Assembly: GCA_023150875.1 (NCBI GenBank)
Contig: JAKLKC010000016.1
Span: forward strand, 1-64,000
Source of the DNA: Myxococcota bacterium
Lineage (GTDB): Bacteria; Myxococcota_A; UBA796; UBA9615; JAKLKC01
Length of the DNA stretch: 64,000 bases
Direction: 5' to 3'
The notes under the pieces are model-generated. The model saw nothing but the letters and a program-made list of their open reading frames with translations. It had not been told where the DNA came from and ran no database searches. Shown one piece after another: positions 1 through 64,000 of the stretch. Made by a program: the position numbers and the translations under genes. Positions within the stretch are counted from its first letter, which is position 1; every line of letters begins with the position of its first letter.

Positions 1-159
1 GTCGTCGTCGGGCGTGGTGTCGTCGTCGGGCGTCGTGTCGTCATCCGTGACGACGTCGTCGTCGGAAGCCGTGTCGTCGTCCTGCTCGGCCTCGGTGCAG
101 GCGCTCCCCGCGAGCGCGGCGAGAAGGGCCAGGAGCAGGGGGGCGCGGAGGTTGTCCAT
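1..159 (-). CDS. Asp-rich secreted lipoprotein, N-terminal part only (runs off window start)
   Basis: The first 53 residues are visible: a basic start, a Leu/Ala-rich signal peptide ending near LAGSAC (lipobox-like but not canonical), then the low-complexity DDDT/TPDDD linker shared by other lipoproteins in this window. The rest lies outside the window, so no functional domain can be assigned. The ATG at 157-159 is preceded by AGGAG at good spacing. By analogy with the genes at 510 and 14677, the linker probably carries a surface-exposed domain away from the lipid anchor. Confidence 0.75.
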   Translation of the reverse strand, partial: MDNLRAPLLLALLAALAGSACTEAEQDDDTASDDDVVTDDDTTPDDDTTPDDD

Positions 160-509
160 CTCGTCTCCTGTGGTCCGGGATCCTTCGTTCGGTGCAGGGG
201 GCCCCGTAGGCCGAACGGCACCGCCAGCCGCGATCATACCGCGAACGCCGAGTAGGGGCACCCGGGTGCCAGCTTCCCACGGGGCCCCGTCACCCTCGCC
301 CTCCCGGGACTCGGGCCCGATGCGCGAGGCAGGAAGACGCCCAGCGACTCGTGCCCGCGGGGTCGGTGTCGTGATCGTGGTCGCGACGCCCTTACCGTGT
401 TCGTGCTGGCGTGACCGTAACGGTGACCGTCATGTCGTGATCGCGCCGACGTGCTCCTGATCGCGCAGACGTGCCCGTGGTCGCGTCGTCCCTCCCGCGC
501 CCTCCCCGC
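160..509. other. Gene-free gap upstream of the first lipoprotein gene
   Basis: This 350-base gap separates two minus-strand lipoprotein genes. On the minus strand it contains a TATGAT -10-like box at 233-238, about 75 bases before the start at 159, without a convincing -35. From about 365 to 485 there are degenerate repeats built from GTGATCG/GTGACCGT words, including a small ACCGT-A-ACGGT dyad. The ORFs crossing it look like frame shadows. No RNA gene was recognised. Confidence 0.5.
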
Positions 510-1370
510 TCAGCCCGCGGACACGGCCACCCACGTCAGCCGCGGGAGGCCCTCGCCGGCGTCGGTCTCGATGGCGGCGCCGTCGGCGGTGACCGCCCCC
601 GTCCCGGCCTCCACCAGCCCGCCGTCGTCGTACGACAGGACCCAGAAGCGCACGGCGGCATCGGCGGCGAGGCCGAAGGAGTCCTCGACGCGGACGGGGA
701 TGGGATCCCCCTTCGCCTCGGTGTCGTAGGGGGCGAGGGCCCAGGCCCCCAGGACCTCGACGCCGTCGGGGGCGAAGGGGGGCCAGTGGGACGGGTCGAT
801 CCGGGCGCCCGCGACCCAGGGCGAGTCGACACCCGGCGGGAAGTCCAGGGTCGCGGGATCGAGGGTCAGGACCAGCTCTCCCGAAGCGACGGAGACGGGG
901 CCGGCGGCGGCGAAGGGGACGGGGGCGCCCACCTCGGGCACGAACACCGGCGCCGCGAGGACGACCGCCTCGTCCTCCCCGATGACCACCGGGAACAGCA
1001 CGTTGCTCCACGCCGTGTCCCCGTCCTGGGCGGGGGCGATGGCGTCGAACTTGTGGGTGCCCGGCTCCAGGCCCGAGAAGGTGAAGCCACCGGACCCGTC
1101 GGTCTGGCCGAAGAGGCAGATGTCCAGGCAGAGGGTCACCCGGAGGTCGCCCAAGGGCGCTCCCCCCATGTCCTGGACCACACCGGTGAGGCTCCCCTGC
1201 CACTCGGGAGCCGTGTCGTCGTCGGCGGCGTCGTCGTCGGCGACGTCGTCGTCGGTGGGGGAGGAGTCGTCGTCGGCCAGGTCGTCGTCGTCGCCCGCGT
1301 CGGCGCAGCCGACGAGGGAGGCCAGGCCCAGCGAAGCCAGGAGCGCGGCGAGGTTGTCGGACCGGATCAT
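510..1370 (-). CDS. Asp-rich lipoprotein with carboxypeptidase-regulatory-like domain
   Basis: The 286-residue protein has a signal peptide with a good lipobox (LVGC), an Asp-rich linker (about residues 26-55), and a stretch from about 58 to 125 with the G-x-V-x-D-x-x-G-x-P-L-x-x-(A/V)-x-V pattern and a later TDGSGGFTF turn. That is typical of carboxypeptidase regulatory-like / transthyretin-type beta domains. The remaining 150 residues are beta-rich and unrecognised. It is probably an outer-surface protein; no enzymatic motif is visible. The ATG is at 1370, and a TATAAA box on the same strand at 1401-1406 could be its -10. Confidence 0.7.
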   Translation of the reverse strand: MIRSDNLAALLASLGLASLVGCADAGDDDDLADDDSSPTDDDVADDDAADDDTAPEWQGSLTGVVQDMGGAPLGDLRVTLCLDICLFGQTDGSGGFTFSGLEPGTHKFDAIAPAQDGDTAWSNVLFPVVIGEDEAVVLAAPVFVPEVGAPVPFAAAGPVSVASGELVLTLDPATLDFPPGVDSPWVAGARIDPSHWPPFAPDGVEVLGAWALAPYDTEAKGDPIPVRVEDSFGLAADAAVRFWVLSYDDGGLVEAGTGAVTADGAAIETDAGEGLPRLTWVAVSAG

Positions 1371-1400
1371 GTGCGGATCTCTCCCGAACGGGGCCCGCAG

Positions 1401-1406
1401 TTTATA
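1401..1406 (-). promoter_or_regulatory. Candidate -10 box for the lipoprotein gene at 510-1370
   Basis: TATAAA on the minus strand lies 31 bases before the ATG at 1370, in one of the few AT-rich patches of this GC-rich region. No clear -35 is present at 16-18 bases. The patch lies between divergent genes and could also serve the plus-strand gene at 1517. Confidence 0.35.
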
Positions 1407-1516
1407 TCATGTCCCCCGCGCCGGGCGGACCCAGGGTCTGCCCGCCGCTCGGCGCGCCCGTCGCGTCCCATCACCCGGCCGGGCACGAGTCGCACCGGCG
1501 CCCAGGAAAGGAACCC

Positions 1517-1906
1517 ATGCTCCGCACCCTGCTCCTGTCCGTCTCCCTCGCCGCCGCCGCCTTGGTGGCCACCCCCACCCCCGCCGACGCCTGCGGCGGC
1601 AAGGACTGCTCGAAGGAGTGCCCCGTCGGGGGGGGCGCGGCCACCGCCACCGCCCCCAAGGAGATCCCCGCCGCCCACCGGGCCACGGCGACCTTCACCG
1701 TCACCGGCATGTCCTGCGGGACCTGCTCCCAGAAGGTCACCGCCGCCCTCATGGGCGTGGACGGCATCGGCGCGGCCCAGGTCGACCACAAGGCCGGCCA
1801 GGCCGTGGTCACCTACGACTCGTCGAAGGTGAAGCCCGACGCGATCTCGAAGACGATCTCCGACCTGGGCTTCCAGGCGACCGTCGCGCCCGCCAGCAAG
1901 GGCTGA
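1517..1906 (+). CDS. Secreted heavy-metal-associated (HMA) domain protein
   Basis: The 129-residue protein has a signal peptide (residues 1-25), a short Cys-rich segment (Cys26, 31, 35) and one HMA fold (about 55-125) carrying the GMSCGTC metal site with Cys67 and Cys70. HMA domains of this type bind Cu(I) or related soft metals and pass them between chaperones and P-type ATPases. Here the signal peptide suggests a periplasmic metal-binding role. No transporter gene is adjacent. The ATG at 1517 was chosen because it follows AGGAAAGG and starts a clean signal peptide; the reading frame is open further upstream. Confidence 0.8.
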   Translation: MLRTLLLSVSLAAAALVATPTPADACGGKDCSKECPVGGGAATATAPKEIPAAHRATATFTVTGMSCGTCSQKVTAALMGVDGIGAAQVDHKAGQAVVTYDSSKVKPDAISKTISDLGFQATVAPASKG

Positions 1907-1970
1907 GCCCGCGTCCCCCACCGCGGGACCGCGCCCCCGGCCGGTCCCGCCGTGGCGGAAAGCAGAAGCA

Positions 1971-2007
1971 CGAAGCCCCGGTGGCTGGAGGGCCTCCCGG
2001 GGCTTCG
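1971..2007 (-). terminator. Hairpin downstream of tRNA-Leu
   Basis: A perfect 11-bp stem (1971-1981 with 1997-2007, CGAAGCCCCGG/CCGGGGCTTCG) and a 15-base loop lie just past the 3' end of the minus-strand tRNA gene. It is followed on that strand by a moderately T-rich stretch. The position and shape fit an intrinsic terminator, although the U tract is weak. Confidence 0.6.
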
Positions 2008-2019
2008 GCTTCAGGAAGT

Positions 2020-2106
2020 TGGTGCGAAAGGGGGGACTCGAACCCCCACGGGCGTACACCCACTGCGCCCTGAACGCAGCGCGTCTGCCAATTCCGCCAC
2101 TTTCGC
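2020..2106 (-). tRNA. tRNA-Leu (anticodon CAG)
   Basis: Read on the minus strand, the 87-base gene begins GCGAAAG and ends CTTTCGC-ACCA, so the acceptor stem closes and CCA is encoded. It has the T-loop sequence GGTTCGAGTCC, a class II variable arm, and the anticodon stem CTGCG/CGCAG around loop TTCAGGG, giving anticodon CAG. A strong hairpin follows at 1971-2007. Confidence 0.95.
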
Positions 2107-2178
2107 AAAACGTGCGCGAATACTAGGGTGGCCCGCGGAAGCCGTCAAGGGGCGGCGGTCGAAACCGCGTGGGCCGGA

Positions 2179-3519
2179 TCAGGATCCCGTGCACTGGTAG
2201 GTGAAGCTGACGATGCTGTCCCCGTCGGCGAGGTTGTTGGTCGTCCCCAGGCAGTCGGTGATCACGAGCTGGAGCTTGTACACGTAGTATTCCGTGCGGC
2301 CCTGGTATGCCGTCGCCTGCTCCAGGCTGACGGTCGTGCTGGGGCTGGTGGCAGAGTGGACCACCGCGTCCCCCTGGAGGACCACCCACTCGTAGGTGAC
2401 GGGATCGCCGTCGGGGTCGTAGGAGCCCTCGTCCAGGGCGTCCAGCTCGACCGTCTTGTTGTCGCACTTCGGGCACACGCCCGCGGTGCAGGTCACCGTG
2501 TCGTCGAAGAACTTGTCGCTCCCCGCTTCGGCAACGGGGGCCTCGTTGAGGGGGCGGGGCACCACGTCGAGCCAGGTCTGGGCCGGGGCGCTGTCCGCCT
2601 CGCCGTCGTTCACGACGAGCTGCACCAGGTAGGTGCCCTCGACGTCGGGGAAGAAGGTCGGCTCGGAGGCCGTCGGGTCGTCCCAGTCCAGCTCCCCGAG
2701 GGTCGAGCCGTAGGGAGGGAGGACCACCCGCCAGTCGTAGGTCAGGGGGTCGCCGTCGGGATCGCTGCTGGTCTCCCCGGAGAGGCCGACGTCGTAGCAG
2801 GTCCACAGGTCGGTCCGGGCGGCGATGTCCGCCGTGGGGGGCTGGTTGGTCGAGGCGACCTCTACGGCGACGAAGTCCGGGAAGCTGGTGCCGACCGCGT
2901 TGGTCACCGTCAGCGAGGCGAGGTACTGCCCCGGGGCGTCGGGCTCGAAGCTCGGGGTGGCGCCGTCGGCGCCTCCCAGGGAGTCGGGCCCCAGGTTGGA
3001 CCGGGTGGGCACCGTCACCAGGCTCCAGGAGTACGTCAGGGCGCCACCCAGGGGATCGGTGCTTCCGCTGCCGTCGAAGGAGACCGTGTCCCCCTCGGTG
3101 ACGGAGACGTCTGCTCCCGCCGCCGCGACGGGGAGCAGCGCCGACGCGTCGACGTCCACCGCCACGAAGTCGGCGAGGCTGTCCAGCGCACCGTCGTTGA
3201 CGGTAAGCCGGACCACGTAGACCCCCTCGACGTCGGGCACGAAGGTGGTGGTGGAGGCGTCGGCGGACTCGTTGGGCTGGAACGGGGCGACGCCTTCGAG
3301 AGCGCTGCCTTCGGGTGCGCGCTCGATGGACCACCGCCAGGTGAGGGGGGCGTCGGCGTCGTCGGTGTCGGCGCTCCCGGTGCCGTCCAGGGAGACGTCG
3401 ATGCCGACGGCGCCGAAGGTGTCGGGTCCGGCGTCGGCCATGGGGGGGGCGTTGCCCGAGTCGGTGTTCTGGCAGGCGCCGAGGAGGAGGGCGAGGAGGA
3501 CGGGATGGCGGCGGGTCAC
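2179..3519 (-). CDS. PKD-domain lipoprotein (second gene of a PKD pair)
   Basis: The 446-residue protein starts with a lipoprotein signal peptide (LLGAC). It then has about four PKD-like beta-sandwich units, each with a D-x-D/DGDPLTYxW core and a DVEGxYxVxLxVNDG ending. PKD folds are usually structural or adhesive modules on the cell surface; no catalytic module is present. A Cys cluster (CTAGVCPKC) sits in the last third. The GTG start is one base after the TGA of the upstream homologue at 3521-4855, so the two are co-transcribed and probably translationally coupled. They look like tandem paralogues. Confidence 0.8.
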   Translation of the reverse strand: MTRRHPVLLALLLGACQNTDSGNAPPMADAGPDTFGAVGIDVSLDGTGSADTDDADAPLTWRWSIERAPEGSALEGVAPFQPNESADASTTTFVPDVEGVYVVRLTVNDGALDSLADFVAVDVDASALLPVAAAGADVSVTEGDTVSFDGSGSTDPLGGALTYSWSLVTVPTRSNLGPDSLGGADGATPSFEPDAPGQYLASLTVTNAVGTSFPDFVAVEVASTNQPPTADIAARTDLWTCYDVGLSGETSSDPDGDPLTYDWRVVLPPYGSTLGELDWDDPTASEPTFFPDVEGTYLVQLVVNDGEADSAPAQTWLDVVPRPLNEAPVAEAGSDKFFDDTVTCTAGVCPKCDNKTVELDALDEGSYDPDGDPVTYEWVVLQGDAVVHSATSPSTTVSLEQATAYQGRTEYYVYKLQLVITDCLGTTNNLADGDSIVSFTYQCTGS

Positions 3520-3520
3520 G

Positions 3521-4855
3521 TCAGCCCCCGTGGCAATTGAAGGTGATGGTGATGACGTCGCTGTCCTGCCCCTGGCAGTCGGCGACGGTCAGCTCGACCT
3601 CGTACACCGCCGTGGCGACGTTGCCCAGCGTGGTCGTGAGCTGGGGGATCGTCAGCGAGGCCACGTCGTTCTGGTCGGCGATCAGCTCGTACCCGGTGCC
3701 GGTCAGGACCGCCCACTGGTAGCTCAGGGGATCGTGGTCCGGGTCGGCGCTCGCGCCGGCGTCCAGGGTGATGGTGCGCTCGGAGCAGGGGCTGCAGCTC
3801 GCCCCCAAACAGAAGGCCGTGGAGTCGATGAGGACGTCCGCGCCCGCGTCGGCGACGGGATCCTGGTTGGGGTCCGTCGCGGTCGTGGACAGCACCAGGT
3901 AGTCCGCGGCGCTGTCCTTCTCGCCGTCGTTCACCACCAGCCGGATCGTGTAGTAGCCCACCACGTCCCAGGACAGAGTCGGCGTGGACGAAGTGGGGTC
4001 GTCGAAGGCGGCGGCGCTGCCCGTCGGGGCGTCCAGGACGTCCCAGGCGTAGGTGATGTCCTGCCCCTCTGGGTCGTAGCTCGCGCGGCCGTCGAGGGCG
4101 ATCTCCTCGCCCGCGCAAGGGGTGAGGATGTCGCTGTCGCCGGCGTCGGCGATGGGGGCGAGGTTGCCGTCGTCGACGACCACGGTGACGAAGTCGGGCT
4201 CGCTCCAGACCTCGCCGTCGGAGACGCTGAGGGTGAGCACGTAGAGGCCGATGGCGTCGGGGATGATCGCCGGGGTCGGGGTGCCCTGGTTGTTGATGTT
4301 CTGGTCGGTGAGGTCGCTCTCCAGGGGCACCAGCTCGAACTTCCAGCGGTAGGTCAGGACGTCGCCGGCGTCCTCGTCGATCCCCGCGCCGTACAGGTAC
4401 GCGATGTCGCCCGTGGCCGAGTACTGGTCCTCGCCGGCGTCGGCGACCGGGGGGTGGTTGCCCGTGCCCGCCGTGACGACCAGGTAGTCCAGGTCCGAGG
4501 CGTTCTCGCCATCGCTCACCTGGAGGGTGATCCCGTACAGGCCCGGGACGTCGGGGACGAAGGTGACCTCGACCGCGGCGGCGTCGTCGTTGCCGCTGAA
4601 GTCGCTGTTCTCGACGATGGACTGGGGGGGGACGGAGTCGAACCGCCACGAGTAGGTGAGCGGATCGCCGTTGGGATCCGTCGAGGCGTTGCCGAGGAGG
4701 GTCACGGTCTCTCCCGGTCCGACCGACAGGTCGGAGCCGGCGTCGGCGATGGGCGTGTCCCCGTCGCCGGCACAGCCGGGGGGAGCGAGGGCGGCGGCGA
4801 GGACCGTCGCGAAGACCGCGGCGGTGCGAGACCTCGGGAAGGAAGGTGCGAGCAT
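3521..4855 (-). CDS. PKD-domain lipoprotein (first gene of a PKD pair)
   Basis: The 444-residue protein has an N-terminal signal peptide ending near PPGC and about four PKD-like units (repeated PIADAG openings and DGDPLTYxW / YxVxLxVxDG cores). It is similar in layout to its downstream partner, including a C-terminal Cys-rich segment (CLGASCSPC). The ATG at 4855 was chosen because it starts the signal peptide; the open frame further upstream has no gene-like features. It is probably a surface structural or adhesion protein, and the tandem pair suggests local duplication. Confidence 0.8.
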   Translation of the reverse strand: MLAPSFPRSRTAAVFATVLAAALAPPGCAGDGDTPIADAGSDLSVGPGETVTLLGNASTDPNGDPLTYSWRFDSVPPQSIVENSDFSGNDDAAAVEVTFVPDVPGLYGITLQVSDGENASDLDYLVVTAGTGNHPPVADAGEDQYSATGDIAYLYGAGIDEDAGDVLTYRWKFELVPLESDLTDQNINNQGTPTPAIIPDAIGLYVLTLSVSDGEVWSEPDFVTVVVDDGNLAPIADAGDSDILTPCAGEEIALDGRASYDPEGQDITYAWDVLDAPTGSAAAFDDPTSSTPTLSWDVVGYYTIRLVVNDGEKDSAADYLVLSTTATDPNQDPVADAGADVLIDSTAFCLGASCSPCSERTITLDAGASADPDHDPLSYQWAVLTGTGYELIADQNDVASLTIPQLTTTLGNVATAVYEVELTVADCQGQDSDVITITFNCHGG

Positions 4856-5006
4856 GCCGTTGTTCGGGGCTCCGGGCGCGGGCCCTCGCCGATCGCGAGG
4901 CCGCCAGCCGGGAACGGATATCACACCCCGGGGGGATCGGGCAACGGACTCGGCGCGTTGGGGCCTCGGCGCAGGAGGCGCGCCGGTGCTAGGCTTCGGT
5001 CCCCCG

Positions 5007-5882
5007 ATGAAGGCCCGCCCCGCCGCACCCCCGATGCCCCTCCGCGCCGCTTCGGTCGCCGTCGCCGCCGCCGTCGCCGCCGTCCCCGTGGCGTGGGCCG
5101 GGGAGGCGCCCCCCCCTCGCCCCCTCCCCCCGACCCTGGAAGTGCGCCCCGCCACGCTGCGCCAGGGGATGGCGGGCTTCTCGGTGGGGATGCGCGCCCG
5201 AAAGGGCGACCGGCGTCTCTTCTCGGAGATCGGCAGGGACCGCCTGGACCTCCCCGCGGTGAGCGGATGGGTGGAGCTGGCCTCGCGGATCGGCGTGGAG
5301 GCGGAGTACTCCTTCCTGATGGTCCGCTATGGCGAGGGTGCGGACGCCGACCCCAAGAACCCGGTGGCGGACGGGGTGGGCTCGGGGGACGTCACCCTGA
5401 GGGTCCGGGTCGGGGTCCTGCGGGGAGGGGAGCGTTGGCCGGCCCTGGCCCTCGGGACCTCGGTGAAGCTCCCCAACGCCACGGACCGGGATGGCTTCGG
5501 CACGGACGAGACGGACGTGTGGATCCACGCCCTGGTGGGGGCGCGGGGCCGGCGCTGGCAGCTCCACGGCAACCTCGACTTCGGCATCCTGGGGGAGCCG
5601 ACCAAGAGGGCCGCCCAGGACGACGTGTTCGGCGGCGGCGTGGCCGCCGAGGTGGACGTGGGGGACGGGCTCGGCGTCGCCGTCGAGCTGACCGGGCGGC
5701 TGCCGTCGTCGGCCAACCCCGGGGAGGCGACCCTCCGCTTCGCCTTCAGCGGACCCCTGCCGGGCGGGCCCCACCTGTCCTTCGGGCCCGAGGTGTCCCT
5801 CATCGACGGGGACCTCGCCCTGGGGGTCCGCCTGGACCTCTGGTACGAGGGGTGGCCGCTGGCGGGGGTCAGGCCCCGATGA
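5007..5882 (+). CDS. Secreted beta-barrel-like protein, transporter-like (MetA-pathway of phenol degradation type)
   Basis: The 291-residue protein has a signal peptide ending near AWAGEA and alternating amphipathic beta strands with many Gly/aromatic turns. It includes a GSGDVTLRVRVG strand and a GTSVKLPNATDRDGFGTDETDVW segment, the pattern seen in small outer-membrane proteins annotated as transporter / MetA-pathway-like. A role as an outer-membrane barrel is an inference from pattern alone. The ATG at 5007 starts the signal peptide. Its 3' end overlaps the convergent gene at 5869 by 14 bases. Confidence 0.65.
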   Translation: MKARPAAPPMPLRAASVAVAAAVAAVPVAWAGEAPPPRPLPPTLEVRPATLRQGMAGFSVGMRARKGDRRLFSEIGRDRLDLPAVSGWVELASRIGVEAEYSFLMVRYGEGADADPKNPVADGVGSGDVTLRVRVGVLRGGERWPALALGTSVKLPNATDRDGFGTDETDVWIHALVGARGRRWQLHGNLDFGILGEPTKRAAQDDVFGGGVAAEVDVGDGLGVAVELTGRLPSSANPGEATLRFAFSGPLPGGPHLSFGPEVSLIDGDLALGVRLDLWYEGWPLAGVRPR

Positions 5883-6609
5883 CGCGCCCCTCGGCGTCCA
5901 GGTCCATGCCCCGGTCCAGCACGCCGCGCACCGCGTCGCGGCGGTCGCCGACGGTCCAGCCGCGCTCGGCGAAGCCCCTCAGGATCCGGCTCCGGATCCG
6001 CTGGCTCTCCTCCTCGGGACGGAGGAGGGCCACCAGGAGCCGCTCCCGGACGCCTTCGTCCTCCTGCTCCAGCAGGACCTCCACCGCGCCGTACCGCACC
6101 GGCTCGTCGAAGTCCTCCAGCAGGGGGCCGACCTCGGCGGCGATCCGGGGATCGGGGTGGCTCCGGAGGGCGTCCAGCAGGCGGACCTTCTTGTCGGGCT
6201 TGAAGCTGTCCCGGCGCACCTCGTGGGCCAGGGCCTCAAGGACGGCGCCCACGACCTCGTCCTCGGGGCGGACGTGGAAGTACACCTGGATCGGGAAGGC
6301 GACGTTCTCGGACTCCCCGAGGAAGCGGCGGATCGCCTCCGGCGCCCCGTCCTTGAGCTCGTCCTCCAGGACCTGGCACACGTAATCCTTCTCGGTGCGG
6401 TCGTCGGCCTGCTTGTCGGTGGTCCAGTCGAAGCGGCGCAGCAGCCCGTATATCGCCTCGTCGCTGCCGTCCCGGGTCAGGGCCTCGATGGCGGCCGTGC
6501 GGTCGTCGTGCAGGGAGTTCCGGCTGTTGAGCTTCTGGATGTGGCGCTCGCGCTGCTTCTTCTCGCGGTCCGCGCCGCCACCGCCGAACAAGAGGTCCTT
6601 GAGTCCCAC
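5869..6609 (-). CDS. HEAT-repeat-like cytosolic protein
   Basis: The 246-residue protein has no signal peptide and is rich in short amphipathic helices with the A-I-x-A-L-x-x-D-x-S-D-E-A-I spacing of HEAT or PBS-lyase-like repeats, so it is probably a binding scaffold. The N terminus (GLKDLLFGGGGADREKKQRERHIQKLN) is a basic leader. A GTG start at 6609 with GAGGA upstream is preferred over the longer open frame. Specific partners cannot be told from context. It lies downstream of the ABC transporter genes on the same strand, 125 bases away. Confidence 0.65.
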   Translation of the reverse strand: MGLKDLLFGGGGADREKKQRERHIQKLNSRNSLHDDRTAAIEALTRDGSDEAIYGLLRRFDWTTDKQADDRTEKDYVCQVLEDELKDGAPEAIRRFLGESENVAFPIQVYFHVRPEDEVVGAVLEALAHEVRRDSFKPDKKVRLLDALRSHPDPRIAAEVGPLLEDFDEPVRYGAVEVLLEQEDEGVRERLLVALLRPEEESQRIRSRILRGFAERGWTVGDRRDAVRGVLDRGMDLDAEGRVIGA

Positions 6610-6734
6610 GCGCTGGTCCTCGCTCCCCGGTCGGGTCACCCGGGCGGGGAACGATAGTGCTCGGTCCGCGGCGTGTCCAGCGACGGCGCGCCGATGGGGA
6701 CGGCCCGGAGCCACAGTGGAGGAGTGGCGGGGCG

Positions 6735-7790
6735 TCAGGACGGCGGCAGGGCCATCGCCCTCCCGATCTCCAGCGACGCCGGCTCCCCCACGGGGCTGGG
6801 GGAGGGCGCGTCCAGGACGAGGGCGTGATCGCCGACCCGCAGGCGGTGGCGGTGGTAGCGGCCGAGAAAGGTGCGGGACTCCACCCGCGCCGGGACCGCG
6901 CCCCGCCCCTCGGGGAGGATCCGGGCGTGCTCGGGCCGGAAGGCCAGGTGGACCGGGCCGGAGCGGGGGGTCCCCTCCACGGGTCGGGCGGGGACGAGGA
7001 CCCCATCCCCGAGACGGACGGCGAAGGCGCCGTTCCCGTCCGGGACGGCCTCGCCGGGGACCTCGGCGAGCTGGCCGACGAACCGGGCGACGAAGGGGGT
7101 GCGGGGGGCGTCGTAGAGGGCCTCGGGGCTCCCCTCCTGCTCGATGCGCCCCCCGTTCATCACCGCCACCCGGTCGGCGATGGCGAAGGCCTCGTCCTGG
7201 TCGTGGGTGACGAGGATCGCCGTCATGCCGAGGCGGCGCACCAGGGCGGCGATCTCCTCGCGCATCTCCTCCCGCAGGCGGGCGTCGAGGTTCGAGAGGG
7301 GCTCGTCCAGCAGGAGGACCCGGGGCTCGGCCACCAGGGCGCGGGCCAGGGCGACCCGCTGCTGCTGGCCGCCGGAGAGCTGGTGGGGGTAGCGGTCCGC
7401 GAGGCCGGCCAGGTCCACCTGGGCGAGGGTCCGGGAGACCCGCGCGTCCCGCTCCGGGGCGGGGACTCGTGAAATCTTAAGTGGATACGCTACGTTGGCC
7501 CGGACGTCCAGGTGGGGCCAGACCGCGTAGGACTGGAAGACCATGCCCAACCGCCGCCCCTCGGGGGGGACGAACCTCGCCCCTCCGGCCACCACCTCGC
7601 CCCCGATCTCCAGCCGGCCGGAGGTGGGGCGCTCCAGGCCGGCGATCATGCGGAGGGTGGTGGTCTTGCCGCAGCCGCTGGGGCCCAGGAGGGCGACGAC
7701 CTCCCCCGGGGCGACGGCCATGTCCAGGGCGCGGACGACCTCGACCTGCCCGTAGCGCTTGCCCACCTCCGTCAGGACGACTTCGCCCAC
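6735..7790 (-). CDS. ABC importer ATP-binding protein (ferric iron / spermidine-putrescine type)
   Basis: The 351-residue ATPase has Walker A GPSGCGKTT (residues 36-44), the Q-loop region, signature LSGGQQQR (138-145), Walker B VLLLDEP and the switch His in THDQDEA. It then has a C-terminal TOBE-like domain (about 245-350). This architecture matches the FbpC/PotA group that powers binding-protein-dependent import. The GTG start at 7790 follows an AGGGGGAG site and overlaps the permease gene end by 19 bases. It is the last gene of the corA-binding protein-permease-ATPase operon. Confidence 0.9.
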   Translation of the reverse strand: MGEVVLTEVGKRYGQVEVVRALDMAVAPGEVVALLGPSGCGKTTTLRMIAGLERPTSGRLEIGGEVVAGGARFVPPEGRRLGMVFQSYAVWPHLDVRANVAYPLKISRVPAPERDARVSRTLAQVDLAGLADRYPHQLSGGQQQRVALARALVAEPRVLLLDEPLSNLDARLREEMREEIAALVRRLGMTAILVTHDQDEAFAIADRVAVMNGGRIEQEGSPEALYDAPRTPFVARFVGQLAEVPGEAVPDGNGAFAVRLGDGVLVPARPVEGTPRSGPVHLAFRPEHARILPEGRGAVPARVESRTFLGRYHRHRLRVGDHALVLDAPSPSPVGEPASLEIGRAMALPPS

Positions 7791-9505
7791 CCGCTCCCCC
7801 TTTCGAACGCCGCCAGCAGCGCGGCCCCCGCGGCGACGAGGCCGATCACGACCATGGCCAGGACCGCCGCCGCCGGCGGGTCCCCGTAGGACTGGAGGTC
7901 GAACAGCACCGTCCCCACCACCCGGGTCCGGGGCCCGTGGAGCAGGATCGACAGCGTCACCTCGGAGAAGCAGGGCAGGAAGACCAGCAGCCACGCCGAC
8001 AGCAGGGAGCGACGCAGCAGGGGCACGGTGATGGTGGCCACCGCCCGCTCCGGCGTCGCCCCCGACAGGCGGGCCGCCTCCTCCAGGGAGGGGTGGAGGG
8101 AGTCCAGCCCCGCCCCGGCGGACCGCACCGGGAAGGCGAGGTGTTTGACCACGTAGGCGATCCCTAGGAGCCACAGGGTGTCCGAGAGGGCCAGCGCGAA
8201 GGTGGCCCGCTCCAGCACCACCAAGCGGACCTCCTGGGTGAAGACCAGGAGGAAGCCCAGGGCAAGGACGGTGCCCGGCAGGGCGTAGGGGAGGGTGGCG
8301 AGGGCCGACAGGGCTCCCCGTCCGGGGAGGCGGGTGCGCCGGGAGGTCCAGGCCACCAGGGCCCCCAGGGGAACGGCGGCGGTCGCCGCGGCGACGGCGA
8401 GGAGGCCGCTGTTCCCGAGGGCCCGCACGGTCTCCGGCCGCTCGAAGAGCACCTCGGCCCAGCGCTCCAGGGTGAGGTTCCCCGGGGAGAGGCCCCCGCC
8501 CACGTTCCGCATCACGCTGGTCGCCCCGATCACCGCCACGGGGACGACCAGGGCCACGGCAGCGTAGGCCCCGGCGAAGGCCGCTCCCAGCCAGCGCGCC
8601 CTCCCGAGCCGGAAGGGCTCCCCGCGCCCCGCCTTGCCGGTGACGGTGGCGAAGGAGCGCCTCCCCAAGGCGCGGTGGAGGAGGGCGGGGACCCCGAGGC
8701 CCAGCAGGGCCAGCAGGGCGGCGAGTCCCGCCGCCTCGGTGCGGCCGTGGGCGGGGTCCAGGGCGAGGGCCTGGTAGATCCGGGTGGTGAGCACCGGGTC
8801 CGCGTCGGCGCCGCCGGAGAGCAGGTAGGGCAGGCCGAAGGCCGCCGCCGTGGCGGCGAAGACCAGCGAGGCCGACGCGGCGATCCCCGGCAGGGCCACC
8901 GGAAGGGTCACCGTCGCCAGGACCCGGGCCGGGGAGGCGCCGGAGATCCGCGCCGCCTCCTCCAGGGTGGCGTCCACCCGGGAGAGCTGATCCGCGGTGG
9001 CGAGCATGACGAAGGGGGTGAAGGCCAGGCCCAGCACCCACACCATCCCCACCAGGGAATACACGTCGAAGGCCGGCAGTCCCACCGCCGCCGCCGCCTG
9101 GTTGAGCAGGCCGTTGGTGGGGTTGAGCAGGCGGATCCAGGCGATCCCCAGGACGTAGGGGGGGATGGCGTAGGGGACGGTGCACAGGGGGCGCAGCCAC
9201 TCCCGCCCCGGCAGGTCGCTGCGCCCCAGCAGGAAGCCCAGGGGGACCCCCAGGGCGACGGTCATGGCGGACACCGCCGCGGAGAGCACCACCGAGCCCC
9301 GGAGCGCCGCCAGGTCCGCGGCGCCGAACCGGGGCCCCGCCGCCGGGCCTCCGCCCAGGGCCGCCATCCCCCGGAGGCCGTCCACCGCCAGCGCGGCGAG
9401 GGGCAGGGCCACGAAGGCCAGGAGCCCCAGGGCCAGCAGCCCCTGGGCCACCGCGGCGTAGGAGCGCCCGCCGCTGCCCGCCACCACGCGGGGACGTGCC
9501 GTCAT
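7772..9505 (-). CDS. ABC importer permease with two fused permease domains (FbpB-like)
   Basis: The 577-residue membrane protein has about twelve hydrophobic segments arranged as two tandem binding-protein-dependent permease domains. Each carries an EAA-type loop (TLEEAARISGASP and SLEEAARLSGATP) that contacts the ATPase. Fused permeases of this size are typical of ferric-iron and related importers. The ATG at 9505 overlaps the TGA of the binding-protein gene in an ATGA junction, which supports translational coupling. Confidence 0.9.
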   Translation of the reverse strand: MTARPRVVAGSGGRSYAAVAQGLLALGLLAFVALPLAALAVDGLRGMAALGGGPAAGPRFGAADLAALRGSVVLSAAVSAMTVALGVPLGFLLGRSDLPGREWLRPLCTVPYAIPPYVLGIAWIRLLNPTNGLLNQAAAAVGLPAFDVYSLVGMVWVLGLAFTPFVMLATADQLSRVDATLEEAARISGASPARVLATVTLPVALPGIAASASLVFAATAAAFGLPYLLSGGADADPVLTTRIYQALALDPAHGRTEAAGLAALLALLGLGVPALLHRALGRRSFATVTGKAGRGEPFRLGRARWLGAAFAGAYAAVALVVPVAVIGATSVMRNVGGGLSPGNLTLERWAEVLFERPETVRALGNSGLLAVAAATAAVPLGALVAWTSRRTRLPGRGALSALATLPYALPGTVLALGFLLVFTQEVRLVVLERATFALALSDTLWLLGIAYVVKHLAFPVRSAGAGLDSLHPSLEEAARLSGATPERAVATITVPLLRRSLLSAWLLVFLPCFSEVTLSILLHGPRTRVVGTVLFDLQSYGDPPAAAVLAMVVIGLVAAGAALLAAFERGSGWAKSS

Positions 9506-10551
9506 CGGCCCGCCCGCACCGCCTCGTAGGTCCTCACCAGCGCTTCCCTGCCGTCCACCACCGACCCCACGAAGTCCTCGGTCCACGGTTTGACGGGGAA
9601 GGAGCCCAGGGGTGGGGCACCCTCCGGGGGAGGCACGTCGGGCCGGGGGCTGTACATCCGCCCGGCGACGATGGCCCGCTGGCCCTCGGGGGAGAGGACC
9701 AGGTCGTATACCGCCTTCGCCGCCTCGGGGTTGTCGGTGCCCGCGAGGATGGCGATGGGCCCCGGGATCGTCACCGCCCCGTCCTCGGGGAGGATCGTCA
9801 CGGCGGGGGTGCGGTTCTCGCGGGCGGCCAGGAGGTTCTCCAGCAGGATCGCCCCCACCGGGCGTTCGCCGGACTCGATGCGCGTGAGCACCGCCGAGTT
9901 GCCCCCCGCCGCCACCAGGCCGTTGCCCCGGAGCCGCCGATAGAAGTCCCAGCCGCGCTCCGCCTGGAGGAACGCGAGCAGCGTCAGGTTGGTGCCGCTG
10001 GCCAGCGGGTCCCCGGTGGTGACGCGGTCCCGGAAGCGGGGCTCGGCGAGGTCCGCGAAGCGTCGGGGCCGCTCGGCCTCGGGCACCCTCTCCCCGTGGG
10101 CGGCCAGGACCATCAGCGACAGGCGGGAGGTCGCCCAGTAGCCGTCCAGGTCCAGGTACTCCCGGGGGATCCGGAGGGACTCCGGCGAGGCGTAGCGCAG
10201 CAGGCGCCCCTCCCGCCGCGCCTGCTCGTACCAGAAGGGGTCCGAGGTCAGGACCAGGTCGGCGGGGCTGCCGCCGCCGGCCAGCTCCGCCTCCAGGCGC
10301 TGGGAGACCTTCTCGCTGCCGGCCTGGAAGAAGCGGACGTCGAGGTCGGGGTAGCGGGCGGCGACGAGGGGCTCCAGGGAGCGGACCACCTCCTCGTACA
10401 TGGACGTGTACACCCACAGCTCGCCGGAGATCCCCCCGCCGGAGGCGGCTCCCCGGCCCCCTGGAGGGCCCAGCTCCACCCGGCAGGCGAGGCCCGCCAG
10501 CGCCACGGCGGCGAGACACGCCAGCGCCGCGGAGGGAAGGGGCCGCCTCAT
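9502..10551 (-). CDS. ABC importer periplasmic substrate-binding lipoprotein (ferric-iron-binding type)
   Basis: The 349-residue protein has a signal peptide ending near LAGLAC, then the class of fold seen in FbpA/AfuA-type binding proteins: a VYTSMYEE opening, the PADLVLTSDPFWYEQARREG segment, and a GNSAVLTRIESGERPVGAILLEN hinge region. The Tyr residues are compatible with iron-type ligands, but the substrate cannot be proven from sequence; phosphonate or other small-anion importers share this fold. Its ATG overlaps the corA stop by four bases and its stop overlaps the permease start, so all four genes form one operon. Confidence 0.8.
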   Translation of the reverse strand: MRRPLPSAALACLAAVALAGLACRVELGPPGGRGAASGGGISGELWVYTSMYEEVVRSLEPLVAARYPDLDVRFFQAGSEKVSQRLEAELAGGGSPADLVLTSDPFWYEQARREGRLLRYASPESLRIPREYLDLDGYWATSRLSLMVLAAHGERVPEAERPRRFADLAEPRFRDRVTTGDPLASGTNLTLLAFLQAERGWDFYRRLRGNGLVAAGGNSAVLTRIESGERPVGAILLENLLAARENRTPAVTILPEDGAVTIPGPIAILAGTDNPEAAKAVYDLVLSPEGQRAIVAGRMYSPRPDVPPPEGAPPLGSFPVKPWTEDFVGSVVDGREALVRTYEAVRAGR

Positions 10552-11630
10552 CGGAGCATCCCCCTGCGGTTCAGCCAGAAGAGGACCGCGGCGGCGCTGG
10601 CGACCATGAGGGCCATCGCCATCGGGTAACCCGACACCCAACCCAGCTCGGGCATGTGCCGGAAGTTCATGCCGTAGATCCCGGCGATGAGGGTCGGCGG
10701 CATCAGCAGCAGGGTCGCCACCGTGAGCGTCCGCATCACCTCGCTCAGGCGGTTGCTGGCGACGGACACGTAGGTCTCTAGCAGGGCGCTGGCGGTCTCG
10801 CGGTAGGTCTCGGTGAGGTCCGAGATCCGGGCGAGGCGGTCGGTGACGTCCCGGAAGAAGGGGCGCTCCCGCTCGGGGATCAGGGGGAACTCCCCCCGGG
10901 CGAGCCGGAGGATCGTCGCCTGCTGGTGCCCGTTGATCCGCCTCATGCGCTGGAGCCCTCGCTTCAGCCGGAGGAGGTCCGCCAGGTGCTCGGGGGAGGG
11001 GCGGTCGAGGATCAGGAACTCCAGCGCGGAGAGCTCGGTGTCGAAGCGGTCGAGGACGGGGTCGTACTGGTCGACGAGGGTGTCCAGCAGCTCCCGAAGG
11101 AACGCCACCTCCCCCTCGCCCATGCCCGGACTCTCGGGGAGGACGGTGCGGCGGTACGCCTCGTCGATGGCGTCCATCCTCTCGTGGTGGTAGGTCACGA
11201 GGAAGCGGGGGCCCAGGAAGGCGTCCAGCTCCACCGTCCGGTACTCGCCGCTGTCCCCCTCCCCGCCCGCCTCTCCCCCGGCCCGGTCCTCCGACCCCTC
11301 CCCCGGGTCGTCGGGCTCCGCCCCGGAGGCCCCCTCGGGGGGAGGGAGCGGGACCCCGTCCTCGTCCTGGTGCATCGCCTTCACACCGTGGACGACCAGG
11401 TACAGCCAGTTGTCGAATGCGTGCACCCTCGGGTGGCGGACGTCCTCCAGGCAGTCCCGGACCACCACGGGGTGGAACCCGAACACGTCGGTCAGGATCC
11501 GCTCCGCCAGCTCGGTCCTCCCCACCAGGTCCACCCAGGTCCACGCTTCGGGATCGGACAGCCAGCGGGAGAGGTCCTCGGCCGGGGCGGCGACGATGCC
11601 CCTCGGCGTGTGGACGCGGATTCGGACCAT
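10548..11630 (-). CDS. corA: CorA-family magnesium/cobalt channel
   Basis: The 360-residue protein has the large soluble N-terminal alpha/beta domain, a long helical segment, and two C-terminal membrane helices with the GMN selectivity signature (IYGMN) followed by a short loop, as in CorA pentameric Mg2+/Co2+ channels. An acidic, Gly-rich insert (about residues 98-130) is unusual. The ATG at 11630 was chosen over open frame upstream. It is the first gene of an operon with a ferric-type ABC importer, joined by an ATGA overlap. Promoter elements were not evident immediately upstream. Confidence 0.9.
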   Translation of the reverse strand: MVRIRVHTPRGIVAAPAEDLSRWLSDPEAWTWVDLVGRTELAERILTDVFGFHPVVVRDCLEDVRHPRVHAFDNWLYLVVHGVKAMHQDEDGVPLPPPEGASGAEPDDPGEGSEDRAGGEAGGEGDSGEYRTVELDAFLGPRFLVTYHHERMDAIDEAYRRTVLPESPGMGEGEVAFLRELLDTLVDQYDPVLDRFDTELSALEFLILDRPSPEHLADLLRLKRGLQRMRRINGHQQATILRLARGEFPLIPERERPFFRDVTDRLARISDLTETYRETASALLETYVSVASNRLSEVMRTLTVATLLLMPPTLIAGIYGMNFRHMPELGWVSGYPMAMALMVASAAAVLFWLNRRGMLR

Positions 11631-11754
11631 GGACCCCCGGTTCGGGCACCCCCCGCGGGCTGCGGGGGGACGATCCCCCGGCGCCGTCGCGGTCGGACGA
11701 GGGTCGCGAAGGATACCACGCCGCACCGGATCGCCGGGCGGGCGACGGACCCCG

Positions 11755-11783
11755 TTGACCGGCTCCGCCGGTGCTCGCACAAT
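11755..11783 (+). promoter_or_regulatory. Sigma70-like promoter in the corA / acidic-protein divergent gap
   Basis: TTGACC (11755-11760), a 17-base spacer and CACAAT (11778-11783) point toward the gene at 11957, leaving a leader of about 170 bases. The rest of the 326-base gap (11631-11956) is GC-rich, with short hairpins and no recognisable gene. Confidence 0.5.
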
Positions 11784-11956
11784 CCCGCCGTGGGTCGCGC
11801 GGTGGGTGGCCACCGGTCGCGCGGGGACGGGAGCAGGGACGACGGGGGGCCCTCCGGCCGCACGGAGCGGAGGGCGGTGGGAGCTGGCATCACGGTTGCT
11901 CGGCGCGACGGTCGGGCCCCGGCCGAGTCCGCGCCGGGGCGGGAAGGACATCATCG

Positions 11957-12313
11957 ATGACGAGGCGTCGACGGATCGGCGACGACGACGGGATCTCGAC
12001 CCTCTGGGACGTCTTCGGTGACGACGACGAGCCCTCGGGGCGCAGTGTGTGGGACGAGGGCGACGAGGAGGACGACGTCGACGACGAGGACTGGGAGGCG
12101 GCCCGCCGCATGGGCGACCTGGTCCCCGACGACTGGGAGGAGGGCGCCGATCCCCTGGCGGATGCCGACCTGGTCGCGGAGCTGGACGACGACGGCCCCG
12201 CCGACGAGGAGCCCGAGGAGGAGGCGCCGGAAGAGGACGCGGACGAGGACGAGCGTCCCCCGCGCTCCCGGAAGCCCGCGGCGGGGACCGCCGCCCGCGC
12301 CCGCAAGCGCTGA
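11957..12313 (+). CDS. Small highly acidic, probably disordered protein
   Basis: The 118-residue protein is dominated by Asp and Glu runs (for example DEEDDVDDEDWEAARR and EEPEEEAPEEDADEDE), with a short basic N terminus and a basic C-terminal tail RKPAAGTAARARKR. No fold or signal peptide is visible. Such charge segregation suggests a nucleic-acid- or protein-binding disordered factor, but no family was recognised. The ATG follows GGGAAGGA. A strong promoter-like sequence lies about 170 bases upstream. Confidence 0.6.
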   Translation: MTRRRRIGDDDGISTLWDVFGDDDEPSGRSVWDEGDEEDDVDDEDWEAARRMGDLVPDDWEEGADPLADADLVAELDDDGPADEEPEEEAPEEDADEDERPPRSRKPAAGTAARARKR

Positions 12314-12328
12314 GCCCGGTCCCGGGCT
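12313..12328. terminator. Short shared hairpin between convergent genes
   Basis: AGCCCGG-TC-CCGGGCT lies exactly between the stop of the acidic-protein gene and the stop of the cytochrome gene. It could end both transcripts. The loop is very short and there is no clear T run on either side, so the call is tentative. Confidence 0.35.
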
Positions 12329-12740
12329 ACTCGGGCTGCCCGCAGGCGAGCCACTCGCCGAGGTCGGCGATCTCGCCCCGGCTGGGCCGAACCCAGGAGT
12401 TCGGGGGCATCCGGGCCTCCTCGGCCACCACCCTCCAGACGACGCCCAGGTCCCCGTCCGCGGTGTCGACCACGGTGGCCTCCTCGAAGTCGTCGTAGTT
12501 CCAGTACCCCGGGGCGCCTTGCCGATACCAGCCGTCCAGGTCCGAGGCGTGGCAGCGGGTGCAATAGGACTCGTAGAAGGGCTGGGCGAAGCCCTCCCAC
12601 GTCAGGGCGGTGCCCCCGGGGGGGCAGGAGGGGGCGGGACCGTCGTAGGCGCACCCCGCGATGGCCAGTCCCGCGGCCGCCGCGGCCCCGGCGAAGAGGG
12701 CACGGGGCCGGTGCGTGCGGGGATCGTTCCGGTGTCGCAT
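12327..12740 (-). CDS. Mono-haem c-type cytochrome lipoprotein
   Basis: The 137-residue protein has a lipoprotein signal peptide (AIAGC, Cys30) and one covalent haem motif C60-T-R-C-H64. The later RMPP Met (about 112) is a likely distal ligand. The motif sits inside a YESYCTRCHASDLDGWYRQGAPGYWNYDDF context like that of small cytochrome c domains. It is anchored outside the cytoplasmic membrane or on the outer membrane. It follows the b561-like membrane protein and YceI on the same strand by 14 bases, suggesting a small electron-transfer module. RBS GAGG is correctly placed. Confidence 0.8.
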   Translation of the reverse strand: MRHRNDPRTHRPRALFAGAAAAAGLAIAGCAYDGPAPSCPPGGTALTWEGFAQPFYESYCTRCHASDLDGWYRQGAPGYWNYDDFEEATVVDTADGDLGVVWRVVAEEARMPPNSWVRPSRGEIADLGEWLACGQPE

Positions 12741-12754
12741 CGTCCGCCTCGGGT

Positions 12755-13429
12755 TCAGAAGAAGGTGATCACGATGCCCGCCGCGGACATCAGCCCCACG
12801 GTGGCGTACCCGCTGACGAGGTGGGCGGTGAGCAGGGCCTCGTAATCGGCGCCGCTGGCGACGTTCGCCATCAGGAAGCCCGTGACGAGCTGTGCGCCCA
12901 TGCCGATGCCGTGGAGCACCGAGAGGGCGCGGTGGACCTTCGAGGAGTCCACGTGCCCCGGGGCGGGGGCGCTGGAGCCCGCGGAACGGGGGCCCTTCGG
13001 GGCCGCCCACACCAGCGTCCCGGTGGTCAGGTACAGCCCCGTGGCGGTGCCCGCCAGGATGCGGTGGGCCGCCAGGCCCGCCTCGGGGACCGCCCCCGTC
13101 CCCTGGCGCCTCTGGACCGCGTTCACCGTGCCCACCACCTCGGCCCCGATCAGCGTGAACAGCGTCGCCAGGGCCATCCGCTGGTGGGCCTCGCGCATGG
13201 AGCGCCCGACGGCGAGGCGGCGTGCCAGCTTCTCCGCCTCGGGATCGGGGGCGGCGGGGGGATCGTCGAAGAAGCCGCCGTCGTCGTCGGTGGAGGTGGT
13301 CTCCGCGGACCCGCCCTCGCCGCCGTCGTCGGCGCGGGCCGGCGGCGCTCCCCAGAGCAGGGAGGCGGCGAGGACGAGGAGGGCGGCGGGGTTGCGGATC
13401 CAGGCTTCGGGGCGGGGCGGGTGACTCAT
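12755..13429 (-). CDS. Four-helix membrane protein, cytochrome b561-like
   Basis: The 224-residue protein has an N-terminal signal-like segment, an Asp-rich hydrophilic stretch (about 35-70), then four membrane helices with His residues at membrane-adjacent positions (His82, 122, 166, 173, 203). This pattern is compatible with b-type haem ligation as in the b561 family. Sequence similarity is weak, so b561 is an inference supported by its position: it overlaps the yceI stop (ATGA), as a b561-like gene accompanies yceI in other bacteria. Confidence 0.55.
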   Translation of the reverse strand: MSHPPRPEAWIRNPAALLVLAASLLWGAPPARADDGGEGGSAETTSTDDDGGFFDDPPAAPDPEAEKLARRLAVGRSMREAHQRMALATLFTLIGAEVVGTVNAVQRRQGTGAVPEAGLAAHRILAGTATGLYLTTGTLVWAAPKGPRSAGSSAPAPGHVDSSKVHRALSVLHGIGMGAQLVTGFLMANVASGADYEALLTAHLVSGYATVGLMSAAGIVITFF

Positions 13430-14004
13430 CGGGCGAAGACCATGTGGACCTTCACGGGCACCTCGGGGGCCACGGCGATGCCGATCACCGACTTGGGCTC
13501 CATGCCGAAGTGCGTGATGTCGAGGGTGAAGGCGCTGTCGACCACCACCTGGGTGGGGGTGATCACGGCGTCGATGGGCCACGAGACGTCCTTGAGGACG
13601 CCGTGGAACTGCATCTTGCCATAGGCGATGACCTTGAGTCGCTGCTCCGCCCCTTCACCGGACTTCGACTGCACCACCATCGAGGAGACCTGGAACTTCA
13701 CGGTCTTGTACGTGGAGGCGCCGATCTGCTCCTGCTGGTGGGAGTCCCTCAGCTCGTTGCCGGTGGAGAAGCCGGTGGCGTCGAGGACCACGCTCATCTT
13801 GCTGGCGGCGGGGTCCTCGGCGTCGAAGTCCAGGTTCGCCCGGATGTACTTCGCGTCCAGCCAGCCGTCGGCATCCTTGAACGGGTGGCTGATGTGGTAG
13901 TCGATCCGGGCGTCGGCCTGCTTGAGGGGTGCGGCGGCGGCGGGGATCGCGGCGGTGGCGGCCAGGACGAAGGCCAGGGCGAGGACGGGAAGAGCGGGGC
14001 GCAT
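13426..14004 (-). CDS. YceI-family periplasmic lipocalin-like protein
   Basis: The 192-residue protein has a signal peptide (to about AAAAPLK) followed by the YceI beta-barrel pattern: DARIDYHISHPF, LDFDAEDPAASKMSVVLDA, a helix-like RDSHQQEQIGASTYKTVKFQ strand pair, and a final FTLDITHFG strand. YceI proteins bind isoprenoid lipids such as quinones in the periplasm. The neighbouring b561-like and c-type cytochrome genes make a quinone-linked redox role plausible. A perfect AGGAGG precedes the ATG at 14004. Confidence 0.85.
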   Translation of the reverse strand: MRPALPVLALAFVLAATAAIPAAAAPLKQADARIDYHISHPFKDADGWLDAKYIRANLDFDAEDPAASKMSVVLDATGFSTGNELRDSHQQEQIGASTYKTVKFQVSSMVVQSKSGEGAEQRLKVIAYGKMQFHGVLKDVSWPIDAVITPTQVVVDSAFTLDITHFGMEPKSVIGIAVAPEVPVKVHMVFAR

Positions 14005-14169
14005 GGCTGCCTCCTGGGGTTCACGCGCTGGGGGCGGCGAGGGAACTCGTTTGATGTCGAAACGGTAGGTCCGTGCGTCGGGCCTGTCGAGGCCGGGCTC
14101 GGCGGCCTCGACGGACGGAGGCGGACCTGCCACCCGCGGGACGGGCCGCCGAGGGCGCGGGTCCCGTGG

Positions 14170-14547
14170 TCACCGCGGCGCGCGGCACACCCGACCCGGG
14201 CCGTCGGCGATGGACGTGCACTCCAGGCCCGCGGGGCACCCGCCCTCGGCGCCGCAGGGGGTCTCGCACGAGCCGAACTCCGGCCCCGCCCGCCCGGCGA
14301 TCCCGAAATAGCGCAGGCATTCGAGGTCCGGAGGGCAGTCCGTCGGCCCCTCGCAGGGTCGTCCTCGGCCCTCCCCGCCCGCGGCGGAGGGCGCCGGGGA
14401 GGGGAGGGGAGGCGGGGCCGTCACCTCCCCCGGGGGTGGCGAACCGCCGTCCTGGACGGGCCCGGCGACGGGCTCGGCCGGCCCGCGGTGGGGGGCGCAT
14501 CCGGCGACGGACAGGGTCGCCGCCGCGAGGAGGACGAGACGGAGCAT
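14170..14547 (-). CDS. Small Cys-rich lipoprotein
   Basis: The 125-residue protein has a clear lipobox (SVAGC), a Pro-rich linker (about 25-60), and a C-terminal Cys-rich domain with six or more Cys in a C-x5-CPP-x4-C / C-x3-C-x5-CPAGLEC arrangement. This resembles small disulfide-rich surface domains frequent in Myxococcota-like genomes. Function is unknown. It is divergently placed from the large FG-GAP lipoprotein gene at 14677. Confidence 0.6.
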   Translation of the reverse strand: MLRLVLLAAATLSVAGCAPHRGPAEPVAGPVQDGGSPPPGEVTAPPPLPSPAPSAAGGEGRGRPCEGPTDCPPDLECLRYFGIAGRAGPEFGSCETPCGAEGGCPAGLECTSIADGPGRVCRAPR

Positions 14548-14676
14548 GGACACCTCGTGGGGGCACCGAGCGCCGGGCCCCGCCCCCTCCTGGGTCGCTT
14601 CACCGGACCGCGACGGGCGAGTACTCTGCCTGAAGAGCCGGTCCCGGTGCGACCCGGCTCCGAAGGAGAGTCCCCC

Positions 14677-16743
14677 TTGCGGCTCCTGGCTTTCCATGCC
14701 TCGGCATTCCGAACGGGCCTGGCAGTCCTCGCGTTGCTCTGGCCGTTGGCGGCCTGTGGACCCGCCGGAGGGGATGACGACGACGGGGAAGACGACGACA
14801 CCGCCCCCGACGACGACGCCACTCCCGACGACGACACCGCCCCCGACGACGACGCCACTCCCGACGACGACACCGCTCCCGACGACGACGCCACTCCCGA
14901 CGACGACACCGCTCCCGACGACGACGCCACTCCCGACGACGACGCCACTCCCGACGACGACGCGGCCGACGACGACACCGGTCCGCCGCCCACCGACGGC
15001 GACGGTGACGGCTTCTCGGCGGAGTCCGGGGACTGCGACGACGGGGAACCGGACATCCATCCGGGAGCGGCGGAGATCTGCGACGGGGTGGACCAGGACT
15101 GCGACGGGATCGCCGACGACGGAGCCATCGACGCGGATGCCTGGTACCCCGACGGCGACGGGGACGGCTTCGGCACGCCGCCCGGGTTGTTGTCGTGCGA
15201 GGCCCTCCCGGCCCATGTCACCAACTGGATCGACTGCGACGACGGCGACGCCGCGATCTATCCCGGCGCCCCGGAGGCCTGCGACGGGACGGACGAGGAC
15301 TGCGACCTCCAGGTGGACGAGGACTTCGACGTCGACGCCGACGGTTACGCGACCTGCGCCGGGGACTGCGACGACGGGGATCCGGCCCTCTCCCCCGGCG
15401 CGACCGAGGCCTGCGGGGACGGGATCGACCAGGACTGTGACGGTGAAACGGACGAGGGTTGCCCCCTCGGGGGGACCTTCCTGTTGGCGTCGGCGGACGC
15501 CCGCATCTCCGGGGCGGCGGGCGAGTACTTGGGGGGACCGGCGACGTTCGCGGGGGACGTGAACGGGGACGGGCACGACGACGTGCTCATCGGCTCCGCC
15601 AGCCGTCGTGTCGGCGCCCTGCAGACAGGCGGGGCGTACCTCTTCTATGGCCCCATCGCCGGCGACCTGGCGGCGGACGACGCCGACGTGGTGCTGGACG
15701 GGCAGTACGACGGGGACGCGGCGGGCTCGGCGGTGGCGGGAGGGGGAGATCTCGACGGAGACGGGTACGACGACGTCGTCGTCGGCGCCAGCGGCTTCAC
15801 CGGGATCAGCCAGACGGGCATCGTCTACGTGTTCTACGGGCCCGTCGCCAGCGGCACCCGGAGCCTCTCCACCGCGGACGCCCGGCTTTTGGGGGATGCG
15901 GACGACGTCTACGCGGGGCGGTCGGTGGCCATCACCGCCGACGTGAACGCGGACGGGCTCGACGACCTATGGGTCGGCGCGGTGGGCTACCCGGGCGTCT
16001 CGCCGTGGAACGGGGCCGCGTTCCTGCTCCCCGGTCACTTCGGCACCTACGAGGTCATCGACGACGTCGCCCAGGCGGTGATCGTCGGGACCGGAGGGAG
16101 CCAGTTCGGGTGGAGCGTCTCCGTGGGCGACCTGGACGGCGACGGGGATCCCGACGTCGTGGTGGGCGCCCCCGACGAGAGTGGGGGCGGGGGTGCCGTC
16201 TATGCGATCTACGGTCCCCTGGCCGGCACCTACGACGCGACCGAGGACGCCCTGGGCCGCCGGTCCGGAGCGGGTCTCCTGGGCTGGCGGATCGAGGCCG
16301 CGGACCTGGATGGCGACGGGCTGGACGACATGCTGGCGTCGAGCGGAAGCGGCTACAAGGTCTACGGGTACTTCGGTCCCGTGTACGACGACGTGGTCTA
16401 CGCCTACGCCGACGTGGAGGTCACCTGGGCGGGGGGCCAGTCGGGCCGCACGATCAGCGCCGCCGGGGACATGAACGGCGACGGCCACGCGGACCTCCTC
16501 GTGGGGCATGACAGCGACAGCGAGGTCCACCTGGCCCTGGGACCCTTCCTCGGCGACGTGGACCTCGAGACCGACGCCGCGGTCACCTTCGTGGGCGAGA
16601 CCGGCAGCGACCGCGCCGGCACGTCCGTCGCCCTCGGCGGCGACGTCGACGGCGACGGCCGCACCGACCTCCTCATCGGCGCCTCCATGGCGGACGCCGC
16701 CGGCACCGACTCCGGGGCGATCTACCTGCTGTACGGGGACTAG
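14677..16743 (+). CDS. Large surface lipoprotein: Asp-rich linker, MopE-type repeats, FG-GAP repeats
   Basis: The 688-residue protein starts at a TTG with an excellent GAAGGAGAG site seven bases before it. It has a lipobox (LAAC), an Asp/Thr/Pro linker of repeated DDDTAPDDDATP units, three DCDD...DCDG repeats of the MopE/metal-binding type, and about six FG-GAP beta-propeller-like units with DxNGDGxDD calcium-loop motifs. FG-GAP units usually build calcium-binding propellers used in adhesion. The linker DNA is tandemly repeated and could vary in length. It is a paralogue of the protein at 59639. No ATG fits the signal peptide. Confidence 0.8.
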   Translation: MRLLAFHASAFRTGLAVLALLWPLAACGPAGGDDDDGEDDDTAPDDDATPDDDTAPDDDATPDDDTAPDDDATPDDDTAPDDDATPDDDATPDDDAADDDTGPPPTDGDGDGFSAESGDCDDGEPDIHPGAAEICDGVDQDCDGIADDGAIDADAWYPDGDGDGFGTPPGLLSCEALPAHVTNWIDCDDGDAAIYPGAPEACDGTDEDCDLQVDEDFDVDADGYATCAGDCDDGDPALSPGATEACGDGIDQDCDGETDEGCPLGGTFLLASADARISGAAGEYLGGPATFAGDVNGDGHDDVLIGSASRRVGALQTGGAYLFYGPIAGDLAADDADVVLDGQYDGDAAGSAVAGGGDLDGDGYDDVVVGASGFTGISQTGIVYVFYGPVASGTRSLSTADARLLGDADDVYAGRSVAITADVNADGLDDLWVGAVGYPGVSPWNGAAFLLPGHFGTYEVIDDVAQAVIVGTGGSQFGWSVSVGDLDGDGDPDVVVGAPDESGGGGAVYAIYGPLAGTYDATEDALGRRSGAGLLGWRIEAADLDGDGLDDMLASSGSGYKVYGYFGPVYDDVVYAYADVEVTWAGGQSGRTISAAGDMNGDGHADLLVGHDSDSEVHLALGPFLGDVDLETDAAVTFVGETGSDRAGTSVALGGDVDGDGRTDLLIGASMADAAGTDSGAIYLLYGD

Positions 16744-16748
16744 GGGGC

Positions 16749-16767
16749 CCTGCCCGCAACGGGCAGG
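16749..16767 (+). terminator. Hairpin after the FG-GAP lipoprotein gene
   Basis: CCTGCCCG-CAA-CGGGCAGG is a perfect 8-bp stem six bases after the stop codon at 16743. There is no strong T tract after it. The convergent tex gene ends 50 bases further on. Confidence 0.5.
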
Positions 16768-16817
16768 AGAACGAGCCCGATGCGTCCGCCTCCGGCAGGG
16801 GCGGGACCGGGCCCTTC

Positions 16818-19211
<2,394 letters not shown>

Positions 19212-19376
19212 GTTCTCCGGGGATCGGTCCGGCGGACGGCGGACCGGGGGCGGCCCCCCATCCCGGTGGCCGGGACCTCGGCGGGGCGCCGGGGCGGATC
19301 TTGGGGCAGGAGAGGGCGTGCGGCAAGCGAGGGAGGCAGGAGCGGTGCGCCGTCGCGCCCCCGAAGCATGCAGCAC

Positions 19377-19412
19377 GAAGCAGATAAACATAAATGAAAA
19401 CATGTACTTGAA
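19377..19412. promoter_or_regulatory. AT-rich patch between tex and the sugar kinase
   Basis: This is the most AT-rich stretch of the window, with ATAAACATAAATGAAAACATG around 19384-19405. It lies in the 433-base divergent gap (19212-19644) and could hold promoters for either gene. On the minus strand a TTCAAG / TTTATC pair is loosely promoter-like. No operator symmetry was found. Confidence 0.35.
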
Positions 19413-19440
19413 CGCGCGCGTATCCGCGCTCATGTCCGTA

Positions 19441-19542
<102 letters not shown>

Positions 19543-19644
19543 TCGGCGCCCGTACCCGCGCCGGTGTCCGTGCCCGTGTCCGCGCCCAGCTCCCCCCTGA
19601 CGCATCGCGTGCCCCCCGGCCCGCCGGGTGGTACGCTCCCGCCC

Positions 19645-21204
19645 ATGTCCACCGACCCCCTCGTCCTCGCCCTGGATGCCGGATCCCAGAGCGTCCGCGC
19701 CCTCCTCTTCGACCCCCGCGGGAAGGTCGCCGCCCTGGGGCGGGCGGGCGTGCCGCCGCCGCTGCCTCCCGCGGCGCCCGGGGCAGTGGAGTTCGCGCCC
19801 GAGGACCACTTCAGGGCTCTGATCGCCGCCACCCGGGCCTGCATGGACGCCGCGGGGCCGGGCGCCCGGGAGAGGATCGTCGCCGCCGGGCTCACCACCC
19901 AGCGGCGCTGCTTTGTCGCCGCCGACGCCGAGGGGAGGCCGATCCGGCCGGCGATCCACTGGCTCGACCGGCGGCGGGCCAAGCCAGACGTGCCCTGGGG
20001 GGCCGCCCGGGCGGTGCTGAGGCTGCTGGGGGACGAGTCCCTGGTGCCCACCCTCCTGGGGATCAGCCAGGGGAACCTGCTGCGGGAGTGCGACCGGCCC
20101 TCGTGGGAGGAGGCGCGCTGGATGCTGACCCTGTCGGGCTGGCTGACGATGCGCCTGACGGGCGAGGTCGCCGACGCCGCCGGGTCCATCGCCGGGGTCT
20201 GGCCCTTCGACGCCAAGACCGGCAAGTGGATGGGGGCGTCCTGGCTCGCCGAGCTGTTGGGCTGCCCCCTGGACCGGCTCCCGGCGCTGCGGGAGGCGGG
20301 GCGGGAGCTGGGGCGGATCCGGGCCGACGTCGCCGCCGAGATGGGGCTGCCCGCCGGACTGCCCCTCTACGCCGTCGGAGGTGACAAGCAGGCGGAGCTG
20401 CTGGGCTCCGGGGCGACGCCGGACGCGCCCGGGGTGGCCGCCGTCTCCCTGGGGACCGGGTCCAGCCTCCTGGTGCCTTCGGAGAGGCCGCGGGCCTCGC
20501 TCCGGTTCAAGTGGCTGACCAACCCCGCCGCCCAGCCCGGCGTGTGGGCGCTGGAGTACATGGTCTTCCGCGGCTTCTGGACCGTGTCGTGGTTCCTGAA
20601 GGAACTGGGGGCCGCGGAGAGGGCCGAGGCGGAGCGGGAAGGGATCACCCCCGAGGAGGCGCTGGGTCGGGCCTGGGAGGGGCTGCCCCCGGGCGCCCAC
20701 GGGTTGCTGGCGTTGCCCCGGTGGGCGCCCGCCCCCGAGCACCTGGAGGAGAGGGGGGCCTTCCTGGGCTTCACCGAGGACCACGGGCGCGCCCACATGG
20801 CCCGGGCGGTGGTGGAGGGGATCGCCTTCGACCTCTACCGGGGGGCGGGGATCCTCCGCGGTGCCACCGGGACGCCGATCCGGGAGCTGCGGGCGACGGG
20901 GGGAGGGTCCCGCTCCGGGGAGGTGGTGCGGATCCTCGCCGACCTCTTCGACGCCCCCGTGGCCCTGCCGGACCAGCCGGAGATCTCCGCCCGGGGGGCG
21001 GCGGTGGTGGCGGCGGTGGCGGCGGGGATCCACCCGGATCCCGGCGCGGCGGCGAAGGCGATGTGCGCCCCGGCCCGCACCGTGGAGCCGGATCGAGGGA
21101 GAGGGGAGCGGTACCGGGAGATCTACGAGGGGGCGTGGCTCCCAGCGCTGCGGGCGCTCCGACCGGCGTCGAAGGGGATCGGGGAGGTCTTCGCGGAGCG
21201 GTGA
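19645..21204 (+). CDS. FGGY-family carbohydrate kinase
   Basis: The 519-residue protein has the FGGY/actin-fold signatures: an LVLALDAGSQSVRALLFD phosphate-1 loop, a Thr/Gln-rich TTQRRCFVAAD segment, a VSLGTGSSLLV phosphate-2 loop, and LRATGGGSRSGEVVRILADLFD in the C-terminal FGGY_C domain. Length fits xylulokinase, glycerol kinase and related sugar or polyol kinases; the substrate cannot be named. The ATG at 19645 lacks a strong Shine-Dalgarno. The open frame extends upstream through the hexanucleotide tract, but that part is not gene-like. Confidence 0.85.
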   Translation: MSTDPLVLALDAGSQSVRALLFDPRGKVAALGRAGVPPPLPPAAPGAVEFAPEDHFRALIAATRACMDAAGPGARERIVAAGLTTQRRCFVAADAEGRPIRPAIHWLDRRRAKPDVPWGAARAVLRLLGDESLVPTLLGISQGNLLRECDRPSWEEARWMLTLSGWLTMRLTGEVADAAGSIAGVWPFDAKTGKWMGASWLAELLGCPLDRLPALREAGRELGRIRADVAAEMGLPAGLPLYAVGGDKQAELLGSGATPDAPGVAAVSLGTGSSLLVPSERPRASLRFKWLTNPAAQPGVWALEYMVFRGFWTVSWFLKELGAAERAEAEREGITPEEALGRAWEGLPPGAHGLLALPRWAPAPEHLEERGAFLGFTEDHGRAHMARAVVEGIAFDLYRGAGILRGATGTPIRELRATGGGSRSGEVVRILADLFDAPVALPDQPEISARGAAVVAAVAAGIHPDPGAAAKAMCAPARTVEPDRGRGERYREIYEGAWLPALRALRPASKGIGEVFAER

Positions 21205-21229
21205 GCGGGGGCGCCCGGCCCGCGGCGGT

Positions 21230-21880
21230 TCACCCCGCCATGCGGAGCAGGGCCTCCACGGTCTTGCCGATCCCTTCCGCCACCTCCTTGATCCCCGGGC
21301 CGAGCATGTAGGCCGGGGTGGTGACCACCCGGCGCTCCTCGTCCACCACGAACTCCCGGACGCCGCACTCCACGTGCTCGCAGCCCATGGCGCGGATGTC
21401 GTCGGCCGTGCGGGGGTCGGCGCCGATGGTGAGGCGGGAGCCCGGGAGCAGGCGCGCCGCCAGGGCCGGGGCGATGCACAGGAAGGCGATGGGCTTCCGG
21501 GCCTGGTGCGCCTCCCTGACGATCCGCTCCACCTCGGGGTGGACGGCGTGGTCGGCGCCCCGCTCGGCGTAGTTGCACAGGTTCTTGGCGACGCCGAAGC
21601 CGCCGGGGAAGATCAGCGCGTCCACCTCGTCGGCCCGGAGGGTGGCGAGGTCCCGGATCCGCCCCCGGGCGATCCGCGCGGACTCCACCAGCACGTTCCG
21701 GCGCTCCCCCGGCACCGGCTGGCCGGTGACGTGGTCGACCACGTGCATCTGTTCGGCGTCGGGCGCGGCGATCACCGCCTCCGCCCCCGCCCGGTCCAGC
21801 TCCAGGAGGGTCAGGACCGACTCGTGGATCTCGGCGCCGTCGAACACGCCGCACCCGGAAAGGACCACTCCGACCTTCAT
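21230..21880 (-). CDS. elbB: ElbB-like protein (DJ-1/PfpI superfamily glyoxalase-like)
   Basis: The 216-residue protein matches ElbB: VGVVLSGCGVFDGAEIHESV at the start, VDALIFPGGFGVAKNLCNYA, and the nucleophile-elbow Cys in IAFLCIAPA. ElbB is a DJ-1-fold protein once linked to isoprenoid biosynthesis and reported to have glyoxalase-like activity. Length equals that of the E. coli protein. It is convergent with the sugar kinase gene, 25 bases away. Confidence 0.9.
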   Translation of the reverse strand: MKVGVVLSGCGVFDGAEIHESVLTLLELDRAGAEAVIAAPDAEQMHVVDHVTGQPVPGERRNVLVESARIARGRIRDLATLRADEVDALIFPGGFGVAKNLCNYAERGADHAVHPEVERIVREAHQARKPIAFLCIAPALAARLLPGSRLTIGADPRTADDIRAMGCEHVECGVREFVVDEERRVVTTPAYMLGPGIKEVAEGIGKTVEALLRMAG

Positions 21881-21969
21881 CTCTACCCCCGCCGCGCCGC
21901 GCCCCGGGGGGCGGGCGGCCCGTGGTTCGGTGGAACGCCGGGGATGGTAGGGGGCGCCCGGCGGCCCTG

Positions 21970-22704
21970 TCAAAGCTCCCCGCGTCCCGAGAGCCACGCC
22001 TCCACCCGGGCGATCCACGCATCCAGCGCGGCGGCGGCCCGGAGCCTCGCCCCCGGGCGGTCCTCCGGGGCGGCGGCGAGGTAGGCGAGGTGGTGGGGGA
22101 GGACGTCCCGGTGCCACGCGGAGGCCACGGCTTCCTGATCCGCGGCGGGCGGCGCCGCCACCCTCAGGGCCCGGACCTCGCCGAAGCTGACGTTGGGCTG
22201 GGCGACGCCGTTCCACAGGCGGGAGATCTGGCTCCACCCGAAGCGGGTCCGCAGGTACGCCCAGAGGAAATGGGGATCGAGGCCGGCGAGGCGCAGGCGG
22301 TCCACGAAGCACCCGACGTTGGCGGGCTCGTCGGTCTCCCACACCGCCATGCGGCCCCTGCCCAGACTCCCAACGCCGGAGCGGGGCAGCAGCAGGTCGC
22401 CCCGGCGCAGGCGGCTCCGGGGGGGATCGAACTCGCAGCCCGGGCGCACCCGGACGGCGTCCCGGAGGTCCAGGCCGGACTCGACGAAGGCCCGGCCCGT
22501 CACCACGGGCACCCCCCCATCCACCGCCTCGGGCGGACGCCCGGTGACGATGGGGCCGTAGGTGATGGACTCGATGCGATCCCCGAGGTCGACCACGGGG
22601 AAGCGGGGATCGAGGCCGGCGAGGGGCTGCGAGGAGCGGGGATCCCAGGAGGCCGGGTCCCAGCGGCGGCCGGCGAGTCCGGCGGCGGGCACCCTCGCGA
22701 TCAT
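21970..22704 (-). CDS. Type I restriction-modification specificity (HsdS-like) protein, single target-recognition domain
   Basis: The 244-residue protein looks like one HsdS target-recognition unit: a beta-rich N-terminal part (about 35-125), then a VWETDEPANVGCFVDRLRLAGLDPHFLWAYLRTRFGWSQISRLWNGVAQPNVSFGEV core (about 121-176), ending in a helical region with long amphipathic helices. The Q-P-N-V-S segment is typical of TRD ends. Full-length HsdS has two such halves, so this one would act as a dimer or is a half-size variant. The ATG overlaps the methylase stop (ATGA). No restriction subunit gene is adjacent. Confidence 0.7.
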   Translation of the reverse strand: MIARVPAAGLAGRRWDPASWDPRSSQPLAGLDPRFPVVDLGDRIESITYGPIVTGRPPEAVDGGVPVVTGRAFVESGLDLRDAVRVRPGCEFDPPRSRLRRGDLLLPRSGVGSLGRGRMAVWETDEPANVGCFVDRLRLAGLDPHFLWAYLRTRFGWSQISRLWNGVAQPNVSFGEVRALRVAAPPAADQEAVASAWHRDVLPHHLAYLAAAPEDRPGARLRAAAALDAWIARVEAWLSGRGEL

Positions 22705-23645
22705 CGCTCCTCCCCCCGGCCCGCCAGGGCGGCCAGGACCTCGTCCAGGTACTCCTCCATCCCCTGGCCCCGCTCCGGGGACGCCATCCACACGTCCGGG
22801 GGATCCCCCAGCCCCGGGCCGCGGCGCCTCGCCAGCAGCAGGGCGGTGCGCGCCGAGGCGCCCACTCCGTGGAAGGCGGTGCCCGGGAGGGCAATGACGG
22901 CGAAGGGATCGAGGGCTTCCCGCATCGCGTCGCGCCACCTCCCCGCCTCGGCGTTGGCCAGCAGCCCGTCGGGCAGGACGCAGGCGAGCCAGCCCCCGGG
23001 ACGCAGGAGGGCGGCGAACCGCTCCAGGAAGAGTACCTCGATGGGGAAGCGAAGCAGCCGCCTCAGGGTGGCCCGCTCGGCGGGGGAGGGGAGGGAGGAG
23101 GCGAACAGGTCGACCTGCGCCACACCCGACGCTCCGGGGTTCGCCTCGCCGCTGGCCTTCCACACCGAGTATCGGTCCAGGATGGCCCGAGCCAGGGCCC
23201 TGGCCCGGGCCGAGCTGGCGGGATCGGGGGACGGCTCCCCCCTCGCGAGGGGCCCGAGGATCGCCAGCCCGTCGCCCCCGTAGGGAGGGTTCCCGACGAC
23301 GGCGTCGAAGGTGCCGGGGACGAGGCCGATCTCCGGGTGGTCCAGGAGGCCGTCCCCCACCGCCGTCCGCCACTCCGCGGGCCAGCCCGGTGCGACCCGG
23401 GGGTCCAGGTCGACGCCGACCGCCACGGCGTCTGGTCCGACGGCCCCCGCCGAGAACCCGGCCTTCAGGAACACGCCCTCACCCAGGGAGGGATCCGCGA
23501 TCCGCGCCCGGGCGGGAAGCTCCATTCCCAGGGCACCCAGCGCCCTCCAGGCGAAGGTCGCCACCGGCTCGGGCGTGAAGAACTGCCCGAGGCTCTTCCG
23601 GAGAGCCCGATCTCCTCCTGCCCGCGCCCGGCCCGAGGTTCGCAT
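22701..23645 (-). CDS. N6-adenine DNA methyltransferase (HsdM-like)
   Basis: The 314-residue protein has the type I/IIG methylase landmarks: GQFFTPEPVA near the N terminus, the SAM-binding IADPSLGEGVF motif, and the catalytic NPPY motif (VVGNPPYGGDG). It then has IEVLFLERFAALLRPGGWLACVLPDGLLAN as in N-6 DNA methylases. It methylates adenine in DNA, with specificity supplied by the HsdS-like protein overlapping its stop. It is shorter than typical HsdM, lacking the N-terminal helical domain. No nuclease gene is seen, so the pair may be an orphan methylation system. Confidence 0.8.
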   Translation of the reverse strand: MRTSGRARAGGDRALRKSLGQFFTPEPVATFAWRALGALGMELPARARIADPSLGEGVFLKAGFSAGAVGPDAVAVGVDLDPRVAPGWPAEWRTAVGDGLLDHPEIGLVPGTFDAVVGNPPYGGDGLAILGPLARGEPSPDPASSARARALARAILDRYSVWKASGEANPGASGVAQVDLFASSLPSPAERATLRRLLRFPIEVLFLERFAALLRPGGWLACVLPDGLLANAEAGRWRDAMREALDPFAVIALPGTAFHGVGASARTALLLARRRGPGLGDPPDVWMASPERGQGMEEYLDEVLAALAGRGEER

Positions 23646-23881
23646 GGCGGCAGCATAGTCGCAGTCCTGGCGGAGGGGTGGGCTCGTCAGGTAGGAAGGG
23701 GAGGGGGCCGAGGACGACGCGTGGGGGTGGCGATAGGACGGAGAGGATGGGAGAGGTTCCGTCCGGGGGAGGCGGGGGGCAAGGGGTCGCCCGGGCGGTG
23801 TGCCCGCCCTCCCCCCCGACCCCGCGCGCTGCCGGGACGTCGGCGCGTCTGCGTTGCCACCGCCGATGAGGACCGATCCCC

Positions 23882-23926
23882 TTGATCCCGCTCTCCCTCG
23901 ATGCTAACTTGGTCAAGTTGGTCAAG
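23882..23926 (+). promoter_or_regulatory. Promoter and tandem operator of the Phd-VapC module
   Basis: TTGATC (23882-23887), a 17-base spacer and an extended -10 TGC-TAACTT (23905-23910) form a good sigma70-like promoter, 30 bases before the antitoxin ATG. Two perfect tandem copies of TTGGTCAAG (23909-23917 and 23918-23926) overlap and follow the -10. They are a likely binding site for the antitoxin, which would autorepress the module. Confidence 0.6.
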
Positions 23927-23939
23927 CCTCGGAGATCCC

Positions 23940-24188
23940 ATGTCCTCGACGTTCAATCTCTACGAAGCCAAGTCTCACCTATCCGAGCTGGTCGACCGCG
24001 CGGCGTCGGGCGAAGAGATCGTCATCGCCAAGGCGGGCCGCCCCCTCGCGCGGCTGGTGCCGTACCGGGTTTCCGACCATCCTCGTAGGCCCGGGATCTG
24101 GGCGGGCAGAGTCTGGATCGCGGATGACTTCGATGATCCCCTCCCCGAGGACGCGCTCCGGGGCTTCGAGAAAAGGCAATCCGAGTGA
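23940..24188 (+). CDS. Phd/YefM-family antitoxin
   Basis: The 82-residue protein has the Phd signature FNLYEAKSHLSELVDRAASGEEIVIAKAGRPLARLVP (residues 5-41), a dimeric DNA-binding fold. It is followed by a toxin-binding tail rich in Asp and aromatic residues (FDDPLPEDALRGF). It should neutralise the PIN toxin encoded immediately downstream and autorepress through the tandem repeat at 23909-23926. The ATG at 23940 follows GGAG; the ATG at 23901 falls in the promoter. Confidence 0.9.
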   Translation: MSSTFNLYEAKSHLSELVDRAASGEEIVIAKAGRPLARLVPYRVSDHPRRPGIWAGRVWIADDFDDPLPEDALRGFEKRQSE

Positions 24189-24562
24189 GGCTGCTCCTCG
24201 ACACGCACGCGTTCCTCTGGTGGTGCGGGGACGACCCCCGGCTCGTCCCCGCGGCACGCGAGGCCATCCGACAGTCCGACGCCGACGTTTGGGTCAGCGC
24301 GGCCTCGGCCTGGGAGATCGCCATCAAGGCGGCGCTCGGCCGCCTCAGCCTCCCCGGAAGCGTGGCGGAAGCGGCGGAGGCGAGTGGATTCCGCCAGCTC
24401 CCGGTGAGCTTCGCACACGCGGAGCTCGTCGGCGAGCTCCCGCCCATCCACGCGGACCCATTCGATCGTCTGCTGATCGCCCAGGCCCAAGTGGAGGACC
24501 TGGTCCTCGTCACCCACGACGGGATGCTCCTGGACTACGGAATCCCCATCCTGCGCACCTGA
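24185..24562 (+). CDS. PIN-domain toxin (VapC-like)
   Basis: The 125-residue PIN protein has the acidic metal site residues expected of VapC ribonucleases: LLLDTHAF at the start, VSAASAWEIAIKAALGRL in the middle, ADPFDRLLIAQAQ, and the C-terminal VTHDGMLL. Its GTG start overlaps the antitoxin stop (GTGA), the usual arrangement for co-translated toxin-antitoxin pairs. Its likely activity is Mg-dependent cleavage of RNA such as tRNA, held in check by the Phd-type partner. The target is unknown. Confidence 0.9.
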   Translation: MRLLLDTHAFLWWCGDDPRLVPAAREAIRQSDADVWVSAASAWEIAIKAALGRLSLPGSVAEAAEASGFRQLPVSFAHAELVGELPPIHADPFDRLLIAQAQVEDLVLVTHDGMLLDYGIPILRT

Positions 24563-24626
24563 TCGGCCCCCGCCGGACCCTCCCGAGGTGCACTCGGCGA
24601 CCCGCCGCCCGGAGGAGGCCGGCCCC

Positions 24627-25020
24627 ATGGCCCGGAACACCGTGCACACGGCGATCGCCGCGGCGCTCTTCGCCCTGCCCGCCGCCGCCGGCACCGCCTC
24701 TCCCGCCGCGGCCGGTCGGCCGTCCTTCCTCGAGTTGGGCTGGACCTCGCTGCACGACGGGTCCGTGACCGTGGACCTGGGGGGTGCCCCCCTCCAGCTC
24801 GCCGGGCACGACGACCTCCTGGGAGGCCTTCCCGACGCGGCCGCCACCCGCACCGGCCTCGATCCCGCCCTCCCCACCCTCGGCCGCCTGGGAGGCCGAT
24901 CCCGATCCGGACGGCCGGACCACGCCACTCCGCCGGACCCTGGTCACCCTCCTCGCGCTGCCCGCCGTGGAGCGGGAGCCTGGCCCCCCCCCTCCACCGC
25001 CACGGGCCGGCGACCGGTGA
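24627..25020 (+). pseudogene. Frameshifted secreted-protein fragment
   Basis: A strong GGAGGAGG site precedes an ATG opening a signal peptide (to about TASPAAA) and a plausible globular start (RPSFLELGWTSLHDGSVTVDLGG). Around 24880-24890 the codon-like sequence jumps to the +1 frame, which continues WEADPDPDGRTTPLRRTLVTLLALP and stops at 25020. That stop lies inside the chimeric repeat at 25014-25110, so the 3' end was probably replaced. The uninterrupted frame stops at 25034 instead. Function is unknown; a sequencing error could explain the frameshift but not the truncation. Confidence 0.5.
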
Positions 25021-25110
25021 CGATGGGGCCGTAGGTGATGGACTCGACGCGATCCCCGAGGTCGACCACTAGGAAGGGGGGGGGCCGAGGACGACGCGTG
25101 GGGGTGGCGA
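25014..25110. repeat. Chimeric remnant of the methylase/HsdS locus
   Basis: 25014-25069 matches 22541-22596 (inside the HsdS-like gene) at 55 of 56 positions. 25070-25110 matches 23692-23733 (just upstream of the methylase gene) with one gap. The two pieces are in the same order and orientation as in the source locus but directly joined, so 1,095 bases containing the methylase are missing. On the minus strand it still encodes VVDLGDRVESITYGPIVTG. The match weakens but is visible for about 25 bases further left. Confidence 0.85.
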
Positions 25111-25178
25111 CGCGGCGGGAAGGCTTGAACGCAGATGTGAGCGGCGACCCGAAAAGCATGGCTCGTCCACGGGCACGG

Positions 25179-26231
25179 TCAGTCCCCAGGGCTGGAGGTC
25201 GTGCTCGTGTCGTCGCCCAGTGCCCGCGCCAGGCGCCCCAGCGGGAGCAGTCCTTCGTACCAGGTCGGCTCGTCCCGCAGCCACCGGCGAAGGGTCCGCT
25301 CATCGACGATGGGGGAGGCCGGGACCGCCAGGAAGTGGAGGCGGGAGGCGACCCCGGGCTCCATCGGCGGCAGCGCGTATCCTTGGGGCCCCTCTCCGCC
25401 CCCCGGTGCCGGTGGCCTCCGCTCGATCGGGACCAGCCCCGCCCGCCGGCGAACGGCGAGGTCGCACAGCGCCCGCTGCATGCCCCAGTCGTCCACGTCC
25501 AGGAACCCGGTCACCAGGACCGTGGAAAGGCCCCCGGTCTCCAGCAGGCGCCGGAGCGTCTCGACACCCTCCCGCCCGAGGTCGCACGTGGCGACGAGGG
25601 CGTCGGATGAGGGCGGAGCGTCGGGGTGCGCCCCGGATCCCATCCCGAGGGCGTGCCTCGCCAGTCCTTCGAGCGGGAACCCAGGGGGGCCCAGGAGGCA
25701 TACCGGGCGGAGGGGGAGGTGCCGGACGAGGTCCCTCTCCACGGCCCGGATGGCAGGGGTGAGGGGGAAGCCCCTCCCGCGCACGTCGTCCCCGAGGAAG
25801 CCGCCGTACCAAGCCGTGAGGTGCCGGAGGAGTTGCCCATCTTCTCTCACCCTCCCCACGGCGCCCTCGGCGACGCGGCGAGCCTCGCCGCGGACCTCCG
25901 CGAGCGCTTCGAGATGCACGATCCCCGGTACGACCCCGTCGGGGAGGCCCGCCAGAAGGCGCTCCTCCTCGCTCCGGAGCCGGGCCAGCGCCGCGCAGTC
26001 TCCCCCGAGGTCCCTCGCCCTCTCCGCGAAGCGCCGGCCCTCCCGGGACTCGCGGACCCCGAGCTTGAGGCACAGGGACGTCACCTGGCCGACGGTCCGC
26101 AGGCGCCGGGACACCGCCTGGGGTCGGAGGTCCACTTTGGTGTCCAGCCGGAGGTCGCGCCGCAGGTTGCTCGCCTGCGCCAGTCGCCGGAGCCGCGCGG
26201 ACACCTCGGCCGGCCCGGGAAGGGGCGTCAT
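25179..26231 (-). CDS. Unknown 350-aa partner of a nucleotidyltransferase
   Basis: No family was recognised. The N-terminal half (about 1-160) is helical and Arg/Leu-rich. The C-terminal half (about 175-300) has alternating strands and helices, with a PVCLLGPPGFPLEGLARHAL segment that looks like a Walker-A loop without its GKT, and a later VLVTGFLDVDDWGMQRALCDLA segment reminiscent of an AAA+ core. A degenerate AAA+ fold is therefore possible. The ATG overlaps the stop of the nucleotidyltransferase gene, so the two are co-translated and probably act together. No signal peptide or membrane helix is seen. Confidence 0.6.
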   Translation of the reverse strand: MTPLPGPAEVSARLRRLAQASNLRRDLRLDTKVDLRPQAVSRRLRTVGQVTSLCLKLGVRESREGRRFAERARDLGGDCAALARLRSEEERLLAGLPDGVVPGIVHLEALAEVRGEARRVAEGAVGRVREDGQLLRHLTAWYGGFLGDDVRGRGFPLTPAIRAVERDLVRHLPLRPVCLLGPPGFPLEGLARHALGMGSGAHPDAPPSSDALVATCDLGREGVETLRRLLETGGLSTVLVTGFLDVDDWGMQRALCDLAVRRRAGLVPIERRPPAPGGGEGPQGYALPPMEPGVASRLHFLAVPASPIVDERTLRRWLRDEPTWYEGLLPLGRLARALGDDTSTTSSPGD

Positions 26232-26677
26232 CGGTCCACGTCCACGAGCCGCTCGATGTCTCCGAGGTCCTGGGGCCGCCCGGCGGCCGCCTTCATCTGG
26301 AGGAGCGCGTCCCGGGACACCACCGTCACCGGACCGGCCAGGGTGGCGACCCTCAGGCGCGACTGCCAGGCGGACTCCAGGTTCGGGTTGAGGAGAAGGA
26401 GGTCCAAGGTCACCAGGTCCTCGCCCTCGATCCGGCTGACGCGGCGCAACTGAAGGCCATCCCGGAACGTCATGGGGAGCGCCTCGATGACGAACCCCCG
26501 GGGACGCGCAACCTCCAGGATGGCGTCCGCGTCCTCGGGCCTCACCAACAGGTCGATGTCGGTGGTGGCCCGGGGCGCGCCCCAGATGGCCACCGCAAAG
26601 GCCCCCACGACGGCGTAGTCGATCCCCGCCTCCTCCAGTGCCCCCAGGATCCCGCGGAACTCCACCTCGATGTCCAT
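26228..26677 (-). CDS. Nucleotidyltransferase (Pol-beta superfamily, MNT/AbiEii-like)
   Basis: The 149-residue protein has a G-A-x-A-x-A-x-W-G core with the D-I-D catalytic pair (TTDIDLLV) and a third acidic residue in VTLDLLLL, as in minimal nucleotidyltransferases and AbiEii-type toxins. It could transfer a nucleotide to protein or RNA. Such enzymes are often half of a toxin-antitoxin or phage-defence pair. The overlapping downstream gene of unknown function is the likely partner. The ATG at 26677 follows a GGGGG site; it is divergent from rlmB. Confidence 0.75.
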   Translation of the reverse strand: MDIEVEFRGILGALEEAGIDYAVVGAFAVAIWGAPRATTDIDLLVRPEDADAILEVARPRGFVIEALPMTFRDGLQLRRVSRIEGEDLVTLDLLLLNPNLESAWQSRLRVATLAGPVTVVSRDALLQMKAAAGRPQDLGDIERLVDVDR

Positions 26678-26897
26678 CGCTACCCCCGGGTGTCCCCCAG
26701 GACCGCCGCGGTGGGGCGCCGGATCCACCGGCCCGGCCCCCTCAGCCCGTGCTGGGCCATGGTAGGCATGCCGAGCTTGGGCTGCAAAGGGTCGCGCCGG
26801 CGTCCACCGGGCGGCCTGCCCGGATCCGCATGGTCGCGGCGGCCCCGCCGTGTTACAACGCCGCCGCCACGCGGGCCTCGCGCGGCAGGAGGTCCCC

Positions 26898-28007
26898 GTG
26901 GTCCCGCGCCGTCCCCCCGGAAAGCCCAAGAAGGCGGAGAGCGCCGCCGCGGGCGGCCGGAAGGGGCGCGCGGGGGACGACCGGCGCCGCGAGCGGAGCG
27001 CCGGGCCTCGCCCCCCTCGGGAGGGCGCGCCGCCGACCCGTCGCCCCCAGGAGGGACCGGCTCGCCCCGTCCGCGAGGGGCCGCCCCCGCCGCGTCCCGG
27101 CCGCCCCCCTCCCTCCGTCGACCAGCTCGAGGGCAGGAACGTGGTGCGGGAGGCCCTGGCCGCGTCCGAACGGGTCAAGCGGATCCTGGTGGACGAGCGG
27201 GCCCTCCCCGATCCGAAGCTCGGCGAGATCCTCTCCCTCGCCGCCCGCCGGGGGGTCCCGGTGGAGCACGTCGGGCGTGAGGCCCTGGACCGGATGGCAT
27301 ACGGCCGCGTGCACAACGGCGTGATCGCCCTGGCCCGGCCCCTGGAGGCCCCCTCGCTGCGGGAGGTCCTGGACGGCTGCTACGGAGCGGGGGCGGACCC
27401 CCTCGTGATGCTGCTGGACGAGGTCCAGTACGAGCAGAACCTCGGCGCCGTGCTCCGGACCGGGGACGCCGCGGGCGCCCACGCCGTGGTGATCCCCACC
27501 CGGCGGGGTGCCGGCCTCTCCCCCGTGGTGCAGCGGATCGCCATGGGCGCCGCCGAGCACGTCCCCGTGGTGCGCGAGGGGATCATGGCCGCCCTCGCCA
27601 CGCTGCGCCGGGACGGGATCCGGGTGGTGGGCGCCGCCGAGGACGGGGACGTGTCCCTGTGGGAGGTGGACCTCACCGGTCCCCTCGCCCTGGTCCTGGG
27701 GGGCGAGGACAAGGGGATCACCCCCACCGTGCGCTCCCGCTGCGACGTGGTGTGCCGCGTCCCCATGACCGGCCACGTGCCCTCCATCAACGTGTCCGCC
27801 ACCGCCGCCGTCCTGCTGTTCGAGCGGCTGCGGCAGGTGGAGCGGGGGCCCCCCGCCGTGACCGCCGGGCGCCAGCCGGCCCTGCCGGACCTGGCGGAGG
27901 GGGACGAGCAGGACGTGGCGCCGGACCTCGACGCCGAGGAGCAGGCAGAGTCCGGCTTCGCGTGGTACGGCGAGGAGGGGGCCGGCGAGGAGGAGGGGGA
28001 GCAGTAG
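26898..28007 (+). CDS. rlmB: SpoU-family rRNA/tRNA 2'-O-methyltransferase (RlmB/TrmH-type)
   Basis: The 369-residue protein has a long basic, Arg/Pro-rich N-terminal extension (about 1-75), an N-terminal substrate-binding part (EGRNVVREALAASERVKRILVDE), and the SpoU fold with motif 1 NLGAVLRTGDAAGAHAVVIP, motif 2 LALVLGGEDKGI and motif 3 VPMTGHVPSINVSATAAVLLFE. These form the trefoil-knot SAM site for 2'-O-ribose methylation. An acidic tail ends the protein. The GTG start at 26898 follows AGGAGG. Its last about 114 coding bases and 16 bases beyond the stop are duplicated at 28931-29060. Confidence 0.9.
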   Translation: MVPRRPPGKPKKAESAAAGGRKGRAGDDRRRERSAGPRPPREGAPPTRRPQEGPARPVREGPPPPRPGRPPPSVDQLEGRNVVREALAASERVKRILVDERALPDPKLGEILSLAARRGVPVEHVGREALDRMAYGRVHNGVIALARPLEAPSLREVLDGCYGAGADPLVMLLDEVQYEQNLGAVLRTGDAAGAHAVVIPTRRGAGLSPVVQRIAMGAAEHVPVVREGIMAALATLRRDGIRVVGAAEDGDVSLWEVDLTGPLALVLGGEDKGITPTVRSRCDVVCRVPMTGHVPSINVSATAAVLLFERLRQVERGPPAVTAGRQPALPDLAEGDEQDVAPDLDAEEQAESGFAWYGEEGAGEEEGEQ

Positions 28008-28023
28008 CGGGAAGGGCTCCCCC
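27894..28023. repeat. Direct repeat copy 1: 3' end of rlmB
   Basis: These 130 bases (the last about 114 of the coding sequence plus 16 past the stop) match 28931-29060 at 127 of 130 positions, offset 1,037. The three mismatches cluster around 27942-27948. The two copies flank the AbrB-type toxin-antitoxin module. Confidence 0.9.
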
Positions 28024-28121
28024 CGGGCCGCGGCTCGGGGGACGACGGCCCGGCCCGTCGGGGAACCCGCCTCGCCCGGGTGGGGAGGCAGTTCGGTCCC
28101 TCACCATCGCCACCTCGGGCG

Positions 28122-28219
28122 TTGACACTCCCTGAGCCCCCGCCGACCTTCCTTCCACCGCGTGGCGAAGCCCGGTGGTCGGCGATGATGTTGACGTCGG
28201 CGCGGGCGGACCCCACAGT
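28122..28219 (+). promoter_or_regulatory. Promoter-like and operator-like elements before the AbrB-PIN module
   Basis: A consensus TTGACA at 28122-28127 lacks a matching -10. A second TTGACG at 28191-28196 is followed after 17 bases by CACAGT at 28214-28219, just before the antitoxin ATG. Two 7-base direct repeats, GTCGGCG at 28178-28184 and 28196-28202, bracket the second -35 and could be an antitoxin operator. Confidence 0.35.
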
Positions 28220-28225
28220 GTCCTC

Positions 28226-28477
28226 ATGCGACTCAGCGTCAAGGGGCAAGTGACGTTGCCCGCTCCCATCAGAGAACAGCTCGGGCTCCGGCCGGGCGTC
28301 GAGCTGGATGCGCGCATCGAGGGCGACTCGGTGCGGCTCACGCCCCGGCACGCGGCGCGGTGGCGCCGTCCCAGTAAGGCCCGTGTCGAAGCGATGATCC
28401 GGCAGCTCGGGAGGTACGCGGATCGGTATCACTTCACGACCGACCAGGTGATGGGGATGACCCGGGGGGAGGATTGA
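28226..28477 (+). CDS. AbrB/SpoVT-like antitoxin (VapB)
   Basis: The 83-residue protein starts with a swapped-hairpin AbrB domain: LSVKGQVTLPAPIREQLGLRPGVELDARIEGDSVRLTP (residues 3-40). The C-terminal tail (DRYHFTTDQVMGMTRGED) should bind the toxin. It is the first gene of a module inserted between the two copies of the rlmB 3' end. The ATG at 28226 was chosen because it begins the AbrB fold; the upstream in-frame ATG falls in the regulatory region. Confidence 0.85.
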   Translation: MRLSVKGQVTLPAPIREQLGLRPGVELDARIEGDSVRLTPRHAARWRRPSKARVEAMIRQLGRYADRYHFTTDQVMGMTRGED

Positions 28478-28911
28478 GCGGGTTCCTGCTGGACAGCAAC
28501 GTCCTCCTGGACCTGATCACCCGCGACCCGGAGTGGTTCGCATGGTCCACTTCGGCCTTCGCGACAGCGGCCCAGAAGGGCCCTGTCTACATCAACCCCG
28601 TCGTCTATGCCGAGGTGTCGGTCGGCTTCGACATGATCGAGGAGGCGGAGGCGGTCCTTCCACCCGATCTGCTGCGCGCGGCGCTGCCGTGGGATGGCGC
28701 GTGGGATGCGGGCAAGGCGTTCCTGGCCTACCGGCGCCGTGGAGGCGAGAAGAGATCTCCTCTCCCCGACTTCTACGTGGGAGCCCACGCCAGGGTCGCG
28801 GGCCTCACGCTGCTGACGCGCGACGCCAAGAGGTATCGGACCTACTTCCGCGACCTGCCGATCATCGCCCCTCCGCGGCGTCGGCGAGCGCCTTCGGCGA
28901 CTGGAGCGTAG
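28474..28911 (+). CDS. PIN-domain toxin (VapC-like)
   Basis: The 145-residue PIN protein begins at a TTG overlapping the antitoxin stop (TTGA). Acidic motif residues are in FLLDSNVLLDL, VYAEVSVGF, LPDFYVGAHA and the C-terminal LTRDAKRY, matching Mg-dependent VapC ribonucleases. A basic tail (RRRRAPSATGA) ends the protein. The gene ends 20 bases before the second copy of the rlmB 3' end, so the whole module sits within a duplication. Confidence 0.85.
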   Translation: MSGFLLDSNVLLDLITRDPEWFAWSTSAFATAAQKGPVYINPVVYAEVSVGFDMIEEAEAVLPPDLLRAALPWDGAWDAGKAFLAYRRRGGEKRSPLPDFYVGAHARVAGLTLLTRDAKRYRTYFRDLPIIAPPRRRRAPSATGA

Positions 28912-28930
28912 CCCGGGTGCGCCCGGGGGG

Positions 28931-29060
28931 GCGGAGGGGGACGAGCAGGACGTGGCGCCGGACCTCGACGCCGAGGAGCGCGCGGAGTCCGGCTTCGCGT
29001 GGTACGGCGAGGAGGGGGCCGGCGAGGAGGAGGGGGAGCAGTAGCGGGAAGGGCTCCCCC
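28931..29060. repeat. Direct repeat copy 2: 3' end of rlmB
   Basis: This copy still contains an rlmB stop codon but no rlmB start, and is followed by a strong hairpin (29052-29081) that looks like the original terminator. Together with copy 1 at 27894-28023 it brackets about 900 bases containing the AbrB-PIN module. Confidence 0.9.
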
Positions 29061-29081
29061 GCCCGTGGGCCTCGGGGAGCC
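29052..29081 (+). terminator. Hairpin after the second rlmB 3' copy
   Basis: GGCTCCCC (29052-29059) pairs with GGGGAGCC (29074-29081), and an inner GCCC-GT-GGGC stem extends it, giving a long stable hairpin 9 bases after the duplicated stop codon. The first copy has only a diverged version of it. Confidence 0.55.
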
Positions 29082-29135
29082 GGCCCGATCCGCCCAGGAG
29101 CCCGCCCTGGCCCTGCGGGGCGCGGAGGAGCCGAC

Positions 29136-29909
29136 TTGGGACCGAACGTGCTGAAGGCGCTGTTGGAGGGGGTCCGGGACGGGACCGTCGACGTCGGGCA
29201 GGCCCTCGACCGCCTCCGGACGATGCCCTACGACGACATCGGGTTCGCCCGCCTCGACACCCACCGCGGCCTCCGGACCGGCTGCCCCGAGGTCGTGTAC
29301 TGCCCCGGCAAGACCCCCGAGCAGGTCCGGGCCATCTTCGCCCGGGCGCGGGAGTTCGACGACGTGCTCATGGCCACCCGCGCCGAGCCCGCCGTGTACG
29401 AGGCGGTCCGGGAGGTCCGCCCCGACGCGGCGTACCACCCGGTCGCGCGGATCGTCTCGGTGGGGCGGCGGGAGGGGCCGTCGCCGCCGGGGGCGATCCT
29501 GGTGGTGACGGCGGGCACCTCGGACCTGCCGGTCGCCGAGGAGGCGGCGGTGACCGCCGAGCTGCTGGGCCACCGCGTGGACCGCGTGGTGGACGTGGGC
29601 GTGGCGGGCCTCCACCGCCTGCTCCACCGCCTAGACCAGCTCCGGGAGGCGGCGGCGATCGTGGTGGTCGCGGGGATGGAGGGGGCCCTTCCCAGCGTGG
29701 TCGCGGGGCTGGTGGACCGGCCGGTCGTGGGCGTCCCCACCAGCGTCGGCTACGGCGCCGGCGCTGGGGGCGTGGCGGCCCTGCTGGGGATGCTCAGCTC
29801 CTGCTCCCCCGGCCTGGCGGTCGTCAACATCGACAACGGCTTCGGCGCGGGAGTGATGGCGACCCGGATCCACCGGGCGGGCGCCCTGGGGGCGAGCCTC
29901 CGCGAGTGA
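29136..29909 (+). CDS. larB: LarB-like nickel-pincer cofactor biosynthesis protein
   Basis: The 257-residue protein has the PurE-like LarB fold: FARLDTHRGLRTGCPEVVYCPGKTPEQV (about 32-60), ILVVTAGTSDLPVAEEAAVTAELLGH, and the C-terminal AAIVVVAGMEGALPSVVAGLV and VPTSVGYGAGAGGVAALLGMLSSCSPG blocks. LarB carboxylates and hydrolyses nicotinic acid adenine dinucleotide to start pincer-cofactor synthesis. LarC and LarE genes are not in the window. The TTG at 29136 has an ideal GGAGGAG site; a GTG four codons later is the alternative. Confidence 0.9.
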   Translation: MGPNVLKALLEGVRDGTVDVGQALDRLRTMPYDDIGFARLDTHRGLRTGCPEVVYCPGKTPEQVRAIFARAREFDDVLMATRAEPAVYEAVREVRPDAAYHPVARIVSVGRREGPSPPGAILVVTAGTSDLPVAEEAAVTAELLGHRVDRVVDVGVAGLHRLLHRLDQLREAAAIVVVAGMEGALPSVVAGLVDRPVVGVPTSVGYGAGAGGVAALLGMLSSCSPGLAVVNIDNGFGAGVMATRIHRAGALGASLRE

Positions 29910-29914
29910 AGGCG

Positions 29915-29943
29915 TTGCCTTCGATGCCTTCAGTGCCTACACT
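29915..29943 (+). promoter_or_regulatory. Sigma70-like promoter for the FitAB-like module
   Basis: TTGCCT (29915-29920), a 17-base spacer and TACACT (29938-29943) lie 20 bases before the antitoxin ATG, just after the larB stop. Confidence 0.55.
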
Positions 29944-29963
29944 TCGCGGCGAAGGAGGCCCTG

Positions 29964-30200
29964 ATGGCCCAATTGACCGTGAGGAAGCTCGATGAGGGGC
30001 TGGTCCGTGCGCTGAAGATCCGCGCGGCGGCGGCGGGCCGCTCCACGGAGGCGGAGGTCCGGGCGATCCTCGCGGAGGCCCTGGCCCCGAGGACGGGTCC
30101 CCGCGACTTCGTCCAGCACCTGCTCGCGATCCCTGTCGATCCGGTGGATGAGGACTCGTTTCCGCGGATCCCGGGCTCCGCCAGGGATGTCGAGCTTTGA
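29964..30200 (+). CDS. FitA/VapB-like ribbon-helix-helix antitoxin
   Basis: The 78-residue protein has an N-terminal ribbon-helix-helix domain: a strand AQLTVRKLDEGLVRALKIRAA, then helices with GRSTEAEVRAILAEAL, typical of FitA/Arc-type antitoxins. The C-terminal tail ends in PRIPGSARDVEL, which would occupy the toxin active site. AAGGAGG is at ideal spacing. It is the third antitoxin fold in this 7-kb stretch. Confidence 0.85.
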   Translation: MAQLTVRKLDEGLVRALKIRAAAAGRSTEAEVRAILAEALAPRTGPRDFVQHLLAIPVDPVDEDSFPRIPGSARDVEL

Positions 30201-30613
30201 GCTGGCTCCTCGACACCAACGTCCTGTCCGAGCTGCGCAAGGGTGAGCGTGGCGCGGCGGCGGTGCGTCGCTGGATGGAGGCGCATCGTGACGACGAACA
30301 CTTCACGAGCGTCCTCGTCCTGGGGGAGATCCGGCGGGGCATCGAGTCGAAGCGAAAGCGAGATCCCGGGGCCGCGGCCCGCCTGGACGACTGGCTCCGC
30401 CGCATCGAGACCGACTTCGCCGCGCGGATCCTCCCCGTGGACGCCGAGGTCGCCGATCGTTGGGGGCGGCTCAACGTCCCGGATCCCCTCCCCGCCGTGG
30501 ATGGGCTGCTCGCGGCGACTGCGATGGTCCACGACCTGACGCTGGTCACCCGGAACCTTCGCAACGTCGAGCGAACCGGCGTGCGGCGGGTCGACCCCTT
30601 TGGGGATGGATGA
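30197..30613 (+). CDS. PIN-domain toxin (FitB/VapC-like)
   Basis: The 138-residue PIN protein has acidic residues in LLDTNVLSELRKG, VLGEIRRGIES, LPAVDGLLAATA and the C-terminal LVTRNLRNVERTGV, the FitB/VapC arrangement. The start is a TTG overlapping the antitoxin stop. Likely a ribonuclease toxin controlled by the ribbon-helix-helix partner. Confidence 0.85.
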   Translation: MSWLLDTNVLSELRKGERGAAAVRRWMEAHRDDEHFTSVLVLGEIRRGIESKRKRDPGAAARLDDWLRRIETDFAARILPVDAEVADRWGRLNVPDPLPAVDGLLAATAMVHDLTLVTRNLRNVERTGVRRVDPFGDG

Positions 30614-30964
30614 GCCAGGGGTCGGCCCAGGACGCCGAAGGCCCGCCGAGGCGGCGCGGGAAGATTGCATGCCTATCCGGATCCCACCCAGGGCGGTTCG
30701 TGATGACCGCCGGCGGTCGTGGATGGCTCGCCGTCCTTGGCTCGCCCGCAGAGGCGCAGAGTGGCCCGTCCGGGGCCCGCTGAGAACGCCGAGGGAAGAG
30801 CGGGGAGGCCCGGAGCTTTGGGCGGCAAACGGATGGCCGATGACGATTGGGTCGCGCTGGACGATCCTGGAGATCGGGAGTGGATGCGGGGCGGAGGCGG
30901 GGAGCCCTCCGGGGTGCCGGTGGACCTTCCCTCCGCGGAGTGAGGGCGCGGCGGTCCGCCGCCA
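30614..30964. other. Gap after the FitAB-like module with a possible small acidic ORF
   Basis: No family-level gene was recognised in these 351 bases. A 36-codon plus-strand ORF near 30833-30943 encodes an acidic peptide (MADDDWVALDDPGDREW...) but has no good ribosome site. It is only a possibility; the stretch may be decayed sequence. Confidence 0.3.
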
Positions 30965-32287
30965 TCACTCGCGGGGGTAGGCGATGGCCGCCAGGAACTC
31001 CGACACGTCGCCCCCGGTGCGGCCCCAGGCGGCGACGGCGTCCTCCGCGGGGGATCCCCGGTCCCCCTCCAGCCGCCGCCGCAGGGGCTCCAGGTAGCGC
31101 CGTTCGTCTTGTCCGGACGCGGCCTGGCGGGCCAGTCCCCGCTCGGCGATGGCCACCAGGTCCCGGGCCCACTCCGTCAGCGAGCGGGCCCCCCACTCCC
31201 CCCGGAGGCCGTCGGTGGCGGCGACGAGGCCCAGCCGCTCCCTCGGGCCGGGGAGGGCGGCGGCGAGGCCCAGCGCCTCGTCCAGGGCGATCTCGTCGTA
31301 GAGCACGCCCTTCCAGAGGGCCGGCATCGCCGGGAGCAGCTCGAACGGCACGTTGTCGCAGGAGCGGATCTCGACGTAGTGCTTGAGCCTCGTCTCGGGG
31401 AACACCGAGGTCAGGTGCAGCTCCCACTGGGCCAGGTCCGGGTACTCGCCGAGGAAGCCCCGCTCCATCCAGGTCCGGAAGGGCATCCCCTCGGCGGCGT
31501 GCCACCTGCCGTGGACCTTCAGGAACATCATCGGGACGTCCAGCATGTAGTCCACCCAGCGCTCGAACGTGAACGAGGCGTCCACCACGTCCTCCAGCAG
31601 CCCGCAGCGATCCGGGTCGGTCTCCCGCCACGTCAGGGCCCGGAAGCTCATCGCCCCCGCGGGCCGGCCGGCGGCCAGGGGGGAGTTGGCGAACAGGGCC
31701 GTCCCCAGCGGGGAGAGGGCCAGGGACGCCTGGAGCTTCCTGCCGCAGTCCGCCTCGCTGGAGTAGTCGAAGCTCGCCTGGATCGACGTCGTGCCCTTCA
31801 TCATGTGGTGGCCCAGGCGGCCGCGGCGGGCGAGGTAGGGCCCCATGATCCCGTACCGGGCCTTGGGGACCCAGGGGATCTCGGCGATGTCCTGGAAGGG
31901 GGTGAAGCCCAGGGAACTCCAGGCGATGGAAGGCGGCGTGACCGCGTGGAGCTCCGCCATGTGGCGACGGAGCCCCGCCTCGACCTCGGCGACGGAGGCC
32001 AGAGGCCGCAGCGACGTCTCCACCTGCGCCCCGGGCTCCAGGGTGATGGTGTCCCCGTCCCGCTCCAGGGCCACGAGGTGCTCCCCCTCGGGGCGAGGCG
32101 TCCAGCCAAAGCGATCGGCGAGGGCATGCAGGACGTCCTGCACGCCCCCCTCGCCGAAGAACGGCAGGCGCCGGCCGTCGGGGCCGAGGGCCTCCTTCTC
32201 CCACTCCGCGCCGATCCGGAAGCGGGAAGGATCCTTCGCGTGGGCGTGGAAGTGTTCGACGAGGGCTTCGCGGGTGAGACGACTCAA
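30965..32287 (-). CDS. gshA: Glutamate-cysteine ligase, plant/alpha-proteobacterial (GCS2) type
   Basis: The 440-residue protein has the GCS2-fold landmarks: RIGAEWEKEALG (substrate-binding start), ITLEPGAQVETSLRPL, GYIMGPYLxxRGRLGHHMMKGTTSIQASFDYSSE, and the later LKHYVEIRSCDNVPFELLPAMPALWKG and YDEIALDEALGL helices. It joins glutamate and cysteine as the first step of glutathione synthesis; related enzymes act in ergothioneine synthesis. The GTG at 32293 has its GAGGA directly against it, so a TTG at 32287, five bases after GAGGAG, is the preferred start. No gshB is seen. Confidence 0.9.
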   Translation of the reverse strand: MSRLTREALVEHFHAHAKDPSRFRIGAEWEKEALGPDGRRLPFFGEGGVQDVLHALADRFGWTPRPEGEHLVALERDGDTITLEPGAQVETSLRPLASVAEVEAGLRRHMAELHAVTPPSIAWSSLGFTPFQDIAEIPWVPKARYGIMGPYLARRGRLGHHMMKGTTSIQASFDYSSEADCGRKLQASLALSPLGTALFANSPLAAGRPAGAMSFRALTWRETDPDRCGLLEDVVDASFTFERWVDYMLDVPMMFLKVHGRWHAAEGMPFRTWMERGFLGEYPDLAQWELHLTSVFPETRLKHYVEIRSCDNVPFELLPAMPALWKGVLYDEIALDEALGLAAALPGPRERLGLVAATDGLRGEWGARSLTEWARDLVAIAERGLARQAASGQDERRYLEPLRRRLEGDRGSPAEDAVAAWGRTGGDVSEFLAAIAYPRE

Positions 32288-32424
32288 GCGCACTCCTCGG
32301 CCGTGAACCGGAGGGGACAGCCCGCCGCGGGGGTGCGGAGGCCCGGCTGGAAGCGAGGGCGGCGGCGAGTTCCGCCGGTCCAGGCTCCGTGAAGGATCGA
32401 CCCGGGGCCGCCGGGTCGGCGCGG

Positions 32425-32453
32425 ATGTTAGGCACGGGCGCGGCCCCGGTCAA
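32425..32453 (-). promoter_or_regulatory. Sigma70-like promoter for gshA
   Basis: On the minus strand TTGACC (32448-32453), a 17-base spacer and TAACAT (32425-32430) lie about 140 bases before the gshA start, in the 304-base divergent gap 32288-32591. The rest of the gap is GC-rich with no recognised gene; nhaA's own promoter was not identified. Confidence 0.55.
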
Positions 32454-32591
32454 ACTCTTCCCTCCGGTGCGCCGCGGCCGGCGGGGCACCGGGAAGAGGC
32501 GTCCCCCGGATCGGACCCCGCGCGTCTCGCGGCGAGCGGAGGGATGCTACCCTCCCGGGGCTCCGGCCATCGTCAACCCGAAGGCGAGGAA

Positions 32592-34013
32592 ATGTCGACC
32601 ACGTCGCCCCGCGAGAGCGAGCCCCTCCCTCCGACCCCGCCCGAGGCGTGGGAGCCGCTGCTCCGCCTCACCCGCATCGCGGGCCGCCCCCTCGAACGCT
32701 TCCTCCGCATCGAGGCGGCGAGCGGGATCCTCCTGCTCGTCGCGGCGGCGGTTGCCCTGCTCTGGGCGAACTCGCCGTGGGCGGACGCCTACGTCCACCT
32801 GTGGCATACCCCGGTCGGGATCCGCCTCGGCTCCTTCGAGTTCGAGCGCTCCCTCGAGTGGTTCGTCAACGACGGGTTGATGGTGATCTTCTTCTTCGTG
32901 GTGGGGATGGAGATCCGCCGGGAGGTCCACCACGGCGAGCTGTCCGAGTGGCGCCGCGCGGCGCTGCCCGCGGCCGCCGCGCTCGGGGGGATGCTCGCGC
33001 CGGCGCTGCTGTACCTCCTGGTGGCGGGCGCTCCCGCCACCCGCGCGGGCTGGAGCGTGCCGATGGCGACCGACATCGCCTTCGCCGTCGGCGTCCTCAC
33101 GCTGCTGGGCAAGCGGGTTCCCGCGGCGCTCCGGGTCCTGCTGCTCGCGTTGGCGGTCATCGACGACCTGGGCGCCATCGTGGTGATCGCCGCCTTCTAC
33201 TCCTCCGGGATCTCCATGGCCGGCGTGCTGGTCGCCGCCCTCGGCTTCGGGGGCGTGTTCCTGATGCAGCGCCTGGCCGTCCGCGCGAAGCTCGCCTACG
33301 TCGCGCCGTCGCTGGTCGCCTGGGCGGGGATCTACGCGGCCGGCGTCCATCCCACCATCGCCGGCGTCATCGTCGGGCTCGTGACGCCCGTCCGCGCCTG
33401 GCTCGGACCGGACGGGTTCATGACCGGAGTGCGCCACGAGCTGGAGCACCTGGCGAGGGTCAACCCCAGCGCGCTCTCGTCCCACGAGTTCGCCGAGAGG
33501 CTGCGGCGGGTCGACGTCGCCCGCCGGGAGGCCATGTCCCCCGCCGAGAGCCTGATCGAGACCCTCCACCCCTGGGTCGCCTTCGGCATCATGCCGATCT
33601 TCGCCCTCGCCAACGCCGGGGTCTCCCTGTCCGGCGGCGCCCTCGACGCGGACGCGTGGCGGGTCATCTCCGGCGTCGCCGTGGGGCTCCTGATCGGGAA
33701 GCCGGTCGGCATCCTGGCCGCGAGCTGGCTCACCCTGCGGCTCCGGATCGGGGTCCTCCCGACGGGCCTGACGCTGCGGCACCTCGTGGTGCTGGGGGTC
33801 GTGGCGGGGATCGGCTTCACGATGGCCCTCTTCCTGGCACAGCTCGCGTTCGCTGCCCCGGAGCTCCTCGCGGCCGCGAAGATCGGGGTCCTGGCCGCCA
33901 GCGCCGCGACCGGGGTGCTGGGGCTCGCCCTCGGCCGGGTGCTGCTGCGACCGGCCCGCACCGAGGGGGCGGCGGAGTCCGCCGACGAGGCGGAGAGCTC
34001 CACGGTGGCGTGA
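32592..34013 (+). CDS. nhaA: Na+/H+ antiporter NhaA
   Basis: The 473-residue membrane protein matches NhaA: GILLLVAAAVALLWANSPWAD, NDGLMVIFFFVVGMEIRREV, the PMATDIAFAVGVLTLLG segment, and the DD dyad in ALAVIDDLGAIVVIA that binds Na+/Li+ and protons. About eleven to twelve hydrophobic segments are present. It exchanges internal Na+ for external H+. The C-terminal tail after residue about 455 is acidic and hydrophilic. The ATG at 32592 follows GCGAGGA. Confidence 0.95.
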   Translation: MSTTSPRESEPLPPTPPEAWEPLLRLTRIAGRPLERFLRIEAASGILLLVAAAVALLWANSPWADAYVHLWHTPVGIRLGSFEFERSLEWFVNDGLMVIFFFVVGMEIRREVHHGELSEWRRAALPAAAALGGMLAPALLYLLVAGAPATRAGWSVPMATDIAFAVGVLTLLGKRVPAALRVLLLALAVIDDLGAIVVIAAFYSSGISMAGVLVAALGFGGVFLMQRLAVRAKLAYVAPSLVAWAGIYAAGVHPTIAGVIVGLVTPVRAWLGPDGFMTGVRHELEHLARVNPSALSSHEFAERLRRVDVARREAMSPAESLIETLHPWVAFGIMPIFALANAGVSLSGGALDADAWRVISGVAVGLLIGKPVGILAASWLTLRLRIGVLPTGLTLRHLVVLGVVAGIGFTMALFLAQLAFAAPELLAAAKIGVLAASAATGVLGLALGRVLLRPARTEGAAESADEAESSTVA

Positions 34014-34072
34014 GCGCCCGCCGACGGACCGCGTCACCGCGACGACGCGCGGCGTGCCGGGCGGTTGCCGCC

Positions 34073-34101
34073 TTGCCCCGGGGGGGCGGTGCGAGTAGGA
34101 T
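34073..34101 (+). promoter_or_regulatory. Sigma70-like promoter upstream of the pseudo-receiver gene and valS
   Basis: TTGCCC (34073-34078), a 17-base spacer and TAGGAT (34096-34101) precede the ATG at 34129 by 27 bases. Confidence 0.5.
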
Positions 34102-34128
34102 TCCCGCTCCCCGAACGGGTCCCTGGCC

Positions 34129-34878
34129 ATGTCCGCGTCCGACCGTCGTCGACGGATCCTCCTCGTCGATCCCAGCTCCGCGGCGGTGAAGCACGCGCGG
34201 GTGGCCCTGGAGTTCGAGGGCTTCGTCGTGTCGGAGGCGGGGGACGCCGCCTCCGGCCTCGCCGCGGCCCTCGCCGAGCCCCCCGCCCTGGCCATCGCCG
34301 CCGTCGGCCTGCCCGGCCGGACGGGCTACGACCTGTGCCGCGACCTGCGCTCCAGCGACGAGACCGCCGAGGTCCCGGTGCTCCTCACCTTCTCGCCGAT
34401 GGACGTCTTCGACCCCGCCCGGGCCGAGAGGGCGGGGGCCGCGGGGGTCCTCGCCAAGCCCTTCCTGCCCTCCCACCTGCTGGAGCGCATCGCCGCGGTC
34501 CTCGGCCCCCGCTTCGAGCCCACCCTCGCCGAGGCCCGGGCCTCCGTCGAGACGCCCGCCGCGGTCCCCGGCGCCGAGCCCCCCCCAGGGGCCGCGGTGG
34601 CCCCGCACGAGACCGGGGCCAGCGAGCTGCCCTCGGGCTTCGTCCAGCCCCTGGACGAGTCGGTCCCCCCGGCCGACGACGCCGCCCTGCGCGCGAGGAT
34701 CGAGGAGACCATCGACCAGCGCCTCGGCGCGATGCTCGCCCCCGGGGGCGCCCTCCGCGCCGCCATCGACATGGCCTTGGAGCGCCTGGTCCGAGACCGG
34801 GTCGAGGCCCGCTTCGCCGAGGTGCTGGACCGGGTGGTGCGGGAGAAGGCCGGCGAAGGCGGGCCGGGGGGCACCTAG
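34129..34878 (+). CDS. Pseudo-receiver domain protein with C-terminal helical region
   Basis: The 249-residue protein has a receiver fold in residues 8-125 (ILLVDPSSAAVKHARVALE opening, GLPGRTGYDLCRDLRSSDETAEVPVLLTF and VLAKPFLPSHLLERI). However, the phospho-acceptor Asp is replaced by Ala58 and one of the acidic pair near residue 14 is missing; the conserved Lys is kept. Known pseudo-receivers of this kind signal without phosphorylation. A Pro/Ala linker and an amphipathic helical tail follow. It is 68 bases upstream of valS on the same strand. Confidence 0.75.
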   Translation: MSASDRRRRILLVDPSSAAVKHARVALEFEGFVVSEAGDAASGLAAALAEPPALAIAAVGLPGRTGYDLCRDLRSSDETAEVPVLLTFSPMDVFDPARAERAGAAGVLAKPFLPSHLLERIAAVLGPRFEPTLAEARASVETPAAVPGAEPPPGAAVAPHETGASELPSGFVQPLDESVPPADDAALRARIEETIDQRLGAMLAPGGALRAAIDMALERLVRDRVEARFAEVLDRVVREKAGEGGPGGT

Positions 34879-34946
34879 ACCCTGGATCCTCCCCGAGGAC
34901 CGACGTGCCGGGCGGCAGGGCCGCCGGCCCAGGACGGACGACGACC

Positions 34947-37613
34947 ATGACCGACCGTGAGCTGTCCCGCGTGTACGAGCCCACCTCCGTCGAGGCCCGC
35001 TGGCAGCGGGTCTGGGCCGAGGAGCAGCTCTTCCGCGCCGACCCCCAGAAGGGGCGCGAGCGCGCGTACTGCATCGTCATCCCGCCGCCCAACGTGACGG
35101 GCTCGCTGCACTGCGGACACGCCCTGAACAACACGCTGCAGGACGTGCTGGTGCGCTACCACCGGATGCTGGGGGACAACGTGCTCTGGCTCCCCGGCAC
35201 CGACCACGCCGGGATCGCCACCCAGACCGTGGTGGAGCGGGAGCTGATCAAGGAGGGCACCAGCCGCAAGGAGCTGGGCCGCGACCGCTTCGTCGAGAGG
35301 GTGTGGCGGTGGAAGGAGCAGAGCGGCGGCCGGATCCTCCACCAGCTCCAGCGCCTCGGCTGCTCCTGCGACTGGTCCCGGGAGCGCTTCACCATGGACG
35401 AGGGGCTCTCCCGGGCGGTCCGCGAGGTCTTCGTGCGCCTCCACCGGGAGGGGCTGGTCGACCGGGACGAGTGGCTGGTGAACTGGGACCCCGCCAGCCA
35501 GACGGCCATCTCCGACCTGGAGGTGGAGCACAAGGAGGTGGACGGCCACCTCTGGCACGTCCGCTACCCCGTGGTGGGCTCCGACGAGGGGGTCGTAGTG
35601 GCCACCACACGCCCCGAGACGATGCTCGGCGACACGGCGGTGGCGGTCCACCCCGACGACGAGCGGTACCGCCACCTCGTCGGCCGCGAGGTGGAGCTGC
35701 CCCTGGTGGGCCGCCGCATCCCGGTGATCGCGGACGCGTACGTGGATGTGGAGTTCGGCACCGGCGTCGTGAAGATCACGCCGGCCCACGACTTCAACGA
35801 CTTCGAGGTGGGCAACCGCCACGGCCTGCCCCGGATCAACGTCCTGACCGACTCGGGGGTGATCAACCAGAACGGCGGGGTCTACGCCGGGCTGGACCGG
35901 TTCGAGGCCCGCAAGGTGGTGGTCCGGGACCTGGAGGCCGGCGGATTCCTCGTGAAGACCGAGCCCCACCGCCACTCCGTCGGCCACGCCCAGCGCAGCG
36001 GCGCGGTGGTGGAGCCCTTCCTGAGCATCCAGTGGTTCGTCCGGATCAAGGCCCTGGCGGAGCCGGCCATCGCCGCCGTGGAGCAGGGACAGATCCGGAT
36101 CGTGCCCCAGCAGTGGGAGTCCACCTACTTCCACTGGATGCGGAACATCCGGGACTGGTGCATCAGCCGGCAGCTCTGGTGGGGGCACCGGATCCCCGCC
36201 TGGTACTGCCAGGCGTGCGGGCACATCAACGTGGAGACCGACGAGCCCGCCGCCTGCGCCGCGTGCGGGGGAGGGGACCTGGTGCAGGAGACCGACGTGC
36301 TGGACACGTGGTTCTCCTCGGGGCTGTGGCCCTTCTCGACGCTGGGCTGGCCCGACCGCACCCCGGACCTCGAGACCTGGTACCCGACCTCGGTGCTGGT
36401 GACCGCCGCGGACATCCTGTTCTTCTGGGTGGCCCGCATGGCGATGATGGGCCTGAAGTTCATGCGGGAGGTGCCGTTCCGGGACGTGTACCTGCACGCC
36501 ATCGTCACCGACGAGAACGGCGAGAAGATGAGCAAGACGAGGGGGAACGTCATCGACCCCCTCGACATGATGGACCGGTTCGGCACCGACGCCTTCCGCT
36601 TCACCCTGGCGGCGTACGCGGCCCAGGGGCGCAACATCCGCCTGAGCGAGAGCCGGATCGAGGGCTACCGCAACTTCGTGAACAAGTTGTGGAACGCCGC
36701 CCGGTTCACGCTGATGAACCTCGCGGGGGACGAGACGCCCCTGTCCCGCGAGGAGCAGGACGCCCTGGCCGACCGCCTGGGCCTGCCGGAGCGGTGGATC
36801 CTCTCCCGCCTCTCCGCCGTCTCCCGGGACACGGCGGCGGCCATCGACGACTACCGCTTCAACGACGCCGCCATGGGGCTCTACCACTTCGTGTGGGGGG
36901 AGTTCTGCGACTGGTACCTGGAGCTCTCCAAGGGAAGCCTGGGCCGCGGCGGAGAGGGCGTGGTCCTGGTCCGCCGGGTGCTCGCCACCGCCCTCGGGGG
37001 GATCTGCCGCCTGCTCCACCCCTTCACCCCCTTCGTCACCGAGGAGATCTGGAGCCACCTGCCCGGCGCCCGGGGGCGGCTCGCCGTCGCTGCGTTCCCG
37101 CGGGAGGCCGACTTCCGCGCCGATCCCGGGGCCGAGGAGGAGCTGGCCTTCGTGTCGGCGGTCGTCGGCGAGGTGCGCAAGGTCCGCTCGGAGCTGAACG
37201 TCCCCCCGGCGGCCCGGGTGGAGGTGCGGGCGGTCTCGTCGGATCCCCGCCTGCGGGGCTTCATCGAGGCGTCCTCCGCCTCCATCGCCGAGCTGTGCCG
37301 CGCCGAGTCCGTCACGACGGCGGCCAAGGGCCCCCGCCCCAAGGGGGCCGCCCACGCCGTGGTGGAGGGGGTCGACCTGTTCATCCCCCTTCTGGGCCTC
37401 CTGGACGTGGAGGCGGAGGTCCAGCGCCTCGGCAGGGAGCTCAAGAAGGCCGACGACGACGTCGCCTTCCTCGCGGGCCGCCTCGCCAACCCCAGCTTCG
37501 TCGACCGGGCGCCGCCGGCCATCGTCGAGAAGGAGCGCGAGAAGCACGCCGCCGCCTTCGCCCAGCGCGAGAAGATCGCCGCCGCCCTGGAACGGCTGCG
37601 GGAGCTGGCGTGA
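34947..37613 (+). CDS. valS: Valyl-tRNA synthetase
   Basis: The 888-residue class I synthetase has the HIGH-type motif H55-C-G-H, the CP1 editing domain with NWDPASQTAISDLEV and TTRPETMLGDTAV, the WCISRQLWWGHRIPAW motif, zinc-type Cys (CQACGH / CAACGG), and KMSKTRGN. It ends in a C-terminal coiled-coil with EVQRLGRELKKADDDVAFL typical of ValS. It charges tRNA-Val. The nadC start overlaps its stop (GTGA). The ATG at 34947 gives the canonical N terminus. Confidence 0.98.
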   Translation: MTDRELSRVYEPTSVEARWQRVWAEEQLFRADPQKGRERAYCIVIPPPNVTGSLHCGHALNNTLQDVLVRYHRMLGDNVLWLPGTDHAGIATQTVVERELIKEGTSRKELGRDRFVERVWRWKEQSGGRILHQLQRLGCSCDWSRERFTMDEGLSRAVREVFVRLHREGLVDRDEWLVNWDPASQTAISDLEVEHKEVDGHLWHVRYPVVGSDEGVVVATTRPETMLGDTAVAVHPDDERYRHLVGREVELPLVGRRIPVIADAYVDVEFGTGVVKITPAHDFNDFEVGNRHGLPRINVLTDSGVINQNGGVYAGLDRFEARKVVVRDLEAGGFLVKTEPHRHSVGHAQRSGAVVEPFLSIQWFVRIKALAEPAIAAVEQGQIRIVPQQWESTYFHWMRNIRDWCISRQLWWGHRIPAWYCQACGHINVETDEPAACAACGGGDLVQETDVLDTWFSSGLWPFSTLGWPDRTPDLETWYPTSVLVTAADILFFWVARMAMMGLKFMREVPFRDVYLHAIVTDENGEKMSKTRGNVIDPLDMMDRFGTDAFRFTLAAYAAQGRNIRLSESRIEGYRNFVNKLWNAARFTLMNLAGDETPLSREEQDALADRLGLPERWILSRLSAVSRDTAAAIDDYRFNDAAMGLYHFVWGEFCDWYLELSKGSLGRGGEGVVLVRRVLATALGGICRLLHPFTPFVTEEIWSHLPGARGRLAVAAFPREADFRADPGAEEELAFVSAVVGEVRKVRSELNVPPAARVEVRAVSSDPRLRGFIEASSASIAELCRAESVTTAAKGPRPKGAAHAVVEGVDLFIPLLGLLDVEAEVQRLGRELKKADDDVAFLAGRLANPSFVDRAPPAIVEKEREKHAAAFAQREKIAAALERLRELA

Positions 37614-38509
37614 GCGGGGGGGCGGCCGGGCCGCGCCTCCCCGGCCTGGACGCCGACGCCTGGGCCGTGATCCGGGCGGGGCTGGCCGAGGACCTGGGGC
37701 CGTCCGGGGACGTCACCTCCCAGGCCCTGATCCCCGAGGGCGCCCCGGGGAGGGCCCACCTGCTGGCCCGGGAGCCCCTGGTGGTCTGCGGCCTCTCCGT
37801 CGCCGCCGCGGTCTTCCGGCACCTGGACCCCGACGCCGTGTTCGTCCCCCGGGCCCAGGACGGCGACCACTGCGGGGGCGAGCGCCACGTGCTGGCCGAG
37901 GTGTCGGGAGACCTGCGGGCGCTGCTGGCGGGGGAGCGCCTGGCCCTGAACCTGCTCCAGCGGCTGTCGGGGATCGCCACCTTCACCGCCCGCTTCGTCG
38001 CCGAGGTCCAGGGGACCCACGTGCGCCTCGTGGACACCCGCAAGACCACGCCGGGCCTCAGGACCCTCGAGAAGTACGCGGTGCGGGTCGGGGGAGCCCA
38101 CAACCACCGCATGGGCCTCTTCGACGGCGTGCTGATCAAGGACAACCACCTGGCGGTGTGCGGATCGGTGGGCCAGGCGGTGGGCCGTGCCCGGGCCCGC
38201 TGCCACTCCCTCCTCCGGATCCAGGTGGAGGTCGAGTCCTTGCGCCAGCTCGAGGAGGCCGCCGCCGCCGGGGCCGACGCGGTGCTCCTGGACAACATGG
38301 GGATCCCCGAGATCCGGGCGTGCGTGGCGTGGGCCCGGGAGAAGGCCCCCGACCTGCTGCTGGAGGCCTCGGGCGGCGTGCGCCTGGACAACGTCCGGGC
38401 CATCGCCGAGGCGGGGGTCCACCAGGTCAGCGCCGGTGCCCTCGTCCACCAGGCGCGGTGGGTCGACGTAAGCATGGACATCCAGGCCACGGGCGCGGCC
38501 GCGACGTGA
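37610..38509 (+). CDS. nadC: Nicotinate-nucleotide pyrophosphorylase (carboxylating)
   Basis: The 299-residue protein has the QPRTase motifs: LAEDLGPSGDVTSQAL, ERLALNLLQRLSGIATFTARF, the RLVDTRKTTPGLRTLEKYAVRVGGAHNHR phosphoribosyl-diphosphate and quinolinate site, and VLLDNMGIPEIR and LEASGGVRLDNVRAIAEAGVHQVSAGAL. It converts quinolinate to nicotinate mononucleotide for NAD synthesis. The GTG start overlaps the valS stop and the stop overlaps the birA start. No nadA or nadB is seen here. Confidence 0.96.
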   Translation: MSGGAAGPRLPGLDADAWAVIRAGLAEDLGPSGDVTSQALIPEGAPGRAHLLAREPLVVCGLSVAAAVFRHLDPDAVFVPRAQDGDHCGGERHVLAEVSGDLRALLAGERLALNLLQRLSGIATFTARFVAEVQGTHVRLVDTRKTTPGLRTLEKYAVRVGGAHNHRMGLFDGVLIKDNHLAVCGSVGQAVGRARARCHSLLRIQVEVESLRQLEEAAAAGADAVLLDNMGIPEIRACVAWAREKAPDLLLEASGGVRLDNVRAIAEAGVHQVSAGALVHQARWVDVSMDIQATGAAAT

Positions 38510-39294
38510 GGGAGGACGGGCGCGAGGGGTGCTCCGGCGCGCCGCCGCAGCGTCGGCTGGAGACCTGCGCCTCCACCAACTCCGAGGCCGCGGCCTGGAT
38601 GGCGGAGGGGGCTCCCCACGGCGCGTCGGTGGTGGCGGACGCCCAGACCGGGGGCCGCGGCCGACGGGGCCGCTCCTGGTACTCCCCCCCCGGCGCCGGG
38701 CTGTGGGTCTCCGTGGTCCTGCGCCCGCGGATCGGGGCCCAGGCGGCGCCCCTCCTGGCCGTGGCGGCGGGCGTCGCCGCCCGGGACGCCCTCGCCGCCG
38801 CGGGGGTCCCGGGCGTCACCCTCAAGTGGCCCAACGACCTCATGCTGGCGGGCCGGAAGATGGGGGGCGTGCTCGCCGAGCTCCACGGCCGCGGGGCGGA
38901 GGGGGGCCTGGCCTGCGTGCTGGGCCTCGGCGTCAACCTGTCCCTGCCCGCCGACGCCTTCCCGGAGGAGCTGAAGGCCACCGCCACCAGCCCGCTCCGG
39001 GAGGTCGGCGCCGCCCCCGACCGGGACGCCGTCCTCGATGCCTTCCTCCCGGCCCTCCTCGCCGCGGTCGAGGCCCTCGAGTCGGACGGGGGGAGCGCCC
39101 TGGTCCGCTCCTTCGCCGCGTCCCTCCACGGCCTCGGCTCCCGGGTGGAGGTGACCCTCCCCGGGGGAACGCTGCGGGGGATCGCGGAGGGGATCGGCCC
39201 CGGAGGGGAGCTGCTGGTCCGGGACGGGGAGGGCGCCCTGCGGCGCGTCCTGGCGGGGGACGTCCGCCTGGTGGAGGGCCCGGGGGCCGGGTAG
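38506..39294 (+). CDS. birA: Biotin-[acetyl-CoA-carboxylase] ligase, short form without DNA-binding domain
   Basis: The 262-residue ligase has the catalytic core: STNSEAAAWMAEGAPHG, the biotinyl-AMP loop TGGRGRRGRSWYSPPGAGLW, and LKWPNDLMLAGRKMGGVLAEL, followed by a C-terminal SH3-like beta domain. It attaches biotin to carboxylase carriers. No helix-turn-helix domain is present, so it is not a BirA repressor. The GTG start overlaps the nadC stop. CoaX follows after a 51-base gap. Confidence 0.93.
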   Translation: MREDGREGCSGAPPQRRLETCASTNSEAAAWMAEGAPHGASVVADAQTGGRGRRGRSWYSPPGAGLWVSVVLRPRIGAQAAPLLAVAAGVAARDALAAAGVPGVTLKWPNDLMLAGRKMGGVLAELHGRGAEGGLACVLGLGVNLSLPADAFPEELKATATSPLREVGAAPDRDAVLDAFLPALLAAVEALESDGGSALVRSFAASLHGLGSRVEVTLPGGTLRGIAEGIGPGGELLVRDGEGALRRVLAGDVRLVEGPGAG

Positions 39295-39345
39295 GCCGGT
39301 CCGCGCCCTGGCTGCCAGAGTCACACCGTGGATGGAGGCGCGCCC

Positions 39346-40125
39346 ATGCTCCTCGTGATCGACGTCGGCAACACCAACACCGTCCTGGGCCTGTACCGCG
39401 GCCCCGAGCTCGTGGACTCCTGGCGGATCGAGACCCGCAAGGGGAGGACCGGCGACGAGCACGCGCTCCTGGTGCGGCAGCTCCTGGGCCTCCGGGACGT
39501 CGCCCCGTCGGAGATCGAGGCGGTGGTCATCGGCTCCGTCGTCCCCTCGCTGGCCCTTTCGCTTCAGCGCATGGGCGAGAAGGTGTTCGGCCGTCCCCCG
39601 GTCTTCGTCGGCCCCGGCACCCGCACGGGGATGCCCATCCTCACCGAGAACCCCCGCGAGGTCGGCGCCGACCGGATCGTGAACGCCGTCGCCGCCTACG
39701 AGGTGGTGCGGGGGCCCTGCGTCGTCGTGGACTTCGGGACCGCCACCACCCTCGACTGCGTCAGCGCGGCGGGGGAGTACCTGGGGGGCGTCATCGCCCC
39801 CGGCTACGGGATCTCCGCGGAGGCGCTGTTCAGTCGCACCTCCAAGCTGCCCCGGGTCGAGGTGTCCCGGCCCCCCCGGGTCATCGGCCGGAACACCGTG
39901 CACTCGATCCAGGCGGGCCTCTACTACGGATACGTAGACCTCGTGGACGGCCTGTGCCGGCGCGTGGTCCGGGAGATGCGTGGCGACGCCGCCCCGAGGG
40001 TGCTGGCCACCGGCGGGCTCGCCGGCCTCTTCGCCGAGGCCAGCCGGGCCATCCACGAGGTGCGGGAGGACCTGACCCTGGTGGGTCTGCGGATCCTCTG
40101 GGAGCGGAGCAAGGCGGGACCCTGA
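39346..40125 (+). CDS. coaX: Type III pantothenate kinase
   Basis: The 259-residue protein has the CoaX ASKHA-fold motifs: LLVIDVGNTNTVLGLY, VVIGSVVPSLALSL, the GADRIVNAVAAYE block, VVVDFGTATTLDCVSAAGEYLGGVIAPGYGIS and the C-terminal ATGGLAGLFAEAS. It phosphorylates pantothenate in coenzyme A synthesis and, unlike CoaA, needs a monovalent cation. The ATG at 39346 was chosen with GGAGG upstream; a GTG at 39328 is in frame. It closes the valS-nadC-birA-coaX run. Confidence 0.95.
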   Translation: MLLVIDVGNTNTVLGLYRGPELVDSWRIETRKGRTGDEHALLVRQLLGLRDVAPSEIEAVVIGSVVPSLALSLQRMGEKVFGRPPVFVGPGTRTGMPILTENPREVGADRIVNAVAAYEVVRGPCVVVDFGTATTLDCVSAAGEYLGGVIAPGYGISAEALFSRTSKLPRVEVSRPPRVIGRNTVHSIQAGLYYGYVDLVDGLCRRVVREMRGDAAPRVLATGGLAGLFAEASRAIHEVREDLTLVGLRILWERSKAGP

Positions 40126-40189
40126 CCCCGGCGCTCCGTCCAGGACGGCGTCAAGCCCGCGGGGCCCGGGAGACCGTGCGATCCCGCCC

Positions 40190-40219
40190 TTGTGCCCGGC
40201 GCCGTCTCGGGTACACAAT
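40190..40219 (+). promoter_or_regulatory. Promoter-like sequence before the EF-G-like gene
   Basis: TTGTGC (40190-40195), an 18-base spacer and CACAAT (40214-40219) lie in the 202-base gap after coaX, about 110 bases before the ATG at 40328. Confidence 0.45.
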
Positions 40220-40327
40220 CGTTCCGCCTCCGTTCCCATCACGGGGCGATGGTGTGTCAGCGCCCGGGGGGGCGCACGCAGCGAGGCGGTCCCGTCTCGT
40301 GGGCCGCCGGGGAGAGTGGCTGAGCCC

Positions 40328-42412
40328 ATGAAACACAGCGAAGCGCGGGACGTGCGGACCTTCGCCCTGATCGGGCACGGGGGCTGCGGGAAGACCTCCA
40401 TCGGCGACGCGATCCTCTTCCTGTCCGGGGCGAACAGCCGTCTCGGGAAGGTGGACGACCGGTCCAGCGTGCTCGACCACGAGCCGGAGGAGCAGGAGAA
40501 GGGCCACTCCCTCTCGGCGCACTTCGCTTCCGTGGACTGGGACGGGCGCCGCCTCCACGTCGTGGACACCCCGGGGGACGGCAACTTCGCCTACGAGGCG
40601 TGGATCGCCCTGCACGGCGTCGACACGGCCGTGCTGGTGGTCAGCGCAGTCGACGGCGTCGAGGTCGGCACCGAGAAGACCTGGGGCTTCGCCACCGAGC
40701 TCGGCCTCCCCCGGGTGGTGTTCGTCAACAAGGTGGACCGGGAGCGCGCCGATCCCGCCGTAGCGGTGAAGGACGTCGAAGACAGGCTCGGCGTGCGGGT
40801 GGTGCCCCTCCAGGTCCCCATCGGCCGGGAGGCCGGCTTCCGGGGCGTCGTGGACCTCGTCCGCCAGAAGGCCCTGATCTTCGCCCCGGGCGGGGGCGGC
40901 AGGGTCACGGTGGAGGCGATCCCCGAGTCCCTGGCAGACGAGGTGCGCGCCGCCACCGAGGCGATGATGGACGCCGCGGCGAGCGCCGACGACGAGCTCA
41001 TCGAGAAGTTCCTGGAGGCCGGCGAGCTCACCGAGGACGAGCTCCGGGTCGGCCTCGCCAAGGGCATCGCCCAGGGGGCCATCGTCCCCGCCCTGTTCGG
41101 CTCCGCGACGGCGAACGCGGGGGTCGCACAGCTCCTGGACCTGACCTCGGTCCTCCCCGGCCCCCTGGGGACCCCTGCCCGCCGGGTGCACCGGGGGGAC
41201 GAGGAGGTGACGGTCCCTCCCGATCCCGCCGGTCCCTTCTTGGGGCTGGTGATCAAGACCTTCATCGATCCCTTCGCGGGGAAGGTGAACGTCTTCCGCG
41301 TCCTCTCGGGCACGGTGGCCGCCGAGGCCCCGGTCCTCAACAGCGGCAAGGGGACGCGGGAGCGCCTGGCCCACCTGTCGATGCTCCGGGGCAAGAAGCA
41401 GGAGCCCATCGACCAGGCCACGGTGGGGGACGTCGTCGCCGTCGCCAAGCTGAAGGAGACGGCGACCCTCGATACACTGTGCGACGAGTCGGCGGCCCTG
41501 CGGGTGCCGCCGCCGCCGATCCCCCAGCCCATGATGTCGTACGTCGTCCGGCCGAAGTCCAAGGGGGACGAGGACAAGGTCAAGGGAGCGATCCTGAAGC
41601 TGCTGGAGGAGGACCCCAACCTCCACATCGGCCACGACGAGCTCACCAAGGAGATCGTGCTGTCCGGGATGGGCCAGCAGCACATCGAGATCAACGTCAG
41701 GCGACTCCGGCGGAAGTACGGCGTCGACGTCGAGCTCGACCTGCCCCTGGTGCCCTACAAGGAGACCATCAAGGGCAGCGCCCGGGTGCAGGGCCGGCAC
41801 AAGAAGCAGACGGGAGGCCGGGGCCAGTTCGCCGACACCTGGATGCGCGTCGAGCCCCTCCCCCGGGGGGGAGGCTTCGAGTTCGTGGACGAGATCGTCG
41901 GCGGCGCGGTGCCCCGCCAGTACATCCCCGCCGTCGAGAAGGGGGTCCGCGAGACGATGGCCCGGGGCGTCCTCGCCGGGTACCCCGTCGTCGACGTGAG
42001 GGTCACCCTCGACGACGGGGGCTACCACGCCGTCGACAGCTCCGAGATGGCCTTCAAGACCGCGGCGAGCAAGGGCTTCAAGAAGGGCTTCATGGACTGC
42101 CGCCCCACCCTCCTGGAGCCCATCTACGACCTGGACGTCCTGGTCCCCGAGGAGAGCGTCGGGGACATCATGGGGGACATCAACGGCCGGCGGGGCCGGG
42201 TCATCACCATGGAGAACCGCGGTCGGAGCACCCTGGTCAAGGCCCAGGTGCCCCTGGCGGAGCTCCTGACCTACGCCCCCGACCTGCGCTCCATCACCGG
42301 GGGGAAGGGCTCGTTCACCATGTCCCTCTCCCACAACGAAGAGGTCCCTCCGCACCTCCTGCCGAAGCTGGTCGCCGAGTCGAAGCGCAAGGTCGAGGAG
42401 GAGGAGGACTGA
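40328..42412 (+). CDS. Elongation factor G-like translational GTPase (EF-G2 type)
   Basis: The 694-residue protein has the EF-G five-domain layout, with G1 GHGGCGKT (residues 16-23), VDTPGDGNFAYE as the DTPG/G3 motif, NKVDRER as G4, domain IV RHKKQTGGRGQFADTWMRVEP, and domain V ending in SRSTLVKAQVPLAELLTYAPDLRSITGGKGSFTM. The G1 and G3 loops differ from canonical EF-G (AHVDAGKTT and DTPGHVDF), which places it with the EF-G-like paralogues rather than the main translocase. It is preceded by its own promoter-like sequence. Confidence 0.9.
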   Translation: MKHSEARDVRTFALIGHGGCGKTSIGDAILFLSGANSRLGKVDDRSSVLDHEPEEQEKGHSLSAHFASVDWDGRRLHVVDTPGDGNFAYEAWIALHGVDTAVLVVSAVDGVEVGTEKTWGFATELGLPRVVFVNKVDRERADPAVAVKDVEDRLGVRVVPLQVPIGREAGFRGVVDLVRQKALIFAPGGGGRVTVEAIPESLADEVRAATEAMMDAAASADDELIEKFLEAGELTEDELRVGLAKGIAQGAIVPALFGSATANAGVAQLLDLTSVLPGPLGTPARRVHRGDEEVTVPPDPAGPFLGLVIKTFIDPFAGKVNVFRVLSGTVAAEAPVLNSGKGTRERLAHLSMLRGKKQEPIDQATVGDVVAVAKLKETATLDTLCDESAALRVPPPPIPQPMMSYVVRPKSKGDEDKVKGAILKLLEEDPNLHIGHDELTKEIVLSGMGQQHIEINVRRLRRKYGVDVELDLPLVPYKETIKGSARVQGRHKKQTGGRGQFADTWMRVEPLPRGGGFEFVDEIVGGAVPRQYIPAVEKGVRETMARGVLAGYPVVDVRVTLDDGGYHAVDSSEMAFKTAASKGFKKGFMDCRPTLLEPIYDLDVLVPEESVGDIMGDINGRRGRVITMENRGRSTLVKAQVPLAELLTYAPDLRSITGGKGSFTMSLSHNEEVPPHLLPKLVAESKRKVEEEED

Positions 42413-42518
42413 TCTCCCGGAGCCGGGTGGCGGCCCCCCCCTGCCCGGTCCACCCCGGACCGCTCGCGCCCCCGCTCGTGTAGAATCCCCTCATCGGGAG
42501 CCCGACGGAGTCGAGCCG

Positions 42519-43826
42519 GTGGAGAACTTCGAGGAGATCGCCGCGTCCTTCGGCGTGCCGGAGCCGCTGAGGCCGGCGCTCGCGCCGGACGCCCCCAGCC
42601 GGGGGAAGGTCCCCATCGCCCGGGCCGTCCTGCCCGCGCCGCCGAAGGTCCAGATCGCCATGGCGTACCTGCTGCTCGGCGATCCGGACCCGGAGATCGC
42701 CGAGACCGCCCGGCGGACCCTCTGCGAGATGCCGCCGCGGGTCGTGGTCGACGCCATCTCGGGGGAGTCCCACCCGAAGGTGCTGGAGTTCTTCGCGTAC
42801 CACCAGCGGGACGCGAAGGTGCTGGAGAAGGTGGCCCTCCAGCACCAGGCGAACGACCGGACCCTCTGCTACCTCGCCGAGACGGCCCCGGAGCGGGTCG
42901 TGGACATCGTCGCCAGCAACCAGGAGCGCCTGCTCATCGCGCCGCAGATCTACCTGCACCTGCGTGCGAACCCCGCGACGCCCCGGGCGACCCTCTACCG
43001 GGTCGCCACCTTCCAGCGGATGTGCGGGATCGACCTGGCCGAACTGGAGGCCCGGTACGCCACCCCGTCGCCTCCTCCCGCCCCGCCCGCGGAGGAGCGG
43101 CCGGCGGTGGAGCCCGCCGCCCCCGCGGCCGCATCCGCCGGGATCGTCCCGGACCTCGATCCCGACGATCCCCTCTCCGCCCTGCTGGAGGAGTTCGGCA
43201 TGGGCCGGGCCGAGCCCTCCGCCCCGGCACCCGAGCCTTCGCCCTCCGCAGCGCCCTCCGCGCCCCGGCCCGCCATCGCCGTCGACTCCGCGGCCCTGAG
43301 CAACCTGAGCCTCCTGGCGCAGACGGAGTTCGACTTCGGCTACGGCGACGACGACGAGGCGTGGGACCAGGACCTGATCGCCGACCACGGGGAGAGGCCC
43401 GACGACGACGTCATCCAGAGCATCGCCACCAAGATCGCCCAGCTCACCACCGGGCAGAAGATCAAGCTTGCCTACGTGGGGAACAAGGAGGTCCGGGAGC
43501 TCCTGGTCCGCGACCGGAACAAGATGGTCGCCTCCGCGGTGGTGAAGAGCGGCCGCATGACCGAACCCGAGGTGGTGCGGGTGGTCCAGAACCGCAGCAT
43601 CCACGACGAGGTCCTGCGGATGGTCGCCTCGAACCGGGAGTGGCTGCGGCGCTACCCGGTGAAGGTGGCGCTGGTGGGCAACCCCAAGTGTCCTCTCCCG
43701 GTCGCCGTGGGGATCATCAGCTCCCTCCAGGTCCGCGACCTGAAGCTGCTGGCCAACAACCGCAACGTCTCCAGCGTGGTGTTCAGCGCCGCGGGGAAGA
43801 TGCTCAAGGAGCGCAAGCAGACATGA
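42519..43826 (+). CDS. Alpha-repeat protein of unknown function
   Basis: No family was recognised. The 435-residue protein has two helical repeat blocks (about 45-170 and 300-430), with units such as KVLEKVALQHQANDRTLCYLAETAPERVVDIVASNQERLL and ALVGNPKCPLPVAVGIISSL. They are joined by a Pro/Ala/Glu-rich linker (about 175-290). The repeats look like HEAT or leucine-rich-variant scaffolds. It starts at GTG 42519; a TAGAAT -10-like box is at 42481-42486. It lies 82 bases before the MglA-like gene. Confidence 0.6.
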   Translation: MENFEEIAASFGVPEPLRPALAPDAPSRGKVPIARAVLPAPPKVQIAMAYLLLGDPDPEIAETARRTLCEMPPRVVVDAISGESHPKVLEFFAYHQRDAKVLEKVALQHQANDRTLCYLAETAPERVVDIVASNQERLLIAPQIYLHLRANPATPRATLYRVATFQRMCGIDLAELEARYATPSPPPAPPAEERPAVEPAAPAAASAGIVPDLDPDDPLSALLEEFGMGRAEPSAPAPEPSPSAAPSAPRPAIAVDSAALSNLSLLAQTEFDFGYGDDDEAWDQDLIADHGERPDDDVIQSIATKIAQLTTGQKIKLAYVGNKEVRELLVRDRNKMVASAVVKSGRMTEPEVVRVVQNRSIHDEVLRMVASNREWLRRYPVKVALVGNPKCPLPVAVGIISSLQVRDLKLLANNRNVSSVVFSAAGKMLKERKQT

Positions 43827-43908
43827 GGAGCGGAGCACCGCTTCCCTTGCGCGGCCGGAGCGCAACCCCCGGGTGCACGAGGGTCCGGGGTCCCGGAGAG
43901 GAGTGAGG

Positions 43909-45429
43909 GTGGACGGCGCCGGAAGACGTGTCGAAGCGCGGATCCTGTTCGTCGGTCCTCCGACGGTGGACACCTCCGCGACCCTGCGGGCGATCGCCCG
44001 GAGGCTCCGCCCCGACCAGGTCGGCCCCCTCACCCTCGGGGGAGGTCCGGGGGACGCCGAGGTCTTCATGCTGCCCGTGGAGCTGGGCCAGGTGGGGCGT
44101 CTCGCCGTGGCCCTGCACCTGGTGGCGCCGGTGCCGGGGGGGACCGCCGCCGACGAGCTGGAGGCCCTGGTGGAGGAGAGCGACGGGATCGCCTTCGTCT
44201 CCAGCCTCGACCCCGTGGAGTTCGAGGGTGCGGTCTCCCTCGCCGACCAGATCGATCGCCTGCTGAGCCCCAGGCGCATCGAGGGGCTCCCCCCTCCCGT
44301 GGTCTTCCTGTACAGCCTCGGCACCACCGAGGTGGAGCTCCCCCTCGACGTCGTCGACGCCTCCCTGAACCCCCTGGCGGCGCCGCGGTTCGTCCTCCAG
44401 GAGGGCGACGAAAGGCCCCTGCTCCTGGCGGTGAAGGAGATCGCCAAGACGGTGGTCCGTCACCGCCGCGCCCTCGGGGACGCCGACGCCGCCGGGGAGG
44501 GGCCGCCAGGGGGCCCGCCCCCCGGGGAGGTGCCGCCCGCCTCTTGGGAGGACCTGGCGGCGCGCCCCGATCCCGGCCCCCCAAACCCGCCGACGGAGGA
44601 GGAGTTGCCGGACTGGGCGCGGGGGCTGGGGCCGACATCGGCGGAGCTTCCCGCGGCGGAGATCGGTGACGCCGGGGCTGCGGAGGACGACGAGGACTCC
44701 GGCAGCACCTTCGTGATCGGCGGCGCCGACGGACCGCCGGTGGCCGGGGCGTGGGATCCGCAGGAGTCCAAGGGGGCGGCGGAGTCGGGGCTCTTCCGCT
44801 CGTGGGGCGTGGACCCCGAGCCGCCGGATCTCGATCCCGAGAGCCTGGATGCGTCCGAGAGCGAGGAGTTCGACGCCACGCTGGAGGCGGCCATCCGTGA
44901 CCTGCTGGGGGACGGATCCGCGGGGTTGGGCGAGCTCCACGCCGAGCCGGGCCTCGCGGACCTGGACGGCGGCCTGCCGTCGGTCGACTCCGATCCCTCG
45001 TCCCCGGGAGACCCCGGGGAAGAGGAGGGGTTCGTCCTGCACGTCCCCGAGCCCGGCGAGGACGTGGAGGGGGAGCCCGAGTTCGCCCTGGACCTCTCGG
45101 GCCTCTTCGACGGTGGCCCTGCCCCTGGGAGCGACCCGATCCCTGGCGAGGACTGCGAAGGATCGGAGGCGGGGATCGATCCCGTCGCCCCCGGGGCTGA
45201 CGAGGATCTTGCCTTCGATGTCGAGGCGGTCCCCGAAGGAGGAGACGCCGGGCCCGCCGTCCAGGTCACGTCGTGGGGGGGCGCCCGACTGACCCACGTC
45301 GGGATGGCCCAGCAGGTGTCCGCCACGGCCATCGAGATCCCCATCGGGATCGACGTGGAGGGGGGCACCCGCCACCTGGTCCTGAGGGTGGACGTGCGGG
45401 CGGTGGCCCAGCCACTCCTGGAGGACTGA
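43909..45429 (+). CDS. Degenerate MglA-like GTPase domain with acidic linker
   Basis: The 506-residue protein has an N-terminal domain (about 1-190) that follows MglA-family order: ARILFVGPPTVDTSATLR where MglA has its P-loop, EVFMLPVELGQVGRLAVALHLVAPVPG matching the MglA-specific FDFLPLELG...HLYTVPG segment, and LLLAVKEIAKTVV at the end. The P-loop GK[ST] and the NKxD base-recognition motif are lost, so it is probably a pseudo-GTPase. A long acidic linker (about 195-440) leads to a C-terminal domain (about 445-506). GTG start with GGAGAGGAG. Six bases before the CAP gene. Confidence 0.65.
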   Translation: MDGAGRRVEARILFVGPPTVDTSATLRAIARRLRPDQVGPLTLGGGPGDAEVFMLPVELGQVGRLAVALHLVAPVPGGTAADELEALVEESDGIAFVSSLDPVEFEGAVSLADQIDRLLSPRRIEGLPPPVVFLYSLGTTEVELPLDVVDASLNPLAAPRFVLQEGDERPLLLAVKEIAKTVVRHRRALGDADAAGEGPPGGPPPGEVPPASWEDLAARPDPGPPNPPTEEELPDWARGLGPTSAELPAAEIGDAGAAEDDEDSGSTFVIGGADGPPVAGAWDPQESKGAAESGLFRSWGVDPEPPDLDPESLDASESEEFDATLEAAIRDLLGDGSAGLGELHAEPGLADLDGGLPSVDSDPSSPGDPGEEEGFVLHVPEPGEDVEGEPEFALDLSGLFDGGPAPGSDPIPGEDCEGSEAGIDPVAPGADEDLAFDVEAVPEGGDAGPAVQVTSWGGARLTHVGMAQQVSATAIEIPIGIDVEGGTRHLVLRVDVRAVAQPLLED

Positions 45430-45435
45430 TCGGGG

Positions 45436-46976
45436 GTGGTGGGGCGCCTGGCCTCGGCCCTCGTCGGGATCGGCGGCCTGCTCTTCTCGGGGGGCGTCCG
45501 GGCGGCGGGGGGAGCGCCGGGGGAGCCCCTCGCCCGGGCCCTCGCCGCCGCGCGGGCGGAAGCGACGGGAGCGCTCGCGACCCTGGACCCCCGCCTCGAC
45601 GCGCCCGCGGCCCGCCTCTGCGCGCTCGCATCCTCCCCCCTCGCCCCCCCCGATGGCGAGGAGTTCGCCGCCGTCCGGACGGCCTTGTGGGCGGCGGGGG
45701 TGGGCGACTTCGAGTTCACGTGGCGGCGGGCTCGCTTCCGCGGCGGGGCGGACGTCGCCGCGCTGGCCGCCCGGCTCTCGGGGGAGGTCGCCGGTGTCCC
45801 CTACACCCACTTGGGGGCGGCCCTCGTGCCCGATGAGGGGGAGGGCGGCTGCGCGGCGGTGGTGTGGACCCGGCGGCGGGCCTTCCCCCGGGGGCCCCTC
45901 CCCGGGACGTTGCTGGAGGGGCGGGGCCGGCTGGACCTGACCCTCGCCCGGGGCCTGGAGCGCCCCCGGGTGGTGGTCACCCTGCCCAGCGGGGGGGTCC
46001 AGGCGGGACGGATCGCCGCGGACGGCGACGGCTGGACCGCGGAGTTCCCGTGGGTCCCCGGGGATCGACCCCAGCGCGTGGAGGTCCTGGCGGAGGGAGA
46101 GTCGGGGACCGAGGTGCTCCTCCTCTTCCAGGTCGGCGCCCCCCACGACGCTCCCGGGGGCGCGGCGGACGGCGCCGAGCCCCGGGACGCCGGCGAGGCC
46201 GAGAGGGCGCTCCTGGACTGGATCGGCGCCGAGAGGGCCGCCGCCGGCCTCCCCCCCCTCGCCGAGGCGCCCCCGCTCCGGGACGCGGCCCGGGGCCACA
46301 GCGAAGCCATGCGGGAGGGCGGCTTCTTCGGGCACGTCGATCCCTCCCGGGGGACCCTGGTGGAGCGCCTGGGCGCCCAGGACGTCCTCTACAGCCTCGC
46401 CACCGAGAACGTCTCCCGGACGGCCTCCATCGCCGTCGCCCACGACTGCTTCATGGCGAGCCCGGGCCACCGGGGCAACGTGCTGGACCCCCGGGCGACC
46501 CACGTCGGCGTGGGCGTCGTGCGGGAGGGGGAGGCGTGGTGGGTGACCGAGGTCTTCGCCCGCCTCCTGCCGGCGGGGGACGGCGACGGGATCCGGTCCG
46601 CCGTGGTGCAGCGCATCGCCGCCGTGCGCGAAGGGGCGGGGCTTCCCCCCCTCACCGAGCGCCGGGTGCTCTCGGACCTCGCCCAGGAGATCGCCGAGGA
46701 GGCCGCCCGGGAGGGGAGGCCGAGCCTGGTCCGGGAGGAGGCCCGGCCGGACCTGGGCGATAGGGTCCGCTTCGCCCTGCCCTGGGCCGGGAGGGTCGCC
46801 GCCAGTCTGGTGGTCGCCGACACTCCCCAGGCGGTGGGCTCCGCCGGCCCCGTCCTCGACGGGGGGTTCAGCCAGGTGGGTGTAGGGCTCGCCCGCGGTC
46901 CCGGCCCCGTCGCCGAGGGGGGGCGCCGCGTGGGGGACGGCCTGCTCTGGGTGGTGCTGGTGCTGGCGGGGCGGGA

Positions 46977-46995
<19 letters not shown>
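45436..46995 (+). CDS. Secreted CAP/SCP-domain protein
   Basis: The 519-residue protein has an N-terminal hydrophobic segment (signal anchor), a beta-rich region, and a CAP (SCP/YkwD-like) domain (about 255-390). The CAP domain carries the paired His/Glu landmarks [22 protein letters not shown] and [24 protein letters not shown] second half (about 395-510) repeats a weaker [34 protein letters not shown] pattern and may be a degenerate CAP copy. CAP domains bind ligands or glycans extracellularly. It is co-transcribed with the MglA-like gene and its 3' end overlaps convergent clpX. Confidence 0.8.
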
Positions 46996-48227
<1,232 letters not shown>

Positions 48228-48307
48228 CGCCGCTCCCTGATCGCCCACACCGAGCGGACCCGGGGCCTTGGGAGATCCCTCCCGTCGCCACCGGCTCCCA
48301 CCTGCTC

Positions 48308-48336
48308 ATGATAGGGCCGGGCCGGGTGACCGTCAA
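48308..48336 (-). promoter_or_regulatory. Sigma70-like promoter of clpX
   Basis: On the minus strand TTGACG (48331-48336), a 17-base spacer and TATCAT (48308-48313) precede the clpX ATG by 81 bases. It is one of the best promoter matches in the window. Confidence 0.65.
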
Positions 48337-48425
48337 CGGGCCTCCCCCCGCGCCGATGTCCGAAAAGTCAACGGCAGCAACGACTTGACGCTTCGGCCCG
48401 GCACCGCCCGGAGAGCGTCCCACGG

Positions 48426-48454
48426 TTGGCGAGCGCCCCCGGGGAGCTTATGAT
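48426..48454 (+). promoter_or_regulatory. Sigma70-like promoter of the DnaJ-like gene
   Basis: TTGGCG (48426-48431), a 17-base spacer and TATGAT (48449-48454) precede the GTG start at 48535 by about 80 bases. With the clpX promoter it accounts for the 307-base divergent gap. Confidence 0.6.
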
Positions 48455-48534
48455 CCGCCCTCGTACGCCGATGGAGCCGGCAGGGTGCGTCCCGGCCAGC
48501 CTCCCCGGACGGACGGGCACGACCCGGGGGTACG

Positions 48535-49542
48535 GTGGACTACTACGCGATCCTCGGAGTACCGCGGGACGCGGATCCCGAGCGGATCCGGGCCGCGTAC
48601 CGGCGCGCCGCCCGGCGGGACCACCCCGACGCTACGGGCGGCGACCCCGCGGCCGAGGCGCGGTTCAAGAGGGTGTGCGAGGCGTACGACGTGCTCTCGG
48701 ACGCCCACCGGCGCCTCCGCTACGACCGTGACTCCGCGGGGGCTCACCCCGGCGACGCCTGGACCGAGCCTCCGCGGACCGGACCGGCCGGCTTCGAGGA
48801 GGTGTTCGGCGGCTTCCGCTCCGGTGTGTACGGCCGCGGGGGGAGCGCCGCGTTCGAGGAGGTGCCCTCCGGGTGGGGGCGGTCCGGCCTCCGGCCGGGG
48901 GCCCCCCGCCGCGTCCGGGGGAGGGACCGCGAGCTGGAGATGGACCTCGACCTGGTGGGGGTCGCCCGGGGCGGTTCCCGGCGCGTCCAGTTCTCGCGGC
49001 TCGCCCCCTGCGTCGCGTGCGGCGCGTCCGGCGAGGCTCGTGGGATGGCGTGCGGGGACTGCTCCGGGCAGGGCCGCGCCCTCCGCCCCGAGTCGATGGA
49101 GGTCCCCTTCCCAGCGGGAGCGAGGCCCGGTTCCCGACTGGTGGTGGCCGGGATGGGGGACTTCGGACCCCTGGGAGGACCCCCCGGCGACCTCTTCGTG
49201 GTGGTGCGGGTCCACCCCCACCCCTGGTTCCGGACCGAGGACCGGGACGTCTTCCTGAGCCTGCCCCTCACTCCCCACGAGGCGACGGCGGGCTGCCGGC
49301 TGCGCGTGCCCACCCTCTACGGCCCCACCACCGCCAGCGTCCCCGCCGGAGTCCGTCCGGGGCAGCGGCTCCGGCTGAAGGAGAGGGGACTCCCCGATCC
49401 CGACGGGGGCCCCTCGGGTCACCAGTACCTCGAAGTGGAGCTGGTCCTTCCCGAAGATCCCTCCGAGGAGGCGCGGGAGCTGCTCCGCCGCTTCGACGGC
49501 CTGACCGGCCACACCCCCCGCCGCGGCCTCTGGGACCTGTAG
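48535..49542 (+). CDS. DnaJ-like co-chaperone with half zinc finger
   Basis: The 335-residue protein has an N-terminal J domain with the HPD motif (RRDHPDATGG, about 26-35), a Gly-rich segment, one CxxC pair of zinc-type motifs (CVACGASGEARGMACGDC, residues about 157-174) where DnaJ normally has four repeats, and a C-terminal substrate-binding beta region (VVVRVHPHPWFRTEDRDVFLSLPLTPHEATAGCRLRVPT). It stimulates a Hsp70 ATPase and presents substrates. The start is GTG 48535. It is divergent from clpX and followed by an EVE-domain gene. Confidence 0.85.
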   Translation: MDYYAILGVPRDADPERIRAAYRRAARRDHPDATGGDPAAEARFKRVCEAYDVLSDAHRRLRYDRDSAGAHPGDAWTEPPRTGPAGFEEVFGGFRSGVYGRGGSAAFEEVPSGWGRSGLRPGAPRRVRGRDRELEMDLDLVGVARGGSRRVQFSRLAPCVACGASGEARGMACGDCSGQGRALRPESMEVPFPAGARPGSRLVVAGMGDFGPLGGPPGDLFVVVRVHPHPWFRTEDRDVFLSLPLTPHEATAGCRLRVPTLYGPTTASVPAGVRPGQRLRLKERGLPDPDGGPSGHQYLEVELVLPEDPSEEARELLRRFDGLTGHTPRRGLWDL

Positions 49543-49601
49543 GCGCCCGCCGGATCGCCTATGCTGGTCCTTCGGCCACGGCGCCGGGTGAGGACCCCAG
49601 G

Positions 49602-50036
49602 ATGACGACGGACACGCCGAGGCGGGCCTGGATCGTGAAGTCCGAGCCCGAGGTGTACCCCTGGGCCCAGCTCGTGGCCGACGGCCGCACGGCGTGGAGC
49701 GGGGTGCGGAACTTCCAGGCCCGCAACTTCCTGCGGGCCATGGGCTCCGGGGATCGGCTGCTCTACTACCACAGCTCCGGCGAGAAGGCCGTCGTCGCGG
49801 TCGCCCAGGTGACGCGGGAGCACTACCCCGATCCCACCGCCCCCGGCGAGGACTGGAGCGCCGTGGACGTGGTGCCCCTGGTGGCGCTGGCCCGCCCGGT
49901 GCCCCTGAAGGAGATCAAGGGCCGCCCGGAGCTGGCGGGGATCCCCCTGGTCCGCCAGTCCCGCCTGAGCGTGTCGCCCCTGTCCTGGCCCGAGTATGCG
50001 CTGATCTGTGAGATGGGGGGGATCGTCGCGCCCTGA
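49602..50036 (+). CDS. EVE-domain protein
   Basis: The 144-residue protein is a complete EVE domain: AWIVKSEPEVYPWAQLVADGRTAWSGVRNFQARNFLRAMGSGDRLLYYHSSGEKAVVAVAQVTREHYPD, then VPLKEIKGRPELAGIPLVRQSRLSVSPLSWPEYALICEMG. EVE domains belong to the PUA-like fold and recognise modified bases in DNA or RNA. The ATG at 49602 follows GAGG; the gene is convergent with lon, three bases away. A link to base modification by the methylase at 22701 is possible but not supported by position. Confidence 0.9.
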   Translation: MTTDTPRRAWIVKSEPEVYPWAQLVADGRTAWSGVRNFQARNFLRAMGSGDRLLYYHSSGEKAVVAVAQVTREHYPDPTAPGEDWSAVDVVPLVALARPVPLKEIKGRPELAGIPLVRQSRLSVSPLSWPEYALICEMGGIVAP

Positions 50037-50039
50037 TCG

Positions 50040-52424
50040 TCACGCCGACGCCGGGGCTGGCTCGGCCCCCGTCTCCGGCGCCCGGACGGTCGACGCCTCG
50101 GGGCGGCCGCCCCGGAAGGCGACGTCCAGCACCCCGTCGATGGTCTCGACGAAGGTGTACGCCATCTCGACCCGGAGGGGCTCGGGGATGTCCAGGAGGT
50201 CCTTCTCGTTCTGGCGCGGGAGGATCACGGTGCGGATCCCCGCCCTCCGGGCCGCCAGCACCTTCTCCTTGATGCCGCCCACGGGCAGCACCTTGCCCCG
50301 AAGGGTGATCTCCCCCGTCATCGCCACGTCGTCCCGCACCAAGCGCCCGGTCAGCAGGCTGACGAGGGCCACCGTCAGGGTCACCCCCGCGGACGGACCG
50401 TCCTTGGGGATGGCGCCCGCGGGGATGTGGACGTGGAGGTCCTGGTTCTTGAAGAACTCCGGGTCGATCCCGAAGTCCCGGGCCTTGCTCCGGATGTAGG
50501 AGAGGGCGGTCTCGGCGGACTCCTTCATCACCTCCCCGAGCTGGCCGGTGACCCGGAAGGACTTGCCACCCTCCATGCGGGTCGCCTCGATGAACAGGAT
50601 CTCGCCGCCGGCGGGCGTCCAGGCGAGGCCCACCGCGACCCCGGGGACGTCCGTGCGTTCGGCGATCTCCGGGAAGAAGCGTCGCGGTCCCAGCAGGCCG
50701 ACGAGGTCTTGCCCCCGGACCTCCTTTCGGAAGGGCTCGTCCTTGGCGACCTTCCGGGCGATCTTCCGGCACACCGCCGCGATCTGCCTCTCCAGGTCCC
50801 GGACCCCCGCCTCCATGGTGTAGGAGCGGATGATCTCCTGCACCGCGTCGTCGGCCAGGCGGAGCTGCCCCCGCTTGAGGCCGTTCTCGCGGATCTGCTT
50901 GGCCACCAGGTGGCCGCGGGCGATCTCCAGCTTCTCTTCCTCGATGTAGCCCGGGAGCTCGATGACCTCCAGGCGGTCCTTGAGGGCGGAGGGCACCGTC
51001 TCGGTCACGTTGGCGGTGCAGATGAACATGACCCGCGAGAGGTCGAAGGGAACGTCGAGGTAGTGGTCGACGAAGGAGTTGTTCTGCTCCGGGTCCAGGG
51101 CCTCCAGCAGGGCCGACGCCGGGTCCCCCCGGAAGTCGGTGCCCACCTTGTCCAGCTCGTCCAGCACGATCACCGGGTTGCGGGTCCCCACCCGCCGGAT
51201 CGCCTGGATGATCCTCCCCGGCAGGGCCCCGATGTACGTGCGCCGGTGGCCCCGGATCTCGCTCTCGTCCTTCACGCCCCCCAGGGCGATCCGGGCGAAC
51301 TTGCGCTTGAGGGCGCGGGCGATGGAGCGTCCCAGGGACGTCTTGCCCACCCCCGGAGGGCCCACGAAGCACAGGATGGGACCCTTCATGTCGGGCTTGA
51401 GGCGCCTCACGGCGAGGTACTCGAAGATCCTCTCCTTCACCTTCTCGAGGCCGCTGTGGTCCTCGTTCAGGATCGCCTCGACCCGGGCCATGTCGGTGCG
51501 GTCCCGGGTCTCCTTGTGCCACGGCATCGAAGCCAGCCAGTCGAGGTAGGTGCGGCTGACGGTGTACTCGGCGGCCTCGGGGTGCATCCGCGCCATGCGC
51601 TCCACCTCCCGGAGCGCCTCCCGCGTCGCCTCCTCGGGCATCCGCGCCTTCTCGATCCGCTTGCGGAACTCGTCGACCTCGCTCGCCGTGGAGTCGATCT
51701 CCCCGAGTTCCCCCCGGATCACCCGGAGCTGCTCCTTCAGGTAGTACTCCCGCTGGTTCCGGTCCATGGCGGTCTGGACCTGGCGGTGGATGTCCCCGTG
51801 GAGCTCGGCGACGGAGCGCTCTCGGGCGCACAGGCGCAGCACCCGCTTGAGCCGCGCCGCCACGTCGGCCTCGGCGATCAGCTCCAGGGCTTCCCCGGGC
51901 TTGAGGGGGAGGTTGCCCGCGACGTAGTCCGCGACCCGCGCCGGGTCCTCCAGGCGGGCGATCACCGTCTCGAGCTCCGGGGGCAGGTTGGGGGCCGTGC
52001 CGAAGTAGCGGCGGAACTCGTCCCGTACCGCCTCCGTCAGCGCGGCCACCTCGGCGGCGTCCCCCACCGCCTCGGGGACGACCTGGTAGCGGACCCGCAG
52101 GAAGGGGCGGCGGGCGACGGCCTCCACGACGCGGGCGCGGGCGACCCCCTCCACGAGCACCCGGAACGAGCCGTCGGGGAAGCGCAGGGCCCGGAGCACC
52201 CGTCCCAGGGTGGCCGCCCCATGGAGCTGCTCGACCCCCGGCTCCTCGATCTCGGGGTCCTTCTGGGTCGCGAACAGCACCTCGGCGCCCTCGCCGCCGC
52301 TCCGGCCGATCACCTTCAGCGACGGGGCTCGCTCCACGAGGATGGGGGCGATCATGCCGGGAAAGAGCACCATGTCGCGCATCGGCAGTACCGGCGCGAC
52401 GGAGACGGTCTTCTCGGAGGTCAT
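50040..52424 (-). CDS. lon: ATP-dependent Lon protease
   Basis: The 794-residue protein has the Lon order: N-terminal LON substrate domain, Walker A GPPGVGKT (355-362), Walker B VIVLDELDKVG, the SDLERQIAAVCRK-like helical domain, and the C-terminal serine protease domain with catalytic KDGPSAG Ser and VGGIKEK Lys. It degrades damaged and regulatory proteins. The ATG at 52424 follows GAAGAGGA. It is 64 bases after htrA on the same strand and may be co-transcribed, although a TATGAT box overlaps the htrA stop. Confidence 0.97.
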   Translation of the reverse strand: MTSEKTVSVAPVLPMRDMVLFPGMIAPILVERAPSLKVIGRSGGEGAEVLFATQKDPEIEEPGVEQLHGAATLGRVLRALRFPDGSFRVLVEGVARARVVEAVARRPFLRVRYQVVPEAVGDAAEVAALTEAVRDEFRRYFGTAPNLPPELETVIARLEDPARVADYVAGNLPLKPGEALELIAEADVAARLKRVLRLCARERSVAELHGDIHRQVQTAMDRNQREYYLKEQLRVIRGELGEIDSTASEVDEFRKRIEKARMPEEATREALREVERMARMHPEAAEYTVSRTYLDWLASMPWHKETRDRTDMARVEAILNEDHSGLEKVKERIFEYLAVRRLKPDMKGPILCFVGPPGVGKTSLGRSIARALKRKFARIALGGVKDESEIRGHRRTYIGALPGRIIQAIRRVGTRNPVIVLDELDKVGTDFRGDPASALLEALDPEQNNSFVDHYLDVPFDLSRVMFICTANVTETVPSALKDRLEVIELPGYIEEEKLEIARGHLVAKQIRENGLKRGQLRLADDAVQEIIRSYTMEAGVRDLERQIAAVCRKIARKVAKDEPFRKEVRGQDLVGLLGPRRFFPEIAERTDVPGVAVGLAWTPAGGEILFIEATRMEGGKSFRVTGQLGEVMKESAETALSYIRSKARDFGIDPEFFKNQDLHVHIPAGAIPKDGPSAGVTLTVALVSLLTGRLVRDDVAMTGEITLRGKVLPVGGIKEKVLAARRAGIRTVILPRQNEKDLLDIPEPLRVEMAYTFVETIDGVLDVAFRGGRPEASTVRAPETGAEPAPASA

Positions 52425-52488
52425 CGGGTTCCTCTTCGGACGGGGCGTGCGGAGACATCCGCCGGCCGGGGCCGGCGCGGCGCGCCCA

Positions 52489-53892
52489 TCATACGAACTG
52501 CTGGATGAAGGTGCGCCCTCTGAGGAGGGTGACGGCGTGACGGCCCGGCAGATCGAGCATCTGCGCGACGGCCGCGGGGGTGGTGGCGTCGGCGTCACCG
52601 ACCCGCAGGATCACGTCGCCGGCCTGGAGGCGCCCCTCGGCCCGTCCGCCTCGGCCGACCTCGGTGACCACGACCCCGCCGCCGAGTCCGATGCGGGCGA
52701 GGGAGTCCTGGAGGTCGTCGGGGGTGGGCTCGAGGCGGATCCCCACCGCCTCGGACACCGCCGGCCGCCTGGCCAGCTCCTCGGGATCCCCGAGGCTGGC
52801 GATCAGGACATGCCCCTTGCCGTCCCGGAGCAACTCGATCTCGACGGGCGCCCCCACCGCGTACAGTCCCAAGGCCCTCGCCGCGGCGTCCGCGTCGTTC
52901 ACCGCCGTCCCCCCGAGGCGGAGCAGGACGTCGCCGGGTCGGATCCCCGCACGGGCGGCGGGGGAGTCGTCCAGCACGTCGGTGATGGGGACTCCCGCCG
53001 GGACTCCCGGGGGCCGGGTGAGGCCGAAGGTCACCCCGAGGTAGCCCCGGGAGAACCTCCCGTGCTTCTCCAGGACCTCCACGATCCGGGCGATCACGTT
53101 CGAGGGGATGGAGAACGCCAGCCCCTGCCCGTTCGCCTGGACGAGGGTGTTCATGCCGATCACCTCCCCCGCCATGTTGAACAGGGGGCCGCCACTGTTC
53201 CCGGGGTTGATGGCGGTGTCGGTCTGGATGAAGTCGTCGGGTCCCTGGCGGAATCCCAGGGCGCGCCCCTTGTAGCTGACGATGCCCGTGGTCAGGGAGT
53301 GGCCGAGGCCGAAGGGGTTGCCGATGGCGAAGACCTGGTCGCCCACCTGCACGCGGTCGGAGTCCCCGAGGACCACGGGCTGGAGCCCCGCCGCGCCCTC
53401 GATCCTCAGGAGCGCGATGTCGGTCTCCTCGTCGGCGCCCACCACCGTCGCGGGGTGCTGGCTGCCGTCAGCGAGCTGGACGAAGACCCGGGCGGCGTGG
53501 TCGGTGACGTGGTGGTTGGTGAGCACCGAGCCGCCGGCGTCCAGCAGCAGCCCCGATCCCCGACTCTCCCGAGTCTCCTCGGGCACGTCCACCTGGGGTC
53601 GGCCCGTGAAGGGGTTCCAGGAGCGCCGGGGCCTGCCCCGGAAGACCTGGACGGTGGCGATGTTCACGACCGAGGGCTTGAGGCGCCGGTAGAGGTCGGT
53701 GAGGGGAGCGGGAGGGGGGAGGGGATCGCCGGGCAGGGCCGCGGGACGGATGAGCCCCGGACCCGCCGATCCGGAGTCGGAGCCGCGCCCTCCGTCCGCG
53801 CCGTCCAGGGCCAGCCGGTACATCCACGGCGACGCCCAGATCCCGGCGACGAAGCACAGGACGCCGATCAGGAAGACCCAATGTCGCGGCAT
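52489..53892 (-). CDS. HtrA/DegP-family serine protease with two PDZ domains
   Basis: The 467-residue protein has an N-terminal membrane/signal segment, a trypsin-like domain with the catalytic triad His128 (LTNHHVTDHA), Asp158 (ETDIALL) and Ser233 (NPGNSGGPL), and two PDZ domains (about 290-375 and 385-460). It is a periplasmic quality-control protease. The RBS is weak. The 182-bp palindrome at 53911-54092 lies 19 bases before its start codon, so it would fall in the leader of the mRNA if transcription starts upstream of it. Confidence 0.95.
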   Translation of the reverse strand: MPRHWVFLIGVLCFVAGIWASPWMYRLALDGADGGRGSDSGSAGPGLIRPAALPGDPLPPPAPLTDLYRRLKPSVVNIATVQVFRGRPRRSWNPFTGRPQVDVPEETRESRGSGLLLDAGGSVLTNHHVTDHAARVFVQLADGSQHPATVVGADEETDIALLRIEGAAGLQPVVLGDSDRVQVGDQVFAIGNPFGLGHSLTTGIVSYKGRALGFRQGPDDFIQTDTAINPGNSGGPLFNMAGEVIGMNTLVQANGQGLAFSIPSNVIARIVEVLEKHGRFSRGYLGVTFGLTRPPGVPAGVPITDVLDDSPAARAGIRPGDVLLRLGGTAVNDADAAARALGLYAVGAPVEIELLRDGKGHVLIASLGDPEELARRPAVSEAVGIRLEPTPDDLQDSLARIGLGGGVVVTEVGRGGRAEGRLQAGDVILRVGDADATTPAAVAQMLDLPGRHAVTLLRGRTFIQQFV

Positions 53893-53910
53893 TCGCCTGG
53901 CCCGGCATCA

Positions 53911-54092
53911 AGGGCCCCTTCCACAACCCCGCACCTGCTGCGGCGAACGATGCGGGGCGGCTGCGGCGTCGCTGCACCCCACTTCTCCTGCGACGTACTG
54001 TCCAGTACGCCTCGGAGGAGCGGGGCCCCGCTCCTTGCATCCACCTCCGCCTCACTCGCCTCGCGACGGTGCCAGGTCGTGAAAGGGGCCCT
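53911..54092. repeat. 182-bp centred palindromic element with terminal inverted repeats
   Basis: AGGGCCCCTT (53911-53920) and its complement AAGGGGCCCT (54083-54092) bound the element. A central dyad CGTACTG-TC-CAGTACG (53994-54009) lies exactly at its midpoint. The two arms also pair imperfectly along most of their length, for example GCACCTGCTGCGGCGAACGAT with the complement of its counterpart. It lies in the 510-base gap between htrA and the sigma-factor gene, most of which has no gene. It looks like a MITE-like or long-hairpin element. Confidence 0.8.
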
Positions 54093-54329
54093 AAAGGTTC
54101 GAAGCTGCTACCGCTTGGGCGGGTTGTCAAGGGCCGCGGCCCCGGATGCCACGCGGCGGGCCCCGGCGCGAAAGGACGCACCCGTGGCGCCGAAAGGGAC
54201 TCCGGGCCGGTCGAGCGGGCGATCCCTCATCGGAGGGAACCCGGCTTGCCGTCGCGGAGTCCCAGTGTTCGGCGAGCCGGTCGGACCGGGCGTCGGGATG
54301 CCCGCGCCCCCGGAGCGCCACGTGTAGGG

Positions 54330-54349
54330 AGGGTGTCCGTGGACACCCT
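54330..54349. promoter_or_regulatory. Perfect inverted repeat upstream of the RpoH-like gene
   Basis: AGGGTGTCC-GT-GGACACCCT is a 9-bp perfect inverted repeat with a 2-base centre, 53 bases before the sigma-factor ATG. Such a compact dyad suits a dimeric regulator binding site; it could also form a hairpin in the leader. The regulator is unknown. Confidence 0.4.
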
Positions 54350-54402
54350 TCAGAAGGAATAGCCGGAACCACCCGTCGGTTAGCAGCCTCGGAGGACTCG
54401 CG

Positions 54403-55296
54403 ATGACGGCGCCGATCCCCATGTCCCCCTCCCCGCGGCCGGCCCCCCAGGGTCCGCGGCGGGAGGTGAGGGGGAGCGACTCCATCCGTGCCTACATGGA
54501 CCAGGTGCGGCGGGTGCCCCTGCTCACCCGCGAGCAGGAGGTCGAATTGGCGATCCGCCACCGGGACTGCGGGGATCCCGGCGCGGCCCGGCGGCTGGTG
54601 GACGCCAACCTGCGCTTCGTGGTGCGGGTGGCCCTGGGCTACCGGCGCTACGGCGTGCCCCTCCCCGACCTGATCCAGGAGGGGAACCTCGGCCTGATCC
54701 AGGCGGTGGAGCGGTTCGATCCGACGCGGGGGATCCGCCTGATCTCCTACGCGGTGTGGTGGATCCGGGCCTACATCCAGTCCGCGGTGCTCCGCTCGTG
54801 GTCCGTGGTCCGGGTGGGCACCACCCACACCCAGAGGCGCCTCTTCTACCGTCTGCCGTCGGAGGCGGCGGCGGCGGTGGCGGGGGGCGGTACCGCCGGT
54901 GGAGCGGAGGAGCTGGCGGAGCGGCTGGGGGTCCCCCCGCGGGAGGTCCGCGACATGCAGCGGCGCCTGGCTGGCCGGGACGTGTCCCTGGACGCGCCCG
55001 TCGACGACGACCGGGGCTTCTCGCCCATGGACCGCCTCGCCGACGGCGGGCAGGACCCCGAGACCGAGGCCGCGGACGCCCAGGACCGGGCGGCGAGGCG
55101 CGATCGGCTCCGGGACGCCCTGGGCTGCCTTCCCGCCCGGGAGCGGGCCATCGTCGAGCAGCGTCACCTCGCCGAGGAGCCCCGGACCCTCGCCCAGCTC
55201 GGCGAGGATCTCGGACTTTCCCGGGAGAGGGTGAGGCAGCTCGAGTGCGCCGCCCTCGTCAAGCTCCGCAGAGCCCTGTTCGCCGACGCAGCCTGA
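54403..55296 (+). CDS. rpoH: RpoH-like alternative sigma factor (sigma32 group)
   Basis: The 297-residue sigma70-family protein has region 1.2/2 with REQEVELAIRHRDCGD, LVDANLRFVVRVALGYRRYGVPLPDLIQEGNLGLIQAVERFDPTRGIRLISYAVWWIRAYIQSAVLRSW (region 2, with the -10 recognition helix), then a region 4 HTH ending LGEDLGLSRERVRQLECAALVKLRRALF. Length and the SYAVWWIR segment fit heat-shock sigma factors. It would direct chaperone and protease genes; lon, htrA, clpX and a dnaJ-like gene lie within 8 kb. The ATG follows GGAGG. Confidence 0.85.
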   Translation: MTAPIPMSPSPRPAPQGPRREVRGSDSIRAYMDQVRRVPLLTREQEVELAIRHRDCGDPGAARRLVDANLRFVVRVALGYRRYGVPLPDLIQEGNLGLIQAVERFDPTRGIRLISYAVWWIRAYIQSAVLRSWSVVRVGTTHTQRRLFYRLPSEAAAAVAGGGTAGGAEELAERLGVPPREVRDMQRRLAGRDVSLDAPVDDDRGFSPMDRLADGGQDPETEAADAQDRAARRDRLRDALGCLPARERAIVEQRHLAEEPRTLAQLGEDLGLSRERVRQLECAALVKLRRALFADAA

Positions 55297-55428
55297 GGTC
55301 CTCCGCCCCGGCGTCACGCTCGTCCCGGGCTGGCGCGGGGATCCGCCAGGCCGTACACTCAACCGGAGCGCCCCCCCCAAAGCCACAGCGCCCCCCGGTC
55401 TCCCCCCGGGGGGCGGGAGCCAGTCCGC

Positions 55429-58400
55429 GTGGAGGACCGTTCCGAGAAGCCGTCCGCGTTCGAGCCGACGCGGTTTGGCAAGTACCTCCTCGTCGAGCGC
55501 ATCGCCATCGGCGGCATGGCCGAGGTCTACAAGGCCAAGTCCTATGGCCTGATGGGCTTCGAGAAGCTCCTGGTCATCAAGAAGATCCTGCCCCGCCTCA
55601 GCCGCAACCGCGAGTTCATCCAGATGTTCGTCAACGAGGCCAAGATCGCGGTCTCGCTGAACCACGCGAACATCGGCCAGGTGTACGACCTGGGCAGGGT
55701 AGGGGGGGACTACTACATCGCCATGGAGTACATCCATGGCCAGGATCTCATGCGGATCATGCGGCGCGGGCGCTCCCTGGGCCGCGGCATGGACGCCCGC
55801 CTGGGCGCCTTCCTGATCTCCGAGGTCGCCCGGGGTCTGGAGTATGCCCACCACCTGCGGGACCCCGCGGGGAGGCCCCTCCAGGTGGTCCACCGGGACA
55901 TCTCCCCCCACAACGTCCTGATCTCCTTCGAGGGGGACGTGAAGCTCCTGGACTTCGGGATCGCCCGCATGGGGCGGGAGCTGGAGTCGGGCCAGAAGCC
56001 CGCGGGCGGCAAGTTCGGGTACATGTCGCCGGAGCACGTCGGTGAGGGGCCCATCGACCACCGCTCCGACATCTTCTGTACCTGCATCGTCCTCTGGGAG
56101 CTGGTCACGGGATCGCGCCTCTTCGCCGGGAAGGACCGGGACGAGAGGCTGGAGCTCATCCGCCAGGCCAGGGTGCCGCCCCCCCACACCGCAAACCCCG
56201 AGGTCCCCGAGGACCTGTCGCGCATCGTGATGCGGGGCCTCGCCGCCGATCCCGAGGCGCGATATGCCCGGGCGGGGGACCTCCAGGACGCCCTCGTCGG
56301 CTGGCTGCACGACCGGGGGGCGCGGGTGTCCCGGGCGGACCTGGGCTCCTTCGTCCAGGACCTGTTCGCCGACGAGTTCCGCCGGGACACGGCGGGATCG
56401 GTCCTGAACGCCCTGGTGGAGGACATCGAGCTCATCGAGGACCCGTCCGCCGACTCGCCCGCCGTCAAGGCGGACCCGAAGGACCGGCGGGAGGACGCCA
56501 CCGTCGCGTCCCGCTCCACCACCGATACCCCTGGCCTGGGGCGGATGGTGGAAGGGGAGAGGCGGGTGGTCTACGTGCTCGCGGTGGACGTCGTCGGCTT
56601 CGCCGACATGGCGCGCAGCGTGGCCGAGGACGACCAGCTCCGGGTGACCTACTCCTTCTTGAAGCGGATCGCCCGGGTGGTGCGGCGATACCGCGGCACC
56701 ATCGACCGGTTCTACAACGACCGGCTGCTGATCTTCTGGGGCATGCGCCACGCGCGGGAGGCGGACCTGGAGCTGACCCTCCGATGCGCCGACGACCTCC
56801 GGCGCTTCTCCCAGCGGCTCCTGGGCTCCCCCAGGGCTCGCCTGCACCTGTCGATGGGGGTCCACCGGGGGCTCCTCATCGTGGGGAGGGACCGGGGCCG
56901 CCGCGTGCCCCGCTATACGCCCCGAGGCGATGCCCTCCAGCTCGCCAACACCCTCGCCACCGCCGCCGGCCTCGACGAGGTGCTGGCGAGCGAGGAGGTG
57001 ATGAGCCTGGCCTCGGAGTTCGCCGACTTCGAGGCATGCGAGCCCGTCCAGGTCAAGGGAGGGAGCCAGCCGGTGCGGCCCTTCCGCCTGCTGGCGGTCG
57101 GCCCGGGGGGGATGCGGCGGGCGAGGGGGCGCTGGATCCGGCGCGACGTGGAGTTCGACGCGCTCAAGGAGGTCCTGGCCCGGGTCGCCGGCGGCCGCTC
57201 CATGGTGCTGGTGGTGGAGGGGGACGCCGGGGTCGGGAAGAGCCGGTTCCTCCACGAGATCCGGGAGCTCACCCGCGACAAGGGCATCGGCTTCTGGTCC
57301 GGTCGGGCCTCGTTCTATCAGCGGGAGGTGCCGCTCCATCCCTTCCAGGACCTGCTGGAGCAGGTCTGCGGCCTGGAGGCGGACGAGCCCGACGACGTGC
57401 GGCGGCGGAAGCTCATGCGCCTCCAGGAGCTGGGTCTGGCGCCCCTGGACATCCACCTCGTGGGGCAGCTCTTCGACATCCAGTTCCCGGACTCGAACCT
57501 GCGCTGGCTCTCGGGGGACCAGCGGCGGATCGGGCTCTTCCAGGCCATCCGCCGGGTGCTCCGGGGCCTGGCGAAGGACGGCTTCGCCTTCGTCACGCTG
57601 GAGAACATCCAGTGGATGGACCGGGTCTCCAAGGAGCTCCTGGCCGAGCTGATCGAACGCCTGCAGGACAGCCGGATCGTGATCGCCGTCACCACCCGCA
57701 CCGGCGAGCCCCTGCCCTTCGCCGAGGACCCGGAGCGGGTCCGCAGGATCCACCTCGGCCCCATGACCCGGGAGGAGGCGGCCTCGTTCGCGGCGGACTT
57801 CCTGGGCGTCGACGCCGTGCACGAGGCGCTGGTGGACCTGGTCTTCCGGGCCTCGGGGGGCAACGCCCTCTTCGTGAAGGAGCTGCTGAAGACCCTCTCC
57901 CGGACCGGCGTGGTGGCCGTGACGGACGGGCGGATCGAGTTGAAGGGCAGCCTGGAGCGGGTCGCTGTCCCCGCGACGGTCCAGGACCTGGTCGCCTCCC
58001 GACTGGACGACCTCGGGAGGACCGAGCGGGTGGTCCTGGAGGTGGCTGCGGTGATCGGCCGGGCATTCCCCAGGGACGTGCTGGACGAGGTCACCCACCT
58101 GGGCGAGGCCCTGGGGCCGGTGCTGGAGAAGCTCAAGAGCTCCGACCTCGTCCGGGACGGGGATCCCGGGGAGGCGACCTACGTCTTCCGCAACAACCTG
58201 AGCTGGGAGGTGACCTACGAGGGCATCCTCGCCGCCCGCCGCAGGGAGTTCCACAACCGGGTGGGGGAGGCCATCGAGCGCCTGCGGGGCGACAACCTGC
58301 GCCCCCACTACGAGTTGCTGTCGAGCCACTACCAGAAGGGGGGGCTGCTCGCCCGGGCGGCCCGCTTCTCCGAGATGGCCGCGGTGGCCTACTCCCGGGA

Positions 58401-59493
58401 GGCGTACCAGCGGGACGCCATCCGGTGCTACCAGAGGGCGATCCTGCTCCTGCGGTCGGTGGACGACCATGGGGCGGTGGAGGCCCTGCGGGGCTCGCGC
58501 CACCTGGCGGAGCTGCACCTCCGCCTGGGCCAGCTCCACCTGACCAGCGGGGACCTGAAGGAGGCGGAGCGCAACCTCCAGGTCGCCCTGGACTACGCCG
58601 GCGAGGCCGAGGCGGAGGACGTGGAGGCCCGGGCTCTCCTGGCCGTCGGAGAGGTCAGCGGGCTGCTGGGGAAGCATCGCCTGTCGGGGAGCTACCTGGA
58701 GAGGGCGCGGGAGCAGGCGCTCTCCCTCGGGGACGAGGGCCTGGCCTGCGACGTGGACGAGGAGCTCGCCTCCCACCTCCTGGGGAGGGGGGACATGGAG
58801 AGGGCGGAGCCGATCCTGGAGAGAGCCCTCGCCGGCGCGCGGCGCCTGGCGGACCGGGTGCGGGAGGCCCGGATCCTGAGCCGATTTGGGGCGATGGCCA
58901 GCAAGAGGGGGGATCCCGAGGCGGCCCGGTCCCGCTACCTGGAGGCCCTGGAGGGGGTGCAGGGCTGCGACGAGAAGGTGCTGAACGGCAGGATCCTCAA
59001 CAACCTCGGGGTGACCCTCATCCACCTGCACCAGTACGAGGAGGCGCTGCGCTGCTACGAGGAGGCGTACCGGCTGCGGCGGGGCATGGAGTACCAGCGC
59101 GGCATGATCGTGAACCTTCACAACATCGGCGACGTGTACTTCCGGATGGGCGAGAACGGGAGGGCCGTCCGGTACTTCACCGAGTCCCTGCGCCTGGCGG
59201 AGGAGAACGGGTGGGACGCGGGCCGGGCCATCAACCTCGCCCACCTCGGCTACGTCGATGCCCTGCACGGGCAGTCCGAGCGGGGGCTCGCCCAGCTCCG
59301 GGAGGGAGTCTCCCTGGCCGAGCGGGGCGGCGACGAGGAGGCGGCGGCGACGGGGCGGATCTACCTGTCGAAGGTGCTGGCGGCGCGGGGGGAGCACGAG
59401 GAGGCCGCCCGCGTCCTGGAGGAGGCGCGCAAGCTCGCGGAGTCGGTGGGCTCCACGCGCCTGGTGCGGGAGATCGAGGAAGTGGGGAGCTGA
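55429..59493 (+). CDS. Fused Ser/Thr kinase, class III nucleotide cyclase, AAA-type ATPase and TPR protein
   Basis: The 1354-residue protein joins four modules. Residues about 16-285 are a Hanks-type kinase with Lys51 region, HRDISPHN (155-162) and DFG (175-177). Residues about 378-555 are a class III nucleotidyl cyclase with metal Asp387 and Asp431, so it may be active. Residues about 590-900 are an AAA/NACHT-like ATPase with Walker A GDAGVGKS (599-606). From about 985 to the end are tetratricopeptide repeats. It is probably a large cytosolic signalling hub. The start is GTG 55429; a weak TACACT -10 is at 55354-55359. Confidence 0.9.
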   Translation: MEDRSEKPSAFEPTRFGKYLLVERIAIGGMAEVYKAKSYGLMGFEKLLVIKKILPRLSRNREFIQMFVNEAKIAVSLNHANIGQVYDLGRVGGDYYIAMEYIHGQDLMRIMRRGRSLGRGMDARLGAFLISEVARGLEYAHHLRDPAGRPLQVVHRDISPHNVLISFEGDVKLLDFGIARMGRELESGQKPAGGKFGYMSPEHVGEGPIDHRSDIFCTCIVLWELVTGSRLFAGKDRDERLELIRQARVPPPHTANPEVPEDLSRIVMRGLAADPEARYARAGDLQDALVGWLHDRGARVSRADLGSFVQDLFADEFRRDTAGSVLNALVEDIELIEDPSADSPAVKADPKDRREDATVASRSTTDTPGLGRMVEGERRVVYVLAVDVVGFADMARSVAEDDQLRVTYSFLKRIARVVRRYRGTIDRFYNDRLLIFWGMRHAREADLELTLRCADDLRRFSQRLLGSPRARLHLSMGVHRGLLIVGRDRGRRVPRYTPRGDALQLANTLATAAGLDEVLASEEVMSLASEFADFEACEPVQVKGGSQPVRPFRLLAVGPGGMRRARGRWIRRDVEFDALKEVLARVAGGRSMVLVVEGDAGVGKSRFLHEIRELTRDKGIGFWSGRASFYQREVPLHPFQDLLEQVCGLEADEPDDVRRRKLMRLQELGLAPLDIHLVGQLFDIQFPDSNLRWLSGDQRRIGLFQAIRRVLRGLAKDGFAFVTLENIQWMDRVSKELLAELIERLQDSRIVIAVTTRTGEPLPFAEDPERVRRIHLGPMTREEAASFAADFLGVDAVHEALVDLVFRASGGNALFVKELLKTLSRTGVVAVTDGRIELKGSLERVAVPATVQDLVASRLDDLGRTERVVLEVAAVIGRAFPRDVLDEVTHLGEALGPVLEKLKSSDLVRDGDPGEATYVFRNNLSWEVTYEGILAARRREFHNRVGEAIERLRGDNLRPHYELLSSHYQKGGLLARAARFSEMAAVAYSREAYQRDAIRCYQRAILLLRSVDDHGAVEALRGSRHLAELHLRLGQLHLTSGDLKEAERNLQVALDYAGEAEAEDVEARALLAVGEVSGLLGKHRLSGSYLERAREQALSLGDEGLACDVDEELASHLLGRGDMERAEPILERALAGARRLADRVREARILSRFGAMASKRGDPEAARSRYLEALEGVQGCDEKVLNGRILNNLGVTLIHLHQYEEALRCYEEAYRLRRGMEYQRGMIVNLHNIGDVYFRMGENGRAVRYFTESLRLAEENGWDAGRAINLAHLGYVDALHGQSERGLAQLREGVSLAERGGDEEAAATGRIYLSKVLAARGEHEEAARVLEEARKLAESVGSTRLVREIEEVGS

Positions 59494-59638
59494 CGTCCCT
59501 CGGGGAGCCTACCGGAGCTCGGAGGAGCTCGATGACTGCCGGACCCGGGAGCGCACATCCCCGGACATCCCGTTGCCGACGGTGGCGCCTGTGGGCTAGA
59601 AGATCCCGGTCCGTCCATTCACCTCTCCGGGGTCGAAC

Positions 59639-62600
59639 GTGCGCCCTCCCGCCGCCCGCCTCAGGCTCCTCCTGACACCGATCATCGCCCTCCTCGTCGC
59701 CAGCGGGGCCTGTGCACCCGAACCCGATCGGCCCTCGGGGGACGACGATGATGACTCGTGGCTCCCGGATGACGACGACACGTCCGACGACGACACCGGA
59801 GGCGACGACGACACCGGGGGCGACGACGACACGGCCGACGACGACACGGCCGACGACGACACGGCCGACGACGACACGGGCTCGCCGGACGACGACACCG
59901 GGGGCGACGACGACACGGGCTCGCCGGACGACGACGTGTCTGGCGACGACGACACGTCGGCGGACGACGACACAGCTCCGCCTGTGGACGGCGACGGGGA
60001 CGGTTACTCCGCGGGCGAGGACTGCGACGACGCCGACCCCGGCGTCCACCCCGGTGCCGCGGAATCCTGCGACGGGCTGGACCAGGACTGCGACGGCGAT
60101 GTGGACGAGGGTTTCGACGGCGACGGGGACGGCGTCACGACCTGCGCCGGGGACTGCGACGACGGTCGCGCCTACGTCCACCCCGGGGCGCCGGAGCTGT
60201 GCGACGGGATCGACGACGACTGCGACGGCGGGGTGGACGAGGGCTTCGATGCCGACGGCGACGGGGTCACGGTCTGCGCGGGGGACTGCGACGACGGCGA
60301 CCCGGCGGTGCGACCCGGGGTGCCGGAGGCCTGCGATGGGGTGGACCAGGACTGCGACCTGGCGATCGACGACGGCTTCGACGCCGACGGGGACGGCGTC
60401 ACCACCTGCGGGGGCGACTGCGACGACACCAACGCCGCGCGCTTCCCGGGGGCGACGGAGACCTGTGACGGCGTGGACCAGGACTGCGACCTCGTCGCCG
60501 ACGACGGGTTCGACGGCGACGGGGACGGCTGGACCACGTGCGCGGGCGACTGCGACGACGCCGCCCCGGGTGTGCGCCCGGGAGTGGCGGAAGCCTGCGA
60601 CGGCGTCGACGACGACTGCGACGGGGTGGTGGACGAGGGCTTCGACGCCGACACTGACGGCTGGAGCACCTGCGGCGGCGACTGTGACGACGCCGCTCCG
60701 GAGGTGCATCCGGGCGCGGTGGAGGCCTGCAACGCCGTCGACGACGACTGCGATGCCGGCGTCGATGAGGGCTTCGACGTCGATGGCGACGGGCGCACGA
60801 GTTGCGGCGGGGACTGCAACGATGGGAATGCGGGGGTCCACCCCGGAGCCTCCGAGTCCTGCAACCTCGTGGACGACGACTGCGACGGCGCCCTCGACGA
60901 GGGTTTCGACGCCGACGCAGACGGCTACACCACCTGCGGGGGCGACTGCGACGACGGGGCCCCGTCCGTGAGGCCCGGGGCCCTCGAGACGTGCGACGCC
61001 GAGGACGACGACTGTGATGGCGCGGTGGACGAGGGCTTCGACGGGGACGGGGACGGCGTGACCTCCTGCGGGGGGGACTGCGACGACGGCGATCCCACCG
61101 TCCACCCCGGGGTGGACGAGTCCTGCGACGGCGAGGACGACGACTGCGACGGGACCGCGGACGAGGACTTCGACGGCGACGGAGACGGCCACCTCGACGC
61201 CGATACCTGCGGGGGAGGGGCCGGTCTCGACTGCGACGACGACGATGCCGCCGTCCACCCCGGCGCCGAGGAGATCTGCGAGGACGCTGTCGACCAGGAC
61301 TGCGACGGCGACCCCGACTGCGCCCCCGACTGCCGGCTCGCAGGGGTCTTCGACATGGGGACATCCTTCGACCGGATCGCCGGTGCCGACAGCTATGGGA
61401 TGGTGGGGTACTCGTCGGCGTTCGGGGACTTCGACGGGGATGGATTCGACGACGTGGTGGTCGGCGCCAAGCAGGGACGCTCCGACAAGGGAGAGGTCTA
61501 CGTCTTCTACGGGCCGGTCTCGGGCCCCTTCGACACCGACGACGCCGATGTGACCCTGACGGGCGAGGATCCGTACGACTACGCCGGATGGACGGTCGCC
61601 AACGCCGGGGACCTCGACGGCGATGGGAACGACGACCTTGCCGTGGGCGCGCCCTACGCCGGGGCCTCTTACGAGGGGAGGGTTTACGTGGTGTTCGGGC
61701 CCATCGAGCCCGGTGACTCCCTGGCCGCGGCGGACGTGAAGCTGAGCGGGGAGATGGGCGAGGACTTCGCGAGCTGGTCCATCCGTGGTGCCGGGGACAC
61801 GGACGGCGACGGCCTCGACGATCTGCTGATCGGCGTGCCCCGAAACGACCGGGACGACACCGACTCCGGCGCCGCCTACCTCTTCCTGGGCAGCTCCCTG
61901 CCGGGACCGTCGAGCCTCGGGGAGGCGGACGCGCTCGTCGTGGGTGAGGGCTACAGCGTCGAGTTGGGCGCGGGCGTCGGGGGGGGGGACTTCGACGGCG
62001 ACGGCTACAGCGACATCGCGGTCGGCGTCCCCGACATCTCCGTAGGAGGCCGCTACGGCAACGGCGTCGTCTACATCTACTTCGGACCGGTTTCCGGCAC
62101 CCTCGGGCCCTCCGACGCCGACGCGCAGGTCCAGGGGAGCGAGGACCTTCAGCGCGCCGGCGGCTCGTTCGCCGTCGTGGGGGACGTGAACGGCGACGAT
62201 CACATCGACATGCTGTTCGCGGAGAGCTACGCCGACCTCGGGGGCACGAACTCAGGGGGCTTCTGGCTCCTGCATGGCCCCTTCACCGGAGTGCGTACCC
62301 TCGCGTCTCACGTCGCCCGGTTCGCCGGGGAGGCGCCCAGCGATTACGCGGGCGTCCCCGTCGCCGCCGGGGACGTCGACGGTGACGGCCACGCAGATCT
62401 CCTCATGGGTGCCGTCGAGAACGACCGCGGCGGTAGCAACTCGGGTGCCGCCTACCTCTTCTACGGTCCGGTGAGCGGTGATCTGGACCTGGGGGACGCG
62501 CCGGTGATCCTCGTGGGCGACGCGGCGGGCGACAACTTCGGCGCAGGCGCTTCCGGGGGAGGAGACGCCGACGGCAACGGGTGCGGCGACGTGGTGGTGG

Positions 62601-62674
62601 GCGCCGCGGGCTGGGACCCGGCGTACCCGGCGGGGTGGACCTACACCGGTGCCGCCTGGATCGTCGGCGAGTGA
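59639..62674 (+). CDS. Very large surface lipoprotein: Asp-rich linker, ten MopE-type repeats, FG-GAP repeats
   Basis: The 1011-residue protein has a signal peptide ending near ASGAC, an Asp-rich linker (about 36-118), ten DCDD...DCDG units of about 39 residues (about 125-560), then FG-GAP units with DxNGD/DxDGDG calcium loops to the end. It is a longer paralogue of the protein at 14677. MopE-type repeats bind metals; FG-GAP units build propellers. It is probably an abundant surface adhesin or matrix protein. GTG start 59639; a TTGCCG-N18-TAGAAG promoter is at 59573-59602. Confidence 0.8.
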   Translation: MRPPAARLRLLLTPIIALLVASGACAPEPDRPSGDDDDDSWLPDDDDTSDDDTGGDDDTGGDDDTADDDTADDDTADDDTGSPDDDTGGDDDTGSPDDDVSGDDDTSADDDTAPPVDGDGDGYSAGEDCDDADPGVHPGAAESCDGLDQDCDGDVDEGFDGDGDGVTTCAGDCDDGRAYVHPGAPELCDGIDDDCDGGVDEGFDADGDGVTVCAGDCDDGDPAVRPGVPEACDGVDQDCDLAIDDGFDADGDGVTTCGGDCDDTNAARFPGATETCDGVDQDCDLVADDGFDGDGDGWTTCAGDCDDAAPGVRPGVAEACDGVDDDCDGVVDEGFDADTDGWSTCGGDCDDAAPEVHPGAVEACNAVDDDCDAGVDEGFDVDGDGRTSCGGDCNDGNAGVHPGASESCNLVDDDCDGALDEGFDADADGYTTCGGDCDDGAPSVRPGALETCDAEDDDCDGAVDEGFDGDGDGVTSCGGDCDDGDPTVHPGVDESCDGEDDDCDGTADEDFDGDGDGHLDADTCGGGAGLDCDDDDAAVHPGAEEICEDAVDQDCDGDPDCAPDCRLAGVFDMGTSFDRIAGADSYGMVGYSSAFGDFDGDGFDDVVVGAKQGRSDKGEVYVFYGPVSGPFDTDDADVTLTGEDPYDYAGWTVANAGDLDGDGNDDLAVGAPYAGASYEGRVYVVFGPIEPGDSLAAADVKLSGEMGEDFASWSIRGAGDTDGDGLDDLLIGVPRNDRDDTDSGAAYLFLGSSLPGPSSLGEADALVVGEGYSVELGAGVGGGDFDGDGYSDIAVGVPDISVGGRYGNGVVYIYFGPVSGTLGPSDADAQVQGSEDLQRAGGSFAVVGDVNGDDHIDMLFAESYADLGGTNSGGFWLLHGPFTGVRTLASHVARFAGEAPSDYAGVPVAAGDVDGDGHADLLMGAVENDRGGSNSGAAYLFYGPVSGDLDLGDAPVILVGDAAGDNFGAGASGGGDADGNGCGDVVVGAAGWDPAYPAGWTYTGAAWIVGE

Positions 62675-62741
62675 CCCGCCTGAACGGGTTCGGGGCCGGC
62701 AGCCGAGGTCCAACCGGGTCCGGTCGCGCCCACGGATGAAG

Positions 62742-64000
62742 TCATTGGCGACGGCGGCGGCGACGGTTCCCCGTCCGCGGGGTGGCTCCGTCGCCGGCCG
62801 CCCCTCCGCCCGGTGAGGTGGAGACTTCGATGGGTTCCTCGGCCTCGATCTCGATCCGCTCCACGTCCGTCCCGCCGAACTGCAGCCCCTCGGGCATGGC
62901 GTCGGCGACGATGTCCGAGACCACCATCACGTCTCCGGCGGCGAGGTCCACCCCGCTGTCGCCGAACGAAGCGGGGTCGACGCCGCCCGGGGACGAGAAG
63001 TCGTCGTCCCCGTCGGTCTCCAGGGTCGTCGTGGACTCCTCGGGCTCGCCGACCCCGCCCTCGTCTTCACCGTTCGGCACGGCGGGGGCCGCGGGCTCGG
63101 GCTCGCCGCCGTCGGAGAGGTGGACGACGGCGGGCACCGCGGCCTCGTCGTCGGGCATGAAGTCCAGGAGCTCCAGGTCCCCCTCCACCGCGTCCACCGT
63201 CGGTCCAGCGTCGGACTCCCAGGTCGGGGCCCGACCCTCGCCCTCCGCCACCGCGGGGAGCGCCTCCAGAGCCGCGGGCGTGGCCTCGGGGCCGATGTCG
63301 AAGAGGGGCGCGGCGGGCTCCTCGTCGGGAGTCAGGTCGACGGCGTCCAGGGTCTCGCCGTCCCCTTCGTCGGTGAGGACCTCGACGCCGGGTCCCCCCG
63401 CCGATCCGCCCCATCCCCGGGATCCGGCCGCGACCTCCGGAGCGGTCTCGCCCCCCAAGGGCACCACCTCGGAGACGTGGCCGAGGAACGGGGCGACGGG
63501 AGGGGGCAGGGAGGCCGGGCCCTCGGCGGCGACGTCCAGGCGCCAGCGGGGGACGAGGGGAGCGGTCGCCACCGCCGGGAGCTCGATGCGGTAGGTGGTG
63601 GCGTCCTCCGCCACCGAGACCGCCAGCGATCCGCCGGCGAGGCGCGCGAGGGCTGCCGCGTAGGCCAGGCCCGCGGGACCGACGCCAGGGGAGACGGCCG
63701 GGCGCGCCGGGGAGTCGAGGCCCTCCAGCGAGCTGGGATCCGCGATCCTGCCGCTGTGGGAGATCTCCAGGGTGGCCGCCCCTCCCTGGGCGCCGGTGCG
63801 GATCGCCAGCCGGCGCTCGCCCGCCAGGGACAGCAGGTGGCGGGCCGCGCTGCCGAAGACCTGGACCAGCAGGGGGAAGAGCAGGTGCCCGCGCCCCCTC
63901 AGGGCCGGGGGGTCCGCGTAGTGCCGCTCCAGCACGAACTGGGGCAGGTCGTCTCCGGTCGCCAGGTGCAGGGCGCTCTCCACCGCCTCGTTGACCGGGA
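62742..64000 (-). CDS. Histidine-kinase-like protein, 5' part outside window
   Basis: The visible 418 residues begin PVNEAVESALHLATGD, the N-box opening of a histidine-kinase HATPase domain. They continue with LLFPLLVQVFGSAARHLL and a later GPAGLAYAAALARLAGGSLAV that resembles the G2/ATP-lid region. The second half is a long acidic, Pro/Glu-rich segment ending in a basic RRRRRRQ tail, unlike a normal kinase. The 5' end with any sensor or phospho-acceptor His is outside the window. It could be an ATP-binding domain with a signalling or scaffold tail. Confidence 0.6.
   Translation of the reverse strand, partial: PVNEAVESALHLATGDDLPQFVLERHYADPPALRGRGHLLFPLLVQVFGSAARHLLSLAGERRLAIRTGAQGGAATLEISHSGRIADPSSLEGLDSPARPAVSPGVGPAGLAYAAALARLAGGSLAVSVAEDATTYRIELPAVATAPLVPRWRLDVAAEGPASLPPPVAPFLGHVSEVVPLGGETAPEVAAGSRGWGGSAGGPGVEVLTDEGDGETLDAVDLTPDEEPAAPLFDIGPEATPAALEALPAVAEGEGRAPTWESDAGPTVDAVEGDLELLDFMPDDEAAVPAVVHLSDGGEPEPAAPAVPNGEDEGGVGEPEESTTTLETDGDDDFSSPGGVDPASFGDSGVDLAAGDVMVVSDIVADAMPEGLQFGGTDVERIEIEAEEPIEVSTSPGGGAAGDGATPRTGNRRRRRRQ

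Follow-up and report, generated by a model that had tools for sequence, protein, structure and literature searches.

The hairpin element at 53911-54092 of the window (the whole 64,000-nucleotide stretch of Myxococcota DNA analysed here) is best read as a non-autonomous MITE of IS5 type that has a conserved, strand-polar interior and sits beside htrA as a hitch-hiker, a reading to which we give a probability of roughly 0.78. It is short, lacks a transposase gene, shares its terminal inverted repeats (TIRs) with other copies, is bordered by target duplications and is dispersed in many copies, as MITEs are. The earlier note had seen in it the anatomy of a MITE-like or long-hairpin repeat, a view now backed by further copies in the genome, by TIRs and target duplications, by conserved folding and by IS5-type partners elsewhere. 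We propose that the element reached its TNA site, 18 bp from the htrA start codon, by cut and paste through an IS5-type DDE transposase supplied in trans. The interior is a hairpin of constant size in which selection would act on one folded strand (here the minus strand), as RNA or single-stranded DNA, and that strand would most likely help the element itself, in replication, transposition or host tolerance, and not htrA.

The ends carry the 10-bp inverted repeat described in the earlier note, AGGGCCCCTT / AAGGGGCCCT, which is perfect, and over 25 bp they are 84% complementary. The 16-bp dyad (CGTACTGTCCAGTACG, CGTACTG-TC-CAGTACG) lies at 53994-54009 with its centre at 54001.5, the exact midpoint of the element as claimed, and the imperfect pairing reported along the arms takes in the whole 182 bp, which folds as a single hairpin. 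As plus-strand RNA this hairpin has an energy of -98.9 kcal/mol (z -5.07), reached by none of 200 shuffles, and as minus-strand RNA -129.8 kcal/mol (z -9.47); the GC content is 71%. The outermost A and T more likely belong to a 3-bp target duplication, so that the element proper spans 53912-54091. This duplication is imperfect: the left copy, placed by the TNA rule seen in other copies, would be CAA at 53909-53911, and the right copy, one base different, TAA at 54092-54094. Comparison of the ends and of other copies delimits a left TIR, GGGCCCCTTCCACAAC, at 53912-53927 on the plus strand and a right TIR, GGGCCCCTTTCACGAC, at 54076-54091 on the minus strand.

Profile matches support both flanking genes, and with them the placement of the element between htrA and an RpoH-like gene. 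The htrA/degP-type gene (52489-53892, minus strand) encodes a Do/HtrA-type protease with Trypsin_2 and PDZ domains, which scores 322.8 bits against TIGR02037, under the cut-off of 416. The divergent RpoH-type (sigma-32) gene (54403-55296, plus strand) matches NF005143 above cut-off and TIGR02392 with 301 bits, short of the 323 required. A Lon gene lies past htrA, on the far side from the element. Elsewhere in the window, a 64-bp near-perfect hairpin (-53.7 kcal/mol) occupies 3353-3416; its sequence is not obviously related to that of the element.

Searching the whole source genome (a 6.9 Mb assembly in 180 contigs, 98% complete), a check that the earlier note had suggested, revealed that the element is not unique. 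Two related families of about 182 bp together account for about 40 copies and fragments. The window copy belongs to family 1, as its GGGCCCC subtype, on the strength of genomic copies, fold and covariation; other full-length copies of this family lie on C94, C114, C93, C100 and C180, and one on C134 is truncated by the contig end. These listed copies are 74-96% identical, and many partial copies exist besides. Family 2 came to light through a covariance model of five family 1 copies, which retrieved ten full-length members and one more diverged; nucleotide search then contributed another full-length copy, also diverged, and some fifteen fragments. Family 2 matches family 1 in length and orientation, and family 1 copies align to its consensus with scores about 5-8 standard deviations over shuffles. 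Its TIR is ACTCGGGTTTCGCA, that of family 1 A/GAGCGCCTTTCACAAC or A/GGGCCCCTTTCACAAC. A third family is represented by a single copy on C170.

Target-site duplications, which the earlier note had proposed to look for, are present in both families and measure 3 bp. In family 1 they are of TNA type (TTA/TTA at C100 and C158, TAA/TAA at C180) and exact in three of seven two-ended copies; in family 2 they are CWG (CAG/CAG or CTG/CTG), exact in 7/11. Some copies are recent, with identities up to 96% in family 1 and of 96-99% in family 2. No ORF is conserved across the copies, and the 182-bp element holds no transposase gene.

Several copies depart from this plan. The family 1 copy at C180:11806-12073 (L128:3807-4074) has a GC-rich hairpin of about 85 bp nested in its apex, while derivatives of 50-78 bp on C99 (L168), C3 (L170) and C158 (L072) have lost the apical part and kept both ends, those on C99 and C158 with exact target duplications. 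Solo TIR ends on C92, C90, C180:42149 and C136 were considered as ends of an autonomous element and rejected, since they look like decayed copies; the TIR 14-mer alone gives no more matches than chance. Many copies coincide with contig ends (L162-L167, L009, L003), which indicates that the repeats fragment the assembly and that the real copy number is probably higher.

The link to IS5 comes from other genomes. A scan for the 17-mer TIR over 84,980 genomes returned 28 loci, roughly the chance expectation. At L111, in a Thermomicrobiales MAG, an 857-bp element carries the exact 17-bp family 1 TIR at both ends, is bordered by a TAA duplication and encodes, apparently in two frames, a transposase of IS5 type (DUF4096 and DDE_Tnp_1). 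Relatives of this element on plasmids bear the annotations ISAzba7-like, ISMra6-like or IS5 and have AGAGCGCC-like TIRs and TTA/TAA duplications. Because the family 1 TIR and its TTA/TAA duplication thus recur on IS5-family elements, we take the element to be an IS5-type MITE; on sequence comparison the TIR of family 1 is part of an IS5-type system. The match of TIR and duplication concerns family 1 alone, through L111 and, as regards the TIR start, through ISAzba7-like elements; family 2 yielded no partner IS. The ISAzba7/ISMra6-like elements, which are IS427-type by size and organisation, share with family 1 the 3-bp TTA/TAA duplication and a TIR starting GAGCGCC or near it, identical over 17 bp in L111, but at 854-859 bp they contain a transposase gene and no hairpin interior.

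No autonomous element with the same TIR was found in the source assembly, where neither PF13340 nor the L111 transposase as query gave a match. A partner in the same genome is usual for a MITE and is not required, and the copies in the source genome may by now be orphaned. The genome's only PF01609 (DDE_Tnp_1) gene, on C178, was considered as mobiliser and discarded, as it looks IS4-like and has other ends, CATAGGTAGG. Viral contigs yielded 17 single TIR matches, never paired. In Salinicola, Gilvimarinus and an Acetobacteraceae MAG, the 17-bp TIR of family 1 occurs on short palindromes (L096, L104, L106, L113, L117, L120, L114), which mostly have TTA flanks but interiors other than that of the element.

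The earlier note had counted a lack of conserved folding as an argument against any mobile or regulatory role; instead, the hairpin pairs are held by compensatory double changes. In family 1, double changes affect 17 of 68 pairs, while slid controls reach no more than 5; over families 1 and 2 and the C170 copy they affect 36 of 55 (controls at most 20), and 92% of cells are paired. A comparison of family 1 with family 2 leaves 26 pairs the same and shows 25 with double and four with single changes. Two modules stand out: module A, formed by CCTGCTGCGG (53934-53943), near-invariant in all three families of the source genome, and CCTCGCGACGG (54059-54069), and module B, formed by GCGGCGTCGC (53963-53972) and GCTCCTTGC (54030-54038), all given on the plus strand. 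Between the two families 41 of 42 module positions are conserved, against 62 of 143 elsewhere, for module limits picked after viewing this alignment; as family 2 was not retrieved via the modules, the comparison is free of search bias. Rfam covariance models gave sub-threshold matches only, none above gathering score.

That the hairpin shape is retained while most of the sequence has changed suggests a role for one folded strand, with the caveat that covariation and strand polarity were both measured on structures predicted from the sequences themselves. Template switching or gene conversion can homogenise the arms of imperfect palindromes; a single event then appears as a double change, and covariation arises without selection. 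In favour of this, the stems here are long and GC-rich, and apical deletions have taken place at C158, C99 and C3. Homogenisation should, however, remove mismatches, whereas the mismatched modules persist between families and the mismatches share one polarity, and we consider it rather unlikely as the source of the covariation.

This polarity is pronounced. With module A masked, the plus strand has 150 C.T mismatches against 13 G.A and 78 A.C against 30 G.T, and C.T outnumbers G.A in each of the 18 elements. Plus-strand C.T and A.C correspond to G.A and G.U pairs on the minus strand, and the minus strand gives the better fold in 16 of the 18. In a palindrome inserted both ways, mutation alone should not yield such a bias, and we read it as selection whose target is probably the minus strand in its folded form, be it RNA or single-stranded DNA.

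A dedicated recombinase of the folded single strand (TnpA of IS200/IS605, RAYT/REP or integrase/attC-like), with the modules as its recognition site, would explain both the strand-polar mismatches and internal-loop modules that stay conserved amid changing stems and TIRs, and would suit a genome in which no DDE partner was found. Integron attC sites resemble the element as imperfect hairpins whose boxes are conserved, whose stems vary freely and whose mismatches are strand-polar, but no cassette is seen at its copies and it is flanked by target duplications. To our knowledge, single-strand transposases leave no such duplications, and no gene is linked to the copies. Exact TIRs together with 3-bp TNA or CWG duplications are the hallmark of DDE transposases of the IS5/PIF-Harbinger type (PMC4482050), and a recombinase of the folded single strand is therefore unlikely.

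The place of the element upstream of htrA is as the earlier note had it, with 18 bp separating it from the ATG, but the regulatory role suggested there found no support. A cis-regulatory hairpin of the htrA leader (a thermometer, an attenuator or a protein-binding cruciform) in a stress-response region would accord with this position, with a better-folding strand that is also the sense strand of htrA, and with a neighbourhood that holds lon, htrA and an rpoH-type gene. Against it, other full-length copies of both families adjoin unrelated genes in both orientations, and no promoter- or terminator-like site, including a T-run terminator, was found at the element; we judge this reading very unlikely. 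What ties htrA to the element is solely its landing place, although an effect on htrA is possible. A conspicuous hairpin in the leader of a stress gene may thus be a hitch-hiker, which calls for caution.

Several copies start exactly at a native stop codon and leave the gene complete, as at genes for an ACP, a FAD oxidoreductase and a response regulator. A native C|TGA stop is the site of 4 of 11 two-ended family 2 copies, and in some family 1 copies the stop codon lies within the target duplication. The elements could accordingly have spread as transcript ends or RNA-processing sites, but the CTG+A and TNA targets themselves overlap stop codons, and insertions at other places within genes do not survive; a stop bias is thus expected without any function. 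Orientation to the upstream gene is also mixed (5 against 4, counted by hand) and a T-run is lacking, which makes this explanation improbable. The placement fits target specificity combined with loss of harmful insertions.

No published description of the element family was found in the open literature. ERIC, Correia/NEMIS, RUP and QMITE repeats are 100-200 bp long, with TIRs, a predicted long stem-loop transcript and, often, positions at gene flanks (PMC2229807, PMC10969869), all of which the element resembles. They are usually A+T-rich with TA ends or, in QMITE2, 7-9-bp duplications, whereas the element has its high GC content and TNA/CWG duplications and, unlike them, one interior common to families with different TIRs. 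PIF/Harbinger, NuwaI and NuwaII, eukaryotic relatives of IS5 in the PHIS superfamily, make TWA, CWG and C|TNA|G duplications, the same set as families 1 and 2, and the part of their description available mentions no comparable interior (PMC4482050). REP/REPIN sequences with RAYT are likewise palindromic, extragenic and multi-copy, but REPs measure 20-40 bp (PMC3733652) and bear a GTAG or CGTC tag; at about 180 bp, with TIRs and target duplications, the element was ruled out as one by size and TIR anatomy. MITEs are normally defined by their TIRs while the interior drifts; here the reverse seems to apply, the interior architecture being kept across families and genomes while TIRs, stems and duplications vary. 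If our reading is true, this is a testable case of selection on the folded strand of a mobile element, with a covariance signature that could find such elements where BLAST fails.

Absence from relatives, which the earlier note would have taken as evidence against a mobile or regulatory role, held for the family itself in the genomes searched, but not for related families. Nucleotide search of 58 genomes found no family 1 copy outside the source genome, the paired-TIR pattern located family copies in the source genome only among 71 genomes of the class, and the plasmid records searched had no match. The module A pattern, with a gap restricting inner length to 100-130, located hairpins of 177-199 bp in G065, G135, G220, G239 and G332, and related hairpins in G014 and G149 whose outer ends bear insertions or resist delimitation. 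Across these seven further genomes of the phylum, the relatives retain the size, module A (invariant because the pattern imposes it) and often the apical hairpin. Their TIRs are complementary but mutually different, several being flanked by TA, CTAG or TCA. The inner length is 114-119 nt, and the apical motif of the window copy, CGACGTAC..GTACGCC, recurs with at most two substitutions in five of the genomes (G135, G220, G065, G332, G149); the motif, the TIR complementarity and the inner length beyond its 100-130 bound are not consequences of the pattern.

The reversed pattern, as a control, gave five matches in 379 genomes. Four candidates (L178, L179, L185, L188) were dismissed as chance matches, none having complementary ends like the others or the conserved apex and three of them showing no better fold on the strand favoured by true copies, and neither of two matches in viral contigs is a symmetric hairpin. 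A consensus fold over the whole phylum set was not obtained, the stems not being alignable. We tentatively suggest, at somewhat short of even odds, a phylum-wide superfamily of hairpins of about 180 nt in which a strand-specific folded interior (of fixed length, with two internal-loop modules and an apical hairpin) is selected, TIRs and target specificity are swapped between families and the folded strand, as RNA or single-stranded DNA, functions in the life cycle of the element. A genome of the same order (G001; L059, L062, L063, L066, L067) harbours a multi-copy hairpin repeat of about 100 bp that shares the apical motif GGCGTGCT..AGCACGTCGCA with the family 1 copy on C93 and may be a shortened relative of the element.
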